The translations under genes and the position numbers were made by a program. A DNA stretch of 64,000 bases from Melioribacter roseus (lineage in GTDB: Bacteria; Bacteroidota; Ignavibacteria; Ignavibacteriales; Melioribacteraceae), in the NCBI GenBank assembly GCA_020722065.1, contig DYLK01000005.1, positions 1 through 64,000 of the forward strand, read 5' to 3'. Shown here one piece after another: positions 1-64,000 of the stretch. Below the pieces are notes generated by a model. The model was not told the DNA's origin and did no database searches. It worked only from the letters and a program-made list of their open reading frames with translations. Position 1 is the first letter of the stretch. Each line of letters starts with the position of its first letter.

Positions 1-8
1 AATTCAAC

Positions 9-791
9 TTAAATTCCTTTAGTCATAGTTCTTTCTGTGAATATTCCGTCTTCAATTCCCGAATTTATCTTAACATTTTTGAGTTCCATAATTGTTTTAT
101 GGTCTTTTTGTTTATTTTTCATTTCGGAATGTGTAATTATCCAAAAGCCTTTAATATCTTTATATTTTTCGACAGTTAATTCTTTTAGCAATTTTTTATC
201 TTCGTCATAAAACTCTTTTTTTAAGCCAATCCATTTGTCTTTAATTATCCAAGTAATTGTTTTGGAATACATATAATCTTTGTCAATTGGTTTACTTTCA
301 ATAACATAGCATTGTTCGCCATTTAGCTTTTCTTCTCTTAGAATTTTATGCACATCTTGTTTTGGTTTGCGGTCGCCAAGATCGTCATAAGTAAAATCAG
401 AACCCATAAAATAGTCGCTTTTGCTATCGCTCGAAATTCTTTTGGTCTTTTTCAAAGCTGGAAGATAAATCCATTGATCATCTTCTTTACTGTCGTCGTC
501 ATAACTCCAGTTCATAAAAGATGTGTTTTTAACATCGGCTGGTGATTGGAAAAACATAATTTTCTTTTCAACTTTACCCATATCTTTGGTAAATTGTTTA
601 ATCTCTCTAACTCTTTTGCTGTTGGATGAGTTTGTTAAAGTCATAGTTAAATCGGAAGTCATGTCATCACCAACTTCGCGATTATAAACTTTTTCCACAA
701 TTTGTAAAGCTGTTAAGTTTTGAGCAAAAATTGCAAAGTTTGATAGCAATAATAAAGCTATTAACGAAACAAATAATTTTGAAGTTTTCAT
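9..791 (-). CDS. LolA-like outer-membrane lipoprotein-sorting family protein
   Basis: A 260-residue exported protein. Residues 1-23 form a signal peptide (basic start, Leu-rich core, cleavage near AIFAQ). The rest resembles the LolA-like family (TP_0789-type 'outer membrane lipoprotein-sorting protein') with the typical central 'D(D)QWIYLPALKKTKRI ... F(M)GSDFTYDDL' block, about residues 105-142. Such proteins are predicted periplasmic beta-barrel-half carriers of lipid or lipoprotein. The gene starts 1 nt after the RND-type exporter stop codon, so the two are almost certainly co-translated and the protein is probably that exporter's periplasmic partner. The function is inferred from family and context; the real cargo is unknown. 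Confidence 0.8.
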   Translation of the reverse strand: MKTSKLFVSLIALLLLSNFAIFAQNLTALQIVEKVYNREVGDDMTSDLTMTLTNSSNSKRVREIKQFTKDMGKVEKKIMFFQSPADVKNTSFMNWSYDDDSKEDDQWIYLPALKKTKRISSDSKSDYFMGSDFTYDDLGDRKPKQDVHKILREEKLNGEQCYVIESKPIDKDYMYSKTITWIIKDKWIGLKKEFYDEDKKLLKELTVEKYKDIKGFWIITHSEMKNKQKDHKTIMELKNVKINSGIEDGIFTERTMTKGI

Positions 792-792
792 T

Positions 793-3084
793 TTAATTCT
801 CCTTTTTATTTTTGAAGTAAATATTTGATTTATTTAATATGATTAACATAATAGTTAATGTTGCAACAAAACTTGTGAACATATTTAATGAAACTAATGC
901 TCCAAGTTCTCTATTTGGAGGAAAAACTGAAAATAGCAACACTAAAAAGCCAGCAATAACAACAACTGCGTTGAACAATATTGCTCTTCCAGAATGAGCA
1001 AATGTTTCTTGAGCAGTTAAAAGTTTATCGTTGGTTTGAGCATAAAATTTATATTGTTCCAAAAAGTGAATCGCATAGTCTATTCCAATTCCAATAGCAA
1101 TGCTCGATAGCAGAGCAGTAGTTGAATTAAGAGCAATATCTGCCCAACCCATAATTCCAAAACCTAGAACTGCTGTAATTATAATTGGAACAGAGCCAAT
1201 TAAGCCTAAGTAGAAATTTTTGAACATAAATGCTATAAGTCCAATAACAATAAAAAGCGAAAGAATAAGACTTATAATTTGTCCTTCGAGAATTAAATCC
1301 GTAAAAACGAGTCCTTTATAGCCAGAACCAGCGTAATTCATTTCAATTCCTAAATTCTTAAAGTCATCTTTGTAATCTTCAATTTTTTCAATTGCTGCAT
1401 TTATTGTTTTTGAGTTATCACTTTTTAATTGGAAGTTAACATTAAGTTTGTTGTATTTATAATCGACAACTTTCCAAAGATTTTCGGGGTCGCCTGACAT
1501 TTCGTAAAGCAGAAGATATTGTGCAATTAAATCTTGGTCATTTGGAATTGAGTTGTATTCTTCGTTATCGGCGTGCATTACTTTGTTCATTCGTTTAATA
1601 TAATCTGTTAAAGTAAATGTGTTTCCAACCATTTGTAACGAATTATCAACATCATTTTGCATTTTATCGACTAATTTTAACACTTCTGGATTTTTGAAAG
1701 CATCTTCATTTTTGCTATCCAAAACTAAATTTAGTGTTGAAGTTCCTCCAAAGTGTTTGTTTATGAAATTATCGGTTAAAACAATTTCACTGTCTTTTTC
1801 AAATTTGTCTAAAAAGCTGGAGTTAATCCAAACTTTTCCAATTCCAAAAACTGAAACTGCCACAATAATAATAGTTGCAAAAAGCGTAACGGTTTTATAT
1901 TTCAAAATTTTTGTAGTTAAATTAAAAGCAAAATGATTATCACTTTTGAGTTCTTTTTTAATTCTAACTTTTGGCAAGCCGAGCAATAAAATGCCAATTG
2001 GAATTAAATACAAAGAAAAGAACATTGCCACCATAACACCAAAAGCTGTGAAAATTCCAAAATATTTTATTGGATAAACTTGCGAAGTGATTAGTGAAAT
2101 AAAACCAATAGCAGTTGTAACCGAAGTCATAAAAACAGGTTTCCACAATTTGCTATACATATCATAAACGGCTTCTTGTTTTGTTGCTTGTGGATGATTG
2201 TTAACATAAAGTTGCAAATGACTATAAAGATGAATTCCATCAGCAACGCCAATTGCAATTAACATAACTGGAATCATTGTAGAAACAGCATATATTGGAA
2301 TGTTGAATAACGCCATTAATCCAAAAGCCCAAAGGGTACTTATTAATACTACTAAAATTGTAACAAATGTGTTTTTTACACTTCGCAGAGTTAGGTATAA
2401 AACTAAAATTATAACAAGTAAAACTATTGGAACCATTTTTTGCATATCGGCTGGACCTAAAAGTGCCATTGTGCCTTCTACAATTGGTCGTCCTGCAACG
2501 TGTATTTTTATATTTTCAGTTTCAGTATTTTTAGCCAATTTCAAAATATCATTATAAAATTCTTGTGTAAAAACATCATCATTTAAAGCCGCAATTACAA
2601 CCGAAACCGTTTCATCTTTTGAAACTAAACGTCCAAAAACCATTTCGTTAGTAACAACTTTTTTGCGAAGTTCATCAAATTCTTCTTTTGTTTCTGGGAC
2701 TGTTTTGTAAAATGCTTTTACGTCCATTCCATCTTCTGTTCCAACAATATTATCGGCAGTGAAAAGGGAAGTAACATCAGCTTTTTCAATTTGGGGCATT
2801 TTTTGGAATTCTTTGGTCAAATCCTTAATTATTTGGAGTGTTTCTGTGTTGTAAATTCCACTTTTATTTTCAACGGCAACTATAATTCCGTCCTTAATAT
2901 TAAACCATTCTTCTGCTTGGTCGCTATAAACAAAAGCTGGATGATCTTTTGGCATGTATTCGTCAAGATTTGTCTCCATTCTTGAATTTTCTTTCATTTT
3001 CATAAAAAGAAAAACAGAGATAATTATTGTAGTTATCAAAAACAAATATGGGAATTTGATTACTTGTTTTAATATTTTTTCCAT
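793..3084 (-). CDS. RND/MMPL superfamily exporter
   Basis: A 763-residue inner-membrane protein with the duplicated architecture of COG1033 'predicted RND superfamily exporters': one helix (about 12-28), a large periplasmic loop (about 29-210), a block of helices (about 214-380), a single helix (about 398-415), a second loop (416-605), and a final helix block (608-755). Each helix block contains the sterol-sensing-like 'GIGVADGIHLYSH' and 'GIGIDYAIHFLEQY' motifs that carry the proton-relay acidic residue in this superfamily. It is likely a proton-driven exporter of a lipid or hydrophobic compound. It lies between a tetR gene and a lolA-like gene on the same strand, with an operator palindrome 13 nt before its start codon. 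Confidence 0.88.
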   Translation of the reverse strand: MEKILKQVIKFPYLFLITTIIISVFLFMKMKENSRMETNLDEYMPKDHPAFVYSDQAEEWFNIKDGIIVAVENKSGIYNTETLQIIKDLTKEFQKMPQIEKADVTSLFTADNIVGTEDGMDVKAFYKTVPETKEEFDELRKKVVTNEMVFGRLVSKDETVSVVIAALNDDVFTQEFYNDILKLAKNTETENIKIHVAGRPIVEGTMALLGPADMQKMVPIVLLVIILVLYLTLRSVKNTFVTILVVLISTLWAFGLMALFNIPIYAVSTMIPVMLIAIGVADGIHLYSHLQLYVNNHPQATKQEAVYDMYSKLWKPVFMTSVTTAIGFISLITSQVYPIKYFGIFTAFGVMVAMFFSLYLIPIGILLLGLPKVRIKKELKSDNHFAFNLTTKILKYKTVTLFATIIIVAVSVFGIGKVWINSSFLDKFEKDSEIVLTDNFINKHFGGTSTLNLVLDSKNEDAFKNPEVLKLVDKMQNDVDNSLQMVGNTFTLTDYIKRMNKVMHADNEEYNSIPNDQDLIAQYLLLYEMSGDPENLWKVVDYKYNKLNVNFQLKSDNSKTINAAIEKIEDYKDDFKNLGIEMNYAGSGYKGLVFTDLILEGQIISLILSLFIVIGLIAFMFKNFYLGLIGSVPIIITAVLGFGIMGWADIALNSTTALLSSIAIGIGIDYAIHFLEQYKFYAQTNDKLLTAQETFAHSGRAILFNAVVVIAGFLVLLFSVFPPNRELGALVSLNMFTSFVATLTIMLIILNKSNIYFKNKKEN

Positions 3085-3097
3085 TTAGTTTATCCTT

Positions 3098-3117
3098 GTT
3101 AGTTAATAATTACTAAC
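3098..3117. promoter_or_regulatory. TetR operator copy 1, before the exporter gene
   Basis: Interrupted palindrome GTTAGT-N8-ACTAAC lying between the tetR stop codon and the exporter start codon. It matches, at 18 of 20 positions, the palindrome in front of tetR itself (3719-3738). A shared palindrome at both genes is what a TetR-family autoregulator produces; binding by the adjacent TetR protein is an inference. Confidence 0.65.
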
Positions 3118-3133
3118 TTTTTAGTTAAAAAAA

Positions 3134-3709
3134 TTATTTTTTTATAATTTGCTCAATTGAATTCCAAAGAATTAAACCTTCATCTTCAAGATTAAACGAA
3201 TAATTTGAAAGTCGCCATTTTGTAACAATCAATCGCAAAGCTCCAGTAATTATAAAAGCCAATTGTTCTGCGGGAACAGAATCAATAATTGTGTTTAAGT
3301 TTTGACCTTTTTTAATGATTTCGAGCATAAATTTCTGGCTTGAATTCATTATTGCGTAAACTCTATCAGAAAGTAGGCGGTCGTTTCGGAATAATTCTTC
3401 AGAAAAAATTACAGAGGCAATTGCTGGATTTTTAGCAAAATACTTGAATCGTGCTTCAAATATTGATTTTAATTTATCAATTGGACTAATATTGTCATTT
3501 CCAATTGTGGAAAGAAAATTTTCTTTGTTTTCTGAAAAAAGGGATAATATGCCAACTAAAATTTGTTGTTTGTTCTCAAAATGTCTATAAATTGCTGGTT
3601 CTGTAACATTTATTGACTTCGCTAAATTTTTGATTGTTAAACCTTGAATGCCTTTTTCGGCAATAAGTTTGATGGCTTCGGTTAATATTTCAGATTGTCT
3701 CGTTGTCAT
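3134..3709 (-). CDS. TetR/AcrR family transcriptional regulator
   Basis: A 191-residue one-component regulator. Residues 1-50 form the TetR helix-turn-helix: 'TRQSEILTEAIKLIAEKG ... LTIKNLAKSINVTEPAIYRHFENKQQIL' is close to the family consensus (YRHF at the recognition helix end). The remaining helical part would be the ligand-binding and dimerisation domain. It sits directly upstream of the exporter and LolA-like genes on the same strand, and near-identical 20-bp palindromes precede both this gene and the exporter. The most likely role is ligand-relieved repression of itself and the exporter operon; the ligand cannot be told from sequence. Confidence 0.88.
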   Translation of the reverse strand: MTTRQSEILTEAIKLIAEKGIQGLTIKNLAKSINVTEPAIYRHFENKQQILVGILSLFSENKENFLSTIGNDNISPIDKLKSIFEARFKYFAKNPAIASVIFSEELFRNDRLLSDRVYAIMNSSQKFMLEIIKKGQNLNTIIDSVPAEQLAFIITGALRLIVTKWRLSNYSFNLEDEGLILWNSIEQIIKK

Positions 3710-3718
3710 AATTTACTT

Positions 3719-3738
3719 GTTAGTTAATATTCACTAAC
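3719..3738. promoter_or_regulatory. TetR operator copy 2, before tetR
   Basis: Palindrome GTTAGT-N8-ACTAAC ending 10 nt upstream of the tetR start codon. It differs from the copy at 3098-3117 at only two central positions. Its location suggests autorepression by the TetR protein (inference). Confidence 0.65.
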
Positions 3739-3778
3739 TAAATTTAATAAAAAAAAATTATTTGTCAAATAAAAAAAT

Positions 3779-3810
3779 AGGGAGCATCAATTGGCAATTG
3801 AATACTCCCT
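3779..3810 (-). terminator. Intrinsic terminator after the DUF2202 gene
   Basis: On the minus strand the hairpin pairs AGGGAG with CTCCCT and TCAATTG with CAATTGA around a one-base turn, with small internal bulges, and is followed by a run of seven T. It lies 8 nt beyond the DUF2202 stop codon and insulates that gene from tetR. Confidence 0.7.
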
Positions 3811-3818
3811 TGTTGAGT

Positions 3819-4304
3819 TTACAAAGAACCTCTCTCTTTTGGAGAGTTAATTATTGAATCAAATAATTCTTGAGAAATAAATTGTGGTTCATAAGCTCCG
3901 CCATACTGCAAAACTCTTGAATAATATGAACGCAAGTGATTTCGAGAACCTTTTGTTAAATTGTTATATACTAAAAGTATATCTTCGCTTTTAATTTCGG
4001 CACTATATTCCGTTAAATCTTTAATATCCAAATCTTCAATTGTTGCACCAATTTTAACTGCTTCAAGTAAACTAACGCTTCCAGCTTGTGTTAATTGTGT
4101 ATATAAAGCTGCCAAATCTTGGTTTTGGAATACTCCAATTTCATCAATTTCTACTGGATCTTTCAATTCGTATTTGTCCAAAAGCATTTTTATTGCTGTC
4201 ATGTGTGTATTTTCACTTTTTGCAATATTGTTAAAAATTCGCAAACCATATTTTTCATAGAAGAAAAGATATACATCACGTGCTAATTTTTCTTCTTCAC
4301 GCAT
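3819..4304 (-). pseudogene. DUF2202 (ferritin-like fold) protein, 5' end lost to an IS insertion
   Basis: 161 codons from the first ATG. The segment 'MREEEKLARDVYLFFYEKYG ... IFNNIAKSENTHM' is the hallmark start of DUF2202, a predicted ferritin-like four-helix domain often carrying an N-terminal signal peptide; the acidic EE and the E-N-x-H residues are the likely metal ligands. The reading frame stays open upstream of the ATG ('ENGLIFM', matching the usual 'GLLYMREEEKLARD') up to the end of the insertion sequence at 4346, where the homologous sequence stops. No start codon occurs in the open stretch before a stop inside the IS. The signal peptide and first helix residues are therefore missing, and no matching 5' part is found beyond the far IS end. 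It may still be expressed as a cytoplasmic remnant. Confidence 0.72.
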
Positions 4305-4404
4305 AAATATTAATCCATTTTCTATCGAATCTGTTAATACTGCATTGTCCTGAAAAAGGTTGACTCCAAAGTAATAAAAAAGTCAATCAAAACAAGGACA
4401 AAAG

Positions 4405-4760
4405 ATGAAAGAAATTATGAAGAAAACTTTACCAAAGGAAGGTCGAATTGACCGTAATTCTTATTCAATTGAATTCAAAAGTAAAGTAGTAAATGAAGTT
4501 CTGTCTGGGCAATTAACAAAAGCAGAAGCTCAAAGAGTATATGAAAAAGTGCTATATTAAATTGGATGAGAAAATTTAACTTAGTGGCAAGTTATAATAG
4601 TCCAGATAATAATTTTATAACCGAGAACTTAATGCCCCAAAAAGAAGATAGCTTAGAAAAAGACCAAAAGATTAGGGAATTAGAGAAAGCTTTACAATCT
4701 GAAAAGAATAAAGCTGCCAAGCAATATAACAACTTAAATCAGAAAAAGGAAAAGAAGTGA
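4405..4760 (+). pseudogene. IS3-family transposase OrfA, frameshifted
   Basis: The N-terminal part (4405-4560, 51 codons, preceded by an AAGGAC ribosome-binding site) has the OrfA start 'RNSYSIEFKSKVVNEVLSGQLTKAEAQRVY' of the helix-turn-helix. It then hits a stop, while another frame continues 'KSAILNWMRKFN' through a Lys/Glu-rich leucine-zipper-like tail to 4760. In intact relatives these pieces are joined by a few residues of the 'YGIKGKSAILNWMRK' type (family knowledge), so a small deletion near 4542 has shifted the frame and removed part of the recognition region. It would not give a normal OrfA. Confidence 0.75.
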
Positions 4761-5667
4761 AAGTCCTAGATTTAACAAAATTGCTTGGCTATAGCAAACA
4801 GTCATATTACAAACAGCTGGAACGAGAAGAGACAAAAATCTTAACGAAGGATTGATAGTTGACCTTGTTAAAAAGAAACGCACATTATGGAAAAAGGGTA
4901 GCGGAAGAAATCTGCTTGCTGCCTTAAATGATGATTTTAGAAAATATGGTGTAAATATTGGAAGAGACCGATTCTTTGATTTATTAAGGAAAAACGACCT
5001 TTTAATTAAAAAGAAGCATAGAAAAATAAACACAACGAATAGTTATCATCATTTTCATAAATATCCAAATATAATAAAAGACTTAAAAATTACTCGTGTA
5101 AATCAAGTAATAGTAACAGATATTACATATTTATATTTACGAGAAAATGATAGTTTTGCTTATCTATTTTTAGTAACCGATTTATTTTCAAGAAAAATAC
5201 TAGGCTATGATGTTAGTCCAAATCTATCGGCAAAATCCGCTGTAAAAGCTTTAACAATGGCATTTAAGAACATGAGTGATGTAAATGATTGCATTCATCA
5301 TTCAGACAGAGGAATACAGTATTGTTCAAATCAGTACACTGAACTATTGAAAAAGAAAAAGATTAGAATAAGCATGACTGAAAACTCAGACCCACTTGAA
5401 AATGCTGTAGCTGAAAGAATAAATAAAACAGTTAAAGAAGAATTTACAGATGAAAAACAGATAAGTTTTAGTTGTTTTAAGGAAGCTAAAATTGTAATAC
5501 CTCAAATTATTAAGTTCTATAATGATGAAAGACCTCACAGATCTTTGGAAATGTTCACTCCAAGTGTGGCTTATAAAATTAACAGAGAACTTAAAAGAAA
5601 ATGGAAGGCATATTATAAAAATCATTCTATAAATAAGGATATTTCTATTATATCTTTAGTCGAATGA
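4757..5667 (+). pseudogene. IS3-family transposase OrfB (DDE integrase), frameshifted near its start
   Basis: The beginning (from 4757, 'VKVLDLTKLLGYSKQSYYKQLEREETKI') is in the -1 frame relative to orfA, as expected for programmed frameshifting. It ends at a stop near 4849, and the remaining 271 codons continue in a further -1 frame from about 4843, consistent with loss of one base. The main part is an rve integrase core: counting from the ATG at 4852, the catalytic residues are D90 (VTDITYL), D152 (HHSDRGIQY) and E188 (NAVAERIN), a DD(35)E arrangement. The catalytic core is intact but the fused protein cannot be made without correcting the lesion. Confidence 0.78.
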
Positions 5668-5795
5668 GTTAATAATTATGTGATAAGAAAAAGTCAACCT
5701 TTTTCAAGACGATACAATCTTGATCAAGTTTAAAATTGAATCAAAATATTAATCTTTTATTACAATACTTCTATCCAAAACGAAATAAAAAAATA

Positions 5796-6515
5796 TTAGA
5801 ACCAATCTTTCGGAGAAATAATTACAACAAATTCTCCTTTTTGTTTTTCGGAAGAAAAATATTGAAGCAAAGTTGATGGAATTCCTCGTTTAACTTCTTC
5901 AAATATTTTTGTAATTTCTCGTGCGACTGCAATTGTTCTTTTTGGCATATATTCATTCAATTCGGTAAGTAATTTCTCAATTCGGAAAGGCGATTCATAT
6001 AAAACAATTGTCCGTGGTTCGTTAACCAATTCTTTTATTTTTTTTTGTCTTCCTTTTTTTTGTGGGAGAAATCCTTCAAAAACAAAACTATCAGTTGGTA
6101 ATCCACAAATTGACAAAGCCGAAATTGCAGCATTTGCGCCTGGAATTGCAGAAACCTGAATTTCATTATAGTGAGCAAGATTTACCAACCTAACTCCAGG
6201 ATCCGAAATTGTTGGAGTTCCAGCATCAGAAACTAATGCAATATTTCTACCATTTAACATTTCATCAATTGCATAAGTAAGTTTTTTCGATTCTGTAGCT
6301 GCATTAAATGAAACTAAATGCGAAGGGATTTCGTATTTTTTTAACAATTTTGAAGTTTCTCGCGTGTCTTCGCATAAGATAAAATCAACTTCTTTTAGAA
6401 TTCTAATAGCTCGGAAAGTAATATCTTCCATATTCCCAATTGGTGTAGCAACAACAAATAGTGTACCTTTTCTCAAATCTTTTATTCCAAATTTGTTAAT
6501 AAAAATCAACGCCAA
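5796..6515 (-). CDS. rsmI: 16S rRNA (cytidine(1402)-2'-O)-methyltransferase
   Basis: A 239-residue SAM-dependent tetrapyrrole-methylase-fold enzyme that 2'-O-methylates C1402 in the decoding centre of 16S rRNA. Family motifs are clear: 'GTLFVVATPIGNMEDITFRAI' near the N-terminus, 'CEDTRETSKLL', 'LVSDAGTPTISDPG' and 'IPGANAAISALSICGLPTDSF'. Length is slightly below the usual 270-290 because the short C-terminal extension is lacking. The assigned ATG adds about 16 residues before the usual start block, so a later start is possible. It is divergent from the lysine-ketoglutarate reductase gene with 54 bp between starts, and its 3' side faces the IS element. Confidence 0.92.
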   Translation of the reverse strand: MALIFINKFGIKDLRKGTLFVVATPIGNMEDITFRAIRILKEVDFILCEDTRETSKLLKKYEIPSHLVSFNAATESKKLTYAIDEMLNGRNIALVSDAGTPTISDPGVRLVNLAHYNEIQVSAIPGANAAISALSICGLPTDSFVFEGFLPQKKGRQKKIKELVNEPRTIVLYESPFRIEKLLTELNEYMPKRTIAVAREITKIFEEVKRGIPSTLLQYFSSEKQKGEFVVIISPKDWF

Positions 6516-6569
6516 ATTACTATATTTCGAATATTTGTTAATAAATTTACTGAAATTATTGGAGTTTTA

Positions 6570-7868
6570 ATGAGAAAAAAAATTGGTATTAGGCGAGAAG
6601 ATAAAAACATCTGGGAACGAAGAGTTCCATTAATCCCAATACATATTAAAGATTTAATTAGTCATCACCAACTTGAAATTGAAGTTCAATCTTTTGAAAA
6701 AAGAGTATTTACAGACGCAGAATTTTTAGAATCTGGAGCAAAAATTACTGATGAAATTCCAAACACTGATGTAATTCTTGCTGTCAAAGAAGTTCCAAAA
6801 CATCTTATTGAAGACAAGATTTATCTTTTTTTTTCGCACACAATAAAAGGGCAAAAACATAATATGTCACTTCTTCAAACACTTATTGATAAAAAAGCTA
6901 CTTTGATTGATTACGAATTAATAAAAGATGCACAAGGCAGAAGATTAGTGTTTTTTGGAAGATTTGCTGGTTTAGCGGGAACGATTGATGCTCTTAGTTA
7001 TTGGGGGAAAAGGATGAAGTCTCAAGGAATTGAAAATCCTTTCACCAAAATAAAATCGGCTTATGAATATGTTGATTCGTTGCAAGCAAAAGATGAAATT
7101 ATAAATTTACGAGAAGAAATAATTGAATTCATTGAAAATTATACTAAAAATCCAATAATTATTGGAATTGCGGGTTATGGAAATGTTTCGCACGGTGTTC
7201 AGGAAATATTAGATTTGTTACCAATCACCGAAATTCGACCATATCAAATTGCTCATATTATTTCGGAAAATGAAAAGGGAATTTTTATGGTTGTGTTCAA
7301 GGAAGAAGATTTGGCACAACCAAAAAATAAAAATCATCATTTTAATTTGATGGAATATTACGAACATCCTGAACTTTACGAACCAGTTTTTGAGTATTAT
7401 CTAAGAAATATAACAATTTTGATAAATGCCGTTTATTGGGATAAAAAATATCCAAGAATTGTTACAAAAGATTTTCTGAAAAAGAATTTTGGGAAAATCA
7501 AGTTGGAAATGATACAAGATATTAGTTGCGATATCAACGGTGGAATTGAAATTACTTACAAAGTGAACGAACCAAATTTACCATGCTATGTTTATAATCC
7601 TGAAAATGATTCGTTTATCGATGGTTTCGAAGGTGAAGGAATTATGAATCTTGCAGTTGATAATCTCCCAACAGAACTTCCCAAAAACTCATCTATAAAT
7701 TTTAGCGAGTCTCTCAAAAGTTTTATTCCTGAAATTGCAAACGCTGATTTTAACAAACCTTTTGAGGAAATTGATTTGCCTGATGAAATAAAAAATGCAA
7801 TTATTGTCCTAAATGGTGAATTAACACCAAACTTCAAATATTTAAATAATTTTTTAATAAATAGATAA
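6570..7868 (+). CDS. Lysine-ketoglutarate reductase (saccharopine-forming), single-domain
   Basis: 432 residues matching the N-terminal LKR half of the eukaryotic bifunctional enzyme AASS. Aligned landmarks are 'IGIRREDKNIWERRVPLIP', 'LFFSHTIKGQKHNM', 'GRFAGLAGTIDALSYWGKRM', the Rossmann turn 'GIAGYGNVSHGVQEIL' (about 208-223), 'YYEHPELYEPVF', 'INAVYWDKKYPRIVT' and 'IQDISCDINGGIEIT ... GFEGEGIMNLAVDNLPTELP'. The expected reaction is reductive condensation of lysine and 2-oxoglutarate to saccharopine with NADPH. The saccharopine dehydrogenase half is absent and not encoded next door. The gene sits 10 nt before an ALDH7-type dehydrogenase, which in this pathway would oxidise aminoadipate semialdehyde. 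Alternative: another AlaDH/PNT-fold dehydrogenase, but the LKR-specific blocks argue against it. Confidence 0.82.
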   Translation: MRKKIGIRREDKNIWERRVPLIPIHIKDLISHHQLEIEVQSFEKRVFTDAEFLESGAKITDEIPNTDVILAVKEVPKHLIEDKIYLFFSHTIKGQKHNMSLLQTLIDKKATLIDYELIKDAQGRRLVFFGRFAGLAGTIDALSYWGKRMKSQGIENPFTKIKSAYEYVDSLQAKDEIINLREEIIEFIENYTKNPIIIGIAGYGNVSHGVQEILDLLPITEIRPYQIAHIISENEKGIFMVVFKEEDLAQPKNKNHHFNLMEYYEHPELYEPVFEYYLRNITILINAVYWDKKYPRIVTKDFLKKNFGKIKLEMIQDISCDINGGIEITYKVNEPNLPCYVYNPENDSFIDGFEGEGIMNLAVDNLPTELPKNSSINFSESLKSFIPEIANADFNKPFEEIDLPDEIKNAIIVLNGELTPNFKYLNNFLINR

Positions 7869-7878
7869 AGGAGAAACT

Positions 7879-9411
7879 ATGGATTTTTTAAAGAAACTTG
7901 GAATTAAAGAGAAAAATTTTGGTGCTTCAACTGGTTTGAATTGGATTGAAAACACAAATGGTGGTGAACTAAATATTTATTCGCCAACAGATGGGAAATA
8001 CATCGCAAGTGTTTATCAAGCAACAGTTGAAGATTATGAAAAAGTGATAAAAATATCGGAAGAAGCTTTTAAATTCTGGCGAACTTTTCCAGCTCCAAAA
8101 CGCGGTGAAATTGTTCGCCAAATTGGTAATGTTTTACGCGAATACAAAGAACCACTTGGAACACTCGTTTCTTATGAAATGGGAAAATCACTTCAAGAAG
8201 GAATGGGAGAAGTTCAAGAAATGATTGATATTTGCGATTTTGCAGTTGGACAATCACGACAATTATACGGTTTTACAATGCAATCCGAAAGACCACGACA
8301 CAGAATGTATGACCAATATCATCCACTTGGAATTGTTGGAATAATTACAGCATTTAACTTTCCAGTTGCAGTTTGGGCTTGGAATGCAATGTTAGCAACT
8401 ATTGCTGGCGATACAAACTTGTGGAAACCTTCCTCAAAAGTTCCACTTTCAGCCATTGCAGTTCAAAATATTATTGCTCCAGTAATCAAAAATAATAATC
8501 TTCCCGAAGGATTATTCTCCTTGATTATCGGAAAAGGTTCGTCAGTTGGCGAAAAAATGCTAAATGACAAAAAAGTACCTTTAATCTCAATTACTGGTTC
8601 AATTGATATTGGAAGACACGCAGCAATTCAAATTGCAAAACGTTTTGGGAAATATATTCTTGAACTTGGCGGAAATAATGCAATTATTTTAACCCCAGAA
8701 GCTGATTTGAAAATGGCAATTCCATCAACAGTTTTTGGTGCAGTTGGAACAGCTGGACAAAGATGTACTTCGACAAGAAGATTGATTGTTCACGAATCAA
8801 TTTATGATAAAGTAAAAAATACACTCGTTGATGCTTACGGAAAATTAAGAATTGGCGATCCGTTGAATATAGAAAATCACGTTGGACCGCTCATTGACAA
8901 ATCAGCAGTTGCATTATTCAAAGATGCACTAAATCGACTTGAAAAAGAAGGTGGCAAAGTTCTTTTCGGTGGAAAAGTTTTAGAAGGGAAAGGTTACGAA
9001 TCTGGATGTTATGTAGTCCCAGCAATTTGTGAAGCTGAAAATCATTTCAAAGTTGTGCAAGAAGAAACTTTTGCTCCAATTTTATATTTAATAAAATATT
9101 CTGGTGATGTTCATAATGCAATAGAATTACAAAATGGAGTAGTTCAAGGATTATCTTCTGGAATATTTACAAACAATATGCGTGAAGCTGAATTATTCCT
9201 TTCGGCTGAAGGTTCAGATTGCGGAATTGCAAACGTGAATATTGGTACTTCTGGAGCAGAAATTGGCGGAGCATTCGGTGGTGAAAAAGAAACAGGTGGC
9301 GGAAGAGAATCTGGTTCAGATGCTTGGAAAGCATATATGCGTCGTCAGACAAATACAATAAATTATGGAACAACTTTACCTCTTGCACAAGGTATTAAGT
9401 TCGATATATAA
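7879..9411 (+). CDS. ALDH7-family aldehyde dehydrogenase (aminoadipate-semialdehyde dehydrogenase)
   Basis: A 510-residue aldehyde dehydrogenase of the antiquitin/ALDH7 type. It shows the coenzyme and active-site blocks 'GIVGIITAFNFPVAVWAWNAM', 'WKPSSKVPLSA', 'ISITGSIDIGR', the general-base Glu in 'LELGGNNAI', and the nucleophilic Cys in 'GTAGQRCTSTRRL'; the 'GCGIANVNIGTSGAEIGGAFGGEKETGGGRESGSDAWKAYMRRQTNTINY'-like tail (here SDCGIAN...) is characteristic of ALDH7. ALDH7 oxidises alpha-aminoadipate semialdehyde to aminoadipate in lysine breakdown, which fits the preceding LKR gene 10 nt upstream. A good GGAG ribosome-binding site precedes the ATG. A hairpin terminator follows. Confidence 0.88.
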   Translation: MDFLKKLGIKEKNFGASTGLNWIENTNGGELNIYSPTDGKYIASVYQATVEDYEKVIKISEEAFKFWRTFPAPKRGEIVRQIGNVLREYKEPLGTLVSYEMGKSLQEGMGEVQEMIDICDFAVGQSRQLYGFTMQSERPRHRMYDQYHPLGIVGIITAFNFPVAVWAWNAMLATIAGDTNLWKPSSKVPLSAIAVQNIIAPVIKNNNLPEGLFSLIIGKGSSVGEKMLNDKKVPLISITGSIDIGRHAAIQIAKRFGKYILELGGNNAIILTPEADLKMAIPSTVFGAVGTAGQRCTSTRRLIVHESIYDKVKNTLVDAYGKLRIGDPLNIENHVGPLIDKSAVALFKDALNRLEKEGGKVLFGGKVLEGKGYESGCYVVPAICEAENHFKVVQEETFAPILYLIKYSGDVHNAIELQNGVVQGLSSGIFTNNMREAELFLSAEGSDCGIANVNIGTSGAEIGGAFGGEKETGGGRESGSDAWKAYMRRQTNTINYGTTLPLAQGIKFDI

Positions 9412-9422
9412 CATTAAATTAA

Positions 9423-9446
9423 AAGGTGAAGGTTAAACTTCACCTT
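9423..9446 (+). terminator. Hairpin terminator after the ALDH7 gene
   Basis: Perfect 9-bp stem AAGGTGAAG / CTTCACCTT with a 6-nt loop, followed by ATTCTTT. It lies 11 nt after the aldehyde dehydrogenase stop codon and just before the ribosome-binding site (AGGTGG) of the next gene, so read-through or an attenuator role is also conceivable. Confidence 0.62.
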
Positions 9447-9462
9447 ATTCTTTAGGTGGAAA

Positions 9463-10257
9463 ATGATATCAAAAATTAATGGACTTACAGTATATTTAAA
9501 TGGGAATGAAAATAATCAACCAATTATTTTTGTTCACGCATTTCCTCACGATAATAGAATGTGGAGGGAACAAGTTGAATTCTTTTCGAAGAATTATTTT
9601 GTAATTACTTATGATATTCGTGGCTTTGGCGAAAGTTGGCAAATAAATGGACAATTTACAATGGAAATGTTCGCAGATGATTTGCTTGCAATTGTAAACA
9701 AATTAGATATTAAAAATCCAATTGTTGCGGGACTTTCGATGGGCGGCTATATTATTTTACGTACTTTACAAAAGAATATGAATTTATTCACAGCAGTTGT
9801 CTTGTGCGACACACGTCCAGAAGCAGATGATAATGCTGGAAAATTGAAACGTTCCAATGCAATTTATGATATTCAGAATAATGGAGTTGAAAGGTTTTCA
9901 GAAGAATTTGTAAAAAATTGCTTATGGGAAGAAAATATCAAAAACAATGAAGATTTGCTTAAAAATGCTGTCCAAATTGTAACTTCACAAAGTGAAATCG
10001 GCGTAAAAGGTGCGTTATTAGCTATGTTATCAAGATTGGATTTAACTGAATTTTTATCGGAAATAACAATTCCAACTTTGGTTTTATGTGGCGAACACGA
10101 CAAATTAACTCCAATTTCATTAATGGAAAAAATGGCTAACAAAATTCCAAATTCAAAATTTGTTGTAGTGCCAAATGCTGGACACATGTCGAATATGGAA
10201 AATCCAAACTTTGTTAATCAAACAATTTCATCATTTTTAGAAGAAAATCATTTATAA
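9463..10257 (+). CDS. Alpha/beta-fold hydrolase
   Basis: 264 residues with a complete catalytic set: nucleophile elbow 'GLSMGG' (Ser92), acid in 'LCGEHDKLTP' and base in 'NAGHMSNMENP'; 'HAFPHDNRMW' forms the oxyanion-hole strand. It belongs to the RsbQ/3-oxoadipate enol-lactonase-like group of small cytoplasmic hydrolases. The substrate cannot be named from sequence. An AGGTGG ribosome-binding site is present; the upstream hairpin separates it from the lysine-catabolic pair, although same-strand read-through could link them. An inverted repeat just downstream probably terminates it. Confidence 0.82.
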   Translation: MISKINGLTVYLNGNENNQPIIFVHAFPHDNRMWREQVEFFSKNYFVITYDIRGFGESWQINGQFTMEMFADDLLAIVNKLDIKNPIVAGLSMGGYIILRTLQKNMNLFTAVVLCDTRPEADDNAGKLKRSNAIYDIQNNGVERFSEEFVKNCLWEENIKNNEDLLKNAVQIVTSQSEIGVKGALLAMLSRLDLTEFLSEITIPTLVLCGEHDKLTPISLMEKMANKIPNSKFVVVPNAGHMSNMENPNFVNQTISSFLEENHL

Positions 10258-10280
10258 TATTTGAAAAATTTGGCTTGTGA

Positions 10281-10323
10281 AATTGGTAGTAAATTTCATC
10301 AAAATGTGAATTAACTACCAATT
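10281..10323. terminator. Bidirectional hairpin between convergent genes
   Basis: Perfect 10-bp arms AATTGGTAGT (10281-10290) and ACTACCAATT (10314-10323), extended inward by further A-T pairs. It lies between the convergent hydrolase and exonuclease genes and overlaps the exonuclease stop codon. T-rich sequence on either side is modest, so efficiency is uncertain. Confidence 0.5.
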
Positions 10324-11952
10324 TCCAATATTTCTGTACAATTCGTCTTTTGAGGGAAAATCTGATAAATAATAAAATTTTGCAAGATGTTTGTGATTAA
10401 CTAGCCAATTCAGTAAGATTTTTATTCTTTCTAAATCTTCATTAGTCAAATTAGATTCAATTTGGGAATCACCATCATAAAATGAACTGAGTGTTTCATC
10501 AATACTATTTTTTTTGAAATTTAAGAAATCATTAATGTACATTTTCCCATTTATCAGAAGAATTACATCATTTCCATTATAACCTTGAATGTCGATTAGA
10601 ACTTTAGCTTTGTTAATTGGTTCTTTTAATATTGCAATTTTTAGTAGTTGTTTTAGTATTTTCTGAATTGTATCTCGATATTGAGCCGCTTCTTCAAATT
10701 TCATCTGTTTAGAGAATTTTTGCATTTTTTCAAGTAGATTTTTGATTGCAGTTTGATTATTTCCAGATAAGAATTCGTGAACTCGCATAATTTCATTTTC
10801 ATACTGAATATTTACATCTAATTGGCACGGAGCTAAGCATCTTTTTATTTCGTGTAAATAGCAAATATGTTTTCGCTTAAATTCAGTTTCAGTGCATTCT
10901 CTTAGTTGAAAAGCTTTTTTTGCCACATCAAGAATATCAGCAGTTGTAAATCTATCAGAATACGGTCCAAAATAATCAGAACCATCAAATGAAAATTTTA
11001 ATGTAGATTTTAGATTTGGGAAAGCAACTGAATTATCTATTTTGATAAAATATGCTTCTGTGAATTTCTTTAATAAGTAATTCATTTTAGGATTATGTTG
11101 CTTGATTAATTGTGCTTCGGCAATTAACGCAGTAAGTTCAGTATTGGTATGAAAAAATTCTAAGTTGAAAGATTTCCTTACAATTTCTTTTGCTTTTCTA
11201 CTTGCAGTTGGTAAAAAATAACTCGCTACTCTCTTTTTTATTGATTTTGCTTTGCCGATATAAATTATTTCTCCTTTGCGATCTTTGAAAAAGTAAACTC
11301 CAGGTTTTTCTTCCGCTTTCATAAAATCATCAAGAAGTGTTTTCTTTCCAATTTTAATTTTTGTTCGAGCAATCGGTAATTTCTCAAAGAGATGAAGATT
11401 TGCCAAATCGAGAATATTGAATTCTTCTTCAAGAATTTCAAGATATTTCAAAAAGATTTTTGCTGTAACAATTGCATCGTCTAAAGCTCGGTGTGTGTTA
11501 TTTTCTCTGATTTTGAAATGATTTCGTACTGAAGTTAAATTATAGCTTTTTAGTTGTGGAATTAATCGTTTTCCTAATTTAACCGTGCAAAGTGATAAGT
11601 TTTTTGGCTCGGGAAATTCAGCACGTTGGAATTCCATTTTAAGAAATGATAAATCAAAAGTTGAATTGTGTGCTATAATTGGGGAATTTCCGATAAAACT
11701 CGCTACTTCGTTAATAATTTCATTGAAAATAGGCGATTTATTTACAGTGGAATTTGTAATTCCAGTTAGCAAAGTAATTTGATAAGGAATTTGTGATTCG
11801 GGATTAATTAATGTTGAGTATGTGTCTGTAATTTTACCATTTGAAATTTTCACTAAACCAATTTCAATTACTCGTGAATTTTTGACTGAAATTCCAGTCG
11901 TTTCAAAGTCGAGTATAGTAAATTCAATCTTTTTGAGTTCGTTTTCTATCAT
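10315..11952 (-). CDS. DEDDh exonuclease fused to a UvrC-like GIY-YIG nuclease
   Basis: 545 residues from the preferred ATG (ATG at 11955 is equally possible; an upstream ATG at 11988 adds a Leu-rich stretch unlike the family). Residues about 8-175 are a DnaQ/epsilon-like 3'-5' exonuclease: Exo I 'ILDFETTG' (D15, E17), Exo II 'HNSTFDLSFL', Exo III 'HRALDDAIVTAKIF'. From about 215 comes a GIY-YIG endonuclease domain 'KPGVYFFKDRKGEIIYIGKAKSIKKRVASYF' and a UvrC-like Cys-containing and UVR-type middle ('CYLHEIKRCLAPC', 'FEEAAQYRDTI'). This two-nuclease arrangement is known in actinobacteria and Bacteroidota and suggests DNA repair, but it is not UvrC itself. It is divergent from the hybrid kinase. 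Confidence 0.85.
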   Translation of the reverse strand: MIENELKKIEFTILDFETTGISVKNSRVIEIGLVKISNGKITDTYSTLINPESQIPYQITLLTGITNSTVNKSPIFNEIINEVASFIGNSPIIAHNSTFDLSFLKMEFQRAEFPEPKNLSLCTVKLGKRLIPQLKSYNLTSVRNHFKIRENNTHRALDDAIVTAKIFLKYLEILEEEFNILDLANLHLFEKLPIARTKIKIGKKTLLDDFMKAEEKPGVYFFKDRKGEIIYIGKAKSIKKRVASYFLPTASRKAKEIVRKSFNLEFFHTNTELTALIAEAQLIKQHNPKMNYLLKKFTEAYFIKIDNSVAFPNLKSTLKFSFDGSDYFGPYSDRFTTADILDVAKKAFQLRECTETEFKRKHICYLHEIKRCLAPCQLDVNIQYENEIMRVHEFLSGNNQTAIKNLLEKMQKFSKQMKFEEAAQYRDTIQKILKQLLKIAILKEPINKAKVLIDIQGYNGNDVILLINGKMYINDFLNFKKNSIDETLSSFYDGDSQIESNLTNEDLERIKILLNWLVNHKHLAKFYYLSDFPSKDELYRNIGNW

Positions 11953-12038
11953 CATTTTTTTTAATGTTAAACACAAATTAACAAGCAATTTTCACTTGGC
12001 AAAGAATTTGCTACAATCACTATTATTTATTATCCAAA

Positions 12039-14522
12039 ATGAAAACTGAAAACAGACTAAATATCGAAAAAAACAAAGAATTAATGATTTCGCCACTCAG
12101 AGCAATTGCATTTTTTACATCAATAGCGGGCATAATTGCGTTATTCTTCGAAATGTACTTTTTCAAACAATTCTCAATACAAATTTATTTTGGAAGAATT
12201 ATTGCCTCTATTGTTGGATTTTTAGTTTTAATGCTTTCTTATGGAAAATTTGGGAAAAGACACCCGTATTTTCTTGTCCATTTTTTACTATTAATCATAA
12301 TTTTATCATTTGCTTCAATAATTATTTTCATTCCAAAAACGCTCTTTGTAAATGCTCAATTAATGGCTTTAGTAATCTTTTTGGCTTCACTTTTTCTAAG
12401 TTGGGAAATAAAACACCAAATCGTACTTTCGATATATTATAACATTGTATTTGCAACATCAATCTTGTTAAATGAAAAATCTATTTACTTTTTGCCGAAT
12501 ATGTATGCTTTGGTGATTTTTGTGATTTCGATTAGTTTATTAGGAATTGTAGTAAGTGCCGTAAATTATAAGCTAAAAAAGCATGTTGAAATAACTGAGA
12601 ACAAGTTGCAAATAAGTGAAGAAAGATTCAAAAATCTGTTCGATTCGGCTGCTTTTGGAATATTTCAATTCGATACAAATGGCGAATTGCATAATTTCAA
12701 CACAAAATTTATGAAGATTCTGAAATATGAATCAGAAAAGGAATTACTTGAAAAACGATTGCCTGATGATTTTTTCGATAATAAAAACGAATTCAACAAT
12801 CTATTAGAATTACTGAAGAAAAAAGATGAAATAAATGATTATCGTGTATTGATGAAAGGAAATTCCGACACAAAAACGTGGGTAAAACTAAATCTAAAAA
12901 AAGTAGTCTCGGAAGATGGAAATATTCGATTTTTCAATTCATCTGTGCAAGATATTTCAGAACAAGTTTTGGCTGAATTTGAACATCAAAAAATGATTGA
13001 CGCACTACAAATGGCAAAAGCTGAAAGTGATAATAATATGAAGAAAATTCTAAAATATTCGCAAAGTCGAGCAAAATTTTTAGCAAAAATCAATCACGAA
13101 ATCCGAACTCCAGTAAACACAATATCAGGTTATTTAGCGTTAATTGAAGAAGGAATTTACGAGAATGAAAATGACTTGCGAAAATTAGCAAAAGAAGCAA
13201 AATTGGCATCAGATTCACTTTTGGAAATAATAAATCACAACCTTGATATTTACAATATCGAAAACAGAAAATTACTTTTGGATAAAAATGAGTTTTTCTT
13301 CAAAGAAGAAATCGAAAAAGCAATTTCATTAATAAAACCGTTAACCAGAAAAGATGTACAATTAATTTATTCAATAGATGAAAGAATTCCTGAAAAATTA
13401 ATTGGTGATGAAACTCGTTTTCGTCAGATTTTGATTAATTTATTGCAGAATTCATCAAAATTCACAGAACATGGAAAAATCAGACTTGCGGCAAAATTGG
13501 AAAACTTACGAAGTGATTCAGTTGTAATTTCATTTCGTGTAACTGACACGGGAAAGGGAATCCCAGCCGACAAATTGACGGGAATATTTAATAAAGATTT
13601 TCAAATTGATGAAAATGATATTAAAAACAAAGGAACTGGATTAGGTTTGCAAATTTGTAAAGAAATAATTGAAATGATGAAAGGGAAAATTGAAATACAA
13701 AGTATCGAAGGAAAAGGAACAGTTGTTGATTTTTTGATTCAATTTGCGATTCCAGAAAAAATTGATAAAAAAGAAGTTCGAGAAAATGAGGAAAAAACAA
13801 ATCGAATTGATACAGAAGATGAAATTTTACTTAAAGCTCAGAAAATTTTAGAACTTAGAAAATCATTTGAACAAAAAAAGGCATTACAAAGTAATTCTGA
13901 ATTAAAAGAAGAAGAAATTCGAAGTGAAAAAGTAATTGTGGGAGAAGAAAACTTTGTAAAAAATGATGTTGTGCAAAATCGGAAAACAGAAGAAATAATA
14001 GCAAAACAGTCTAAAAATGAACAATTTTTGCAAGAAGAAGAACGAAAAGAGATCGGAGAAATTTCGAATTCTGAATCAACTGATGAAAAATCTGAAGAAA
14101 TAAATTCACCCAATCAATCAAAGAATGAATTTGTCGTAAAAGAAGGTCAAAAAGCAATTCTACTTGTCGAAGATAATCTTGCTAATCAGAAAATGGAAAC
14201 AACAGTCCTTTCTGAATTAGGATATTCAGTTTTGCCCGTTTCAAACGGATTTGAAGCAATTGAAGAATTTAAGCATCGAAAATTCGATTTAATTTTAATG
14301 GACATTGTAATGCCAGAAATGGATGGCGTTGAAACAGCAAAAAGAATTAGAGAAATTAGCGATTGGGGTTCGAAAATTCCTATAATTGCAGTTACTGCAC
14401 ACGCATCAGTAAAAGATAGAGAGCGATGTATTCAGAATGGAATGAATGATTACATCTCAAAACCAATTAAAATTCAATTTCTAAAAATGATTATTGATGA
14501 ATGGCTTTTCCGTTGGAAGTAA
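12039..14522 (+). CDS. Hybrid sensor histidine kinase/response regulator
   Basis: 827 residues in this order: six predicted membrane helices (about 18-178), a PAS domain (about 192-315, 'RFKNLFDSAAFGIFQFD'), a HisKA dimerisation domain with phospho-accepting His353 in 'NHEIRTP', an HATPase domain ('INLLQNSSKFTE', 'DTGKGIP', 'GTGLGLQI'), a long Lys/Glu-rich linker (about 580-700), and a receiver domain with Asp755 in 'LILMDIVMPEMDG' and the usual T/K pair ('AVTAHAS', 'SKPI'). No DNA-binding output domain or separate regulator lies beside it, so the phosphorelay probably ends at a distant phosphotransfer protein. The signal is unknown. Confidence 0.9.
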   Translation: MKTENRLNIEKNKELMISPLRAIAFFTSIAGIIALFFEMYFFKQFSIQIYFGRIIASIVGFLVLMLSYGKFGKRHPYFLVHFLLLIIILSFASIIIFIPKTLFVNAQLMALVIFLASLFLSWEIKHQIVLSIYYNIVFATSILLNEKSIYFLPNMYALVIFVISISLLGIVVSAVNYKLKKHVEITENKLQISEERFKNLFDSAAFGIFQFDTNGELHNFNTKFMKILKYESEKELLEKRLPDDFFDNKNEFNNLLELLKKKDEINDYRVLMKGNSDTKTWVKLNLKKVVSEDGNIRFFNSSVQDISEQVLAEFEHQKMIDALQMAKAESDNNMKKILKYSQSRAKFLAKINHEIRTPVNTISGYLALIEEGIYENENDLRKLAKEAKLASDSLLEIINHNLDIYNIENRKLLLDKNEFFFKEEIEKAISLIKPLTRKDVQLIYSIDERIPEKLIGDETRFRQILINLLQNSSKFTEHGKIRLAAKLENLRSDSVVISFRVTDTGKGIPADKLTGIFNKDFQIDENDIKNKGTGLGLQICKEIIEMMKGKIEIQSIEGKGTVVDFLIQFAIPEKIDKKEVRENEEKTNRIDTEDEILLKAQKILELRKSFEQKKALQSNSELKEEEIRSEKVIVGEENFVKNDVVQNRKTEEIIAKQSKNEQFLQEEERKEIGEISNSESTDEKSEEINSPNQSKNEFVVKEGQKAILLVEDNLANQKMETTVLSELGYSVLPVSNGFEAIEEFKHRKFDLILMDIVMPEMDGVETAKRIREISDWGSKIPIIAVTAHASVKDRERCIQNGMNDYISKPIKIQFLKMIIDEWLFRWK

Positions 14523-14830
14523 TTATTTCAAGTAAGAATTACAATTAAGTGGTAAAAATGATTGATTTAAGAAAGGGAAAACGCATCATTTTAATAATAA
14601 ATTCAAAGACGGAATGAAGATGAAAATCTAAAATATTCAACTCCAAATTTTCATATCTAACAACTTTCTTTTTATAAAAAATATTTTTTGTATTATCTCT
14701 CAATTTGTCTAATAAATTTCTTAAAAAACTAAAAATATTAAAAAAATACTTTTTCATCTTATTATTTTCTAATAAATTTACAAACAAGATTTTTTGTATT
14801 AATATTATTTATTCTATTAAAGGCGAACAA
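14523..14830. other. 308-bp leader without a supported gene, upstream of the octaheme cytochrome
   Basis: Very AT-rich. The cytochrome frame is open back to an ATG at 14705, but the extra 42 residues (Lys/Phe/Ile-rich, low complexity) are not part of the family and precede the ribosome-binding site. An open frame on the minus strand (14545-14787) has similar composition and no recognisable features. The stretch probably holds the promoter and any regulatory site of the downstream operon; no palindrome stands out. Confidence 0.5.
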
Positions 14831-16402
14831 ATGAGAAATTCATTTCTAACGGTTGTGATTTTTGCTGTTGTTGTCTCGGCAACATATTTCTACTTAAAAT
14901 CACCAGATATCGTTCAAACAAAATTAGAAGTTCTTAAAGAAAATTATTCAAAAACACGAGACAAAAAACCTGTAGATCACTCAAAATTTGAGGTTTTACA
15001 GAAACAATTCAGTTCTCCTCAAGAAGTTGTGAAAACTTGTATGAGTTGCCACAACGAAGTTCACAAGGAATTGTTAGATTCGCCACACTTCAGATGGCAA
15101 AGACCAGTTTATGAAAACGGACGTGGAGTAACTTATCTTGGGAAAGCCAATGCAATTAATAATTTTTGTATTGGAGTTCAAGGAAGCGAAGTAAGTTGCA
15201 ATAAATGTCATGCAAGTTTTGGTGAAGATGAAGCAATGCTTGCAATGGACGGCAATGCTGAAAATATTGATTGTCTCGTTTGTCATGATAATTCAGCAAC
15301 ATATTTGAAAGGGAACAATATGAATGGTTATCCTGACAAATCTGTCGATTTATCATTAGTTGCAAAAAGTGTTGGAACTCCGACACGTGATAATTGTGGA
15401 GTTTGTCACTTTTTTGGTGGTGGTGGAAATAACGTAAAACACGGTGATTTGGAAAAAGCACAATTTCATACAACAAAGGAAATTGATGTTCACATGGCTG
15501 ATAATGGTGGAAATTTAATTTGTATTGATTGCCACACTACAGAAAATCACAACATCAAAGGAAGATTATTCACAATTGAATCAAGTAATACAAATAGAGT
15601 TAGTTGCACAGATTGCCATACTGAATTGCCTCACGAAAGTATGGTACTAAATGAACATACAGTTAAAGTTGCTTGTCAAACATGCCATATTCCTACATAC
15701 GCAAAAGTAAATTCTGTTAATACAGATTGGGATTGGTCAACTGCTGGTAAATTAGATAAAGATGGAAAACCATTTGAAGTAGAAGATTCACTTGGCGACC
15801 ATATTTATAAATCCATAAAAGGTACTTTCAAATATGCGAGAAACAAAAAGCCAGATTATATTTGGTTTAATGGCACAGCAGAGCATTACTTGCTTGGAGA
15901 TAAAATATCTGAAAAAGAAACACTTCTTGTAATGAATAAAATGAACGGGAGTTATAATGATGAATTTTCTCAGATAATTCCAGTAAATATTCATTATACA
16001 AAACAACCTTTTGACCCAGTAACAAGAATGCTAATTCAACCAAAGCTTGCAGCACTTAAAAAGGGTGAAGGTGCTTATTGGCAAGATTTTGATTGGATAA
16101 AAGCATCTGAAAAAGGAATGGAAGCAGCTGGATTACCATTTAGTGGTAAATTAGATTGGTTTAATACTGTTTCATATTGGCCTATAAATCACATGGTTGC
16201 GCCTAAAGAAAATTCTCTTCAATGCGTTGATTGTCATAATTCTGAAAATAGTCGTTTAGCAGGATTGAATGATTTTTATATGCCAGCAAGAGACAAATAT
16301 GAACTTGTTGATACACTTGGCAATTTAATGATTTTATTAACAATTGCTGGTGTGTTAGCACACGGTTCATTGCGTTTTTACTTTGCAAAAAAACAGAAAT
16401 AG
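14831..16402 (+). CDS. Octaheme c-type cytochrome, tetrathionate-reductase (OTR) family
   Basis: 523 residues from the ATG preceded by AAAGG. It has an N-terminal membrane anchor (about 5-22), eight CxxCH heme sites (Cys70, 123, 148, 189, 231, 259, 282 and 465) and a C-terminal membrane helix (about 495-518). Spacing, with seven hemes packed in the first 290 residues and one near the C-terminus, plus the block 'NCGVCHFFGGGGNNVKHGDL', fits the OTR-type octaheme cytochromes first described in Shewanella, which reduce tetrathionate and, in vitro, nitrite or hydroxylamine. It would face the periplasm. It leads an operon with cytochrome b and two YeeE/YedE proteins, which supports a sulfur-compound role. 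The physiological substrate and electron direction are not proven. Confidence 0.85.
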   Translation: MRNSFLTVVIFAVVVSATYFYLKSPDIVQTKLEVLKENYSKTRDKKPVDHSKFEVLQKQFSSPQEVVKTCMSCHNEVHKELLDSPHFRWQRPVYENGRGVTYLGKANAINNFCIGVQGSEVSCNKCHASFGEDEAMLAMDGNAENIDCLVCHDNSATYLKGNNMNGYPDKSVDLSLVAKSVGTPTRDNCGVCHFFGGGGNNVKHGDLEKAQFHTTKEIDVHMADNGGNLICIDCHTTENHNIKGRLFTIESSNTNRVSCTDCHTELPHESMVLNEHTVKVACQTCHIPTYAKVNSVNTDWDWSTAGKLDKDGKPFEVEDSLGDHIYKSIKGTFKYARNKKPDYIWFNGTAEHYLLGDKISEKETLLVMNKMNGSYNDEFSQIIPVNIHYTKQPFDPVTRMLIQPKLAALKKGEGAYWQDFDWIKASEKGMEAAGLPFSGKLDWFNTVSYWPINHMVAPKENSLQCVDCHNSENSRLAGLNDFYMPARDKYELVDTLGNLMILLTIAGVLAHGSLRFYFAKKQK

Positions 16403-16414
16403 AAGGAAATGAAA

Positions 16415-17056
16415 ATGAAAGAAGTTTTAATTTATAAAGGTTATGAAAGATTCTGGCATTGGTCACAAGCCGCTTTAATCATTTTTTTAGCTGTTACAGG
16501 ATTCGAAGTTCACGGCAGTTATACATTTTTTGGATATGAAAATGCGGTTGTTTATCATAGATATGCTGCTCTTGGATTAATTGTTTTAATTCTATTTACA
16601 GCATTTTGGCATTTTATTACTGGAGAATGGAAACAATACAAACCAACTCCGCAATTTGTTAAAGAACAAATTGAATATTATCTCTTAGGTATTTTCAAAA
16701 ATGCTCCACATCCAACAAAAAAAACTGTACTTAGCAAATTGAATCCATTGCAAAAACTAGCTTATTTTGGGTTAATGGTAGTCATTATTCCATTGTTAGT
16801 TATAACAGGAATTTTATATTTATTTTACAGAATGCCAAGTGCAGCAAATATGAATCCATTGAATTTGACAAATTTAGAACCAATAGCAATATTGCATACA
16901 ATTGGTGCTTATTTGCTAGTAATGTTCGTAATCGGACATCTTTATTTAATTACAACTGGTCATACTATTTTCACTAATCTTAAAGCAATGATTACTGGCT
17001 ACGAGGAAATAGAAGAAGACGATGACCATCATAAAAAAGAGGAGAAAAAGGTTTAG
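16415..17056 (+). CDS. Membrane cytochrome b (thiosulfate-reductase/b561 type)
   Basis: 213 residues from the second of two in-frame ATGs, which is better spaced (7 nt) from the AGAAGGAA ribosome-binding site than the ATG at 16409. Four membrane helices carry His residues suited to bind two b hemes: 'RFWHWSQ' in helix 1, 'VYHRYAALG' in helix 2, 'ILHTIGAYLL' and 'GHLYLITTGH' later. The C-terminus is a charged, Asp/His/Lys-rich tail. It lies 12 nt after the octaheme gene and would exchange electrons between the menaquinone pool and that cytochrome, as in NrfH- or PhsC-type partners. The assignment to the octaheme protein rests on gene order. Confidence 0.85.
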   Translation: MKEVLIYKGYERFWHWSQAALIIFLAVTGFEVHGSYTFFGYENAVVYHRYAALGLIVLILFTAFWHFITGEWKQYKPTPQFVKEQIEYYLLGIFKNAPHPTKKTVLSKLNPLQKLAYFGLMVVIIPLLVITGILYLFYRMPSAANMNPLNLTNLEPIAILHTIGAYLLVMFVIGHLYLITTGHTIFTNLKAMITGYEEIEEDDDHHKKEEKKV

Positions 17057-17058
17057 AA

Positions 17059-17577
17059 ATGGAAGAAAAAACAAAATATTCGAATCCATATTTGATGGGA
17101 TTTTTATTAGGACTTTTAATTGTCTTTACAATTTACTTAAATGGAAATGGAGTTGGTGCAAGTGGTGCTTTCAAAAATGTTGTAGTTGGCACTATGAACG
17201 GAATTGCTCCTGAAAGTTCATCTCAATTGCAATATATTAAAGAATTCAACGCAAGTCATACAGAATCACCTTGGAAAGGCTGGTTAGTATTCGAAGTAAT
17301 TGGCGTCGTAATTGGTGGATTTATTTCTGGTCTTGTTTCAAACAGACTTAAATTTAAGTTCGATAAAGGGAAAAATGTTACATCAAAAGTAAGACTAATT
17401 ACAGCCTTAATTGGTGGAATGCTTTTCGGAATTGGTTCACAATTTGGACGTGGTTGCACAAGCGGTGCTGGATTAGATGGAATGGCAGTATTTTCTGTTG
17501 CTGGCTTTCTTGTTACAATGATGATTTTCGGAACGGGTTTTGCACTTGCTCCGTTATTCAAAAAACTTTGGTTATAA
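17059..17577 (+). CDS. YeeE/YedE-family sulfur transporter, N-terminal-half type
   Basis: A 172-residue membrane protein with about four helices, matching one half of the YeeE/YedE (TsuA) thiosulfate-uptake family. The motif 'GSQFGRGCTSGAGLDGM' holds the conserved Cys (about residue 133) used to pass sulfur species through these channels. It begins 2 nt after the cytochrome b stop codon, so it is likely coupled to it. It probably works together with the next gene, which has the second half-type; full-length TsuA contains both halves in one chain. The transported species (thiosulfate, sulfide or another) is not determined. Confidence 0.85.
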   Translation: MEEKTKYSNPYLMGFLLGLLIVFTIYLNGNGVGASGAFKNVVVGTMNGIAPESSSQLQYIKEFNASHTESPWKGWLVFEVIGVVIGGFISGLVSNRLKFKFDKGKNVTSKVRLITALIGGMLFGIGSQFGRGCTSGAGLDGMAVFSVAGFLVTMMIFGTGFALAPLFKKLWL

Positions 17578-17598
17578 TTAAATTTTTGGAGATAAATT

Positions 17599-18792
17599 AT
17601 GGGACCTTTATTCCCTGAAGCAAATTTTAATTTAGTATTAGCACTGATTATTGGTTTCATTTTCGGTGTTTTACTTGAACAAGCTGGATTCTCATCAAAC
17701 AAAAAATTGGTTGGAATTTTCTACGGCTATGATTTTACAGTTTGGCGAGTATTTTTTACTGCTGCTATAACTGCAATGGTTGGAGTTCTTACTCTATCTC
17801 ATTTTAATTTATTAGATATTAATGCAATTTATATTAGTCCAATGTATTTGTGGTCAGTTATCGCTGGTGGCATAATCATGGGATTTGGTTTTATTGTTGG
17901 TGGTTATTGCCCTGGGACTAGTCTTTGTGCTGCCTCTATCGGTAAACTTGACGCTTGGGTTTTTGTACTTGGAGTTGCACTTGGTATATTTGTATTTATA
18001 TTAGGATACCCAATGGTTGAAGGAATTTATCTTGGTTCTTTTATGGGCACTCCTCAAATATTCGATTTGCTTAATATCTCAATGGGATTGTTCACGTTCA
18101 TTATTGTGATTTTTGCTTTCTTAAGTTATTGGGGTGTTGGAATTCTCGAACGTAAAAAAAACAAAGGTGAAAGCTACGAACTAACTTCAAAATCTGGATT
18201 TTTTAAGATATTTGCAGTCGCTGTAGTTGTTGCATTTCTATCTTTATTTATGGCACCACACAAACAAACTCTTTTAGCAGAATTTAATTCAGTAGATTTT
18301 GGCAAAGATGCGAATATTAATTTGATCTCTTCAGATGAAGTTGCAGTTAGATTATTAAAAAATGATAATTCTCTTCAATTTATTGATTTGCGATTACCAA
18401 ACGAATTTACCAAACTTGCTTTGCCTTATGCATTAAATGCTACTCCCGAAGATTTTTTCCTTCCACGAGTGTCAGATTTTATCAATCAAAAGCAAAAAAT
18501 AACAATTATTTATGGCAGCGATGAAAAATTAGCAAAAAAAGTAGCTGTTTTAGCAGAAAAGATTGGATATAATCCAAATAAAATATTGGTTTTAAAAGGC
18601 GGATTTGATGAATTTATGAAAGATATTATAAATTTTGAAATGCCAAAAGAACAACCAAATTCAAAAATTGTGCAAACTACATATTTATTCAGACATGAAT
18701 ACAATGGTAGAATTAAGGAAATTCTTGAAAATTCAAAACCAAAACAAATAGTTCTACCGAAATCAAAAAGAGCATTAGGCGGTTGCGGTTGA
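17599..18792 (+). CDS. YeeE/YedE-family sulfur transporter fused to a cysteine-less rhodanese-like domain
   Basis: 397 residues. Residues about 1-230 are membrane helices of the YeeE/YedE family with 'VGGYCPGTSLCAASIGKLDAW', whose Cys residues line the transport path in TsuA-type proteins. After a last helix (about 200-218) comes a rhodanese-like domain (about 235-345: 'LISSDEVAVRLL', 'FIDLRLPNEF', 'VLKGGFDEF'). The loop where active rhodaneses have the persulfide Cys reads 'TIIYGSDEKLAKK', so the catalytic Cys is absent; binding or a structural role is more likely than sulfur transfer. The chain ends 'LGGCG', whose Cys might substitute (speculation). It starts 21 nt after the half-transporter with a GGAG site, and a terminator follows. 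Confidence 0.85.
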   Translation: MGPLFPEANFNLVLALIIGFIFGVLLEQAGFSSNKKLVGIFYGYDFTVWRVFFTAAITAMVGVLTLSHFNLLDINAIYISPMYLWSVIAGGIIMGFGFIVGGYCPGTSLCAASIGKLDAWVFVLGVALGIFVFILGYPMVEGIYLGSFMGTPQIFDLLNISMGLFTFIIVIFAFLSYWGVGILERKKNKGESYELTSKSGFFKIFAVAVVVAFLSLFMAPHKQTLLAEFNSVDFGKDANINLISSDEVAVRLLKNDNSLQFIDLRLPNEFTKLALPYALNATPEDFFLPRVSDFINQKQKITIIYGSDEKLAKKVAVLAEKIGYNPNKILVLKGGFDEFMKDIINFEMPKEQPNSKIVQTTYLFRHEYNGRIKEILENSKPKQIVLPKSKRALGGCG

Positions 18793-18813
18793 TTAACAAA
18801 CTTTTATGTTAAC

Positions 18814-18843
18814 AAAAAAAGCTCGAGAAATCGGGCTTTTTTA
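18814..18843 (+). terminator. Intrinsic terminator of the octaheme/YeeE operon
   Basis: Hairpin AAAAAGCTCGA - GAAA - TCGGGCTTTTT with one G-U pair, a stable GAAA loop and a T-run. It lies about 20 nt after the last gene of the operon; being A- and T-flanked it could also act on the converging strand. Confidence 0.75.
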
Positions 18844-18892
18844 TTAAAAGAATGTTAAATCAGAAAATGTCAAATATTTTTGTCTAAACCCG

Positions 18893-19975
18893 CTAATCTT
18901 TCCATTTCGTTTTGATTAAAAATGAATTTATAAAATTGATTGGCAGTAAAAATATCTGAAGAAAATCAAAAAAAAGGGCAGTTGCAATTGTATTTTTCAA
19001 ATTGAAGATGTTGGAATACTTAAAATATACCATTCTATCCATAATTAATTTTATTACAAAAGGAATAAAAACTAAATTGGATTTTTCGACGAATAGTAGC
19101 AAAGGTGAGAATAATAGAATTGAATTTAGTAAGTGCCAAAATAGAATAAATAATTTCTGTTTGAGCAAATAATTATGAGAAGTGGAAACATGTCGAGCTT
19201 TTTTTACGAAAAGTTCTTTCCAACTTAAAGATACATGTGAATTTACTACACTTTCTTCATTTTGAACAAATCCTATTTTTACTTTATTTTTTATTGCTTG
19301 CCGAAGCAACAAATCATCGTCTCCAGTTTCTTTTTCCATTGTTTCGTAGTAGCCACCAAGTTTGAAAAAGATATCTTTTTTTATTGCTAAATTTCTGCCA
19401 ATTGCTGAAGTTGGAATCCCAATTTCAACTGAAATTAAATTTAAAATGTTATTCTTATAATTCTCATAAGTAGCATATTTTGAACTAAATTCTGAAGTAG
19501 GGAAAAGTGGTGCAAAGCCTATAATAAAATCAAAATTATTGAATGAATTAGAAATGGAATTTAGCCAATTTTTATTTGGTTGGGAATCTGCATCTGTAAA
19601 TACAAGATGAGAAAAATTGGAATTCTCAATTGCTAATTGCAAAGCACCTTTTTTACGTGGTAGAACTTTGTTATTGGCTTTCAAAAGACGGAAATTTGAT
19701 TTGTTTGAAATCAATTCAGTTGCAATCTTAAAACTTGAATCTGTGGAATTATCATCAATTAGAATTATTTCAAACATCGAATTTGGATATTCAACCTTTT
19801 TTAATGAATCTATTAATATTGGGAGATTTTCTGCTTCATTTTTGAATGCAATAATTACTGAAAAATCCTTATTTTCGCTTTCGAAATTCTTGGATTTAGA
19901 TCTGAAGAACAGTTTTGATAGAATTCCAACATAAATCGAAGTCAATGAAAATAACAATATTTGTAACTCAAACAT
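18893..19975 (-). CDS. Membrane-bound family 2 glycosyltransferase
   Basis: 360 residues: one N-terminal helix (about 3-23), a GT-A catalytic domain (about 38-270) and three to four C-terminal helices. Catalytic landmarks are 'SVIIAFKNEAENL', 'LIDDNSTDSS', the DxD-type 'FTDADSQPN', the acidic 'GDDDLLLRQA' and 'KKARHVSTSHNYL' in place of the Q/RxxRW motif. This processive-like layout suggests transfer onto a lipid or membrane-held glycan at the cytoplasmic face. The acceptor is unknown. It is transcribed alone, divergent from the carboxypeptidase gene with only 13 nt between the two start codons. Confidence 0.85.
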   Translation of the reverse strand: MFELQILLFSLTSIYVGILSKLFFRSKSKNFESENKDFSVIIAFKNEAENLPILIDSLKKVEYPNSMFEIILIDDNSTDSSFKIATELISNKSNFRLLKANNKVLPRKKGALQLAIENSNFSHLVFTDADSQPNKNWLNSISNSFNNFDFIIGFAPLFPTSEFSSKYATYENYKNNILNLISVEIGIPTSAIGRNLAIKKDIFFKLGGYYETMEKETGDDDLLLRQAIKNKVKIGFVQNEESVVNSHVSLSWKELFVKKARHVSTSHNYLLKQKLFILFWHLLNSILLFSPLLLFVEKSNLVFIPFVIKLIMDRMVYFKYSNIFNLKNTIATALFFDFLQIFLLPINFINSFLIKTKWKD

Positions 19976-19988
19976 TAGAGGTCTTTTA

Positions 19989-21722
19989 ATGGTTTATTTA
20001 AAATTATTTTTATTAATCATATTATTCCAAATTAACATTGTTTCTCAAGATATTTCATCATTTTTCAAAGAACGTGGTGAAATTAAATTAAAATTTCAAT
20101 TTATGGATAAAGCCGAATTGAATACAATCAGTAAGATAATTTCTATAGATGAAATTGATTTTCAAAACCACACTGCAATTGCATATTCAAATCAAAAGCA
20201 ACTAACTAAGTTTATTGAACTCGGTTATGATTTTTCTCCAATTTTATATGAACAACCAAAAGGAATACTAACTACAAATAATATAGAAGAAGCAATGGAA
20301 TGGGATGTTTATCCAACTTATGAAACTTATGTAAGCATAATGCAACAATTTGCAACAGATTATCCATCACTTTGTCAAGTTTATTCACTTGGGACTTCTA
20401 CTGAAGGAAGAGAAATGTTATTTGCAAAAATTTCGGATAATGTAAGTCAAACAGAAGCAGAACCACAGTTTTTTTATACTTCAACAATGCACGGTGATGA
20501 AACAACAGGCTACATTCTTATGTTGCACTTAATTGATTATTTGTTAGAAAATTATCGAACCAATGCAACTGTTAGGAATTTAGTGAATAATCTTGAAATA
20601 TGGATTAATCCTTTAGCAAATCCAGATGGAACTTATGCAGGTGGAAATAATACTGTTTTGGGGGCTACAAGATATAATGCAAATTGGGTAGATTTAAATA
20701 GAAACTTTCCTGACCCGCAAGATGGAATACATCCAGATGGGGAAGTTTATCAAGCCGAAACTTTATTGATGATGGAATTTGCTGAAAATCATGATTTTGT
20801 AATGTCGGCTAATTTCCACGGTGGTTCAGAAGTTATTAATTATCCTTGGGATACTTGGTACGAACGTCATCCTGACGATAATTGGTGGCAATTTGTTTCA
20901 CACGAATACGCAGATACAGCGCAAGAATATTCTCCTTCGGGATATATGAGTGATTTTAATGATGGAATTACAAATGGTTATGATTGGTATGAAATTGCAG
21001 GAGGAAGACAAGATTTCATGAATTATTTTCATCATTGCCGAGAAATGACAGCAGAAATTTCTAATATTAAATTAGTAGATGAATCACAATTGCTACCACA
21101 TTGGGAATATAATTACCGTTCATTATTAAACTATATGGAACAATCTTTAATGGGAATACAAGGAATAATTAGAGATTCTGTAACAAATGAACCAATTGTC
21201 GCAAAGATTACTGTAATAAATCACGATGAAGATAGCAGCGAAGTTTATTCCAACGCAATGGGAAGATTTTCACGCCCAATTTATGCTGGAAATTATTCTA
21301 TAAAAATAGAAGCTTCTGGTTATTATACTAAAATTATTAATGGAATAGAAGTTGCAAATAATGAACAAAATTATTTAGAGATTAATTTAATTCCAACTTA
21401 CGTAGCCGTTGAAGATGAAAACAAACCTCTTGAATTTAAATTATTACAGAATTATCCAAATCCAATTTCAAAAAATGCAAATCAATCAAATACAAAAATC
21501 AAATTTGTAATTCCATTTTCTGCCAATAATGAAATCACACCTATAAAAGTTGTTGTTTTCAATACACTTGGTGAAAAAATTCGAGAATTAGTAAACAACT
21601 CGCTTTCTGCCGGAGAATATGAAGTAAATTTTAATGTGAGCAATTTACCAAGTGGAGTTTATTTCTATCAGTTACAAAGTGGACAATATTTTGACACAAA
21701 AAAGATAATTATTTGCGACTAA
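19989..21722 (+). CDS. Secreted M14 zinc carboxypeptidase with type IX secretion sorting domain
   Basis: 577 residues. Signal peptide 1-20; a propeptide-like region to about 105; the M14 catalytic domain about 108-385 with zinc ligands H168 and E171 (HGDE) and H277 (FHGGSE), the substrate-binding 'DLNRNFPD', and catalytic E356 in 'EMTAEIS'; a carboxypeptidase-regulatory (transthyretin-like) domain about 395-465; and a C-terminal type A sorting domain about 480-577 ('LLQNYPNP', 'VFNTLGEKIRELV', 'LPSGVYFYQL'). It is expected to be exported by Sec, then moved across the outer membrane by the type IX system, and to trim C-terminal residues of external peptides. A GAGG ribosome-binding site supports this start. 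Confidence 0.93.
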   Translation: MVYLKLFLLIILFQINIVSQDISSFFKERGEIKLKFQFMDKAELNTISKIISIDEIDFQNHTAIAYSNQKQLTKFIELGYDFSPILYEQPKGILTTNNIEEAMEWDVYPTYETYVSIMQQFATDYPSLCQVYSLGTSTEGREMLFAKISDNVSQTEAEPQFFYTSTMHGDETTGYILMLHLIDYLLENYRTNATVRNLVNNLEIWINPLANPDGTYAGGNNTVLGATRYNANWVDLNRNFPDPQDGIHPDGEVYQAETLLMMEFAENHDFVMSANFHGGSEVINYPWDTWYERHPDDNWWQFVSHEYADTAQEYSPSGYMSDFNDGITNGYDWYEIAGGRQDFMNYFHHCREMTAEISNIKLVDESQLLPHWEYNYRSLLNYMEQSLMGIQGIIRDSVTNEPIVAKITVINHDEDSSEVYSNAMGRFSRPIYAGNYSIKIEASGYYTKIINGIEVANNEQNYLEINLIPTYVAVEDENKPLEFKLLQNYPNPISKNANQSNTKIKFVIPFSANNEITPIKVVVFNTLGEKIRELVNNSLSAGEYEVNFNVSNLPSGVYFYQLQSGQYFDTKKIIICD

Positions 21723-21923
21723 AACTGATTTTATTGAGAAGTTAAATGGAATCAACAAATTTATATAAAGATGAATTCATTAAGATTATCCAAGAAAAAG
21801 ATAAGTTGAAAACCAAAAAGTAATTAGCTAAAAAATTCACAATAATATTTAATAAAAATTGAATATTTAGTTGATATTTTCTAAATTAGACATTATATCT
21901 TAAAATAAAAAAAAGAGAAAATA

Positions 21924-22424
21924 ATGGCAAAAATATCATTAAAAGGAAATCCGATAAATACAATCGGTAATTTACCAGAAGTTGGAAATGTTGTTCCAGA
22001 TTTCAAGTTAGTTGGTTCTGATTTATCAGTAAAAACAAAAGCAGATTTTGCTGGAAAAAAAGTAATTTATAATATTTTTCCTAGTTTGGATACTGATGTT
22101 TGTGCAACTTCGGTTCGTAAATTTAACCAACAAGCAAGTAATTTAGAAAATACAGTTGTACTTTGTGTCTCTATGGATTTACCATTTGCTCACAAACGTT
22201 TTTGTGCAACAGAAGGGATTGAAAATGTTGTAAATTTAAGCGCTTTTAGGAAAGAAGGTTTTGAAAAAGATTTCGGTGTTGAAATTATTGATGGACCACT
22301 TGCTGGAGTTTTATCGAGAGCAGTTGTTGTAACAGACGAAAATGGCGTTGTAATTTACAACGAACAAGTTCCTGAAATTGTTCAAGAACCAAATTACGAA
22401 GCCGCATTAAAATCTTTACTTTAA
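21924..22424 (+). CDS. tpx: Thiol peroxidase (atypical 2-Cys peroxiredoxin)
   Basis: 166 residues, the full family length. The peroxidatic Cys60 lies in 'SLDTDVCATSVRKFN' and the resolving Cys94 in 'HKRFCATEGI', the pair that distinguishes Tpx from other peroxiredoxins. It reduces hydrogen peroxide and alkyl peroxides in the cytoplasm using thioredoxin. It is a single-gene unit with its own strong terminator (22445-22469). Upstream, 200 bp without a clear gene presumably carry its promoter, and an AGAG motif precedes the ATG. Confidence 0.95.
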   Translation: MAKISLKGNPINTIGNLPEVGNVVPDFKLVGSDLSVKTKADFAGKKVIYNIFPSLDTDVCATSVRKFNQQASNLENTVVLCVSMDLPFAHKRFCATEGIENVVNLSAFRKEGFEKDFGVEIIDGPLAGVLSRAVVVTDENGVVIYNEQVPEIVQEPNYEAALKSLL

Positions 22425-22444
22425 AAGCAAATTATTTCTAGTTA

Positions 22445-22469
22445 AATAAGCCCAATTTTTGGGCTTATT
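22445..22469 (+). terminator. Intrinsic terminator of tpx
   Basis: Perfect 11-bp stem AATAAGCCCAA / TTGGGCTTATT with a 3-nt loop, 20 nt after the tpx stop codon, followed by an A/T-rich stretch. Self-complementarity is complete, so it could function on both strands. Confidence 0.78.
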
Positions 22470-22551
22470 ATATTTTAAAGAACAAATAATGAATTGGAAA
22501 ATATAGCTAGTAAAACCTAAAAAATTCATTAGAATTGTCTTCTTCTTTGTT

Positions 22552-22559
22552 TATATTTG
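22552..22559 (+). promoter_or_regulatory. Candidate -7 promoter element before floA
   Basis: TATATTTG fits the Bacteroidota sigma consensus TAnnTTTG and lies 25 nt before the floA start codon. No well-spaced -33 TTTG is evident, so this is a candidate only. Confidence 0.4.
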
Positions 22560-22584
22560 GAATAAGAAACTAAATGGAGATTTT

Positions 22585-23574
22585 ATGGAAATATTAACTG
22601 AACTATCAATTTTAGTAATAATAGGAATTGTAATCTTATTTTTTCTATTCTTTTATTTTGTACCTATTAATTTGTTTATTACAGCTTACTTTTCTGGAGT
22701 AAAAGTTAAAATAATGCGAGATTTAGTTGGAATGCGTTTCAGAAAAGTTCCACCTGTAGTTATAGTTCGTAGTTTAATTACAGCAACAAAAGCAGGCTTG
22801 CATCTTACAAATGATCAACTTGAAGCACATTACCTCGCTGGCGGAAATGTTCTGAATGTTGTAAATGCATTAATTTCAGCTAATAAAGCAAATCTTGATT
22901 TAAGTTTTGAAAGAGCAGCTGCAATTGATTTAGCAGGTCGTGATGTTTTAGAAGCTGTTAAAATGTCAGTTATTCCCAAAGTTATTGAAACGCCAATGGT
23001 TTCGGCTGTTGCGAAAGATGGAATTCAGTTGAAAGCTGTTGCAAGAATTACAGTTCGTGCAAATATTGAAAGATTAGTTGGCGGTGCGGGAGAAGCAACA
23101 ATTTTAGCTCGAGTTGGAGAAGGAATTGTTTCAACAATCGGTTCAAGTGATTCTCATAAAGCAGTATTAGAAAATCCTGATAGAATTTCAAAAGTAGTAC
23201 TTCAAAAAGGATTAGATTCTGGAACAGCGTTCGAAATTCTTTCAATTGATATTGCTGATGTTGATGTTGGGACAAACATCGGTGCAATTTTACAAGCTGA
23301 CCAAGCCGAAGCTGATTTGAAAGTTGCTCGAGCAAAAGCTGAAGAAAGAAGAGCAGCTGCAGTTGCTTTAGAACAAGAAAACAAAGCTGAAATTGCTAAA
23401 ATGAAAGCAAAAGTTGTCGAAGCAGAATCTGAAGTGCCAAAAGCAATATCAGATGCGTTTAGAAATGGAAATCTTGGGGTAATGGATTATTATAACTTAA
23501 GAAATGTGCAAGCAGATACAGATATGCGAAAATCAATTTCAGAATCAGACGAATCTAAAAAGGATGATAAATAA
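22585..23574 (+). CDS. floA: Flotillin-like protein FloA
   Basis: 329 residues: an N-terminal membrane hairpin (about 8-35), then the FloA/YqfA body with '[14 protein letters not shown]', '[45 protein letters not shown]' and '[20 protein letters not shown]', and an Ala/Glu-rich coiled region (about 240-290). FloA proteins oligomerise on the inner membrane and organise functional membrane microdomains. The protein ends in a charged Ser/Asp/Lys tail. It is followed 2 nt later by a small membrane-anchored protein and then a helicase, so the three form one transcription unit. Confidence 0.93.
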
Positions 23575-23576
23575 AA

Positions 23577-24122
23577 ATGGATAACATTTTTGATATCCTA
23601 ATTACAATATTTATAATTTTCAGTTTTATCAGCGGAATATTCACAAAGAAAAAGAATATTCCGCAAACTGAAGAAGTTGAGTACGGAACTGATAAACCAA
23701 AAAAAATACCAAAAAAGAAAGATGGAAGAGAGTTTTTGGAAGAAATTCTTGGTATAAAATTACCTGATATTGAAAATTCTGAAAGTGATAAACAATCTGA
23801 AAAATACTCGGCTGGTTATAATAATGATGCAACTTGGAATCCCGAAGACGATTTTAAGGAAGTAATTGTTAATAATGAAACTAAAAAATCGACTGTCAAA
23901 GACAGAAATATTGAAAAAAATAAATACAATTATGAACCTTCCGAAAATAAAACGCAACCTATTCCACAAAAAAGTATTTTAAGTTCAATTTTATTTACTG
24001 AGAAAATTGAAGTAAATGAGAGAGCAATTGATATTAAAAATCAACTTTTAACTAAAAAATCTATAAAAAATTCAATTTTGCTTTCCGAAATTCTTCAAAA
24101 ACCTAAAGCTTTACGCCGCTAA
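23577..24122 (+). CDS. Unrecognised membrane-anchored protein between floA and a helicase
   Basis: 181 residues, no family recognised. Residues 3-22 form one membrane helix; the rest is hydrophilic, rich in Lys, Glu, Asn and Ser, and probably disordered up to about 130. The C-terminal 45 residues ('SILSSILFTEKIEVNERAIDIKNQ ... KNSILLSEILQKPKALRR') look helical and basic, with two similar 'SIL(L)S(E)IL' patches. It starts 2 nt after floA, and its stop codon overlaps the helicase start (TAATG), which indicates translational coupling. A role as an accessory of the flotillin assembly is a guess from position only. Confidence 0.7.
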   Translation: MDNIFDILITIFIIFSFISGIFTKKKNIPQTEEVEYGTDKPKKIPKKKDGREFLEEILGIKLPDIENSESDKQSEKYSAGYNNDATWNPEDDFKEVIVNNETKKSTVKDRNIEKNKYNYEPSENKTQPIPQKSILSSILFTEKIEVNERAIDIKNQLLTKKSIKNSILLSEILQKPKALRR

Positions 24123-26113
24123 TGCAAAAAAAATTTATACTCAAAAAAAATGGGCTTCGTGGTAAATATTCACAAGTTCAAGAAAATCATTTTACAATCA
24201 ATTATGAACTAGAATTAAATGAAAGTCAATATCAAGCAGTTGTTGCAACTGATGGGACTTTTCTCGTAATTGCTGGAGCTGGCACCGGGAAAACTCGTAC
24301 ACTCGTATTTCGAGTTGCAAGATTGATTGAAATGGGTGTTGACCCAAAATCAATTTTGTTACTAACTTTTACTCGCAAAGCCGCTAAAGAAATGATGAAC
24401 AGAGCTTCACAAATTTTGGACGATAGAGCAGAAAAGGTAAATGGTGGCACTTTCCATTCTTTTGCAAACTTAACTTTACGGAAATATGGTTCAGTTGTCG
24501 GGTTAAATCAAAATTTTTTGATTCTTGATCAGGGAGATAGTGAAGATACAATCAATTTAATTCGCTCGCAGATGAAATTAGGCGACGAGAAAAAGCGATT
24601 CCCAACAAAAGCAACACTTTTAAAAATATATTCACTTTCTACCAATACTGAAAGAACGATTCTTGATATTCTTGAGGAAGATTATCCACATTTTTTAGAA
24701 TTTTCTGACAAAATTGAAGAAATTAGAAAGCAATATGAAATATTCAAAAAGAAACACCAAAGTTTAGATTATGATGATTTATTAATTTATTTGAATAAAT
24801 TTCTAATATCAGAATCTCCAATTGTTGAACATTTTTTGCAAAATATTGAATACATAATGGTTGATGAATATCAAGATACCAATAAAATTCAAGCAGAGAT
24901 AATCAAAAATCTTGCAAAATTTAAACAAAATATTATGGTCGTTGGCGATGATTCTCAATCAATATATAGATTTCGCGGGGCAGATTTTCGTAATATTATG
25001 GAATTTCCAGAATTATTTGAAAACACTGAAATTATTAAACTTGAGGAAAATTATAGAAGTACGCAAGGTATATTAGATGTTGCAAATAAAGTAATTACAA
25101 ATAGTTACAGAAGTTATAGCAAAAATTTATTTACACGAAAAACAAGTGATGAACTGCCAATATTAGTTTCAGCTCGCAATGAAAAACAGCAATCTCAATT
25201 TATTGTGGAAAATATTCTTGATTTACGCGAGCAAGGAATTCCATTAAACGAGATTGCAATTCTTTTTCGAGCATCTACAAATTCTTTTGATTTGGAACTT
25301 GAACTAACAAAATATGGAATTCCATTCGTTAAATATGGTGGCATGAAGTTAATTGAATCAGCACATATCAAAGATATTTTGGCATTTATCAGAATTGCAG
25401 AAAATCCAAAAGATTTAGTCAGTTGGTTTCGTGTTTTAACTTTGCACGAAGGTGTTGGGCAAAAAAAAGCTCAGCAAATGATTGAAGTTATTGGAAATCT
25501 TGAAATAAATTTTGAAGCTGACATTATAAAATTTGATGATAAAAATTTCAACAAATTTGAAAATCTCTTACAGTTATTCTATCAATTAAAAAATAAGAAA
25601 AAAACGCCAGCTGAAATGGTTGAAATAGTTTATACTTATTATGAACCAATATTCAGAGAAAAATATAACGATTTTAACAAACGTAAGAAAGATATAGAGA
25701 TTTTTGCCAACATTGCAGCAAATTACCGTTCAGTAGAATCGTTTTTAGCAGAAATGGCACTTGATCCACCAAAAGATTCAGTTGTAGATGTTGAAGCCGA
25801 AAATAATGATAACGAATACGTCGTTTTATCAACTATACATTCAGCCAAAGGATTGGAATGGAATTCTGTATTTGTGATTCATGCAGTTGAAGGTCTTTTC
25901 CCGTCATCTCAGTCGTTGAATAATCCTGAAGCAATTGATGAAGAAAGAAGATTAATGTATGTTGCAGTAACACGGGCAAAGAAAAATCTGTTTGTGATTT
26001 ATCCAATGCAATTATTTGACAGATTTGCTGGATTTACTTTTTCTAAACCTTCACGTTTTATTACAGAATTGACAGAAGATATTGTCGAAAATTGGGTTGT
26101 TGAAGAAGAATAA
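24122..26113 (+). CDS. UvrD/Rep-type superfamily 1 DNA helicase
   Basis: 663 residues with all SF1A motifs: Q-motif 'LNESQYQAVVATDG', Walker A 'AGAGTGKTRT' (about 51-60), 'LLTFTRKAAKEMMNRA', Walker B 'VDEYQDTN', 'VGDDSQSIYRFRGAD', 'LEENYRSTQGILDVA', 'STIHSAKGLEWNSVFVIHAVEGLFP' and 'EERRLMYVAVTRAKKNLFV'. It is a 3'-5' DNA translocase like UvrD/PcrA. It is shorter than typical PcrA (about 720-750) and lacks the long C-terminal tail that binds RNA polymerase or UvrB. It overlaps the preceding gene by one base. The organism may carry further paralogues, so no symbol is given. Confidence 0.92.
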   Translation: MQKKFILKKNGLRGKYSQVQENHFTINYELELNESQYQAVVATDGTFLVIAGAGTGKTRTLVFRVARLIEMGVDPKSILLLTFTRKAAKEMMNRASQILDDRAEKVNGGTFHSFANLTLRKYGSVVGLNQNFLILDQGDSEDTINLIRSQMKLGDEKKRFPTKATLLKIYSLSTNTERTILDILEEDYPHFLEFSDKIEEIRKQYEIFKKKHQSLDYDDLLIYLNKFLISESPIVEHFLQNIEYIMVDEYQDTNKIQAEIIKNLAKFKQNIMVVGDDSQSIYRFRGADFRNIMEFPELFENTEIIKLEENYRSTQGILDVANKVITNSYRSYSKNLFTRKTSDELPILVSARNEKQQSQFIVENILDLREQGIPLNEIAILFRASTNSFDLELELTKYGIPFVKYGGMKLIESAHIKDILAFIRIAENPKDLVSWFRVLTLHEGVGQKKAQQMIEVIGNLEINFEADIIKFDDKNFNKFENLLQLFYQLKNKKKTPAEMVEIVYTYYEPIFREKYNDFNKRKKDIEIFANIAANYRSVESFLAEMALDPPKDSVVDVEAENNDNEYVVLSTIHSAKGLEWNSVFVIHAVEGLFPSSQSLNNPEAIDEERRLMYVAVTRAKKNLFVIYPMQLFDRFAGFTFSKPSRFITELTEDIVENWVVEEE

Positions 26114-26200
26114 AATTAAAAGGCATTAGCTTCGTTAATACAAAAATAATAATCATTTATCTAACAATTTGAGATGTAAAAGGTGAAGGGATATAAGAAT

Positions 26201-26884
26201 CTAATTATTTGAATTTACGATTTTCTTAAATATTTCTAAATCAGTAGCAGTTGTTATCTTGAAGTTGAATTCCGAGCCTTCAACTAAATGAATATCAAAA
26301 CCAGCATTTTTAACTAACGAAGAATCATCAGTTGCAATAAAATTAGTATTCTCACAAAAAATAAAAGATTCTTTTAAGATTTTAAAAGAGAAAATTTGTG
26401 GTGTTTGTACGTAAAAAACATTTTCACGAGGAATGTATTTTTCTGCGATAGAATTTCCGATTAGCAACGTGTCCTTTGCTTTTATTGCCACAATTGCAGA
26501 TTGATGAATTTTAGCTTTTTCAATTGCATTTTTAAGAATTAATTTCGGTAATAAAGGTCTGGCGGCATCGTGAATTAGAATTAAATCAGAATCTTCTGCA
26601 GTAATAGAAAAAAGGGCGTTAGCAACGGACTTTTGTCTTGTTTCTCCGCCCTTTACAACTTTTGAAATTTTTGTAAATCCGTAATTATCCTTTATTTGTC
26701 GAATTTGGTCGAAATATTCAGTTTGGGCTGAAATAATAATTTCATCGATTAAACCACAATTTTGAAAAATATCAATTGTGTAGGCAATTATTTCCTTTCC
26801 AAATACTTTTAAATATTGCTTCGGAATTTGTTCACCAAGTCTTAAACCATTTCCAGCAGCAGGAATAATTACAATATTTTTCAT
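26201..26884 (-). CDS. ispD: 2-C-methyl-D-erythritol 4-phosphate cytidylyltransferase
   Basis: 227 residues, normal length. It joins CTP and methylerythritol 4-phosphate in the non-mevalonate isoprenoid pathway. Signature segments are the CTP-binding 'IIPAAGNGLRLGEQIPKQYL', 'GGETRQKSVANAL', 'LIHDAARPLL', 'VQTPQIF' and 'TDDSSLVKNAG'. Its ATG shares its A with the queA stop codon (TAATG), so it is translated from the queA message. Confidence 0.94.
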   Translation of the reverse strand: MKNIVIIPAAGNGLRLGEQIPKQYLKVFGKEIIAYTIDIFQNCGLIDEIIISAQTEYFDQIRQIKDNYGFTKISKVVKGGETRQKSVANALFSITAEDSDLILIHDAARPLLPKLILKNAIEKAKIHQSAIVAIKAKDTLLIGNSIAEKYIPRENVFYVQTPQIFSFKILKESFIFCENTNFIATDDSSLVKNAGFDIHLVEGSEFNFKITTATDLEIFKKIVNSNN

Positions 26885-27921
26885 TATAAAATAAGCATTG
26901 CATCGCCATAACTATAAAAGCGATATTTTTCTTTAACAGCTTTTTTATAAGCATCCATTACAAAATCATAACCTCCGAAAGCAGCAACTAACATAATTAG
27001 CGTTGATGCGGGTTGGTGGAAATTTGTTATTAATTTTTTTGTAATATAGAAATCATAAGGTGGATAAATGAATTTATCTGTCCAACCTCTATTTGGTTTT
27101 AGATAACCTTCAGCAGTTACACTACTTTCCAAAGCGCGACAAGTACTTGTTCCAACAACAAAAATATTTTTCTTTGCTTTAATTGCTTCAGTAACTATTT
27201 CAGCAGTTTCTTGTGGTACTTCAAAAAATTCAGAATCCATTCTATGTTTTGTTAAATCTTCAACTTCAACTGTACGAAAAGTGCCAATTCCAATATGAAG
27301 TAAAACTGGAACAACTTTTATTCCTTTTTTCTTGATTTTCTTTAGTAATTCTTTTGTAAAATGTAAACCTGCAGTTGGAGCTGCAACGGAACCAAAAGTA
27401 GTAGCATAAACTGTTTGGTAATTCTCTTTGTCTTCAGAAATTGGATCTCTTTTAATATATGGTGGCAAAGGAGTTGTGCCATTTTTTTCAATGGCTTCGA
27501 AAATATTACCAGCATCTTTATTAAAGCGAACTGTTCTTCCTCGTGAAGTCGTGTTATCAATTACTTCGCACCAGAGTTCATCGTTAAAATAAATTCTATT
27601 TCCAATTCTAACTTTTCTTGCAGGATCAACAATTACGTCCCAAATATTTTCATCTTTATTTAGTTCACGTAAAACAAAAACTTCAATTTTAGCATTTGTT
27701 CTTTCTTTATTCCCATACAATCTGGCTTGCATTACTTTTGATTCATTTATAACTAATACGTCTCCTTTTGACATATAATCTATAATATCTTCAAAAGTTT
27801 TATTCTCAATTTCCTGAGTTTTTCTGTTAAGAACCATCATCCTTGATTTGTCTCGTTCTTCAACTGGGAATTTAGCTATCAAGTTTGTTGGAATTTTATA
27901 TTGATAATCTGATAATTTCAT
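26884..27921 (-). CDS. queA: tRNA preQ1(34) S-adenosylmethionine ribosyltransferase-isomerase
   Basis: 345 residues from the ATG that follows a strong GGAG site with 5-nt spacing; a possible upstream start (27939) adds six residues and ignores that site. The enzyme makes epoxyqueuosine at the wobble base of GUN-decoding tRNAs. Family blocks: 'YQYKIPTNLIAKFPVEERDKSRMMVLNR', 'GDVLVINESKVMQARLYG', 'GTTPLPPYIKR', 'AAPTAGLHFT', 'HIGIGTFRTVEVEDLTKHRMDSE' and 'TNFHQPASTLIMLVAAF'. It is the first gene of a queA-ispD pair. Confidence 0.95.
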   Translation of the reverse strand: MKLSDYQYKIPTNLIAKFPVEERDKSRMMVLNRKTQEIENKTFEDIIDYMSKGDVLVINESKVMQARLYGNKERTNAKIEVFVLRELNKDENIWDVIVDPARKVRIGNRIYFNDELWCEVIDNTTSRGRTVRFNKDAGNIFEAIEKNGTTPLPPYIKRDPISEDKENYQTVYATTFGSVAAPTAGLHFTKELLKKIKKKGIKVVPVLLHIGIGTFRTVEVEDLTKHRMDSEFFEVPQETAEIVTEAIKAKKNIFVVGTSTCRALESSVTAEGYLKPNRGWTDKFIYPPYDFYITKKLITNFHQPASTLIMLVAAFGGYDFVMDAYKKAVKEKYRFYSYGDAMLIL

Positions 27922-27988
27922 TTGTTCTCCTATCATCATCTAACACATAATTATCTATATATATATGTTTTGATTGAAGAAAATCAAC

Positions 27989-28014
27989 GGGATCTTCAAA
28001 TTAATGAAGACCCC
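27989..28014 (-). terminator. Hairpin terminator after ppdK
   Basis: Stem GGGaTCTTCA / TGAAGAcCCC (10 bp with one A-C mismatch) around a 6-nt loop, 20 nt beyond the ppdK stop codon on the minus strand and followed there by the T-rich GATTTTCTTC. It probably ends the long smc-lpx-ppdK directon. Confidence 0.65.
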
Positions 28015-28033
28015 GAAAGTTAATTAATACTTA

Positions 28034-30799
28034 CTATTTTTTCTTTAAATCACGAATTGCGGCACGAGCTGCTGCTAATTTTGCAATTGGCACTCGGAAA
28101 GGTGAGCAACTTACGTAATTCAAACCAGCTCTGTGGCAGAATTCCACAGATTCAGGTTCGCCACCGTGTTCTCCGCATATTCCAACTTTTAAGTCTGGTC
28201 GAACAGAACGACCTTTTTGTGTTCCAATTTCAACTAATTGTCCAACACCTTCTTGGTCCAAACTTTCGAAAGGATCTCGTGGAAGAATTTCTTTTTCGAT
28301 ATACATAGGTAAAAATTTACCAGAATCATCTCTTGAAAGTCCAAAGGTTGTTTGAGTTAAATCGTTTGTTCCAAAGCTAAAGAATTCAGCAACTTCAGCA
28401 ATTTTATTTGCGGTTAAAGCAGCTCTTGGAAGTTCAATCATTGTCCCAACCATGTATGCAACTTTCTTCCCTTTTTCTGCAAAAACTTGTTCTGCCACTT
28501 TTCTTACGATAGCTGCTTGTCCTTTTAATTCATTAACGTGTCCAACAAGTGGAATCATAATTTCTGGTTTTACTTTGATTCCCTTATTCGCAACATTAAC
28601 AGCAGCTTCAAGAATAGCACGAGCTTGCATTTCTGTAATTTCTGGGAAAGCTGTTCCAAGTCGGCAACCTCTAAAACCAAGCATTGGGTTAAATTCGTGT
28701 AAACTTTCAATTTTTTCTTTGATTTTCTTTACAGAAACTCCCATTGTCGTAGCCATTTCTTCAATGTCTTTCTTTTCTTGAGGTAAGAATTCATGAAGTG
28801 GCGGATCCAAAGTTCTAATTGTAACAGGCAAACCTTTCATAACTTCAAAAATACCTTCAAAATCAGAACGTTGAAGTTCGAGTAATTTGGCTAATGCTAC
28901 TTTTCTTCCTTCTAAAGTATCAGAAAGAATCATTTCTCGCACGGCAACTATTCTATCTCCGCCAAAAAACATGTGTTCTGTTCTTGTTAATCCAATTCCT
29001 TCAGCACCAAAAGCAATTGCATTTGCAGATTGATCTGGTTGGTCAGCATTTGTTCTAATTCCAAGTTTTCTAAATTGGTCAGCCCAAGTCATTAAATCTT
29101 TATATGTTTTGTAAACATCAGATTTTTTTGAATCTAATTCTTTTGTGATTAAAACTTGAACAACTTCAGAAGGTTTTGTATTGATTTGTCCAGAGATAAC
29201 TTCTCCAGTAGTTCCATCTATAGAAATGAAATCACCTTCTTTTAAAACGATATCTTTTCCTTCAACAGTCATTGTACCTTTTTGGTAATCAATACTTAAG
29301 GCACCAGCACCAGCAACGCAAACTTTACCCATTTGACGGGCAACAAGTGCTGCGTGCGAAGTCATTCCACCTTTGGCAGTTAGGATTCCTTCGGATGCGT
29401 TCATACCTTTAATATCTTCGGGTGATGTTTCATTTCTTACTAAAATAACTTTTTCGCCTTTTGCTTTCATTTCGGCTGCATCTTGTGCTGAAAAAGCAAT
29501 TCTACCTGAAGCTGCACCGGGTCCAGCATTCAAACCTTTTGTCAAAAGTTTGCCATTTTTAATTAAGTTTGACTTTTCTTCATTATCAAAAATAGGGCGG
29601 AGCAGTTGGTTTAATTGTTCAGGTTCAATTCGCATTAATGCTTCTTCTTTCGAAATTAATTTTTCGCGAACCATATCTACAGCAATTTTTACTGCTGCAA
29701 AACCTGTACGTTTACCAACACGTGTTTGTAACATCCAAAGTTTGCCTTGTTGAATTGTAAACTCAATGTCCATCATATCTTTATAATGTTTTTCTAATTT
29801 TAAGCGGATTTCATCAAGTTCTTTGTAAACAACGGGATTTTTCTTTTTCAAATCAGATATTGGTTGTGGAGTTCTAATTCCAGCAACAACATCTTCTCCT
29901 TGAGCATTCATTAAATATTCGCCGTAGAAATAATTATCGCCAGTAGCAGCGTCTCTTGTAAATGCTACACCAGTACCAGAATCTTCACCCATATTTCCAA
30001 AAACCATTGATTGAACGTTCACAGCAGTTCCCCAAGATGCAGGAATATTATTCAATTTTCGGTAAATAATAGCTCGTTCATTATTCCAAGAACCAAAAAC
30101 TGCTCCAATTGCTCCCCAAAGTTGAACTTTAGGATCTTCAGGAAAATCATTTCCAGTTTTATTTTTTATTGCAGTTTTAAATTCTGATACTAGTTCTTTA
30201 AGGTCTTCAGTTTTGAATTCGGTATCGAATTTTATTCCAAGTTTATGTTTTTTCTTTTCTATAATTACTTCAAAAGGATCTTCATCAGTTTTTGATTCAG
30301 GTTTCAAACCCAAAACAACATCGCCGTACATTTGTACAAATCTTCTGTAAGAATCATACACAAAACGAGGATTGTTAGTTTTTGCTATTAATCCTTCAAC
30401 AGTTAAATCATTTAGACCAAGATTTAATATTGTATCCATCATTCCTGGCATTGATGCTCGTGCACCACTTCTAACAGAAACAAGCAATGGATTTTTATTA
30501 TCACCGAATTTAGCACCCATTACTTTTTCAATTTTTGCCAAAGATTCATTTACTTCCGCTTCCAAAGTTTTAGGATATGTTTGTTTGTGTTCATAGAAAT
30601 ATGTACAAACCTCTGTTGTAATTGTAAAGCCAGCTGGAACTGGAATACCAATATTAACCATTTCTGCTAAGTTTGCACCTTTACCACCAAGTAGGTTTTT
30701 CATTTCAGCTTTACCTTCAGCTTTTTTACCTCCAAAGAAATATACATACTTTGGAGATTTTGCTTTTACTGCTTTTTTGGAATCAGCTTTTTTAGCCAT
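28034..30799 (-). CDS. ppdK: Pyruvate, phosphate dikinase
   Basis: 921 residues, somewhat longer than usual because of a Lys/Ala-rich start. It interconverts pyruvate, ATP and phosphate with PEP, AMP and pyrophosphate. Domain order is standard: nucleotide-binding domain ('[23 protein letters not shown]', '[24 protein letters not shown]'), the swivelling domain with phosphorylated His in '[15 protein letters not shown]' (about residue 480), and the PEP/pyruvate barrel ('RTEHMFFG', '[14 protein letters not shown]', '[19 protein letters not shown]', catalytic Cys region '[17 protein letters not shown]'). It is last in the minus-strand directon, 15 nt after lpxK, with a CGGAGG-type ribosome-binding site. 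Confidence 0.96.
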
Positions 30800-30814
30800 T
30801 TTTTCCTCCGTTTA

Positions 30815-31861
30815 TTAATTGATTTTATTTAATAATAATATTTTGAACTTTTCTTGTTCTTCTAATTGAAGACTAATTTTTGAGTAAAATATGTCAATAT
30901 CATCCAACTCTTTTGAAAAATTCACCAATTTAACAGCATCTTTTTCAGTTGTAATTACAGAGTATGAATTTGTTTCGTAGAATTGCTTTCGGATGTATTG
31001 AACTTCTTTATTTGTATAGAATTTATGGTCTTTGAAAATGAGTTGATTTGTTACATCTATATTTACTTTGTTTAATGATGTAAAAAACGATTCTGGTTTT
31101 GCAATTCCAGAAACAAGCAAACTTTTTTGTCCTACAAAATCTTGGGCAGTGTAATCTTTTTTCGTTTTAATGTCAATAAATCCTTCTAAAAAGTAATTTG
31201 CATAAAACACAGGTTTTGATTCAAGAAATTCTTCCAAATTTTGAGGTATATTTTTCTTTGGACTGAATTTTCTATTGATTATTACAACATCAGCTCTGTG
31301 AATTGAATCAAACGATTCTCGCATCATTCCAGATGGTAAATACATTTTATCTAAAGAATTCTCGGAAAGAATAAATTCTTGGTCGAGTAAAAGAATATTT
31401 ACATCTCGCCAAATCCAGCGATGTTGAAATGCGTCATCTAAAATTAGTACTTTATTCTGAAATTTATCGTAGAGTAATTTTGCTCCTAAAACTCTATTTT
31501 CAGAAACCGCAGTTGGGACTGAAACTGAATTGGAAGTAAGAATTATTTCATCACCACATTCTTTTGCCGTGCAAACAAAATCATTCCCATCATAAACTAA
31601 TCGAAATCCTTTGGATTTTCTTCCGTAACCTCTACTTAAAATTGCGTTTGAAATACCCATTTCTGAAAGCAATTTTGAAATGGAAATTACAGTTGGGGTT
31701 TTGCCTGTTCCACCTAATGTTAAATTCCCGACTGAAATTACCTTTGATTGAACTTTTTTTGATTTGAAAATTCCTAAATCGAAAAGTGAATTCCTTGCAG
31801 AAATTACAATTGAATACAAAACCGAAAAGGGAAGTAATATAATTTTAATAATTGTTAGCAA
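30815..31861 (-). CDS. lpxK: Tetraacyldisaccharide 4'-kinase
   Basis: 348 residues. It phosphorylates the 4' position of the lipid A disaccharide at the inner membrane. The P-loop lies in 'VGNLTLGGTGKTPTVI' (about 45-60), followed by 'ILSRGYGRKSKG', 'GDEIILTS' and 'ILDDAFQHRWIWRDVNILLLD'; an N-terminal hydrophobic segment anchors it. It overlaps the DUF374 acyltransferase gene by 7 nt. With lpxB two genes upstream this is a lipid A segment of the directon. Confidence 0.94.
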   Translation of the reverse strand: MLTIIKIILLPFSVLYSIVISARNSLFDLGIFKSKKVQSKVISVGNLTLGGTGKTPTVISISKLLSEMGISNAILSRGYGRKSKGFRLVYDGNDFVCTAKECGDEIILTSNSVSVPTAVSENRVLGAKLLYDKFQNKVLILDDAFQHRWIWRDVNILLLDQEFILSENSLDKMYLPSGMMRESFDSIHRADVVIINRKFSPKKNIPQNLEEFLESKPVFYANYFLEGFIDIKTKKDYTAQDFVGQKSLLVSGIAKPESFFTSLNKVNIDVTNQLIFKDHKFYTNKEVQYIRKQFYETNSYSVITTEKDAVKLVNFSKELDDIDIFYSKISLQLEEQEKFKILLLNKIN

Positions 31862-32508
31862 TTTTCATCAATCTTTCTTTGTTCAGATAAAAATCTTTCA
31901 TTTAATTGTTTTATAAATAAATCAGTTTCATCATAATTTAGATTAGCATCAATATTAATTGGTTCACTTATTTCTAATTTAATTTTTGAAAAAGGTTTTG
32001 GAATTTGAAATTTGTCCCAACTTTTTAGAAACCAACTTTTTTCAGCACAAACTGAAATCAAAAAAATTGGTTTATTCATTTTTTTCGCTAAAACTACTGT
32101 ACCTGGCTTCATTTTATAAATTGGTCCTGTTGGTCCGTCTGGTGTAATTGCAACAGAAAAACCATTTTCTATACTTTCTTCAAGTAATTTTAACGCTTCT
32201 TTTCCACCAATGTGCGATGAACCACGAATTATTTTATAATTCCAATTTTCAAGAATCCGTGACAAAATTTCACCGTCTTTACTTAAACTGACAAGTGCTG
32301 AAATATGAAATTTACGAAGGAAAAACCAAGGAATTAACATTTTTCCGTGCCAAAAAGCTGCAATAAATTGATTACCGTTTTTTGCATAATTTTCAAGTAC
32401 ATTAGCATTTTTCACTTGAATTTTGTATGTAAGCAAAACTATATTAATTACAATTGGTAGCAATCTATTTCCCAAAAAATGTAATATTTTCTTTTTAATT
32501 GATTTCAC
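31855..32508 (-). CDS. DUF374 lysophospholipid-acyltransferase-like protein
   Basis: 217 residues of the COG2121/DUF374 family, related to lipid A and lysophospholipid acyltransferases. The segments 'FIAAFWHGKMLIPWFF', 'LVSLSKDGEILSRILENW', 'IRGSSHIGGKEALKLL', 'VAITPDGPTGPIYKMKPGTVVLAKKMNKPI' are characteristic; His of FWHGKM with the downstream acidic residue replaces the HX4D motif. It has an N-terminal membrane segment (about 13-30). It lies between lpxB and lpxK, overlapping both by 4 and 7 nt, so it most likely adds an acyl chain during lipid A assembly. That role is inferred from position. Confidence 0.88.
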   Translation of the reverse strand: MKSIKKKILHFLGNRLLPIVINIVLLTYKIQVKNANVLENYAKNGNQFIAAFWHGKMLIPWFFLRKFHISALVSLSKDGEILSRILENWNYKIIRGSSHIGGKEALKLLEESIENGFSVAITPDGPTGPIYKMKPGTVVLAKKMNKPIFLISVCAEKSWFLKSWDKFQIPKPFSKIKLEISEPINIDANLNYDETDLFIKQLNERFLSEQRKIDENC

Positions 32509-33647
32509 ACTAAACCTTGCAAAATGCTTTCGGCTAAATTTGTGGCATTTGGGACGTCAAGTTTTTCTTCAATTATTTTCAGATTGTTTTTCAGAGATTG
32601 CAATTTTTCGGGATTTTCAAATAAATCTGAAATGAAATTGACTAACTTTTCGCTTTTTAAGTCATTTTGAATAAATTCAGTAATAATTAATTTTTCGGCA
32701 ACAATATTTACTAACGAAATTGTTTCCATTTTTATCAAAAATTTAGCAATTAAATATGTAATAAAACTTGTTTTATAAACAGAAACGTAAGGAAGTTGAA
32801 ATAATCCAGCTTCAAGTGTTGAAGTTCCAGATTTGATAATCCCAAATTTGGAATATTTCTGAAGTTCATAATTTTTATTAGAAATTAGCTTAATTCCAGA
32901 ATCTCGTATGAATTTGGAATAATTTTCTATGGAAATATTTGAAGCTGCAGCAACAACAATTTGTAAATTGTATTTTTTTGATAAAATATCAGCCGCTTTC
33001 AGAATTTCTTCAAAGATTAGTTCTATTTCGTGTTTCCTGCTTCCTGGCATCAGAAGAAGAATTTCTTTATTTATATCAAGATTATATTGTTCAAAAAAAT
33101 CTTCTTTTGATTGGAATTCGTAATTCTTTATTCTTTTAATTAATGGATGTCCGACAAATTCAGCAACAATTCCAAATTTTTGGAAAAATTTAACTTCAAA
33201 TGGAAATAGCACAAACAATCTATCAATTATTGTTTTCATTTTCTTCGCTCTACCTTGTCCCCAAGCCCAAAGTTGTGGCGAAATGTAATAGAATACTTTA
33301 ACTTTATACTTTTTTAGAGTTTTTGCAAAATTCAGATTAAACCCTGGATAATCAATCAGAATTGCATTTTTAATTTGGTTAGTTTTAACAAAATTGAGCA
33401 GAATTTTCTTTGATTTCATAATAAACGGCAAATGTTTGATAACTTCAGTAACTCCTAGAAAAGAAAAATCTTTAATGTTGAAAATAGCATTTAAGCCAGC
33501 TTCAATCATTTTATTTCCACCAACTCCATAAAATTCCAAATTTGGATTTTTGGCTAACATCTCAGAAATTAGAGAAGAACCGTGTAAATCGCCTGAATCT
33601 TCACCAGCAATTATTAGAATTTTATTATTTGTCGAAATATTATTCAT
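32505..33647 (-). CDS. lpxB: Lipid-A-disaccharide synthase
   Basis: 380 residues, full length. A GT19 inverting glycosyltransferase that joins UDP-diacylglucosamine and lipid X. Landmarks: 'ILIIAGEDSGDLHGSSLISEML', 'GVGGNKMIEAGL', 'DYPGFNLNFAKTLKKYKVKVFYYISPQLWAWGQGRAKKMK', 'DRLFVLFPFEVKFFQKFGI', 'FVGHPL', 'LMPGSRKHEIE' and 'SGTSTLEAGLFQLPYVSVYKTS'. It begins one base after the HAD phosphatase and overlaps the DUF374 gene by 4 nt. Confidence 0.95.
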   Translation of the reverse strand: MNNISTNNKILIIAGEDSGDLHGSSLISEMLAKNPNLEFYGVGGNKMIEAGLNAIFNIKDFSFLGVTEVIKHLPFIMKSKKILLNFVKTNQIKNAILIDYPGFNLNFAKTLKKYKVKVFYYISPQLWAWGQGRAKKMKTIIDRLFVLFPFEVKFFQKFGIVAEFVGHPLIKRIKNYEFQSKEDFFEQYNLDINKEILLLMPGSRKHEIELIFEEILKAADILSKKYNLQIVVAAASNISIENYSKFIRDSGIKLISNKNYELQKYSKFGIIKSGTSTLEAGLFQLPYVSVYKTSFITYLIAKFLIKMETISLVNIVAEKLIITEFIQNDLKSEKLVNFISDLFENPEKLQSLKNNLKIIEEKLDVPNATNLAESILQGLV

Positions 33648-34376
33648 TTAACCTTGTTCGTAAACTTCTTTTCGTTTTAGGAACGCTTGATGACGTTTTT
33701 TAAGATTCTTTTTGCTTATTAATTCTTCTAATTTTCGCTGAACATCATTAAAATTTTTGTATGGAAAAAAGCTAATTCTATTTTTCTCACAATAACGTAA
33801 AAGAGTTTTTTTTGCGAAAACATAATCGCAAAATTCAACTGGACAAACATCTGAAAATCCATCGCCAACATAAATTGTATAATCTTCATCTGCGGAATTG
33901 TTGATTATGTGATTACGTTTGCAATTAGCACATTTTTGGCAATTTTCATCTCGAAAAGGGAATTGTGGTTTGCAAGAATTCCCTTCGAATTTTGCAATAT
34001 TTGAAAAAGTTGGGAGATATTGTAATTGATATTTCTTCAAAATTCGATTGATATAATAATCAAGTCCATCGCTTAAAACGAAAACATCAATCTCATTTTG
34101 CTTGCAAAACGCAAGAAAACTTTGTAAATAGAAATCAATTTCTACTGAATCTATAAATTCGTTTAGTAATTCTAAATCAATATTATCCAGCATTAAGCAA
34201 AGCATTTCCCAAGTTTGAGTTGATGTAATTTCACCATTTAGCCATTTTTTTACTATTGCAAATGCTTTTTCTTTATCTGTAAAACGAACAAATATTTCTT
34301 CACCGACATCGAAATTTGTTATAGTTCCGTCAAAATCAAGGAATACTTTATATTTTCGAGTTACTTCTTCGGTCAT
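33648..34376 (-). CDS. MtnX-like HAD phosphatase
   Basis: 242 residues of HAD subfamily IB: motif I 'VFLDFDGTITNFD', motif II 'VLSDGLD', motif III/IV 'IYVGDGFSDVCPVEFCDYVFAK'. A cysteine cluster 'CQKCANCKRNH' (about residues 146-156), with the helical cap, resembles MtnX and related small-molecule phosphatases. MtnX dephosphorylates an enolase product in methionine salvage, but no other salvage gene is nearby; here the gene is wedged between smc and lpxB (adjacent to lpxB, one-base overlap with smc). A different phosphate ester, perhaps of cell-envelope metabolism, is possible. Confidence 0.82.
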   Translation of the reverse strand: MTEEVTRKYKVFLDFDGTITNFDVGEEIFVRFTDKEKAFAIVKKWLNGEITSTQTWEMLCLMLDNIDLELLNEFIDSVEIDFYLQSFLAFCKQNEIDVFVLSDGLDYYINRILKKYQLQYLPTFSNIAKFEGNSCKPQFPFRDENCQKCANCKRNHIINNSADEDYTIYVGDGFSDVCPVEFCDYVFAKKTLLRYCEKNRISFFPYKNFNDVQRKLEELISKKNLKKRHQAFLKRKEVYEQG

Positions 34377-37300
34377 TAATTTACGCCAAGTTTTTCATCA
34401 AATTTAATTCCAGCTAATTTCGAAATTCCATCTTCACCCATTGTAACTCCATAAATTGCATCAGAAAAAACCATAGTTTCTTTATTGTGAGTTACAATTA
34501 TAAATTGTGTATTTTCACTGAATTTTCGTATTAGTTTAGTGAATCGATCAATATTCGCATCATCAAGTGGAGCATCAACTTCATCTAAAATACAGAAAGG
34601 TGATGGTTTTACTAGATAGAATGCAAATAATAATGCTGTAGCCGTAAGAGTTTTCTCGCCACCAGAAAGTAACTCAATTGATGTTGGTCGTTTCCCTTTT
34701 GGTTTGGCTGTAATGTTAATTCTTGCTTCCAAAGGATCATCATTTTCTTCCATAATCAAATCTGCTTCGTCCCCTGGGTCAAATAGTGTTTGGAAAATAT
34801 TCTTGAAATTCTGTCTGATTTGCTCGAAAGTTTCTAAAAATTGTTGTTGTGCAGTCTCGTTTATCTCATTTATTGTTGACACTAAATCTTTTTCAGATTC
34901 TATCAAATCGGTCTTTTGTTGAACAAGAAATTCGTAACGTTCTTTTTGTTCTTCATATTCAGCATAAGCCAAAGTATTAATTGGTCCCAAACCCTTAATT
35001 TTTTCTCTGAGATTGGAAATATCTTGTTTTGTTTTTGTAAAGTCGAAAGATTCGACGTCTTCAAATTCCTTTTTCTCAAGTTCAATTGAATATTCTTCTC
35101 TAATATGTGTTTGAAGTGATTCGAATTCAAAAGATAATTTGTTTATTTCCAAATCGTACGTGTGAATTTTATCAGAAAAATTTGTTCGTTCATTACGGAA
35201 TTTTTGCACTTGAGTTTCCAATTCGGTTTGATTTTGACGAACTAAAGCTAATTTCTCTTCGATTTCTTTTCTCGATTCGTAAAGGGAATTTCGTTCACCT
35301 TTTATTTCATCCAATTCAAGAGTTCTTTCTTCAATTCTACTTTTTAATTCAGCAATTTCTATTTCACTTTGTTGAATATTTTCTTTTCTCTTTTTAAGAG
35401 TATCTTCAATTTTTCTTAGATTTGCACGAATTTGCTCGATTTTGTTATGCTCATTTCTCAGCAAACCTTTCGCTTTTTCAAGTTCAATTGATTTATCATT
35501 TTTAGCCTGAAGTAGAATATTAAAATTTTCTTCGAATTTGCTATAATCTGTCTGCAATTTCGTAATTTCAACTAAAATTTCCGACTTCTGCTTTTCTAAA
35601 ATCTCGGCAGTTTGTTTCAGTTCTTCGATTACTAAGTTAGAATTTTCAATTTCGTGCAATTCAGTTGAAATTTGAGTTTCACTATTTTGAATTTGTTCTG
35701 AAAATTTTTCTCTTTCAGATTCCAAACGAGCGATTTGCTTTTCGATATTCACAATTTCTAACGAAACTCTTTTACCTTTTTCGCTTATCATGTCCAAATC
35801 AATTGAATCGAATTCTGCTTGAAGTTTATTCTTTTCAGAAACAACTTTTTCCAATTCAATTTTTCTATTCTCAGATTCTTTCTGTAAATCGAGAACAAGT
35901 TGCTTCCTTCCGAAAAGTGTATCATCTAATTTTGGCAAAGACCCAGCATCAATAATTCCATCTGCCTGAATTAAATCGCCATCCAGAGTAACAAAAGTGA
36001 ATTCAGGGAATTTTTTAGTCATTTCAATTGCGGTAGAAATTGTGGAAACAATAGCTGTTTTAAATAGAATTTTTTTAAAATAAGGATACCATCTTTCTTC
36101 GGTTTGAACGTGATTTATTGTCCAATCGACAAATCCTTTTTCTTTTTCCAATAATTTTATTTTTCGAGTGTCGAAATAATCTGAGAATTTTTCGAAAATT
36201 GATTTTTTCTGATTTGAAAAATTTCCTAATAAAAAGAAAGATGCTTTTCCTAAATCTTGCGTTTTTAGATAATCTATTGCCTTGTTTAAGGAATCTAAAT
36301 TTTCAATTAAAAGGTTGTTTAACACTTTTTTAAGTGCTGCTTCTAAAGCATAGCGGAATTTATCGTCAGTTTTTCCAACATCTGCAAAAAGTGTTTTATC
36401 TTTTTCATTCCATTCATTGTTGCTAATTAGAAATTTGGAACCTTTTGAAACGCCTTCAAGATTCTCAATCAAATTATTAACGAAATCTATTTTATCTTCC
36501 AAAGCAGTTATAAAACTACGCTGATTTGTCTCTTTTTCAAATAATTCTTGAATTCGCAAACCGAGATTTTCTTTTTCATTTTTGAAAGTAACATATTCTT
36601 TTTCGCGTTCTGCAAGAAGATTTTCGGCAAGAATTTTGGATTCGTTAAGTTCATCAATTAAACCAACGGTTTTAGCAATTTCATCTGTCCATTCTTGGAT
36701 TTTGGTGTTTAATATTTCAACTCTTTTTTGTGTTGATTCCACATTTTTGTGTAATGAAAGTATTTCATTATTCTTCTGATTTAATGAAATTTCATAGTTT
36801 TTTAATATCTCTTCTCTAGATTTTAAGAAATTTTGCTTTTCAGAGAGTATATCTTTGTTTTTTTCTACTTCAGATAATTTTTGTTCAAATTCTGATTTGT
36901 TTAAGTCAATAATTTGTTCAAATTTTAGAATATTTTGGTAGGAATCATCAACATTAAATTGATTTTCTTCATTCTGAAAATTCAATTCTTCTATTTCAGA
37001 TTTGTATCTTTCTATATTTTGGGAAAGAGATTTATTCCTTTCAGAAGCTACAGAAATTTCTTGTTGAAACTGATGAAATTGTTCGTTTATTTTCCCAATT
37101 TCAGTTTGCTTCATTCTCAAACTTCGTTCAATTTCGATAACGTTATCGCGAATTGATATTAATTTTAATTCAATTTCATGAATTTGCGAATCAGTTAATT
37201 CTCGATTTTGCTTCAAAATCTCAATTTCAGAAGTTAATTCCTCAATTCTTGAAATCAAGATTGCAAATCTTCTTTCAGAATAATTTAGCTCTTTTTCTCT

Positions 37301-37966
37301 AAGTTCAGTTTGAAGAATATTAAATTTATCAGCTTTTTTAGCTTGTCTTTCTAACGCAACCACGTTTTTCTGCACTTCGGAAATAATGTCGTTTACACGA
37401 GTTAAGTCTGATTTTACTTCTTCAAGTTTTTTAAGTGAAATCTTTCTTCTGTTTTTATATTTGTTAACTCCTGCAGCTTCTTCAAACATTTTTCTTCTTT
37501 CGCCGGTTTTATCATTTAGAATTCCTTCAACCATTTTCAATTCGATAACTGAATAAGCGTTTGTAGCCATTCCTGTATCCATAAAAAGGTTTGTGATATC
37601 TTTTAAACGACAAACATTTTTGTTGAGAAGATATTCACTTTCGCCCGAACGGAAAATTCGGCGTGTTATTGTTACTTCGGAATAATCAGTAGGAAGAGTA
37701 TTATCATCATTTACAAAAGTTATTGAAACTTCACTCATTCCCAATGGTTTTTTTGTTTTAGTTCCATTGAAGATTACATTTTCCATTTTATCGCTGCGTA
37801 AAGTACTGCTTTTCTGTTCGCCTAAAACCCAACGAATTGCGTCAACTGTATTTGTTTTACCGCAACCATTTGGACCAACAATTCCGGTAACACCTTTATC
37901 AAAATGAAGTACTGTTTTGTTGGCAAAAGATTTAAATCCAAAAAGTTCTAATCGAGAAATGTACAA
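34376..37966 (-). CDS. smc: Chromosome segregation ATPase SMC
   Basis: 1196 residues, full length. Head N-terminus with Walker A 'GPNGCGKT' (31-38) and 'IRWVLGEQ'; two long coiled coils (about 165-500 and 670-1010); a hinge domain (about 505-660); and the C-terminal head with ABC signature 'LSGGEKTLTA' and Walker B 'FCILDEVDAPLDDANIDRF'. It forms the bacterial condensin with ScpA and ScpB, whose genes are also in this window (58.1-59.5 kb). It starts 9 nt after the GH2-like membrane protein gene and overlaps the HAD gene by one base. Confidence 0.97.
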   Translation of the reverse strand: MYISRLELFGFKSFANKTVLHFDKGVTGIVGPNGCGKTNTVDAIRWVLGEQKSSTLRSDKMENVIFNGTKTKKPLGMSEVSITFVNDDNTLPTDYSEVTITRRIFRSGESEYLLNKNVCRLKDITNLFMDTGMATNAYSVIELKMVEGILNDKTGERRKMFEEAAGVNKYKNRRKISLKKLEEVKSDLTRVNDIISEVQKNVVALERQAKKADKFNILQTELREKELNYSERRFAILISRIEELTSEIEILKQNRELTDSQIHEIELKLISIRDNVIEIERSLRMKQTEIGKINEQFHQFQQEISVASERNKSLSQNIERYKSEIEELNFQNEENQFNVDDSYQNILKFEQIIDLNKSEFEQKLSEVEKNKDILSEKQNFLKSREEILKNYEISLNQKNNEILSLHKNVESTQKRVEILNTKIQEWTDEIAKTVGLIDELNESKILAENLLAEREKEYVTFKNEKENLGLRIQELFEKETNQRSFITALEDKIDFVNNLIENLEGVSKGSKFLISNNEWNEKDKTLFADVGKTDDKFRYALEAALKKVLNNLLIENLDSLNKAIDYLKTQDLGKASFFLLGNFSNQKKSIFEKFSDYFDTRKIKLLEKEKGFVDWTINHVQTEERWYPYFKKILFKTAIVSTISTAIEMTKKFPEFTFVTLDGDLIQADGIIDAGSLPKLDDTLFGRKQLVLDLQKESENRKIELEKVVSEKNKLQAEFDSIDLDMISEKGKRVSLEIVNIEKQIARLESEREKFSEQIQNSETQISTELHEIENSNLVIEELKQTAEILEKQKSEILVEITKLQTDYSKFEENFNILLQAKNDKSIELEKAKGLLRNEHNKIEQIRANLRKIEDTLKKRKENIQQSEIEIAELKSRIEERTLELDEIKGERNSLYESRKEIEEKLALVRQNQTELETQVQKFRNERTNFSDKIHTYDLEINKLSFEFESLQTHIREEYSIELEKKEFEDVESFDFTKTKQDISNLREKIKGLGPINTLAYAEYEEQKERYEFLVQQKTDLIESEKDLVSTINEINETAQQQFLETFEQIRQNFKNIFQTLFDPGDEADLIMEENDDPLEARINITAKPKGKRPTSIELLSGGEKTLTATALLFAFYLVKPSPFCILDEVDAPLDDANIDRFTKLIRKFSENTQFIIVTHNKETMVFSDAIYGVTMGEDGISKLAGIKFDEKLGVN

Positions 37967-37975
37967 AACAAGCTC

Positions 37976-40450
37976 CTAAAAATACTTGATGTTGGATATT
38001 TGTGTGATGAAAAAGTCCCAAGTATTGAATGAAATGTGGTAATATAAGAAAACACTTCCCCAAAAAATTATAAAAGAAGCAAAAGTAATAAAATATGCTG
38101 TTCGTGGAAAAACATCAAAGATAACATAAATTCCTTTGACATATCTAAAAAGTAACCAAAACCAATAGATAACTAAGAAGATATAGATATATTCATTAAT
38201 AACATTAAGATTTAATATTTTCAGAAGAAGTAATTCGAGAACTAAAAGGATTGTTACTGGCATAAATGCCCAAGTTGTAGTATAAAATATACTTGCAACA
38301 AACACTTTTGTTCTATTAAAAAAGCCGAAAAAACGTGCAAGTAAAATTAAAAATACAAGTTTTAATATTACAAGAATGAAAACAATGTAAAAAGAGCTAA
38401 TTGGATTCCAAGCTAAATAACTAATAAAATCGAGTAGGGAATTATCTGAAAAAGATAAAATTAAACGTTCGAGAGACAAGTTGCCACGCAAGAAAAATAG
38501 AATATTTATAATTAGCAACGAAGTTGTTGCGGCTACAATGAAAAACATAAAGTAAGAATGAAATCCAAGTAGAAGTCTTTGGTCGCGAATATCAGAAAAG
38601 AAATTGTACGTTCGAAGTAAAGCCCGCATTGTATCTTCTCGGAATTTTCGGCGAAGGTTGACTGTAATTCCCATTAAAATAGCTAAGAAAAGTGGGACAA
38701 GAATAAAAATTAACGGTGTTTTAGTATTTGCAGTTCCAAGTGGAATTATAACTCTCTTTTCTAAATTTAATCTATTCTCAATTACGGTGTATGAAGTTCT
38801 ATTTACTTTTCGATTTATTCCCAAAATACCAATTTTATATAAATTTCTATCAGAATAGGAAGAATAAAGAGAATTGTAATCACCTGAATAATCAACTAAA
38901 GTATTGAAAAACACTCCAAGATTTCTGTTCTTTTCTATTAGTGTTAAAATTTCGTCAAAAAATTTACCTTGTGCTTCGTAGGAATTTTCCCATAAATAAC
39001 CTTTTTTGCTGCCTTCAAAAACTGGATATTCGGCGGTTATGAACAAATTTTTCTTAAAATCTTGTGGAATTGCTTTCATTTCAGAATAAAATTCAACATT
39101 CACAAAATCGAGATTTAATTCAGAAGTAGGGAAATCCAAAAAAGATGCGGAAGAAAGTTTTCCATACGAATTAATTTTATTTGAAAATTTTTCTACGAAA
39201 TTCAGTAAACTTGTTGAATTTGGGTTCAGAGAACTCGCAATATTCACAACAAAAACATTCTCATATTTTGATATGTAACTCAATAAATCATCAGAAAAAT
39301 TCTCAAATCTTGCAGTAAATACTTCATCAGATACATAATTCACAGGAAGCATATTTACGGGAATATCAACTGCTACGAAAAAGTTAAGTTTTTGGCAAAT
39401 ATCTAAAATTTGTGGAGTTGGAATGGAATTATTAAATCTTATTGTATTAAAACCTAGTCTTTTTGCAATTTTTAAGTCGTTTTCTACAACCTTTAATGAT
39501 AATTTTGGGTTGCTTTGTGTAGAAAAAGGAGTATAATTAACGCCAAATATTTTTTGTGGAACTCCATTTACAAAAAGTTGATTTTCTTTTTTATAAAAAT
39601 CTAAAAGTAGTATTTCAGTTGAAAAATCATCAATCTTGTTACCATTTTCTAAAATTGAGACTGAAAGAGTAACTCGTTGAAAAACTTTTGAAACAGGGAC
39701 ATTAATTGGAAAATTCACTTGAAAAGTTGACTTTTGTTTATCAGATAATTGAATAACTTGAGAAGAGATTAATGTTTTGTTTTCGCTAAATAATTGAATA
39801 TCAACAATTTGCGTCGATTTTGTCTTACTAGCATCAAGCCAAAAAGACAAATTCTGTCTCTCAAAATTAAACTTAGATTTTGTGATTTGAACATTAGTTT
39901 TGGGAATTAATTCTAAATATACACCACTTAAAATTCCCTTAAATTGATTCGGAAACATAAAACTTTGCTTCAGTGGAATTGTCGTTTTTGAATTAATCTC
40001 AGAATTTACATTCAATGAAAATATATTATTTTGCTTGGAAGTAAGAATTTCCTTTGGAACTAAAAAGCGGTTAGGAATTATAGAAAATGGATTTTTGTAA
40101 ACTGCTTGTTCATTTATTCTTAGATCAAAGTTGTTGGAAATATTTTCTGTAACAAAATAAATATCATAATTTTTTATCTGATTTTCTGTTAATGAAACAC
40201 CTTTTTCAAAAATCAAATATTCAGTATTCGAAAATTTAACTGGTAAATTTGTTCTTGCAGAATTTTCTGATTCTGGGACAAATATTTTCCAATTTGAGAG
40301 TAAAGGTATTATTTGGCGAGAAGTAGAATTTAGATTTAAACTTGAATAGTAATTTTTTAAGTAATCATTATTTATTGATTCAATGTGGATAGAACTAAAA
40401 ACATTATTAAATGTTAAAAACAGCAAAAACGAAACAATAATTTTATTCAA
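37976..40450 (-). CDS. GH2-like extracytoplasmic module fused to a six-helix membrane region
   Basis: 824 residues with an unusual layout. Signal peptide 1-19; a jelly-roll and Ig-like part resembling the N-terminal domains of glycoside hydrolase family 2 (about 50-285); a GH2-type TIM barrel (about 290-560: 'QLFVNGVPQKIFGVNYTPFS', 'DLKIAKRLGFNTIRFNNSIP', 'LDICQKLNFFVAVDIP'); then six membrane helices (about 579-600 and five between 640 and 820), the last five Yip1-like in look. A nucleophile-like Glu474 is present in 'FITAEYPVFEG', but the strand where GH2 enzymes have the acid/base 'NE' reads 'VVNIASSLNP', without Glu. It is probably a non-catalytic or altered glycan-binding membrane protein. 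It heads the smc directon. Confidence 0.7.
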   Translation of the reverse strand: MNKIIVSFLLFLTFNNVFSSIHIESINNDYLKNYYSSLNLNSTSRQIIPLLSNWKIFVPESENSARTNLPVKFSNTEYLIFEKGVSLTENQIKNYDIYFVTENISNNFDLRINEQAVYKNPFSIIPNRFLVPKEILTSKQNNIFSLNVNSEINSKTTIPLKQSFMFPNQFKGILSGVYLELIPKTNVQITKSKFNFERQNLSFWLDASKTKSTQIVDIQLFSENKTLISSQVIQLSDKQKSTFQVNFPINVPVSKVFQRVTLSVSILENGNKIDDFSTEILLLDFYKKENQLFVNGVPQKIFGVNYTPFSTQSNPKLSLKVVENDLKIAKRLGFNTIRFNNSIPTPQILDICQKLNFFVAVDIPVNMLPVNYVSDEVFTARFENFSDDLLSYISKYENVFVVNIASSLNPNSTSLLNFVEKFSNKINSYGKLSSASFLDFPTSELNLDFVNVEFYSEMKAIPQDFKKNLFITAEYPVFEGSKKGYLWENSYEAQGKFFDEILTLIEKNRNLGVFFNTLVDYSGDYNSLYSSYSDRNLYKIGILGINRKVNRTSYTVIENRLNLEKRVIIPLGTANTKTPLIFILVPLFLAILMGITVNLRRKFREDTMRALLRTYNFFSDIRDQRLLLGFHSYFMFFIVAATTSLLIINILFFLRGNLSLERLILSFSDNSLLDFISYLAWNPISSFYIVFILVILKLVFLILLARFFGFFNRTKVFVASIFYTTTWAFMPVTILLVLELLLLKILNLNVINEYIYIFLVIYWFWLLFRYVKGIYVIFDVFPRTAYFITFASFIIFWGSVFLYYHISFNTWDFFITQISNIKYF

Positions 40451-40662
40451 TTAAAAACCTCAACGATTCGAAAAATGAATTACAAAGATAATAAATCAAT
40501 GAAGCGTTGGCAAGCTAAAATATGATAAATGAAGAACTTATAATTGATTAAGTATTAAAAAATATTCTTTAATAATTTATTCTAATTCTATTATACCAAT
40601 TGCAAAATATCTTTATAGAATTTACTTTTACTAAATCGTAATTTTAAATTAATGGAGAATTA
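40451..40662. other. Divergent intergenic region
   Basis: 212 bp between the divergent GH2-like membrane gene and the class V aminotransferase gene. It is very AT-rich and must hold both promoters, but no convincing promoter pair, palindrome or small gene was recognised. A GGAG site precedes the aminotransferase ATG. Confidence 0.4.
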
Positions 40663-42141
40663 ATGTATGATTTAGAAAAATACTTCTTAAAATTTAGAAA
40701 CAACATTATTGGAATTAATCAGGAATTTAATTCACCATTTGGAAAACAAAAAATTATTTATGCTGATTGGGTAGCAAGTGGAAGATTTTATGCCCCAATT
40801 GAAAAAAAACTTATGAACGATTTTGCTCCCTTTGTAGCAAATACACACACAGAAACTACGACTACTAGCTCAATTATGACGGCAGCCTATGAAAATGCTC
40901 GGAAAATAATTAAAAAACATGTAAATGCTAACGAAAATGATGTTTTACTTTTTGCTGGTTTTGGAATGACTTCAGCAATAAACAAGTTCCATAGAATACT
41001 TGGAATTCGTTTTCCAGAACAAATTCGCGACAGGGTTGTATTTTCTAAAAATGAAAAACCATTAGTGATTTTAACTCACATGGAACACCATTCCAACCAA
41101 ACATCTTGGCTCGAAACAATTGCTGATGTTCGCGTTCTAAATCCAGATAAAAATGGTTTGATTAATTTGAATAATCTTGAAGAAGTTTTGAAACAATTTG
41201 TAAACAGACAAGTAAAAATCGGGTCATTCACAGCTGCGTCAAATGTTACTGGAATTGAGCTACCTATCCATAAAATGGCAAAAATAATGCATAAATATGG
41301 TGGATTTTGTTTTGTAGATTATGCCATGTCCGCTCCATACGTAAAAATTGATATGCATCCAGATAATGAAGATGAGAAGCTTGATGCAATTTTTTTCTCA
41401 CCACACAAATTTTTAGGTGGACCAGCATCATCTGGCGTTATTTTATTTGATAAAAAGTTTTATTCGCGACAAATACCTGATCATCCTGGCGGAGGAACAG
41501 TTGATTGGACAAATCCGTGGGGAGAACGTAAATACACTGATGATATCGAAAAAAGGGAAGATGGAGGAACACCAGGTTTTATTCAAGCAATTCGTGCTTC
41601 TTTGGCTATAAAATTAAAGGAAGAGATGGGTATAGAAAATATTAGAAATCGAGAAGAAGAACTTCTTGAAATTGCCTTTAAAAGGATAAAAAAAATACCT
41701 CAAATACACATTTTAGCTCAAAATTCAATTAAAAGATTAGGGGTTATTTCATTTTATGTGGAAGGTTTTCATTTTAATCTATTTGTAAAAATATTGAATG
41801 ATAAGTTTGGAATTCAAACACGCGGTGGATGTTCGTGTGCTGGAACTTATGGGCATTATTTGTTAAATATCGATCCAACGCGCTCTCACGAAATTACAAA
41901 CGAAATTAATCAAGGAAATTTATTACATAAACCTGGATGGGTTCGACTTTCACTTCATCCAACAATGACTAATTCGGAACTAAATTATATCTTGGATTCT
42001 ATGGAAGAAATTATAAAAAACAGAACAGGATTAACTGAAAAATATGTTTATAATACACATACAAATGAATTTGTACATAAATCTTTTTTAGATGAAACGA
42101 ATTTGATAATTGAAAATCTTTTTAATATCTCTAAAAACTAA
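40663..42141 (+). CDS. Class V aminotransferase-fold PLP enzyme (cysteine-desulfurase-like)
   Basis: 492 residues, longer than SufS/Csd (about 405) because of extra N- and C-terminal segments. The PLP lysine is K249 in 'FFSPHKFLGGPASSG'; 'THMEHHSNQTSW', 'AASNVTGIELPI' and 'FVDYAMSAP' are the other cofactor blocks. A Cys-rich loop 'TRGGCSCAGTYGHYLL' (about 390-405) lies where cysteine desulfurases have the active Cys. It may be a desulfurase or a related PLP lyase; no iron-sulfur scaffold gene adjoins it, so the partner is unclear. The last 11 bp overlap the convergent site-2 protease gene. Confidence 0.82.
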   Translation: MYDLEKYFLKFRNNIIGINQEFNSPFGKQKIIYADWVASGRFYAPIEKKLMNDFAPFVANTHTETTTTSSIMTAAYENARKIIKKHVNANENDVLLFAGFGMTSAINKFHRILGIRFPEQIRDRVVFSKNEKPLVILTHMEHHSNQTSWLETIADVRVLNPDKNGLINLNNLEEVLKQFVNRQVKIGSFTAASNVTGIELPIHKMAKIMHKYGGFCFVDYAMSAPYVKIDMHPDNEDEKLDAIFFSPHKFLGGPASSGVILFDKKFYSRQIPDHPGGGTVDWTNPWGERKYTDDIEKREDGGTPGFIQAIRASLAIKLKEEMGIENIRNREEELLEIAFKRIKKIPQIHILAQNSIKRLGVISFYVEGFHFNLFVKILNDKFGIQTRGGCSCAGTYGHYLLNIDPTRSHEITNEINQGNLLHKPGWVRLSLHPTMTNSELNYILDSMEEIIKNRTGLTEKYVYNTHTNEFVHKSFLDETNLIIENLFNISKN

Positions 42142-43123
42142 TGCTAAATGGCACTGGAATGATTGTTAATAAAAACATCAAAATTGCGAAATATCCTAAA
42201 ATTTTTCTTTTTAAATCGAGATTATAAAAAAACATTACTGGTGGATGTTTTATTTTAATAAAAAAATAAAGAACAATACCCCAGAATAACCAACCACTCC
42301 AAACAAGTGGAAAAGAAGTTCCCAAAAATTCATTTGCAAAACCTAATGTCCCACTTATAAATAATAAGATAAGGAAAATGCTTCCAATTGCTTCTTGAAT
42401 TTTATGACCAAACATTGAATAAATAATATGTCCTCCGTCTAATTGTCCTACTGGCATTAGATTCATTGAAGTTATCAATAACCCAAACCAACCTGTAATT
42501 AAAAAAGGATAATGATACATTTCACTCATAGGTGGCACAAAAGTATTAGGATTTGTAAAAAGACTTTGAAGTAAAAAATAAAGAATAGTATTTCCAAACT
42601 CCAAATGAAGCGAATTCGCAGCATAATTTTGTGAAAAATAGTTAGGATGTATCGATAGAAGATATTCAATTCCTGGTAAGTTTGAAAAACCATATATCAA
42701 AACCAAAATACTAGCAAAAAAGCCAGAAATTGGTCCGAAAATTCCAATATCAAATAATTTGATATTATCAGAAAATTTCTCTTCAATTTTAATTACCGCT
42801 CCCATTGTCCCAAAATTGAGAAAACCACCAATTGGTGGAAATGGAATATAATAAGGCAAAGTCGTTCTAACTTTGTGATATTTAGCTGCAAAATAATGAC
42901 CAAATTCGTGAAAAGTTATGATAAATAAAATTGAAATTGAGTAAGGTAAACCTTTTGAAATTAATTCAGAAAATTGATATGGTGGAATTGAGGAAGTTGA
43001 CCATTGAGTTCCAGCAAAAATTGTTGTTAAAATTGTAAAGAAGAAAAGAGAAATATTTATCCAAATTCTATTTTTAACTTTTATAGAGTTTTTAGTAAAA
43101 ATTCTATTTATGAAATTATTCAT
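42131..43123 (-). CDS. Site-2 protease family (M50) membrane metalloprotease
   Basis: 330 residues from the ATG at 43123; the frame is open further upstream, but that part is low-complexity and would overlap the gene at 43251. Zinc motif 'ITFHEFGHYFAAKYH' (HExxH) in an early helix and the third ligand region 'NLMPVGQLDGGHIIYS' define the family; about six to seven helices. Site-2 proteases cut within the membrane, often to release regulators; this compact version lacks a PDZ domain. It overlaps the aminotransferase gene tail-to-tail by 11 bp. Confidence 0.88.
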   Translation of the reverse strand: MNNFINRIFTKNSIKVKNRIWINISLFFFTILTTIFAGTQWSTSSIPPYQFSELISKGLPYSISILFIITFHEFGHYFAAKYHKVRTTLPYYIPFPPIGGFLNFGTMGAVIKIEEKFSDNIKLFDIGIFGPISGFFASILVLIYGFSNLPGIEYLLSIHPNYFSQNYAANSLHLEFGNTILYFLLQSLFTNPNTFVPPMSEMYHYPFLITGWFGLLITSMNLMPVGQLDGGHIIYSMFGHKIQEAIGSIFLILLFISGTLGFANEFLGTSFPLVWSGWLFWGIVLYFFIKIKHPPVMFFYNLDLKRKILGYFAILMFLLTIIPVPFSISF

Positions 43124-43250
43124 CTTAATTAATCTTAAATTTAAGTGGTAAAATATTAAAAAAATAATTAATGATAAATTTTTCGTTTTATCAAGCGTTA
43201 GTAAATAATAAGAAATACTTAAATTGATATTCAAATTTTGAATAAGAAAT

Positions 43251-43523
43251 ATGAAATTAAAAGAAAAAGACTTTGAATTATTTTTGGAAGAATTGAAAAA
43301 TCTTGCAACCCAAATGGGAGCAAAAGTAAGGTATGAACGTGGTGATTTTGCGGGAGGTTTTTGCCTGCTAAAAGAAAACAATGTAATTGTAATAAATAAG
43401 CTATCTACTTTACAAAAAAAGGTAACAATTTTGGCAGCAGCTTTAAAAGAATTGGGAGTTGATGATTTTTATCTTCCTCCCAAATTAAGAGAATTTATTG
43501 ATGAAATGGATGGTAACAGATGA
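43251..43523 (+). CDS. Small conserved-looking protein upstream of aroQ
   Basis: 90 residues, acidic-basic, no membrane segment and no recognised family. It reads as a compact alpha/beta protein: 'KDFELFLEELKNLATQMGAKVRYERGDFAGGFCLLKENNVIVINK' followed by helices 'TLQKKVTILAAALKELGVDDFYLPPKLREFIDE'. The stop codon overlaps the aroQ start (ATGA), which argues that it is a real, translationally coupled gene. The GGFC/INK pattern resembles small conserved proteins often seen in Bacteroidota genomes, but no function can be given. Confidence 0.75.
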   Translation: MKLKEKDFELFLEELKNLATQMGAKVRYERGDFAGGFCLLKENNVIVINKLSTLQKKVTILAAALKELGVDDFYLPPKLREFIDEMDGNR

Positions 43524-43954
43524 AAATTCTTGTGATAAATGGTCCTAACTTAAATATGTTAGAAAAAAGAAATTCGCAGCAATATGGAGAATTATCCTTA
43601 GTTGAAATTGAAAATACAATTTCAACTAAATTTCCAGAGCATATTTTTAGATTTTACCAATCAAATCACGAAGGCGAAATTATTGATTTAATTCACTTCT
43701 CTGAAGAAGAATATGACGGAATTATCATCAATCCTGGTGGTTATGCTCATACTTCAATTGCCATAAGAGATGCATTAGAAATTGTAAAAATTCCTAAAAT
43801 TGAAGTGCATCTTTCAAATTTAAGCAAAAGGGAAGATTTCAGACAAAAGCTCGTTACTGCTTCAGCTTGTAATGGATATATTTCAGGATTCAAGGAAAAT
43901 GGTTATTTAGCAGCTGTTTTTTTAATTGAAGAAATCTTGAAAGATGTTATATAA
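43520..43954 (+). CDS. aroQ: Type II 3-dehydroquinate dehydratase
   Basis: 144 residues, the expected length of the dodecameric type II enzyme, third step of the shikimate pathway. Key segments: 'INGPNLNMLEKRNSQQYG' (catalytic loop, with Arg and Tyr), 'QSNHEGEIIDLIH', 'GIIINPGGYAHTSIAIRDAL' (catalytic His) and 'VHLSNLSKREDFR'. It overlaps the preceding 90-residue gene by 4 nt. Confidence 0.95.
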   Translation: MKILVINGPNLNMLEKRNSQQYGELSLVEIENTISTKFPEHIFRFYQSNHEGEIIDLIHFSEEEYDGIIINPGGYAHTSIAIRDALEIVKIPKIEVHLSNLSKREDFRQKLVTASACNGYISGFKENGYLAAVFLIEEILKDVI

Positions 43955-44067
43955 TTCATTATATAACTAACATTTATAAGAAATAATTAAAATAATTTAT
44001 TAATTAAAATTCTTAGTTTGCTAGTTACTTTAATTTTAGCTATTTTTTAATAAAAAAATGTAAAGAA

Positions 44068-44478
44068 ATGAAAGATTCAGGAATTAAAAAACTGTACTAT
44101 TCGATTAGCGAAGTAAGCAAATTAACACAGATAGAACAATACACTCTACGTTACTGGGAAAATGAATTTCCACAATTAAAACCAAGTAAAAATCGCGCCG
44201 GAAATCGTATTTATACAAATCAAGATATTAGTTTAATTTTACAAATAAAGGAATTACTTAAAGATAAAAAATACACATTTGAGGGGGCACGTAGCATTCT
44301 TGTTGAAAATAATTTAGGAAAAGTCTCTGAAAGTCAAATATATTTAAATTCAATTGAAAATCATAAAGAAGAAAAACAAAATTTAGAGAAAACAGATAAT
44401 TACAAAAAATTAACTCCCATTCAGAAAGACCTTTACGAAATAAAAGAAATTTTGCTACTTTTGAAATCAAAAATATAA
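44068..44478 (+). CDS. MerR-family transcriptional regulator
   Basis: 136 residues. An N-terminal winged helix-turn-helix of MerR type, 'YYSISEVSKLTQIEQYTLRYWENEFPQLKPSKNRAGNRIYTNQDI' (about 10-60), then a helix 'LILQIKELLKDKKYTFEGARSIL' and a charged C-terminal coil. It lacks the Cys residues of metal-sensing relatives and resembles the MlrA/CarH-like group common in Bacteroidota. It ends 6 nt before tRNA-Pro. Target and signal are unknown. Confidence 0.88.
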   Translation: MKDSGIKKLYYSISEVSKLTQIEQYTLRYWENEFPQLKPSKNRAGNRIYTNQDISLILQIKELLKDKKYTFEGARSILVENNLGKVSESQIYLNSIENHKEEKQNLEKTDNYKKLTPIQKDLYEIKEILLLLKSKI

Positions 44479-44484
44479 TCATTT

Positions 44485-44559
44485 CGGAACGTGGCGCAGT
44501 CCGGTTAGCGTACTAGACTGGGGGTCTAGGGGTCGCGGGTTCAAATCCCGCCGTTCCGA
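44485..44559 (+). tRNA. tRNA-Pro (GGG anticodon)
   Basis: Complete cloverleaf: 7-bp acceptor CGGAACG/CGTTCCG, anticodon stem CTAGA/TCTAG with loop CTGGGGG (anticodon GGG), and T-arm GCGGG-TTCAAAT-CCCGC, discriminator A. The CCA end is not encoded. It lies between a MerR gene (6 nt) and purF (18 nt), on the same strand. Confidence 0.95.
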
Positions 44560-44577
44560 CAAACTCAATTAAAAATT

Positions 44578-46080
44578 ATGTTAAAATCATTAGAAATTAA
44601 ATCAGATAAGCCAAAATCATTCTGTGGTGTTTTTGGTTGTTTTGGAAGTGAAACAGCAAGTTTAGATACTTATTATGGATTATTTTCACTTCAACACAGA
44701 GGACAAGAATCTGCTGGAATAGTTACTGCTGAAAATATTGACAAAACAAAAAAAGTGAAATTTAATTTTCATAAAGATTTTGGCTTAGTTTCTGAAGTCT
44801 TTCATGATAGTAATGTCTTTGCTACAAAACTTAAAGGAAAAGCAGCAATTGGACATAATCGGTATTCAACCACAGGCTCTTCAATTTCAAAAAAAAATAT
44901 TCAACCTTTTGTTGTTAACTATAGAAACGGACATTTAGCAATTGCTCATAACGGAAATCTGACAAATGCAAAAGAAATTAGAGATAGATTAGTTTCAGAA
45001 GGGGCAATATTCCAATCAACCAGTGATTCTGAAGTAATATTACATTTAATTGCACGTTCAAAAAGAGAAAATCAAATTGACCAAATAATTGAAGCATTAC
45101 AACAAGTTGAAGGAGCATATTCAATTACTATTTTAGTTGATAATATGCTTATCGCGGCAAGAGACAAACACGGATTTAAACCACTTAGCATCGGAAAACT
45201 TAACGGATCGTTTTATGTGGCATCTGAAACTTGTGCTTTTGATATTAATAAAGCTGAATATATTCGTGATGTTGCTCCAGGTGAATTGATAGTTATAGAT
45301 GAAGAAGTATTAAATAATAAACAAATTAAATCTTTTCAAATATTTGGTGGAAATGGAGAAATTCCAAAGCATTGTATCTTTGAATTTATCTATTTTTCGC
45401 GTCCAGATAGCATGATTTTTGGAACAAGTGTTGATAAAATAAGAAGGAAATTGGGAAAAACACTAGCAATTAAGCATCCTGTTTTTGATCCAGATGGGGA
45501 CAAAGTTATTGTAATTAGTGTGCCAGATAGTTCAAATACAACAGCAATCGGTTATCAGCAAGCATTAGAAAAATTAGGTATCGATTCAAAGTATGAAATT
45601 GGTCTTATTCGCAGTCATTATGTTGGAAGAACTTTTATTCAACCAGCTCAATCAAAAAGGGAATTGGGAGTTCGAAGTAAATTTAATATAGTAAAAGGCG
45701 TTTTACAAGGTAAAACTATTGTTGTAGTTGATGATTCAATCGTTCGTGGAACAACAAGTAAACAACTCATTAATTTAATTCGTGAAGCAAAGCCAAAATC
45801 AATTCACCTCAGAATTTCTTCTTCACCAATTCACTATCCATGTTATTATGGAATGGATTTCCCATCAAAAGATGAATTAATTGCTAATAAATTTCCAACT
45901 GTTGATGCTATTGCAGAATATATTGGTGTTGATACACTTAAATTTATGACTAATGAGGAAATGTTAGAAGCAATGGTTGATCATGCTCCAGAACATTTCT
46001 GTACAGCTTGTTTTTCAGGTAAATATCCAACAATTGTAAATAGTAATTTTTTCAAAGAAGAGTATGATGAAGAAGTTTAA
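44578..46080 (+). CDS. purF: Amidophosphoribosyltransferase
   Basis: 500 residues. It catalyses the first step of purine synthesis, making phosphoribosylamine from PRPP and glutamine. A 15-residue propeptide precedes the nucleophilic Cys16 ('SFCGVFG'), exposed after self-cleavage as in the Bacillus-type enzyme. Four Cys in 'KHCIFEF', 'HYPCYYGMDF' and 'HFCTACFSG' fit the 4Fe-4S ligands of that type. The PRPP loop is 'TIVVVDDSIVRGTTSKQLI'. The last 17 nt overlap the start of the subtilase gene. Confidence 0.95.
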   Translation: MLKSLEIKSDKPKSFCGVFGCFGSETASLDTYYGLFSLQHRGQESAGIVTAENIDKTKKVKFNFHKDFGLVSEVFHDSNVFATKLKGKAAIGHNRYSTTGSSISKKNIQPFVVNYRNGHLAIAHNGNLTNAKEIRDRLVSEGAIFQSTSDSEVILHLIARSKRENQIDQIIEALQQVEGAYSITILVDNMLIAARDKHGFKPLSIGKLNGSFYVASETCAFDINKAEYIRDVAPGELIVIDEEVLNNKQIKSFQIFGGNGEIPKHCIFEFIYFSRPDSMIFGTSVDKIRRKLGKTLAIKHPVFDPDGDKVIVISVPDSSNTTAIGYQQALEKLGIDSKYEIGLIRSHYVGRTFIQPAQSKRELGVRSKFNIVKGVLQGKTIVVVDDSIVRGTTSKQLINLIREAKPKSIHLRISSSPIHYPCYYGMDFPSKDELIANKFPTVDAIAEYIGVDTLKFMTNEEMLEAMVDHAPEHFCTACFSGKYPTIVNSNFFKEEYDEEV

Positions 46081-49000
46081 GATAATTTTCATCTTACTAA
46101 TAATTTTTTCGATTAATTATGGACAAGATAGATATTTACTTAAATTTGATAAAAAAAGTAAAATTCAACTGCGGGAATTAAAACAAATTATTCAAAATAA
46201 TATTAGCAATAATGTTGTAAATAATGTGAATAAACAACTTATTGAATTTAAGTTTAATAAACATCTATCAGATTACGGAAAATATTTTTTTCTTGAAACA
46301 AATAAAAATATAAATCTTTCAGAAATTGAACATTCATTGTCAAAAAATACAGAATTACTCAGTGTCGAGAAATTAACTGAGTTTCAAACACATGAAATTA
46401 TTCCTAATGATATTGAATATATAAATCAATGGGGATTGGAAAAAGCAAAATTTCATTTAGCTTGGGAGCACGAAGTTGGAAATAATGACATTAAAATTGG
46501 GCTAGTAGATACTGGCATTGATTACTTACATGAAGATTTACAGAATTGTATTGATTATAATTATGGAGAATTTGGTATAGATATTAATGGTAATAATAAA
46601 GAATCTAACGGAATTGATGATGATAATAATGGTTTTATTGATGATTATTTAGGTTGGAACTTTGTTGATAATTCATTAAACGGGAGTAATCCTACTGATG
46701 ACCAAGGGCACGGAACTTCAGTTGCTGGAGTAATTGGAGCTTCAAGCAATAATGGAATTGGTATTACTGGGATTAACTGGAATTCCAAAATTATAATTGC
46801 TAAAGCATTTAATAAATATGGTTATGGTAAAGAGGAAGATGTTTCTGCGGCTTTATTATATTCATTTATTCGCGGAGCTCGAATAATAAATATGAGTTTT
46901 GGCGATGTATCGTATTCAATATTATTTAAAGATGTAATTGATTTTTTGATTAATAATAATGTTTTATTGGTAGCGAGTGCTGGAAATAGTGGGTCAGATA
47001 ATCCGCATTATCCGTCAGCTTTTCCTTTTGTGATTTCAGTCGGAGCTTCAGATATTAACGATAATTTGTCTTCATTTTCAAATTTCGGAAATACAATAGA
47101 TTTACTTGCTCCGGGATCTGAAATTTTAACTACTTCGATTCAAGATGATGTAAAATATAATTTAGTGAGCGGTACTTCAATTGCAGCTCCTTTTGTAACA
47201 GGTTTAGCATCTCTGCTTCTTTCGAGGAAAAATAATTTATCAATAAACGATTTAACACAAATACTTAAAACCACTGCCGATGATTTATATTCTGAAGGTT
47301 TTGATTATTACTCAGGAAGTGGAAGAATAAACGCATTGAAAGCTGTATTAGCAAATTCTCTACAAAAAATTCAAATTAATTATCCTTTAAATACCTCTGC
47401 TTTTTCTGATACAACCTTTTCGGTAATTATAACTGTAATTTCTCCTAATTTTAAAAATTATGAAATTCAACTTAGTCAATCAAGTGAAACTGAAAATTGG
47501 GAAACAATTTTTAGTTCGAATTACCAAATTATTGATTCTAATGTTTGTGATATTAATACTACACTTTTGAGCGAAGGGTTATATACTATCAAGCTAGTTG
47601 TATTTAATTATGATGGAACTTCAAGTGAAGAAAGAGTGCAGTTTGAAATAATTAAATCTGCTCCAATGACAGAATGGTATTTATTTTCAACAGCTTTTGA
47701 AAATGGAAATCCTACGATTTCATTTAATTTAGGTTTTAACCAGTTTTGTACTTCGGAAGTATTATTTGATGTTTTTCCTTTTGACAATCAATTTGAAAAA
47801 TTTTATTTAGACAATCTTTCAAGAAATATTGGTGATTATAAAGATGTACATTCGGGTTCTTTGCCAAATATACTTGATGGGAGCAGTAAAATTAAATTCA
47901 AAATATTTTCAAAAAACCGTGCAAACCTTACAAATTATTTCCCAGAAAATAATTATGAAATATTTGAATTAGGAAAAACTCCACTAAACCTAATTCCAAG
48001 TGAAACAAGTTCAAAGATTTATGGAGATATTTACCCTAAATTTTATATTAAAGATTCTACTCCATATCTTTTAGTTAATGAATATGATTCTTTCAATGAT
48101 TTAAAAATATATGAATTTAATGAAATTAGAGAATTAACTTTAGTAAAAACAGTCGGGAATCGAAGAATTCCAAGAATTATTTATGATATAAATTCAGATG
48201 GGAAAAATGAAATAATTAGTTTTTCGTACCCGAATCTGTACATTGATTCTGAAATGGAGCAGAACTCAATTAATTGGGAAAATGTAATATCTTTTAATAT
48301 TATTCCTAATATTTTACTAATTGCTGATATTGATTTTGATAATAAATTAGAAATTGTTTCAACTCTACAAGATTCATTAATTCAAATATTCGAAATAGAT
48401 TCTTCATTTAAATTGAATATTGAAGCAACTTTGAAAAATAAAACGCAATATTTTGATATAAATAACTCTCCAAATAAAATTATCACTAATGAAACTTCAC
48501 TTGTTAATGGAGCATTCTATCTTATTGATTATGAAGGAGATATACTTAAGATAGAGTCTGATGTTCCAAATACTTATTCCATAAATTCAGTAGCAAATTT
48601 TCCAATTTTATTTGAAGAAGCAATCATTAAAAATGATTTTGAAAACAATTTATATGTGCAAGGAATAGTAAATTCTGAAATTTTTACTCAAAATCAAGGA
48701 TTTCTATTAAAATATGCATTAGAAGATACTCTGCAACTTATTGATATTAAATCATTAATAGATAATCGAGAAACATCTTTAACAACAAATAATACTTTAC
48801 AAATTGTTGATTCACTTATTCTTTCATCAATATTTAATGATTTCTATTTAATAAGCACCAAAACAGATGTTATTTTAGATTATACTGATAATAAAAACAC
48901 TAATGCTCCTACAAAATTTCTTTTGAGTGATTCATTAAATGGCACACTTTTTTTTACAAAACCTGATGAACTTTCTAATAAACAGCAAGTAGTAAAATTA

Positions 49001-50158
49001 GATGATAACACAACAGAATTACCTCTTGTCAAGGAATTATTTTCTGATGATTCTAATTTTGTAAGTATAACTTTAGACAAAATAACTGAAAATACTAAGT
49101 TGTATAAATCATTAGATTCATTAAATTTTGTCCACATAACTAATTTAACACAAACAACTTACATAGATTCAAATGTAAGTTATGGTAAAATATGGTATAA
49201 AATATCAGTAATTAATCAACTTGGGAATGAAATATTCAGTAAACCATTCGAAGTTTTTGTCCACCAAAAAGTAAAAATTATGCAGGTAAAACAACTTACC
49301 AAGAATTCGGTAGAAATTAAGTTTTCAGATAAAATCAATACCAATTATCATTATGCTCCTGAACATTATTTCAAAATAAATAATGATATTTTCCCAACTT
49401 CACTAATTCCAAATAGTCAAAACTCAATTTTATTAAACTTTGAAATTGACTTAACTTTGGGGACAACATACCAATTAACCACAGAAAATATTTATGATTT
49501 TTGGAATTCTCCAATTGAAGATTCTACGTTTTTGTTTGAAGGCAACTATGTTCCAGCCGAAAAGCAATTTTTTATATCAAATTTTACACAAGATAAAAAT
49601 TCTAATGTTGTGTCTATTTCTTTTAATTTACCTTTTGATGAGAGCACAATCCTTGATTTGGGAAACTATTCAATTACGCCCCAAAATAAGATTTTACGAA
49701 TAGATCTAAAAAGTCAGAATCAAATTGAAATTGAATTTGAGAATCAAATTGGTCTGGGAGCATCAGCATATCAATTAGAAATCTCAAATATTTATTCAAC
49801 TGTTGAGACAGGCAGTATCAAATTGAATAATGACGAGGGAAATAAAATTTACTTAGTATCTACAGAAAATAATCTTGAAAATGAATATGTTTATCCAAAT
49901 CCTATTAATTTATCTATACATAATAAGATGGTTTTTGGTAATCTTACAAAACATTTTGGAATTAGTATTTACGACATAAATATGAATTTGATTAAAAAAA
50001 TTAATAATCCCGAGACTCTTGGATATTATATTTGGGACTTAAAAAATCAGAAGAACGAAATAATTTCTTCTGGTGTGTATATTTATAAAGTAAATTCAAT
50101 GAACGATCAAGGTGAAATAATTGAAACAAAAACAAATAAATTTGCAATTGTAAAATGA
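46064..50158 (+). CDS. Large secreted S8 subtilisin-like protease with type IX sorting tail
   Basis: 1364 residues (ATG at 46067 is an equal alternative start). Signal peptide to about 20, a propeptide to about 105, and a subtilisin domain about 125-430 with triad D149 ('GLVDTGID'), H216 ('GHGTSVAG') and S372 ('SGTSIAAPF') plus oxyanion Asn in 'SAGNSG'. The long middle has Ig-like and FG-GAP/VCBS-like stretches ('YDINSDGKNEIIS', 'ADIDFDNKLEIVS'), then fibronectin- and Big-like folds. The C-terminus ('YVYPNPINL ... IYDINMNLIKKI ... SGVYIYKV') is a type A sorting domain. It is expected on the cell surface or secreted. It overlaps purF by 17 nt and pgsA by 4 nt. Confidence 0.9.
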   Translation: MMKKFKIIFILLIIFSINYGQDRYLLKFDKKSKIQLRELKQIIQNNISNNVVNNVNKQLIEFKFNKHLSDYGKYFFLETNKNINLSEIEHSLSKNTELLSVEKLTEFQTHEIIPNDIEYINQWGLEKAKFHLAWEHEVGNNDIKIGLVDTGIDYLHEDLQNCIDYNYGEFGIDINGNNKESNGIDDDNNGFIDDYLGWNFVDNSLNGSNPTDDQGHGTSVAGVIGASSNNGIGITGINWNSKIIIAKAFNKYGYGKEEDVSAALLYSFIRGARIINMSFGDVSYSILFKDVIDFLINNNVLLVASAGNSGSDNPHYPSAFPFVISVGASDINDNLSSFSNFGNTIDLLAPGSEILTTSIQDDVKYNLVSGTSIAAPFVTGLASLLLSRKNNLSINDLTQILKTTADDLYSEGFDYYSGSGRINALKAVLANSLQKIQINYPLNTSAFSDTTFSVIITVISPNFKNYEIQLSQSSETENWETIFSSNYQIIDSNVCDINTTLLSEGLYTIKLVVFNYDGTSSEERVQFEIIKSAPMTEWYLFSTAFENGNPTISFNLGFNQFCTSEVLFDVFPFDNQFEKFYLDNLSRNIGDYKDVHSGSLPNILDGSSKIKFKIFSKNRANLTNYFPENNYEIFELGKTPLNLIPSETSSKIYGDIYPKFYIKDSTPYLLVNEYDSFNDLKIYEFNEIRELTLVKTVGNRRIPRIIYDINSDGKNEIISFSYPNLYIDSEMEQNSINWENVISFNIIPNILLIADIDFDNKLEIVSTLQDSLIQIFEIDSSFKLNIEATLKNKTQYFDINNSPNKIITNETSLVNGAFYLIDYEGDILKIESDVPNTYSINSVANFPILFEEAIIKNDFENNLYVQGIVNSEIFTQNQGFLLKYALEDTLQLIDIKSLIDNRETSLTTNNTLQIVDSLILSSIFNDFYLISTKTDVILDYTDNKNTNAPTKFLLSDSLNGTLFFTKPDELSNKQQVVKLDDNTTELPLVKELFSDDSNFVSITLDKITENTKLYKSLDSLNFVHITNLTQTTYIDSNVSYGKIWYKISVINQLGNEIFSKPFEVFVHQKVKIMQVKQLTKNSVEIKFSDKINTNYHYAPEHYFKINNDIFPTSLIPNSQNSILLNFEIDLTLGTTYQLTTENIYDFWNSPIEDSTFLFEGNYVPAEKQFFISNFTQDKNSNVVSISFNLPFDESTILDLGNYSITPQNKILRIDLKSQNQIEIEFENQIGLGASAYQLEISNIYSTVETGSIKLNNDEGNKIYLVSTENNLENEYVYPNPINLSIHNKMVFGNLTKHFGISIYDINMNLIKKINNPETLGYYIWDLKNQKNEIISSGVYIYKVNSMNDQGEIIETKTNKFAIVK

Positions 50159-50724
50159 AATATTCATCAAAAGAAATCTTTACCACTTCGAATTTTGTGT
50201 CATTATTAAGAATATTGCTATTTTTCCCGATTTTTTACACCCTGCAAAGAATTGAAGTTGATAGTATTTACAGAATTTATTCTGTTTTGCTATTCATTTT
50301 AGCATTTATAACTGATATTTTGGATGGATTTATAGCGAGAAAGTTTAATCAAATTAGTGAAGTTGGTAAAATAATCGATCCGCTTGCAGACAAAATATTA
50401 GTCGCATTGATAATAATTCAATTGTATTTACAATCTGAAATTACAACCGAATATTTTATAATCATTTTATTACGAGATTTGATAATATTTATTGGTGGCA
50501 TTTATGTTTCAAAAAGGTTGCATTACGTGCTACCGTCCAACATTGTTGGTAAAATTACGGTTTTTTTAATAGCTACATATTTGCTTTTAACTATTCTTAA
50601 CGGACTATATAACTTAACTTTCATTAGAGAAATATTTTATTATTTGGGAATTATAATGAGTTTTGTTTCTGTCATTGTTTATTCAAATAGAGCAATTGTT
50701 CTAATTAAAAACGAGAAAAAATAA
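50155..50724 (+). CDS. pgsA: CDP-alcohol phosphatidyltransferase (phosphatidylglycerophosphate synthase)
   Basis: A 189-residue membrane enzyme of about six helices with the CDP-alcohol phosphotransferase motif 'DILDGFIARKFNQISEVGKIIDPLADK' (DGx2ARx8Gx3Dx3D, about residues 56-82). The N-terminal 'FTTSNFVSLLRILLFFPIFY' is the usual PgsA entry helix. It transfers phosphatidyl to glycerol 3-phosphate in phosphatidylglycerol synthesis. It overlaps the subtilase stop by ATGA and ftsY by one base (TAATG), indicating an envelope/secretion operon. Confidence 0.88.
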   Translation: MKYSSKEIFTTSNFVSLLRILLFFPIFYTLQRIEVDSIYRIYSVLLFILAFITDILDGFIARKFNQISEVGKIIDPLADKILVALIIIQLYLQSEITTEYFIIILLRDLIIFIGGIYVSKRLHYVLPSNIVGKITVFLIATYLLLTILNGLYNLTFIREIFYYLGIIMSFVSVIVYSNRAIVLIKNEKK

Positions 50725-51662
50725 TGGGATTTGGTGAAAATTTTAACTTCAGAAAGTTGAAAGACGGACTGAAAAAGACAAAAGATAAACTATTCAATTC
50801 AATAAGTGAAACCTTACAAGGTAAAGCAATTTTAGATGAAAAAGTTTATGAAGAATTAGAAGAAATATTAGTAACAAGCGATATTGGTTATGATGTTTCA
50901 ATGCAAATTATTGATAGAACACGCGAAGGAATGCTAACTGAAAAAGATAGAAGCTACGAAAAAGTAATTGAAATTTTAGAAAAACAATTATCAAAAGTTT
51001 TATCAAAATATGAAGATAAGGTAACAATTTCGGATAAAATTAAAGCAAATAAACCTTATGTAATGCTAATAATTGGTGTAAATGGAGCGGGAAAAACCAC
51101 AACGGTAGCAAAATTAGCCCATAATTTTAAGAAAGATGGTTTGAAAGTTGTTATCGGTTCAGCTGATACTTTTAGAGCAGCTGCAAATGAACAACTTGAA
51201 ATTTGGGCAAACCGCGTTGGAGTTGAAGTATTTCAAAAAGAAAAGGGAAGCGATCCATCGGCAGTAGCTTTCGAAACTTTAGAATACGCAATTAATGAAA
51301 ATTCTGATGTTGTTATAATTGATACTGCGGGTAGATTGCATACAAAATCAAATTTAATGGAAGAATTATCTAAAATAAAACGTGTTTTACAAAAAGTAAT
51401 TCCGTCTGCTCCGCATGATGTGTTTCTTGTGATTGACGGAAATACTGGTCAGAATGGTTTAGTTCAGGCGAAGGAATTTTCAAAATATGCTGAATTGTCA
51501 GGTTTGATAATTACAAAATTAGATGGAACAGCAAAGGGTGGAATAATATTTCAGATTTGCTCCGAACTTAAAATACCTTTAAAATACATTGGAGTTGGTG
51601 AATCTGTTGAGGATCTTCAATCTTTTAATCCTTCAGAGTTTGCAAAAGCATTTTTTGAGTAA
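50724..51662 (+). CDS. ftsY: Signal recognition particle receptor FtsY
   Basis: 312 residues: N domain (about 1-95) and SRP-type GTPase G domain with G1 'GVNGAGKTTTVAKLAHNFK', 'SADTFRAAANEQLEIWANR', G3 'DTAGRLHTKSNLMEEL', G4 'TKLDGTAKGG' and the C-terminal 'PLKYIGVGESVEDLQSFNPSEFAKAFFE'. The acidic A domain of the E. coli protein is absent, as in many bacteria. It docks ribosome-SRP complexes at the membrane. Confidence 0.96.
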   Translation: MGFGENFNFRKLKDGLKKTKDKLFNSISETLQGKAILDEKVYEELEEILVTSDIGYDVSMQIIDRTREGMLTEKDRSYEKVIEILEKQLSKVLSKYEDKVTISDKIKANKPYVMLIIGVNGAGKTTTVAKLAHNFKKDGLKVVIGSADTFRAAANEQLEIWANRVGVEVFQKEKGSDPSAVAFETLEYAINENSDVVIIDTAGRLHTKSNLMEELSKIKRVLQKVIPSAPHDVFLVIDGNTGQNGLVQAKEFSKYAELSGLIITKLDGTAKGGIIFQICSELKIPLKYIGVGESVEDLQSFNPSEFAKAFFE

Positions 51663-51664
51663 TT

Positions 51665-52579
51665 ATGAATGATTATTTTTTTCTTGTAAATCCAAAAGCT
51701 GGTAAAGGCAAAGCTGGCAAATCGTACAAAATTGTTGAACAATTTCTCCGAAAATCTGAGAGTTCATTCAAAACACATCTTTCGAAATCACGACAAGATA
51801 CATTGGAAACACTTTCAAAAGAAAGTAATAATTTCAAAAATCTTATTGTTGCTGGTGGCGATGGGACAGTGAATAGTACTGTAAATTGGTTGAACAGGCA
51901 CGAACAAAAAATTCTTGCATTGCCAGCGGGTTCTGGGAATGATTTCACATCAATGTTGTGGAAAAAGAAAAAACTTCATGAGATTCTTGAAATTCATTTT
52001 AATGGAAATAGTAGAATAATCAAATCTAACCATATCAAAGTAAATATGATTGAAGAAGGTGGGAACGAAGTTAACTTTATGTATATTAATACTTTAGGTG
52101 TTGGTTTTGATTCATACGTTGCTAAAATTAATCAGAATCAAAAAACACTTTCAGGATTGTTGTCTTATATTTTTGCCGTATTTAAAGGACTAAGTAGTTT
52201 TGAAAAAATATCTGCATCTATTAAAATTGATGGAAAAGAAATGAATTTGCCAAAAGATCAAACTATTATTACAATTGGGAATAATAAAACGAGCGGTGGA
52301 GGATTTTATCTTAATCCAAAAGCTGAAATTGATGATGATTTGCTTGACATTGCGACAATAACAAGATTAGACAAACTTCAGATTGTGAAAAAATTACCAT
52401 ATACGTTGATTAATAAAACGGAAAGAATTCCAGAATTTATAGAAATGAGTGGTAAAAGTGTTGAAATTTCACTTTCAAAACCATTTATTGTACATGCTGA
52501 TGGCGAAATTTTTTCGGAAAATGCAAAGAAAATTAACATTTCAATTTGCAAAGAGAATTTACAATTTTACGGTATTTGA
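51665..52579 (+). CDS. Diacylglycerol/lipid kinase family protein
   Basis: 304 residues of the DagK/YegS/BmrU family. The catalytic domain shows 'FLVNPKAGKGKAGKSYKIVEQFL', the nucleotide-binding 'IVAGGDGTVNSTVNWL' and 'ALPAGSGNDFTSML'; the C-terminal beta-sandwich has 'GNNKTSGGGFYLNPKAEIDDDLLDI' and 'VHADGEIF'. It phosphorylates a lipid alcohol such as diacylglycerol. It lies 2 nt after ftsY and a few genes after pgsA, consistent with phospholipid recycling. Exact substrate unknown. Confidence 0.9.
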   Translation: MNDYFFLVNPKAGKGKAGKSYKIVEQFLRKSESSFKTHLSKSRQDTLETLSKESNNFKNLIVAGGDGTVNSTVNWLNRHEQKILALPAGSGNDFTSMLWKKKKLHEILEIHFNGNSRIIKSNHIKVNMIEEGGNEVNFMYINTLGVGFDSYVAKINQNQKTLSGLLSYIFAVFKGLSSFEKISASIKIDGKEMNLPKDQTIITIGNNKTSGGGFYLNPKAEIDDDLLDIATITRLDKLQIVKKLPYTLINKTERIPEFIEMSGKSVEISLSKPFIVHADGEIFSENAKKINISICKENLQFYGI

Positions 52580-52588
52580 GATAAATTT

Positions 52589-52936
52589 TCAACCTGGAGG
52601 CCAATTCATTTTCCTTCCACCTAATAAATGCATGTGCAAATGGTAAACTTCTTGTCCACCGTTTTTACCGCAATTAATTACTAATCTGAAACCATCTGAC
52701 GAAATTCCTTCGTTTTCGGCAATAATATTTGCTGCATCGTACATATTTGCAAGCAATTCTGCATGTTTTTTCCCAGAAATTTCTCTTACAGTTGGAATTT
52801 CTTCTTTTGGGATTATAAGAATATGAACTGGTGCTTGCGGATTAATATCACGAAAAGCAAGTAGAGTTTCGTTCTCAAAAACAATTTGAGCTGGAATTTC
52901 TCTACTGATTATTTTAGAAAATATTGTATTACCCAT
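52589..52936 (-). CDS. HIT-family (histidine triad) nucleotide-binding protein
   Basis: 115 residues from the ATG at 52936; a TTG nine bases further upstream is a weaker start. HINT-type purine nucleoside phosphoramidase features: 'IFSKIISREIPAQIVFENE', 'AFRDINPQAPVHILIIPK', 'GFRLVINCGKNGGQEVYHLHMHLLGGR' with the HxHxH triad near the C-terminus. The start overlaps the end of the sigma-54 regulator gene by 8 nt, so they are co-transcribed. Its physiological substrate is not known. Confidence 0.93.
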   Translation of the reverse strand: MGNTIFSKIISREIPAQIVFENETLLAFRDINPQAPVHILIIPKEEIPTVREISGKKHAELLANMYDAANIIAENEGISSDGFRLVINCGKNGGQEVYHLHMHLLGGRKMNWPPG

Positions 52937-54296
52937 TGTTGTCAACCTTTTTATCTAAACCGTATTTTTTAAGTTTGTTGTATAAATGACTTCTCTGAAT
53001 ATCCATTGCTTCTGCTGTTTTGCTTATGTTCCAATTGTTCAAAATTAATTGTTTTTCAATAAAAATTTTCTCGGTTTTTTCTTTAAATTCAGCAAAAGTA
53101 TTAGAAACATCATACAAGTTATGTATTTCAAATTCTTCAATAGGGAGGAGATTTTGTATTAAATCGACAGTAACTTTCTGTTCAGAAACCATAATTAATA
53201 TCCGTTCAATTAGATTCCTTAACTGACGAACATTTCCAGTCAACTTCAGATTTTTAATAACCTCAATTGCATTTTGATGGAATATTTTTTCTTGTAAACC
53301 ATTCTTTTTTGAAAGAACTTTATTGAAATAATTGATTAAAAGTGGGATATCGTCCTTTCTTTCTCGGAGCGGTGGAACGTAAATTGGGATAACATTCAAT
53401 CTGTGGAATAAATCTTCTCTGAAATTTCCGTTCTTAATTTCATCTGCCAAATTCTTGTTTGTGGCTGCAATTACTCTAACATCAATTTGTATGTTTTCAG
53501 TATCACCAACCCGCTGAATTTTAGATTCTTCTAACGCCCGCAACACTTTTGATTGTGCATCTAAACTCATATCACCAATTTCATCAAGAAAAAGCGTCCC
53601 ACCATCAGCTTGTTCAAATTTGCCTATGTGGTCAGAAATTGCACTTGTAAACGAGCCTTTTTTATGCCCAAATAATTCAGATTCAATTAGTTCTTTTGGA
53701 ATTGCAGCACAATTTACTTCTACAAACGGTTTGTCGTTTCTCTTACTTTTTTGATAAATTGATTTTGCAACAAGTTCTTTTCCCGTTCCATTTTCACCAG
53801 TTATTAAAACTCTTACATCAGTTGGAGCCACTCGGCTAATTATTCCCATAATATTTTTCATTGCGGAACTTTCGCCAATCATTGTAATTTCGTTATTTGA
53901 ATTAGTTTTTAACTGGATGTTTTCTTTTAATAGATTATTCTGATTAATTCCATTCCTTACACTGATTAATAATTTATTGCGGTCAATTGGTTTTTCAAGA
54001 AAATCGAAAGCACCAAGTTTTGTCGCTTGAATAGCATTTTCAAGTGAACTATAAGCAGATATCATTAAAACTGGAGTATGAATTTGTTTTTGAGCAAGCC
54101 AATCAAGAAATTGAAAACCATTCATCTCTGGCATTTGAATATCAAGTAGTATTAGTGAAAAATCAGAGAAAAGTAATTTTTCTTGGGCATCAAAAGGATT
54201 ATTAACAAACTGAACATGATAATTTTCATATTCAAGTATCATTTTTATGCTTTCACAGATTTCAATTTCATCATCAATTATTAAAACAGATTTCAT
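52929..54296 (-). CDS. Sigma-54-dependent response regulator (NtrC type), variant GAFTGA loop
   Basis: 455 residues: receiver domain (1-118, phospho-acceptor D52 in 'LILLDIQMPEMNG', K102 in 'LEKPID'), an AAA+ sigma-54-interaction domain (about 138-365; Walker A 'GENGTGKE' 167-174, Walker B 'GGTLFLDEIGDM' from 232, 'FREDLFHRLNVIPIYVPPLRERKDDI') and a Fis-type helix-turn-helix ('NWNISKTAEAMDIQRSHLYNKLKKYGL'). The loop that contacts sigma-54, normally GAFTGA, reads GSFTSA (214-219). No cognate kinase adjoins; the hybrid kinase at 12 kb is a possible but unproven partner. Confidence 0.92.
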   Translation of the reverse strand: MKSVLIIDDEIEICESIKMILEYENYHVQFVNNPFDAQEKLLFSDFSLILLDIQMPEMNGFQFLDWLAQKQIHTPVLMISAYSSLENAIQATKLGAFDFLEKPIDRNKLLISVRNGINQNNLLKENIQLKTNSNNEITMIGESSAMKNIMGIISRVAPTDVRVLITGENGTGKELVAKSIYQKSKRNDKPFVEVNCAAIPKELIESELFGHKKGSFTSAISDHIGKFEQADGGTLFLDEIGDMSLDAQSKVLRALEESKIQRVGDTENIQIDVRVIAATNKNLADEIKNGNFREDLFHRLNVIPIYVPPLRERKDDIPLLINYFNKVLSKKNGLQEKIFHQNAIEVIKNLKLTGNVRQLRNLIERILIMVSEQKVTVDLIQNLLPIEEFEIHNLYDVSNTFAEFKEKTEKIFIEKQLILNNWNISKTAEAMDIQRSHLYNKLKKYGLDKKVDNNG

Positions 54297-54391
54297 ATTT
54301 GCCTTGATATTTTCAATAATAAGTTCACTAAAAATAGTAAGAATATGATAAAGTTAGCATGGAAATCTTAAAACGAAGTATCCTAAAACAG

Positions 54392-54426
54392 AAAATCCTT
54401 GCAACTTATTTAGTTACAAGGATTTT
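54392..54426 (-). terminator. Terminator of the tRNA-Gly/tRNA-Val unit
   Basis: Perfect 10-bp arms AAAATCCTTG / CAAGGATTTT, extended by AAC/GTT after one mismatch, 7-nt loop. On the minus strand it lies 7 nt beyond tRNA-Val and is followed by CTGTTTT. Confidence 0.72.
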
Positions 54427-54433
54427 ATTTTGT

Positions 54434-54507
54434 GGGACCTAAAGGATTCGAACCTTTGACCCTCTGCTTGTAAGGCAGATGCTCTGAACCAACTGAGCTA
54501 AGGTCCC
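54434..54507 (-). tRNA. tRNA-Val (TAC anticodon)
   Basis: Cloverleaf on the minus strand: acceptor GGGACCT/AGGTCCC, D-arm GCTCAGTTGGTTCAGAGC, anticodon stem TCTGC/GCAGA with loop CTTACAA (anticodon TAC), T-arm loop TTCGAAT. CCA is not encoded. It follows tRNA-Gly by 69 nt on the same strand. Confidence 0.95.
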
Positions 54508-54576
54508 TTTTTTTATCTCAAAAATTGAGAGCGAAAATATAAAGTATCAGTTTGAATTATGCAAACAAAATTTAGA

Positions 54577-54648
54577 GCGAACGACGGGATTCGAACCCGC
54601 GACATTCAGCTTGGGAAGCTGACACTCTACCAACTGAGTTACGTTCGC
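54577..54648 (-). tRNA. tRNA-Gly (CCC anticodon)
   Basis: Cloverleaf on the minus strand: acceptor GCGAACG/CGTTCGC, D-arm CTCAGTTGGTAGAG, anticodon stem TCAGC/GCTGA with loop TTCCCAA (anticodon CCC), T-arm CGGG-TTCGAAT-CCCG. It is first of a two-tRNA unit with tRNA-Val. Confidence 0.95.
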
Positions 54649-54958
54649 AAAATACTTTAAATTTTGAATAATCCAAAATACAAAATTTTATTAAATTTAA
54701 GTATAAAATAGCTGATTAAATTACATTTAAGTTTGCTCATATTTTAGATAAGAATTTTTGGTTGTAGTTTATAGTAACAGAGAGAAAATTCCAAATGAAG
54801 AACAAAGAAAAGGTAATTTTTGATGTTGGGACAAAAACTTATGTTAAATATGTGAGAAACACAAAGATTTTTAACTAGATTTAAAGAAGATTTAAGTGAT
54901 TCAAATAAATATAGTTTGTAATAAAACTATTTTAATACTTCACAAAAAGTGAGATATT
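54649..54958. other. 310-bp region between tRNA-Gly and the DUF262 gene
   Basis: Holds the tRNA promoter on one strand and the DUF262-gene promoter on the other. A 27-codon open frame (54795-54878) could be a leftover gene fragment but has no recognisable family. No attachment-site repeat of the tRNA 3' end was seen within the stretch. Confidence 0.4.
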
Positions 54959-56929
54959 ATGCAAGCAAAAGAAACAAAACTTCAAGATATAATCGAAGGG
55001 ACAAAACAATATATCTTACCGTTATTCCAAAGAAGTTATAGTTGGGATAAAAAAGAGTGGGAAATTTTATGGGAAGATTTATGCGAATTATCCGAAATAG
55101 AAAATCCACGCTCTCACTTTATTGGTTCAATTGTTAATATGCCAACTACTTCTGTTCCAGAAGGTGTTTCAAAGTATATGCTGATCGATGGACAACAACG
55201 AATTACAACAGTTTTCATTATTCTTGCTTTACTTCGTGACTTAGCTAAACAGAATGATGAAATAGAATTTGCAGAAGAAATCAACAATACGTTATTAGTA
55301 AATCCTTACAAACGAGGAACTGATTATTATAAACTGATGCCAACGCAAATTGACCGTGAAGAATTCCAAAAGCTTATTCAAAATCAGTTGGATGGTAACG
55401 AATCACAAATAAAAAAAGCTTATAATTATTTTGATAGCAAACTCAAAAGAAACCCGATTGGGAAAGACCAACTGAAAAAACTAATAACAAATTATCTTTC
55501 AATTGTTAGTATAGTATTAGATAATGACGATAATCCATACTTAGTATTCGAAAGTCTAAATGCAAAAGGTAGACCACTCACTCAAGCGGATTTAATCAAA
55601 AACTATTTCTTTATGAGAATTCATTATGATCAACAAAATGAAGTTTATACTCGTTATTGGCAACCGATGGAATCACGTCTTGGTGATAAATTAACTGATT
55701 ATATTCGTCATTATTTGATGATGGATGGGTCAATTGTTAAACAAAACGATGTATATCATTCCCTTAAAGAAAAGGTAGATCAAAATAATGCAATCGAATA
55801 CTTAAAAAATCTTTCCAATACTTCTATTTATTATCAAAAATTGATTGCTCCAGAAAACGAAACTGATATTTCAATCAGAAAGTATCTGGTAAGATTAAAC
55901 AGAATTGAAGTAACAACCGCTTATCCATTACTCCTAAATTTCTATAAATCTTTCGCATCTAATTCTATAGATTCAGCACAATTTACTGAATTATTGAAAT
56001 TACTTGAAAATTATCTTATTAGACGATTTATTTGTGGACTACCTACTAATCAACTCAATAAAGTATTCCCAACTGTGATAATCTCGTTAAATACAAATTT
56101 CCAAGGTCGATTCATTAAAGGGATAAAATCAATCCTTTCAACTAAAGGATACCCAAAAAATTCTGCTTTCCGCAAAAGTATACTTGAATCAAAACTATAC
56201 GGTGGTGGAGATAGGTCAATTAAAACTAAACTCATATTGGAATCAATTGAAGAATCTTTTGCACACAGAGAAGCAGTCCCATTTAACAATTTATCGATAG
56301 AACACATTATGCCTCAAACTTTATCTGAATGGTGGCAACATTATCTAGGAGAGGAATGGGAAATTGTTCATGAACTTCAATTACATAATATTGGAAATCT
56401 TACATTAACTGGTTACAATTCGGAATTGTCAAATGATGATTTTCACTCAAAAAAGAAATTATATGCAGATAGCCATTTAGAGATTAATAAATACTTTGCA
56501 AATATAACTGATTGGAAAAAGTTAGATATAGAAAGACGAGCAAGAACACTTTCCGAAATTATGATAAATATTTGGTCATATTTTGGGACTGATGATCCCG
56601 AAGGAATTGAGGTTCAAGATGTCACTGGAACAAATCCGCAAGTATTAACAATTATGGGACAATATTTTTCTGTAAATAATTGGCGTGATGTTTTGGAAAA
56701 CACTTTAAATGTTTTGGCTGATGTAGATCCAGATACTTTTGAATTGTTAATCAATGAATATCCTCGTTTTCTTAACAAAGACAAAAGTAAATTACGTGCT
56801 ATCCGTGAACTTAAAAACGGTTGTTTCGTTGAAGTAAATCTTTCGGCAAAAAGTGTTGAAAAATTTTGTCGTCAGACAATTGAATTTTTTGATTTAAGTC
56901 CCGATGATTGGAAAATACAAGTAGCGTAG
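54959..56929 (+). CDS. DUF262/DUF1524 protein (GmrSD-like, putative defence nuclease)
   Basis: 656 residues. The N-terminal DUF262 (ParB/Srx-like NTPase-nuclease) has 'YILPLFQRSYSWDKKEWEILWEDL' (QRxYxW) and 'LIDGQQRITT' (from L75; D77, R81); 'LVFESLNAKGRPLTQADLIKN' is the second conserved block. The DUF1524 HNH-type nuclease has 'SIEHIMPQ' (His449) and 'HNIGNLTLTGYNSELSN'. This arrangement is that of GmrSD type IV restriction enzymes, which cut glucosylated-hydroxymethylcytosine phage DNA, and of the phosphorothioate-linked relative SspE. A C-terminal module (about 555-656) follows. It stands alone next to tRNA genes, a common site for acquired defence genes. Target modification is unknown. 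Confidence 0.88.
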   Translation: MQAKETKLQDIIEGTKQYILPLFQRSYSWDKKEWEILWEDLCELSEIENPRSHFIGSIVNMPTTSVPEGVSKYMLIDGQQRITTVFIILALLRDLAKQNDEIEFAEEINNTLLVNPYKRGTDYYKLMPTQIDREEFQKLIQNQLDGNESQIKKAYNYFDSKLKRNPIGKDQLKKLITNYLSIVSIVLDNDDNPYLVFESLNAKGRPLTQADLIKNYFFMRIHYDQQNEVYTRYWQPMESRLGDKLTDYIRHYLMMDGSIVKQNDVYHSLKEKVDQNNAIEYLKNLSNTSIYYQKLIAPENETDISIRKYLVRLNRIEVTTAYPLLLNFYKSFASNSIDSAQFTELLKLLENYLIRRFICGLPTNQLNKVFPTVIISLNTNFQGRFIKGIKSILSTKGYPKNSAFRKSILESKLYGGGDRSIKTKLILESIEESFAHREAVPFNNLSIEHIMPQTLSEWWQHYLGEEWEIVHELQLHNIGNLTLTGYNSELSNDDFHSKKKLYADSHLEINKYFANITDWKKLDIERRARTLSEIMINIWSYFGTDDPEGIEVQDVTGTNPQVLTIMGQYFSVNNWRDVLENTLNVLADVDPDTFELLINEYPRFLNKDKSKLRAIRELKNGCFVEVNLSAKSVEKFCRQTIEFFDLSPDDWKIQVA

Positions 56930-57090
56930 AGCTAATCAACTTCTTAACTTATCTAAAATATTGGTTAAGCTGAATTAAAATCTTTGGCTTTGAGTTTTCT
57001 CTATTTTCTTTCTAATTGAAAACGAAAATTAACATTATTCTTAGCAGTAACGACAGGAAATCCGTAATTCGATAATTCATTTGATTTTCT

Positions 57091-57098
57091 TATCTTTG
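57091..57098 (+). promoter_or_regulatory. Candidate -7 promoter element before trpS
   Basis: TATCTTTG matches the Bacteroidota TAnnTTTG consensus and lies 24 nt before the trpS start codon, after a 160-nt gap that follows the DUF262 gene. A correctly spaced -33 TTTG is not evident. Confidence 0.42.
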
Positions 57099-57122
57099 CA
57101 AGTCTAAAAATTACAAAGGTTT

Positions 57123-58103
57123 ATGAAAAAGAAAAGAATACTAAGCGGAATGCGTCCGACAGGGAAATTGCATATTGGTCATTATGTTGGAGCTTTAGAA
57201 AATTGGATTGAATTACAAAAAAAATATGAAAGTTATCACTTAATAGCAGATTATCACGTATTAACTACAAATTTAGATTCATTAAATATTTATGAAAATA
57301 CATTAGAAATGGTAATGGATTGGCTTGCGGCTGGAATTAACCCAGAAACTACGCCGATGTTTCGTCAATCTAAAATAAAAGAGCATTCAGAATTATTTTT
57401 AATTTTTTCGATGCTAATAACCAAAGCAAGATTGGAACGAAATCCCACTTTGAAAGAACAAGTCCGCGATTTGAATATTGAAAACATAATTTTCGGACAT
57501 CTCGGTTATCCAATTTTGCAAAGTGCTGATATTCTTCTTTATAAAGGCGAACTTGTTCCAGTTGGCGAAGATCAAGTCCCGCATGTAGAAATTACACGAG
57601 AAATTGCTCGAAAATTCAATAATCAATATGGAATTGTTTTCCCAGAAAGTGAACCACTTTTAACCAAATTTTCTCGTTTGCCAGGATTGGATGGACAAGC
57701 AAAAATGAGTAAATCACTCGGAAATACAATTTTGATGAGTGATAATAAAGAAGAAATAACTACAAAAATTCGAAAAGCTGTAACTGATCCACAAAAAATA
57801 CGAAGAAACGACCCAGGACATCCTGAAGTTTGTACAATTTTCACATATCACAAAAAGTTTAACACGGAAGAAATATCAGAAATTGAAACAAATTGCAAAT
57901 CTGGTGCTTTAGGTTGTGTAGATTGCAAACTAAAATGTTCAACAAAAATTGATGAATTCCTTTCTCCAATGCGAGAAAAAAGAATTATTTATGAAAACGA
58001 CAAGCAAAAGGTTGTTGAAATTTTGCACGAAGGCGAAAAAATAGCCAGTAAAGTTGCAAAAGCGACAATGGACGAAGTTAGACAAGTGATGAAATTAGGC
58101 TAA
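57123..58103 (+). CDS. trpS: Tryptophanyl-tRNA synthetase
   Basis: 326 residues, usual length of the bacterial class I enzyme. The HIGH-type motif is 'RPTGKLHIGHYVGALENW' and the KMSKS loop is 'GLDGQAKMSKSLGNTI'; 'GYPILQSADILLYKGELVPVGEDQVPHVEITREIARKFN' is the Trp/ATP site. It is the first gene of a close-packed plus-strand operon (scpA, scpB, rluB, lysS). Confidence 0.96.
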   Translation: MKKKRILSGMRPTGKLHIGHYVGALENWIELQKKYESYHLIADYHVLTTNLDSLNIYENTLEMVMDWLAAGINPETTPMFRQSKIKEHSELFLIFSMLITKARLERNPTLKEQVRDLNIENIIFGHLGYPILQSADILLYKGELVPVGEDQVPHVEITREIARKFNNQYGIVFPESEPLLTKFSRLPGLDGQAKMSKSLGNTILMSDNKEEITTKIRKAVTDPQKIRRNDPGHPEVCTIFTYHKKFNTEEISEIETNCKSGALGCVDCKLKCSTKIDEFLSPMREKRIIYENDKQKVVEILHEGEKIASKVAKATMDEVRQVMKLG

Positions 58104-58104
58104 A

Positions 58105-58821
58105 GTGTATAAAATTAAACTTGAGCAGTTTGAAGGTCCATTAGATTTACTTCTTTTCTTCATCAAAAGAGATGAATTGGATATTTACGATATTCCAATT
58201 TCATATATCACAAAAAATTTTATTGAATACATCAATCTGATGGAAGAATTAAATCTTGAAATTGCTGGTGATTTTATTCTAATGGCCGCAACATTAATGC
58301 AAATAAAAGTGAAAATGTTATTGCCGCGTGAAAAAAATCCAAAAGGCGAGGAAATTGACCCGCGTGAAGAATTAGTTCAAAAACTTTTGGAATACAAGCG
58401 TTATAAAGAAATGTCAGAAGAATTTTCAATACTTGAAAGCGAGCAGAGAAAAGTATTTTATCGTGGATATTTTGAGGAAGATGAAAAACAAAAAATGGAT
58501 GACCTCGGGACTTTACTAAAAAACATAACACTTTTCGATCTTGCAAGAGCATTCAAAAAAGCGATAGATTCCAAACCAATTGCACCAATTCATACTATTG
58601 AGAAAATTAACATCACTATTGAAGAACAAATGAATTTCGTTCTCAATAAAATTGGTTCGAATAGAAGCATTTCATTTTTAGTGCTTGTCGAAGAAATTAC
58701 GCATAGAATAATTGTAGTTGTAACTTTTATTGCCGTTCTCGAAATGGTGAAACTTGGCAAAATCGATTTACACGAATCAGAAAATTTTAATGATTTTGAG
58801 ATATTTAAGCTAAATGGATAA
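58105..58821 (+). CDS. scpA: Segregation and condensation protein A
   Basis: 238 residues with a GTG start one base after the trpS stop; no ATG lies in the conserved N-terminus. The kleisin start 'YKIKLEQFEGPLDLLLFFIKRDELDIYDIPISYITKNFIEYI' and the middle block 'AGDFILMAATLMQIKVKMLLP' are diagnostic; the C-terminal winged helix ('RIIVVVTFIAVLEMVKLGKIDLHES') binds the SMC head. It works with SMC (34.4-38.0 kb) and ScpB. Confidence 0.94.
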   Translation: MYKIKLEQFEGPLDLLLFFIKRDELDIYDIPISYITKNFIEYINLMEELNLEIAGDFILMAATLMQIKVKMLLPREKNPKGEEIDPREELVQKLLEYKRYKEMSEEFSILESEQRKVFYRGYFEEDEKQKMDDLGTLLKNITLFDLARAFKKAIDSKPIAPIHTIEKINITIEEQMNFVLNKIGSNRSISFLVLVEEITHRIIVVVTFIAVLEMVKLGKIDLHESENFNDFEIFKLNG

Positions 58822-59455
58822 AGAATATAAATCTATAATTGAAGCAATAATATTTGCTTCTGACGAACCGATTAAAGAAAAAGACATTTTAACTGTTCTA
58901 AAAGAAATTGACGGAGAAGATATCCGTTTAAAACTTGGTGAATTAAAATCGCTCGTTGACGAATTAAATGAAGAATATACAGCAAATAATCGTTCTTTTA
59001 GAATCCGAGCAATTGCGGGTGGATTTACATTTGCAACTAACGTTGAATATTCAAAATATGTTGGATATTTAACAACAGAAAAAAGTAAAAGAAGATTAAG
59101 CCAATCAGCTTTAGAAACACTTGCACTTGTTGCTTATAAACAACCAATTACAAAACCTGAAGTAGAATCGTTACGTGGCGTAAATTCTGATTATATGCTA
59201 ACAACTTTGCTCGAAAAAAATCTAATAAAAATTGATGGAAGAGCCGAGACAATTGGTCGTCCGCTTTTATACACAACAACAGATGAATTCCTAAAATATT
59301 TTGGGTTAAATTCACTTGCCGATTTACCAAAACCACGAGAAATAGACGATATTATGAAAGATGCAGATTTTTTGGAACAACGCCGTCAGTTAATGTTGAA
59401 CCAAATTGAAGAAGAAATGGAAGAAGGAATAGAAAAAAATGATGAGACTGAATAA
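58814..59455 (+). CDS. scpB: Segregation and condensation protein B
   Basis: 213 residues, overlapping scpA by 8 nt. Two winged-helix domains: 'SIIEAIIFASDEPIKEKDIL' at the start and 'LSQSALETLALVAYKQPITKPEVESLRGVNSDYMLTTLLEKNLIKIDGRAETIGRPLLYTTTDEFLKYFGLNSLADLP' in the second, the most conserved part of the family. The C-terminal tail is acidic. It dimerises on the ScpA linker and regulates SMC loading. Confidence 0.95.
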   Translation: MDKEYKSIIEAIIFASDEPIKEKDILTVLKEIDGEDIRLKLGELKSLVDELNEEYTANNRSFRIRAIAGGFTFATNVEYSKYVGYLTTEKSKRRLSQSALETLALVAYKQPITKPEVESLRGVNSDYMLTTLLEKNLIKIDGRAETIGRPLLYTTTDEFLKYFGLNSLADLPKPREIDDIMKDADFLEQRRQLMLNQIEEEMEEGIEKNDETE

Positions 59456-60140
59456 ATTTTTAGCAGAAAGTGGAGTTGCTTCACGGCGAAAAGCTGATGA
59501 ATTAATTGTTCAAGGAAGAGTAGATGTAAACTTAAAAACTATTTCTGAATTAGGTTACGAGATTGATGAGACCAAAGACGTTGTTATGGTTGATGGAGAA
59601 AAAGTAAAGATTGAACCGAAAGTATATTATCTTCTTAATAAACCAAAAGGATATGTTACTACAACATCTGATGAAAGACATCGTCCAACGGTTGTACAGT
59701 TAATCAAAACAAATAAGGCAATATTTCCCGTTGGAAGGTTAGATTTTAACACAACAGGTATTTTATTGCTAACTAACGATGGCGAGTTCGCTAATAAACT
59801 TACTCATCCATCTTTTAAAGCCGAAAGAATTTACACAGCAAAATTAAATTATGATTTAGATGAAAAGCACGTTGAAAAGCTATTAAACGGAATTATGGTT
59901 GATGGAAGGAAAAGTAAATTCACAATTTGCGAAGTACTTGGGAAAAACAATAGAACGAAAATTAAAGTTGGTACGTTAGAAGGAAGAAATCACTTTGTAA
60001 AAAAAATGTTCGAAACACTTGGTTACAAAGTCCTTGAACTAAATCGCGAAAGTTTCGGGAAATTCAAACTCGGAACTTTACCATTAGGACATTACATAGA
60101 ATTAACAAAATCTGAAATAGATAGAATAATTTCAAAATAG
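59439..60140 (+). CDS. rluB: rRNA pseudouridine synthase (RluB/RsuA family)
   Basis: 233 residues (a second ATG directly follows the first). An S4 RNA-binding domain ('[29 protein letters not shown]', about 2-60) precedes the catalytic domain with Asp in '[30 protein letters not shown]' and '[26 protein letters not shown]'. It converts uridine of 23S (or 16S) rRNA to pseudouridine; RluB (U2605) is the most likely type. It overlaps scpB by 17 nt, the usual scpB-rluB pairing. Confidence 0.9.
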
Positions 60141-60148
60141 GAGAATTA

Positions 60149-61657
60149 GTGGAAAATCAAAATACACAAGAAGTAAATGATTTGATTTTAAGACGACTCG
60201 AAGAACTTGAAGAATTAAAGAAAAGAGGCGTAAATCCTTTTGGATATGAATTTTACACAGACAGCAATTCCGAACAAATAAAACAGAATTTCGACCAACT
60301 TGAAGGAAAAGATGTAAGTATTGCTGGCAGAATTATGGCAATTCGCAAAATGGGGAAAGCATCTTTTGTCCATTTGCAAGATAGTTACGGAAAAATTCAA
60401 TTTTATTTGCGATTGGATGACGTTGGCGAGGAATCTTATTCCAATTTTAAGCTATTTGATATTGGTGATATTATTGGGATTTCTGGATTTGTGTTCAAAA
60501 CTAAAACTGGTGAAATTTCTGTACATGCTAAATCAATTCAACTGCTTGCAAAATCAATTCGACCAATTCCAATAGCAAAAGAATCAATCGATGAACAAGG
60601 AAATAAGGTAATTCACGACCAATTTGCTGATAAAGAAATGCGTTATCGACAAAGATACGTCGATTTAATTGTAAATCCAGAAGTGAAAGACACATTCAAA
60701 AAACGAAGTAAAATTATTTCCGAAATCAGAAAATATCTTGATAAAAATAATTTTCTTGAAGTTGAAACTCCAATTCTTCAACCACTTTATGGCGGAGCAG
60801 CCGCAAGACCATTTATCACTCATCACAATACGTTAGATACAACTCTTTACATGAGAATTGCTGACGAACTTTACTTAAAAAGACTGATTGTTGGTGGTTT
60901 TGATGCTGTTTATGAAATATCAAAAGATTTTAGAAATGAAGGAATGGATAGAACACACAATCCCGAATTTACAATGATGGAACTTTACATTGCTTATAAA
61001 GATTATAATTGGATGATGGTTTTTGTCGAAGAAATGTTCAAACACATTGCCGAAAAAGTTTTTGGTACAACAATATTTCAGATTGAAGGGAATAAAATAG
61101 ATTTTGGAAAACCTTGGAATAGAATCTCAATGGTTGATGAATTGCAAAAAGTTACTGGTTTGGATGTTCTTTCTGCAACTAAAGATGAATTGAAAGCGGA
61201 ATTATTAAAACATCAAATTAAACCTGAAGATGGCGATAGCAAAGGGAAATTGATTGACCAACTATTTGAAGTTACAATTCAGAATAATCTTATTCAGCCA
61301 ACATTCATCACTGATTATCCTGTTGAACTTTCTCCACTTGCCAAAAAACACAGAAATCGGGAAGGATTAGTCGAACGATTTGAAGGTTTTGTTGTTGGAA
61401 GAGAAATTTGTAATGCGTTTTCAGAATTAAATGACCCAATCGATCAAAAGGAACGTTTTGAAGAGCAATCAAAAGCACGCGATGAAGGTGATGAAGAAGC
61501 TCATCAAGTAGATTATGATTTTGTTAGAGCTTTAGAATATGGAATGCCACCAACAGCTGGTTTAGGCGTTGGAATTGACAGATTAGTAATGTTGTTTACA
61601 AATCAAAGTTCAATCCGAGATGTAATTCTATTTCCACAAATGAAAGCGGAAAAATAA
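60149..61657 (+). CDS. lysS: Lysyl-tRNA synthetase, class II
   Basis: 502 residues with a GTG start following a TAGGAGAA ribosome-binding site. An OB-fold anticodon-binding domain (about 55-150, '[23 protein letters not shown]') and the class II core: motif 1 '[29 protein letters not shown]', motif 2 '[20 protein letters not shown]' and motif 3 '[27 protein letters not shown]'. It charges tRNA-Lys. Length and motif set are normal. Confidence 0.97.
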
Positions 61658-61659
61658 TC

Positions 61660-62595
61660 TTGCGATTTATTCTCACTTTTACAATATTTTTTTTAATCAA
61701 CTCGGTTTTTGCTCAAAATCGAGTTGATAGTTTATCTAACTCAATAACATATTTAAACAGAGATTTTCAGTTAAGTAAATTGAATTTGCAAAACATTCCA
61801 AACGTTGAAAAAGTCCCGGAATTTCAAAAAGAATTAGATTGGGGTTATCTCGCTTTGGGAAGTGGAATTACTCTCGCCGCTGGTTTGGGAGTACATTTTT
61901 ATCAAGCAAATGCTTGGTGGCAAGACCAAAGTGCTGAATTTCACGTTGTGAATGATTGGAAATATGCTCGCGGAATTGATAAATTCGGGCATTTTTATGC
62001 AACTCAATTGCTTGCTCACGGATTTAGTACTTACCTTGAAACAACAAATCTTTCTGAAGAACATAACGCAATACTAAGTTCAAGTTTAGCCTTTTTGTTT
62101 GAAATTTATGTCGAAATTGAAGATGGCTACGGTCCCAATTGGGGATTTTCTCCAGGTGATGCAACAATGGATTTTCTTGGAGCAAGTTACTATTCGGCAC
62201 AATATTATTTCCCTTTACTTAATAATTTTCAGCCACGAATAAGCTATTATCCAACAAAAAAAGTTCTTGAAGGAAACACAAATGCAATAATTATTGATGA
62301 TTACGAAGGACAAACTTTTTGGATTGCAACTCGGATTGAAAAATTACTACCCAAAAACTACAGAGATTTTTGGCCTAATTGGCTTATGCTTTCTGTTGGA
62401 ACTTCAGCACGGAATCTTGATGGCGCTGGCGGTGGAATTAATGAATTTTACTTGGCTTTAGATTATGACCCGCTTGAATTACCAATTCACGGGAAATTTG
62501 CTAATTTTATTAAAAATTCGTTAAATTACGTGCATTTCCCAATGCCTGGAATTCGTATTTCACCAAATTTTGCAGGATTTGCAATTGTTTATTAA
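61660..62595 (+). CDS. DUF2279 exported protein (YfiM-like)
   Basis: 311 residues with a TTG start 2 nt after lysS. Signal peptide 1-18 ('FLINSVFAQ'). The DUF2279 core contains 'ARGIDKFGHFYATQLLAHGFS' and 'EIEDGYGPNWGFSPGDATMDFLGASYYSAQYYFP', whose His, Glu and Asp residues are conserved in this predicted periplasmic or outer-membrane family. The end 'LPIHGKFANFIKNSLNYVHFPMPGIRISPNFAGFAIVY' is the typical beta-rich tail. Function unknown. It overlaps the next glycosyltransferase gene. Confidence 0.85.
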   Translation: MRFILTFTIFFLINSVFAQNRVDSLSNSITYLNRDFQLSKLNLQNIPNVEKVPEFQKELDWGYLALGSGITLAAGLGVHFYQANAWWQDQSAEFHVVNDWKYARGIDKFGHFYATQLLAHGFSTYLETTNLSEEHNAILSSSLAFLFEIYVEIEDGYGPNWGFSPGDATMDFLGASYYSAQYYFPLLNNFQPRISYYPTKKVLEGNTNAIIIDDYEGQTFWIATRIEKLLPKNYRDFWPNWLMLSVGTSARNLDGAGGGINEFYLALDYDPLELPIHGKFANFIKNSLNYVHFPMPGIRISPNFAGFAIVY

Positions 62596-63331
62596 TCAAA
62601 AAATAAAGTATTCATTTATAATTCCCACTTTGAATGAAGAAAAACTGATTGGGGATTTACTTTCATCCTTGAAAGATTACCAAAAAACTTCAAATTATCC
62701 TTTCGAAATAATTATTTCAGATGGCGGAAGCAAAGACAAAACAACCGAAATCGCTCGAAAATACACAAACAAAGTGTTTATTCATTCTGAAAATTGCCGA
62801 CAAAAAATTTCAGAAGGAAGAAATGTTGGGGCTCAAAATGCTGATGGCGAAATTCTAATTTTCATCAATTGTGATGTGAGAATTGAAAATTATGATAAAT
62901 TTTTCGAAATAATTGAACGAAAATTTATAAATCAAAATTTTATCGCACTAACATTTGCAGTAAAAGTTTTTCCAGAAGAAGAGAAATTATCTGACAAAAT
63001 ATTTTTATCATTTTATAATCGATATTTTCACTTACTTAATTATTTGGGAATGGGAATGGGTAGGGGAGAATGCCAAATTGTTAAAAAACAAGACTTTATC
63101 GCAATTGGCGGTTACGACGAAAATAAAGTTGCGGGTGAAGATTTTGACCTTTTTATGAGATTACGCCGAAAAGGTAAAATTCTATTTTATCAAAAGTTTA
63201 AAATATTTGAATCGCCACGGAGATATCGCAAATTTGGACATTGGCGAATTCTACTTTCTTGGTTTATAAATGCAATTGCCGTACTTTTGTTTAATAAATC
63301 AATTTCGAAGCAATGGGAAGAAGTAAGATGA
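62570..63331 (+). CDS. Family 2 glycosyltransferase
   Basis: 253 residues if the TTG at 62570 is used, overlapping the DUF2279 gene by 26 nt; a TTG at 62585 would also fit and would start just before the conserved 'KYSFIIPTLNEEKLIGDLLSSL'. GT-A landmarks: 'EIIISDGGSKDKTTEIA', 'ILIFINCDVRIEN' (DxD-like), 'GGYDENKVAGEDFDLFMRLRRKGK' (catalytic acid). It resembles the TIGR04283-like, non-processive group with one C-terminal hydrophobic segment ('RILLSWFINAIAVLLF'). Acceptor unknown. Confidence 0.85.
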   Translation: MQDLQLFINQKIKYSFIIPTLNEEKLIGDLLSSLKDYQKTSNYPFEIIISDGGSKDKTTEIARKYTNKVFIHSENCRQKISEGRNVGAQNADGEILIFINCDVRIENYDKFFEIIERKFINQNFIALTFAVKVFPEEEKLSDKIFLSFYNRYFHLLNYLGMGMGRGECQIVKKQDFIAIGGYDENKVAGEDFDLFMRLRRKGKILFYQKFKIFESPRRYRKFGHWRILLSWFINAIAVLLFNKSISKQWEEVR

Positions 63332-64000
63332 GAAAAATTGTATTTCTATTTTTGGTTGTTGCCCAAATTTCATATTCACAAGTGAATTTTGTCCCAGTTG
63401 ACCACAAAATATACTCTTTTTTAGAAAGGATGTCGGTCGCAAATTTTATTACTAATTACAATTCATTTGAAATTCCAAAAAGTGGAAAAGAAATTGGCAG
63501 TTATTTATCAGAAATTGATAAGACAAAATTAAGTGCGATTGACAAAGCTAAATTAGATGATTTTTTAGATGAATTCCAACTTGAGATTACGGGTGAAACT
63601 AATAATATTCAATCAATTATTGAAAATCCGAATTCTTCATTAACACGTAAAACAAGATTTTTTTATTTCAATTCAGATAATTCCAACAATAATTTATATG
63701 TCAAATTACTCGGCGAAACAAAATTCATCTCACAAATTGATGATAAAAAGGTAGTTTCCGCCACTCCATTCAAATTTGGAGGAGAAATTGGAGGTACGTT
63801 TTCCAACAATTTTGGATTCCAAATTCAAGGAATAAATGGCTCGTTTTTCGGGGAAAAATCAATTTTGTTAAAAGATTCTGAATATAATGATAATTATAAA
63901 TTCAATTTACCAGATTCACAAGCTGGTAGCAGTTTTTATGATGAAACTCGTGGGAGTTTAATATATCAGGATCAAAATTTTATTTTTAGATTTGGAAGAG
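63328..64000 (+). CDS. Putative outer-membrane protein (Wzi/capsule-assembly-like), cut by window end
   Basis: The first 224 codons of a gene that continues beyond the window; the ATG overlaps the glycosyltransferase stop (ATGA). A signal peptide (about 1-18, 'FLFLVVAQISYSQ') is followed by 'VNFVPVDHKIYSFLERMSVANFI', a helical opening common to Ignavibacteria-type Wzi/OprD-like barrel proteins, then beta-strand-rich sequence ('TPFKFGGEIGGTFSNNFGFQIQGINGSFFGEK', 'GSLIYQDQNFIFRFGR'). That, and the glycosyltransferase upstream, suggest an envelope-polysaccharide role. The family assignment is tentative because the protein is incomplete. Confidence 0.6.
   Translation, partial: MRKIVFLFLVVAQISYSQVNFVPVDHKIYSFLERMSVANFITNYNSFEIPKSGKEIGSYLSEIDKTKLSAIDKAKLDDFLDEFQLEITGETNNIQSIIENPNSSLTRKTRFFYFNSDNSNNNLYVKLLGETKFISQIDDKKVVSATPFKFGGEIGGTFSNNFGFQIQGINGSFFGEKSILLKDSEYNDNYKFNLPDSQAGSSFYDETRGSLIYQDQNFIFRFGR

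Follow-up and report, generated by a model that had tools for sequence, protein, structure and literature searches.

Tetrathionate, nitrite, and hydroxylamine are all reduced by OTR-type cytochromes in purified form. Two other systems are relevant here, namely SoxY, which ends in a C-terminal GGCGG, and Sud of Wolinella (1qxn), a rhodanese that works by its loop cysteine and that we take to be a periplasmic protein serving polysulfide reductase.

For the octaheme tetrathionate reductase (OTR) of Shewanella, the accessible part of PMC4484225 describes a periplasmic network with STC and gives nitrite and hydroxylamine as substrates, and nitrite reduction by OTR also appears in the excerpt of PMC6449678. 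Among the channels, the half-type pair YedE1E2 imports zero-valent sulfur according to the excerpt of PMC10812762, and the accessible sections of PMC11582611 describe PmpA and PmpB as the C- and N-terminal halves and place Hyphomicrobium PmpAB in a gene cluster attributed there to alcohol catabolism. The cysteine of YeeD is presented as the fourth relay cysteine in the available text of PMC11073785. In lucinid symbionts, SoxY-S3 adjoins otr, as stated in the excerpt of PMC11237559.

The locus studied here lies in a window of 64,000 nucleotides, the whole stretch of DNA that was analyzed, from Melioribacter roseus (GCA_020722065.1, contig DYLK01000005.1). Like Shewanella OTR (1sp3; TIGR04315), its cytochrome has eight CXXCH motifs, a near-full-length match, and the aligned lysine of a VKHGD motif; it differs in its hydrophobic end segments, its own cytochrome b, and its operon with PmpA/PmpB-rhodanese genes. 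The two channel halves match the C- and N-terminal parts of Sulf_transp with a conserved cysteine each, as in PmpA/PmpB and YedE1E2, but the PmpB-like half adds an extra helix, a rhodanese-like domain placed outside, and a cysteine tail.

Genes of the operon and its terminator

Four genes on the + strand occupy positions 14831 to 18792 with intergenic spacing of 2 to 21 bases, in agreement with a sequence-only reading that had treated them as one unit. Their features are as follows.

14831 to 16402 (ATG to stop), + strand: OTR-family octaheme cytochrome c, 523 aa, with a hydrophobic segment at each end (TIGR04315, 1sp3, eight CXXCH)
15437 to 15439, + strand: Lys203, within the VKHGD motif (counterpart of chain residue 153 in 1sp3)
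16409 to 17056, + strand: b561-type cytochrome b (PF01292)
17059 to 17577, + strand: YeeE/YedE half, PmpA-like (C-terminal half of the PF04143 profile)
17599 to 18792, + strand: YeeE/YedE half, PmpB-like, fused to a rhodanese-like domain with a C-terminal cysteine tail (PF04143, PF00581, structure model)
17908 to 17910, + strand: Cys104 of the PmpB-like half (kept in 63/63 fusions)
18331 to 18633, + strand: rhodanese-like domain, residues 245 to 345, loop Cys replaced by Gly (model, Foldseek, alignment)
18733 to 18789, + strand: C-terminal tail, residues 379 to 397, ending GGCG, proposed carrier arm (alignment, model)
18784 to 18786, + strand: Cys396, conserved C-terminal cysteine (62/63 fusions)
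18815 to 18842, + strand: terminator-like hairpin (RNA folding of 18795 to 18860)

The reading had also closed the unit with a terminator. A simple terminator scan flagged none 3' of gene 4, but folding of the RNA from 18795 to 18860 yielded a strong hairpin of 12 pairs with a GAAA loop and a U run (−17.1 kcal/mol, z −5.36), and none of 200 shuffled sequences folded equally well. The rhodanese listed as part of the operon is present, not as a gene of its own, but as the C-terminal domain of gene 4.

Gene 1 is indeed an OTR-type octaheme cytochrome, as had been proposed, scoring 524.8 bits against TIGR04315 (cut-off, 375) and matching the solved structure 1sp3 at an E value of 3.9e-107. Hydrophobic stretches are visible in the sequence at both ends. 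Lys203 aligns with Lys153 of the 1sp3 chain, presumably the ligand of the catalytic heme. Among the 104 OTRs of our tree, 99 have eight CXXCH motifs and 5 have seven, some of these 5 being cut at contig ends. The VKHGD string is present in 101 of them; the others have IKHGD (L009), VKHAD (L095), or none that we found (L091), so that KH is retained in two of the three. The 67 fusion-linked OTRs fall together on one side of a branch that has an SH-aLRT value of 97. One locus (L041) has a second, short OTR.

Gene 2 matches PF01292 with 96.3 bits (cut-off, 30.1) and reaches 107.8 bits against the thiosulfate reductase cytochrome b model NF011582, below its cut-off of 204. Of its histidines, His17, His35, His50, His101, His163, and His177 are each at least 97% conserved across 79 sequences. 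It is likely the quinol-oxidizing partner of OTR.

Genes 3 and 4 encode two half-length Sulf_transp proteins with one conserved cysteine each, as in half-type YeeE pairs. Against PF04143 (cut-off, 27), gene 3 scores 68.7 bits over profile positions 175 to 308 of 310 and gene 4 scores 55.2 bits over positions 4 to 195; Cys133 of gene 3, in RGCTSG, is kept in at least 97% of 66 sequences. Scores against the model of the thiosulfate transporter TsuA/YeeE (40.8 bits for gene 3 and 17.8 bits for gene 4) lie below its cut-off of 400. In the gene 4 structure model, confidence is low across the membrane part. A TusA/YeeD-type acceptor was looked for in the genome of the window, and none was found.

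The rhodanese-like domain and its cysteine tail

The rhodanese fold of gene 4 is indicated by a PF00581 score of 35.3 bits (cut-off, 22.2) and by Foldseek matches to rhodaneses. The catalytic loop cysteine is a glycine in the window and a cysteine in only one of 63 fusions, and outside the lipoprotein group described below it has been lost in 87 of 91 module rhodaneses and retained in 4. A C-terminal cysteine is found in 96 of 97 module rhodaneses, which fall into 64 clusters at 60% identity, and residues 387 to 397 of the tail, which is mostly basic, have a pLDDT below 50 in the structure model. The loss of the loop cysteine together with a conserved cysteine on a flexible tail is the most telling feature of the locus. 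The sequence-only reading had noted neither this shift of the cysteine nor the predicted extracytoplasmic side of the domain, nor the variant with no YeeE gene described below. Our literature search found no paper describing such a rhodanese tail.

The only full-length fusion without the tail is that of L044, in which a stop precedes the tail and Gly-Cys can be read by eye in the neighboring frame; this may be a frameshift. Three incomplete fusion genes (L007, L030, and L052) are set aside in the tail count. A chance origin of the tail was considered and rejected by two controls. Among 1,086 open reading frames of at least 150 aa in L003 to L082, the best 80 of 198 loci, 68 end in GGC or GGCx, a set made up of 61 fusions, 6 lipoprotein rhodaneses, and a single split rhodanese. 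Furthermore, 24 of 30 control rhodaneses from 16 genomes have no terminal cysteine; of the remaining 6, 5 are the same gene in the genus of the window and 1 ends in KKKKKEGC.

The evidence places the rhodanese domain of gene 4 outside the cytoplasm, as predicted from the charge pattern of the loops, from split versions that bring an N-terminal membrane segment of their own (L151, L153, L154, and L020), and from the lipoprotein version. The segment right after the last helix, which is placed outside, carries a mean of 2.83 Lys plus Arg residues, contrary to a strict positive-inside rule.

Gene 4 thus shares with SoxY (SoxYZ) a predicted exported domain and a conserved GGC cysteine on a flexible C-terminal arm. 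It differs in its rhodanese fold, in having its cysteine last or last but one, and in the absence of the SoxY family among its profile matches up to an E value of 0.1. The module rhodaneses resemble Sud in being predicted exported rhodaneses that in some loci adjoin a Psr/Phs-type reductase, and their matches to 1qxn are weak (E values of 0.0073 and 5.9e-5) and not their best; unlike Sud, they have mostly lost the loop cysteine and keep the C-terminal one.

Conservation of the operon and its variants

Conserved gene order in relatives had been set as a test of the proposed module. In all 65 fusion-bearing loci among the best 80 of 198 found, the order OTR, cytochrome b, PmpA, PmpB is kept on one strand with gaps below 500 bases. 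OTR genes had been thought usually to stand alone, which does not hold for these 80 loci: 78 have the cytochrome b gene, and in the other 2 the contig ends right after OTR. OTRs without cytochrome b do occur elsewhere.

Since they are the best of 198, the 80 loci lean toward the type of the window, and a sample of 296 genomes of the phylum, some of them common to both sets, served as a check. All 23 intact fusions in that sample lie 1,298 to 1,699 bases downstream of an OTR match. Of its 43 OTRs above the cut-off, 18 are without a fusion, split, or variant form that we could find; ten of these neighborhoods were read, including that of a second OTR-cytochrome b pair in the genome of the window, and no tailed rhodanese was seen. 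In five loci the cytochrome b takes the form of a cytochrome b-PAS fusion, with no tailed rhodanese adjoining.

Many records that bear the name Bacteroidota or Ignavibacteria contain the fusion, and 7 of the best 80 of 198 loci come from isolates whose names start with SulCav, which we take to mean sulfidic cave. No OTR was found on viral contigs, and plasmids yielded five, four in Paracoccus and one in Photobacterium. The one Paracoccus plasmid OTR examined has neither cytochrome b nor a tailed rhodanese adjoining, and the Photobacterium plasmid carries the OTR-cytochrome b pair with no tailed rhodanese; searching plasmids with gene 4 turned up two matches, both partial.

The same PmpA, PmpB, and tailed rhodanese genes occur in a second setting. 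In 19 of 26 regions they are preceded by PhsA-, NrfC-, and NrfD-like genes, so that the OTR-cytochrome b pair and a PhsABC-like reductase exchange places. Of these regions, L151 to L154 were picked because the rhodanese match reached the end of the profile, which favors a tail, and L164, L168, and L202 to L221 were picked by matches to the PmpB half. PhsABC/PsrABC-type reductases differ from the OTR pair in being molybdopterin enzymes with NrfC/NrfD-like subunits, and no molybdopterin oxidoreductase was found in the genome of the window. One region (L154) has tandem tailed rhodaneses. The MerR-psrABC layout of M. roseus (PMC3534657) is matched by L164, a tailed-fusion locus, and the genome labeled G012 is presumably that of M. 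roseus. The same paper reports that M. roseus is not stimulated by sulfur, thiosulfate, or sulfite.

In a third setting (six loci), a lipoprotein rhodanese with a cysteine tail follows OTR and cytochrome b, with no YeeE channel gene. Labilibacter sediminis CG51, a cultured relative, has an operon of this lipoprotein type (L082) as well as one with the fusion (L081). It has a lipobox, keeps the loop cysteine, and has a nonbasic tail, and for these last two reasons the lipoprotein and fusion tails may have separate origins. A structure model of the six sequences was of low confidence (mean pLDDT, 61.8) and was given no weight.

Proposed mechanism and its alternatives

The conservation of order and the occurrence of the rhodanese-channel genes behind PhsA/PsrA-like operons bear out the earlier idea of a conserved module of redox and sulfur transport genes. 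Because of the second setting, the sulfur reading does not depend on the name of OTR alone, and a sulfur function of the module has support from context only. Two further parts of that idea, tetrathionate as the substrate and uptake of the product after its reduction, are not supported by our data. We give about an even chance to the reading that the operon encodes a sulfur module in the membrane that runs on quinol and has a carrier arm at its center. In this mechanism, sulfane sulfur of polysulfide, thiosulfate, or a polythionate, perhaps tetrathionate, would be loaded outside the cytoplasm onto the C-terminal cysteine as a persulfide or S-thiosulfonate, the rhodanese-like domain presenting this cysteine on its flexible, mostly basic tail in a manner akin to SoxY. 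Electrons from quinol would then pass through cytochrome b to the octaheme OTR, where the arm would dock and the Lys-ligated heme would cleave the bound sulfur reductively, freeing sulfide. The arm might also dock at the PmpA/PmpB channel and hand sulfur to it, acting as an outer relay cysteine ahead of the channel cysteines, the role that the YeeD cysteine plays at the inner exit. Several observations given above count against this mechanism: the reduction of nitrite and hydroxylamine by OTRs, the OTRs and cytochrome b-PAS loci with no tailed rhodanese, the report that M. roseus is not stimulated by sulfur, thiosulfate, or sulfite, the setting of Hyphomicrobium PmpAB, the differing tail and retained loop cysteine of the lipoprotein version, the positive charges after the last helix, the negative search for a TusA/YeeD-type acceptor, and the low confidence of the modeled membrane part.

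If OTR acts on arm-held sulfur, a single substitution at Cys396, in a system of four genes, would put the substrate question to the test; half-type YeeE channels would also gain an outer donor matching the inner acceptor YeeD, and a sulfurtransferase would have been converted into a SoxY-like carrier. A wider proposal, possible rather than probable in our judgment, is that tailed rhodaneses are new extracytoplasmic sulfur carriers in which the cysteine moved from loop to arm, convergently with SoxY; that carrier-bound rather than free sulfane sulfur is the true substrate of OTR-type cytochromes and of one branch of the Phs/Psr-like reductases; and that PmpAB is fed from outside.

The same parts might run in reverse, with OTR oxidizing or conjugating the sulfane sulfur of the arm, electrons flowing through cytochrome b to the quinone pool, and the channel importing sulfur. 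SoxY-type arms serve oxidation, the lucinid symbionts in which SoxY-S3 adjoins otr are sulfur oxidizers (excerpt of PMC11237559), and SoxT channels are proposed to receive sulfur from SoxYZ (accessible sections of PMC11582611). Nevertheless, the module alternates with reductase-type operons in the 19 of 26 regions, and purified OTRs are known as reductases in the available parts of PMC4484225 and PMC6449678, and we regard this direction as rather unlikely.

Those two sources also bear on a nitrogen function, in which OTR and cytochrome b would together reduce nitrite or hydroxylamine, with the YeeE-rhodanese genes meeting an unrelated sulfur or protection need on the same transcript. The genome of the window has no NrfA above the cut-off (20.5 versus 24.1 bits), and many OTR-cytochrome b pairs are without the rhodanese. 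However, a gene order unchanged across all 65 fusion loci, the OTR clade tied to the fusion, the tailed rhodanese that adjoins OTR in loci with no channel genes, and the recurrence of the rhodanese-channel genes next to PhsA-like operons make this explanation improbable.

A module for selenium, tellurium, or arsenic oxyanions, with selenium rather than sulfur on the arm, seems to us very unlikely. The L154 porin and the L079 tandem rhodanese weakly resemble ExtI and ExtH of selenite/tellurite operons, gene 4 weakly matches the YedE selenium transporter model (33.1 versus 200 bits), and arsenate reduction is presumed for the Psr-like enzyme of M. roseus in the available text of PMC5492636; but all these profile matches fall far under their cut-offs, and in tests to date half-type YeeE pairs have imported zero-valent sulfur (excerpt of PMC10812762).

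To a similarly slight degree, the C-terminal cysteine might be structural or regulatory, serving as a ligand of a metal or heme, as a disulfide latch, or as a plug gating the channel. In 63 fusions the tail belongs to the same protein as the channel half and so could reach the channel mouth, and ordinary rhodanese chemistry is absent with the loop cysteine lost. But the tail is also found on a separate lipoprotein that has no neighboring channel gene, next to PhsA-like enzymes, and in the tandem tailed rhodaneses of L154.

A four-gene operon and its order among relatives

As proposed in the sequence-only reading, a four-gene unit was recognized, with the genes tightly packed on the + strand:

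14831-16402, +, octaheme cytochrome c (gene 1)
16409-17056, +, cytochrome b (gene 2)
17059-17577, +, YeeE/YedE half (gene 3)
17599-18792, +, YeeE/YedE half with a C-terminal rhodanese-like domain (gene 4, the fusion)

A profile search placed gene 1 in the OTR family (TIGR04315, 524.8 bits against a cut-off of 375); it harbors eight CXXCH motifs and matches structure 1sp3 with an E value of 3.9e-107. Lys203 of gene 1 aligns with chain residue 153 of 1sp3, a lysine that we take to be the ligand of the catalytic heme. The terminator claimed after gene 4 was supported by a strong hairpin in RNA folding (z -5.36); a simple terminator scan flagged nothing 3' of gene 4. Position 14522, 308 bases upstream of the OTR start, is the end of a gene that encodes PAS, histidine kinase, and receiver domains; no tie between this gene and the operon was found.

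Relatives were drawn from a scan of 84,980 species, one genome each, in which 198 OTR relatives were found and the best 80 kept. Among these best 80 of 198, the cytochrome b was present at 78 loci, the remaining 2 being contig ends, and PmpA- and PmpB-like genes at 65, all of which (65/65) exhibited the order OTR-cytochrome b-PmpA-PmpB on the same strand, with gaps under 500 bases. The 15 loci without PmpA/PmpB comprised 4 truncated at contig ends (L032, L046, L071, and L080), 6 with a lipoprotein rhodanese (L069, L076-L079, and L082), and 5 with a long cytochrome b bearing PAS domains (tested at L068, seen by eye at L070, L072, L074, and L075). The presence of this cytochrome b-PAS form beside OTR suggests a form of the pair that senses redox.

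A second sample, of 296 genomes spread evenly over the phylum, yielded 23 intact fusions, with an OTR match 1298 to 1699 bases upstream in 23/23. Of its 43 over-cut-off OTRs, 20 were without an intact fusion: one has the fusion as two separate genes (G062, L155), another is a variant that lacks cytochrome b and has a rhodanese with the ending GGLCS (G306, L163), and 18 have neither fusion, split form, nor variant. No rhodanese with a C-terminal cysteine tail was found in the 10 neighborhoods read among these 18 (L156-L162 and L165-L167). In a tree of 104 OTRs, all 67 YeeE-rhodanese OTRs, gene 1 included, fell on one side of a branch (SH-aLRT, 97), and the second OTR of the window's genome fell outside. 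We also observed short OTRs without cytochrome b among genes that, by eye, resemble MRP/ParA-type ATPases and their associated small proteins (L159, 6977-8359; L160, 9117-10496). At L155 (1-6711), an OTR operon is preceded by repeats that can be read as FNSTLVQLD and look like a CRISPR array.

The second OTR of the window's genome, 50% identical to gene 1, is paired with a cytochrome b (L002/L165, G000:C8:33626-35152), and no YeeE or rhodanese gene was seen in its neighborhood. In the whole genome (2.38 Mb, rated 100% complete), a profile search gave Sulf_transp matches only for the two YeeE halves of the operon, and the gene 4 domain was the only rhodanese at an E value of 1e-6 or better. Neither a molybdopterin oxidoreductase (PF00384) nor a TusA/YeeD-type protein (PF01206) was found in this genome, and no NrfA scored over the cut-off (20.5 versus 24.1 bits).

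A cysteine at the C terminus and not in the loop

The sequence-only reading overlooked a conserved C-terminal cysteine. Gene 4 ends in KRALGGCG, and the tail cysteine was present in 62 of the 63 full-length fusions (the window and 62 loci), as GGC (44), GGCS (14), GGCG (3), or GGCA (1). The catalytic loop cysteine of rhodaneses was lost in 62/63, where the residue is Ala in 34, Gly in 23, Ser in 4, and Asp in 1. The same kind of ending, plus a GGCT form, was seen in 23/23 intact fusions of the 296-genome sample, which overlap in part with the genomes of the 63-fusion set. Among 97 module rhodaneses (64 clusters at 60% identity), 96 carry the C-terminal cysteine, at the final or penultimate position; the loop cysteine was kept in 4 of the 91 nonlipoprotein members versus 6/6 lipoproteins. 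The sole full-length fusion without the tail (L044, 10700-10850) has Gly-Cys in an adjacent frame just past the stop, possibly owing to a frameshift.

As a control, GGC or GGCx endings were counted in open frames of at least 150 residues from the 80 OTR loci; the 68 found among 1086 were 61 fusions, 6 lipoprotein rhodaneses, and 1 split rhodanese. Of 30 control rhodaneses from 16 genomes (matches with loci given), 24 had no terminal cysteine, 5 were the gene 4 counterpart in the window's genus, and 1 ends in KKKKKEGC.

All components are members of known families; what seems to be new is that the cysteine has moved and that the rhodanese bearing it is paired with OTR or PhsA-like reductases. 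Among the papers listed in literature searches, judged by titles and abstract openings, none describes the arrangement or a C-terminal cysteine on such rhodaneses, which does not prove absence.

Membrane side and partners of the tailed rhodanese

The predicted model of gene 4 shows six long helices at moderate to low confidence, followed by a rhodanese fold (block-mean pLDDT of 86 to 95, residues 241 to 350), a helix, and the tail (below 50); its Foldseek matches were rhodaneses. Over 58 sequences, mean K+R was 1.98, 1.00, and 2.12 in loops assumed inner and 0.09 and 0.86 in loops assumed outer, a pattern that places the rhodanese domain outside. The segment directly after the last helix (mean K+R, 2.83), taken alone, counts against this placement. 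Outside placement is independently backed by separate-gene rhodaneses with their own N-terminal membrane segment (L151, L153, L154, and L020) and by those with a lipobox cysteine at six loci.

Tailed rhodaneses also occur with other partners. In 19 of the 26 regions read (L151, L153, L154, L164, L168, L202-L214, and L220), PhsA-like, NrfC-like, NrfD-like, PmpA, PmpB, and tailed rhodanese genes follow in that order, with tails ending in KKKKKEGC, KREGC, RDGC, or GGC; in L164 the rhodanese is joined to PmpB. The protein tested, from L151, scored 464.7 bits against the PhsA model, under the cut-off of 694, and is therefore called PhsA-like, its identity as PhsA not being proven. The seven remaining regions are a short contig (L152), a PhsA-like operon in which no tailed rhodanese was seen (L215), and five with PmpA-PmpB and a rhodanese ending in VRMGC, MRMGC, or RFQC, without PhsA (L216-L219 and L221). 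In L219, a test showed two rhodanese stretches in the gene that precedes PmpA (the L217 counterpart looks similar), and a class-V aminotransferase gene follows. So, in these region sets, the channel pair is the constant partner of the tailed rhodanese and the sulfur enzyme is variable. The six lipoprotein loci are the contrary case: the tailed rhodanese comes after OTR-cytochrome b, and no channel gene was seen. At one of these, L079, a further two rhodanese genes come next, along with a porin gene.

Clusters with extra rhodaneses and a porin were seen at L079 (10804-13774) and L154 (4600-7684); the L154 porin resembles ExtI and the L079 tandem rhodanese ExtH, of selenite/tellurite operons, both being weak matches below the cut-off. 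L154 also carries, on the minus strand (8631-9924), a tandem pair of tailed rhodanese genes, each ending in KPEGGC.

A putative sulfur-carrying arm

The tail could act as a carrier arm whose terminal cysteine would hold sulfane sulfur, delivering it both to a reductase, be it a PhsA-like enzyme or an OTR that receives electrons from cytochrome b, and to the PmpAB channel at its outer mouth. Published reports support this: zero-valent sulfur is imported by the half-type pair YedE1E2 (PMC10812762); a YeeD cysteine was proposed to serve, at the inner exit of YeeE, as the fourth cysteine of a relay (PMC11073785); SoxT1A was proposed to take over SoxYZ-bound sulfur (PMC11582611); otr adjoins SoxY-S3 in lucinid symbionts (PMC11237559); and a Beggiatoaceae OTR, with genes for a thiosulfate-reductase cytochrome b and Phs/Psr proteins downstream of it, reduces tetrathionate and nitrite (PMC6449678). 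A role of rhodaneses in sulfur respiration was suggested earlier (PMC5317093).

However, other sources speak against it. Sulfur, thiosulfate, and sulfite gave no stimulation of Melioribacter roseus (PMC3534657), whose MerR-psrABC layout in that paper matches L164, where a MerR domain was found; arsenate is the presumed substrate of its Psr-like enzyme (PMC5492636). Neither sulfur nor thiosulfate was respired by Caldithrix, which has an OTR as well as a Psr/Phs operon close to two sulfurtransferases (PMC5317091), and Hyphomicrobium PmpAB was assigned to an alcohol-catabolism cluster (PMC11582611). The surface of Shewanella OTR is described as negative overall except around hemes II and VIII (PMC4484225), which would be compatible only in part with a basic arm. 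A review table (PMC13188914) includes selenoproteins among members of the OTR family (TIGR04315) and also among YeeE/YedE transporters.
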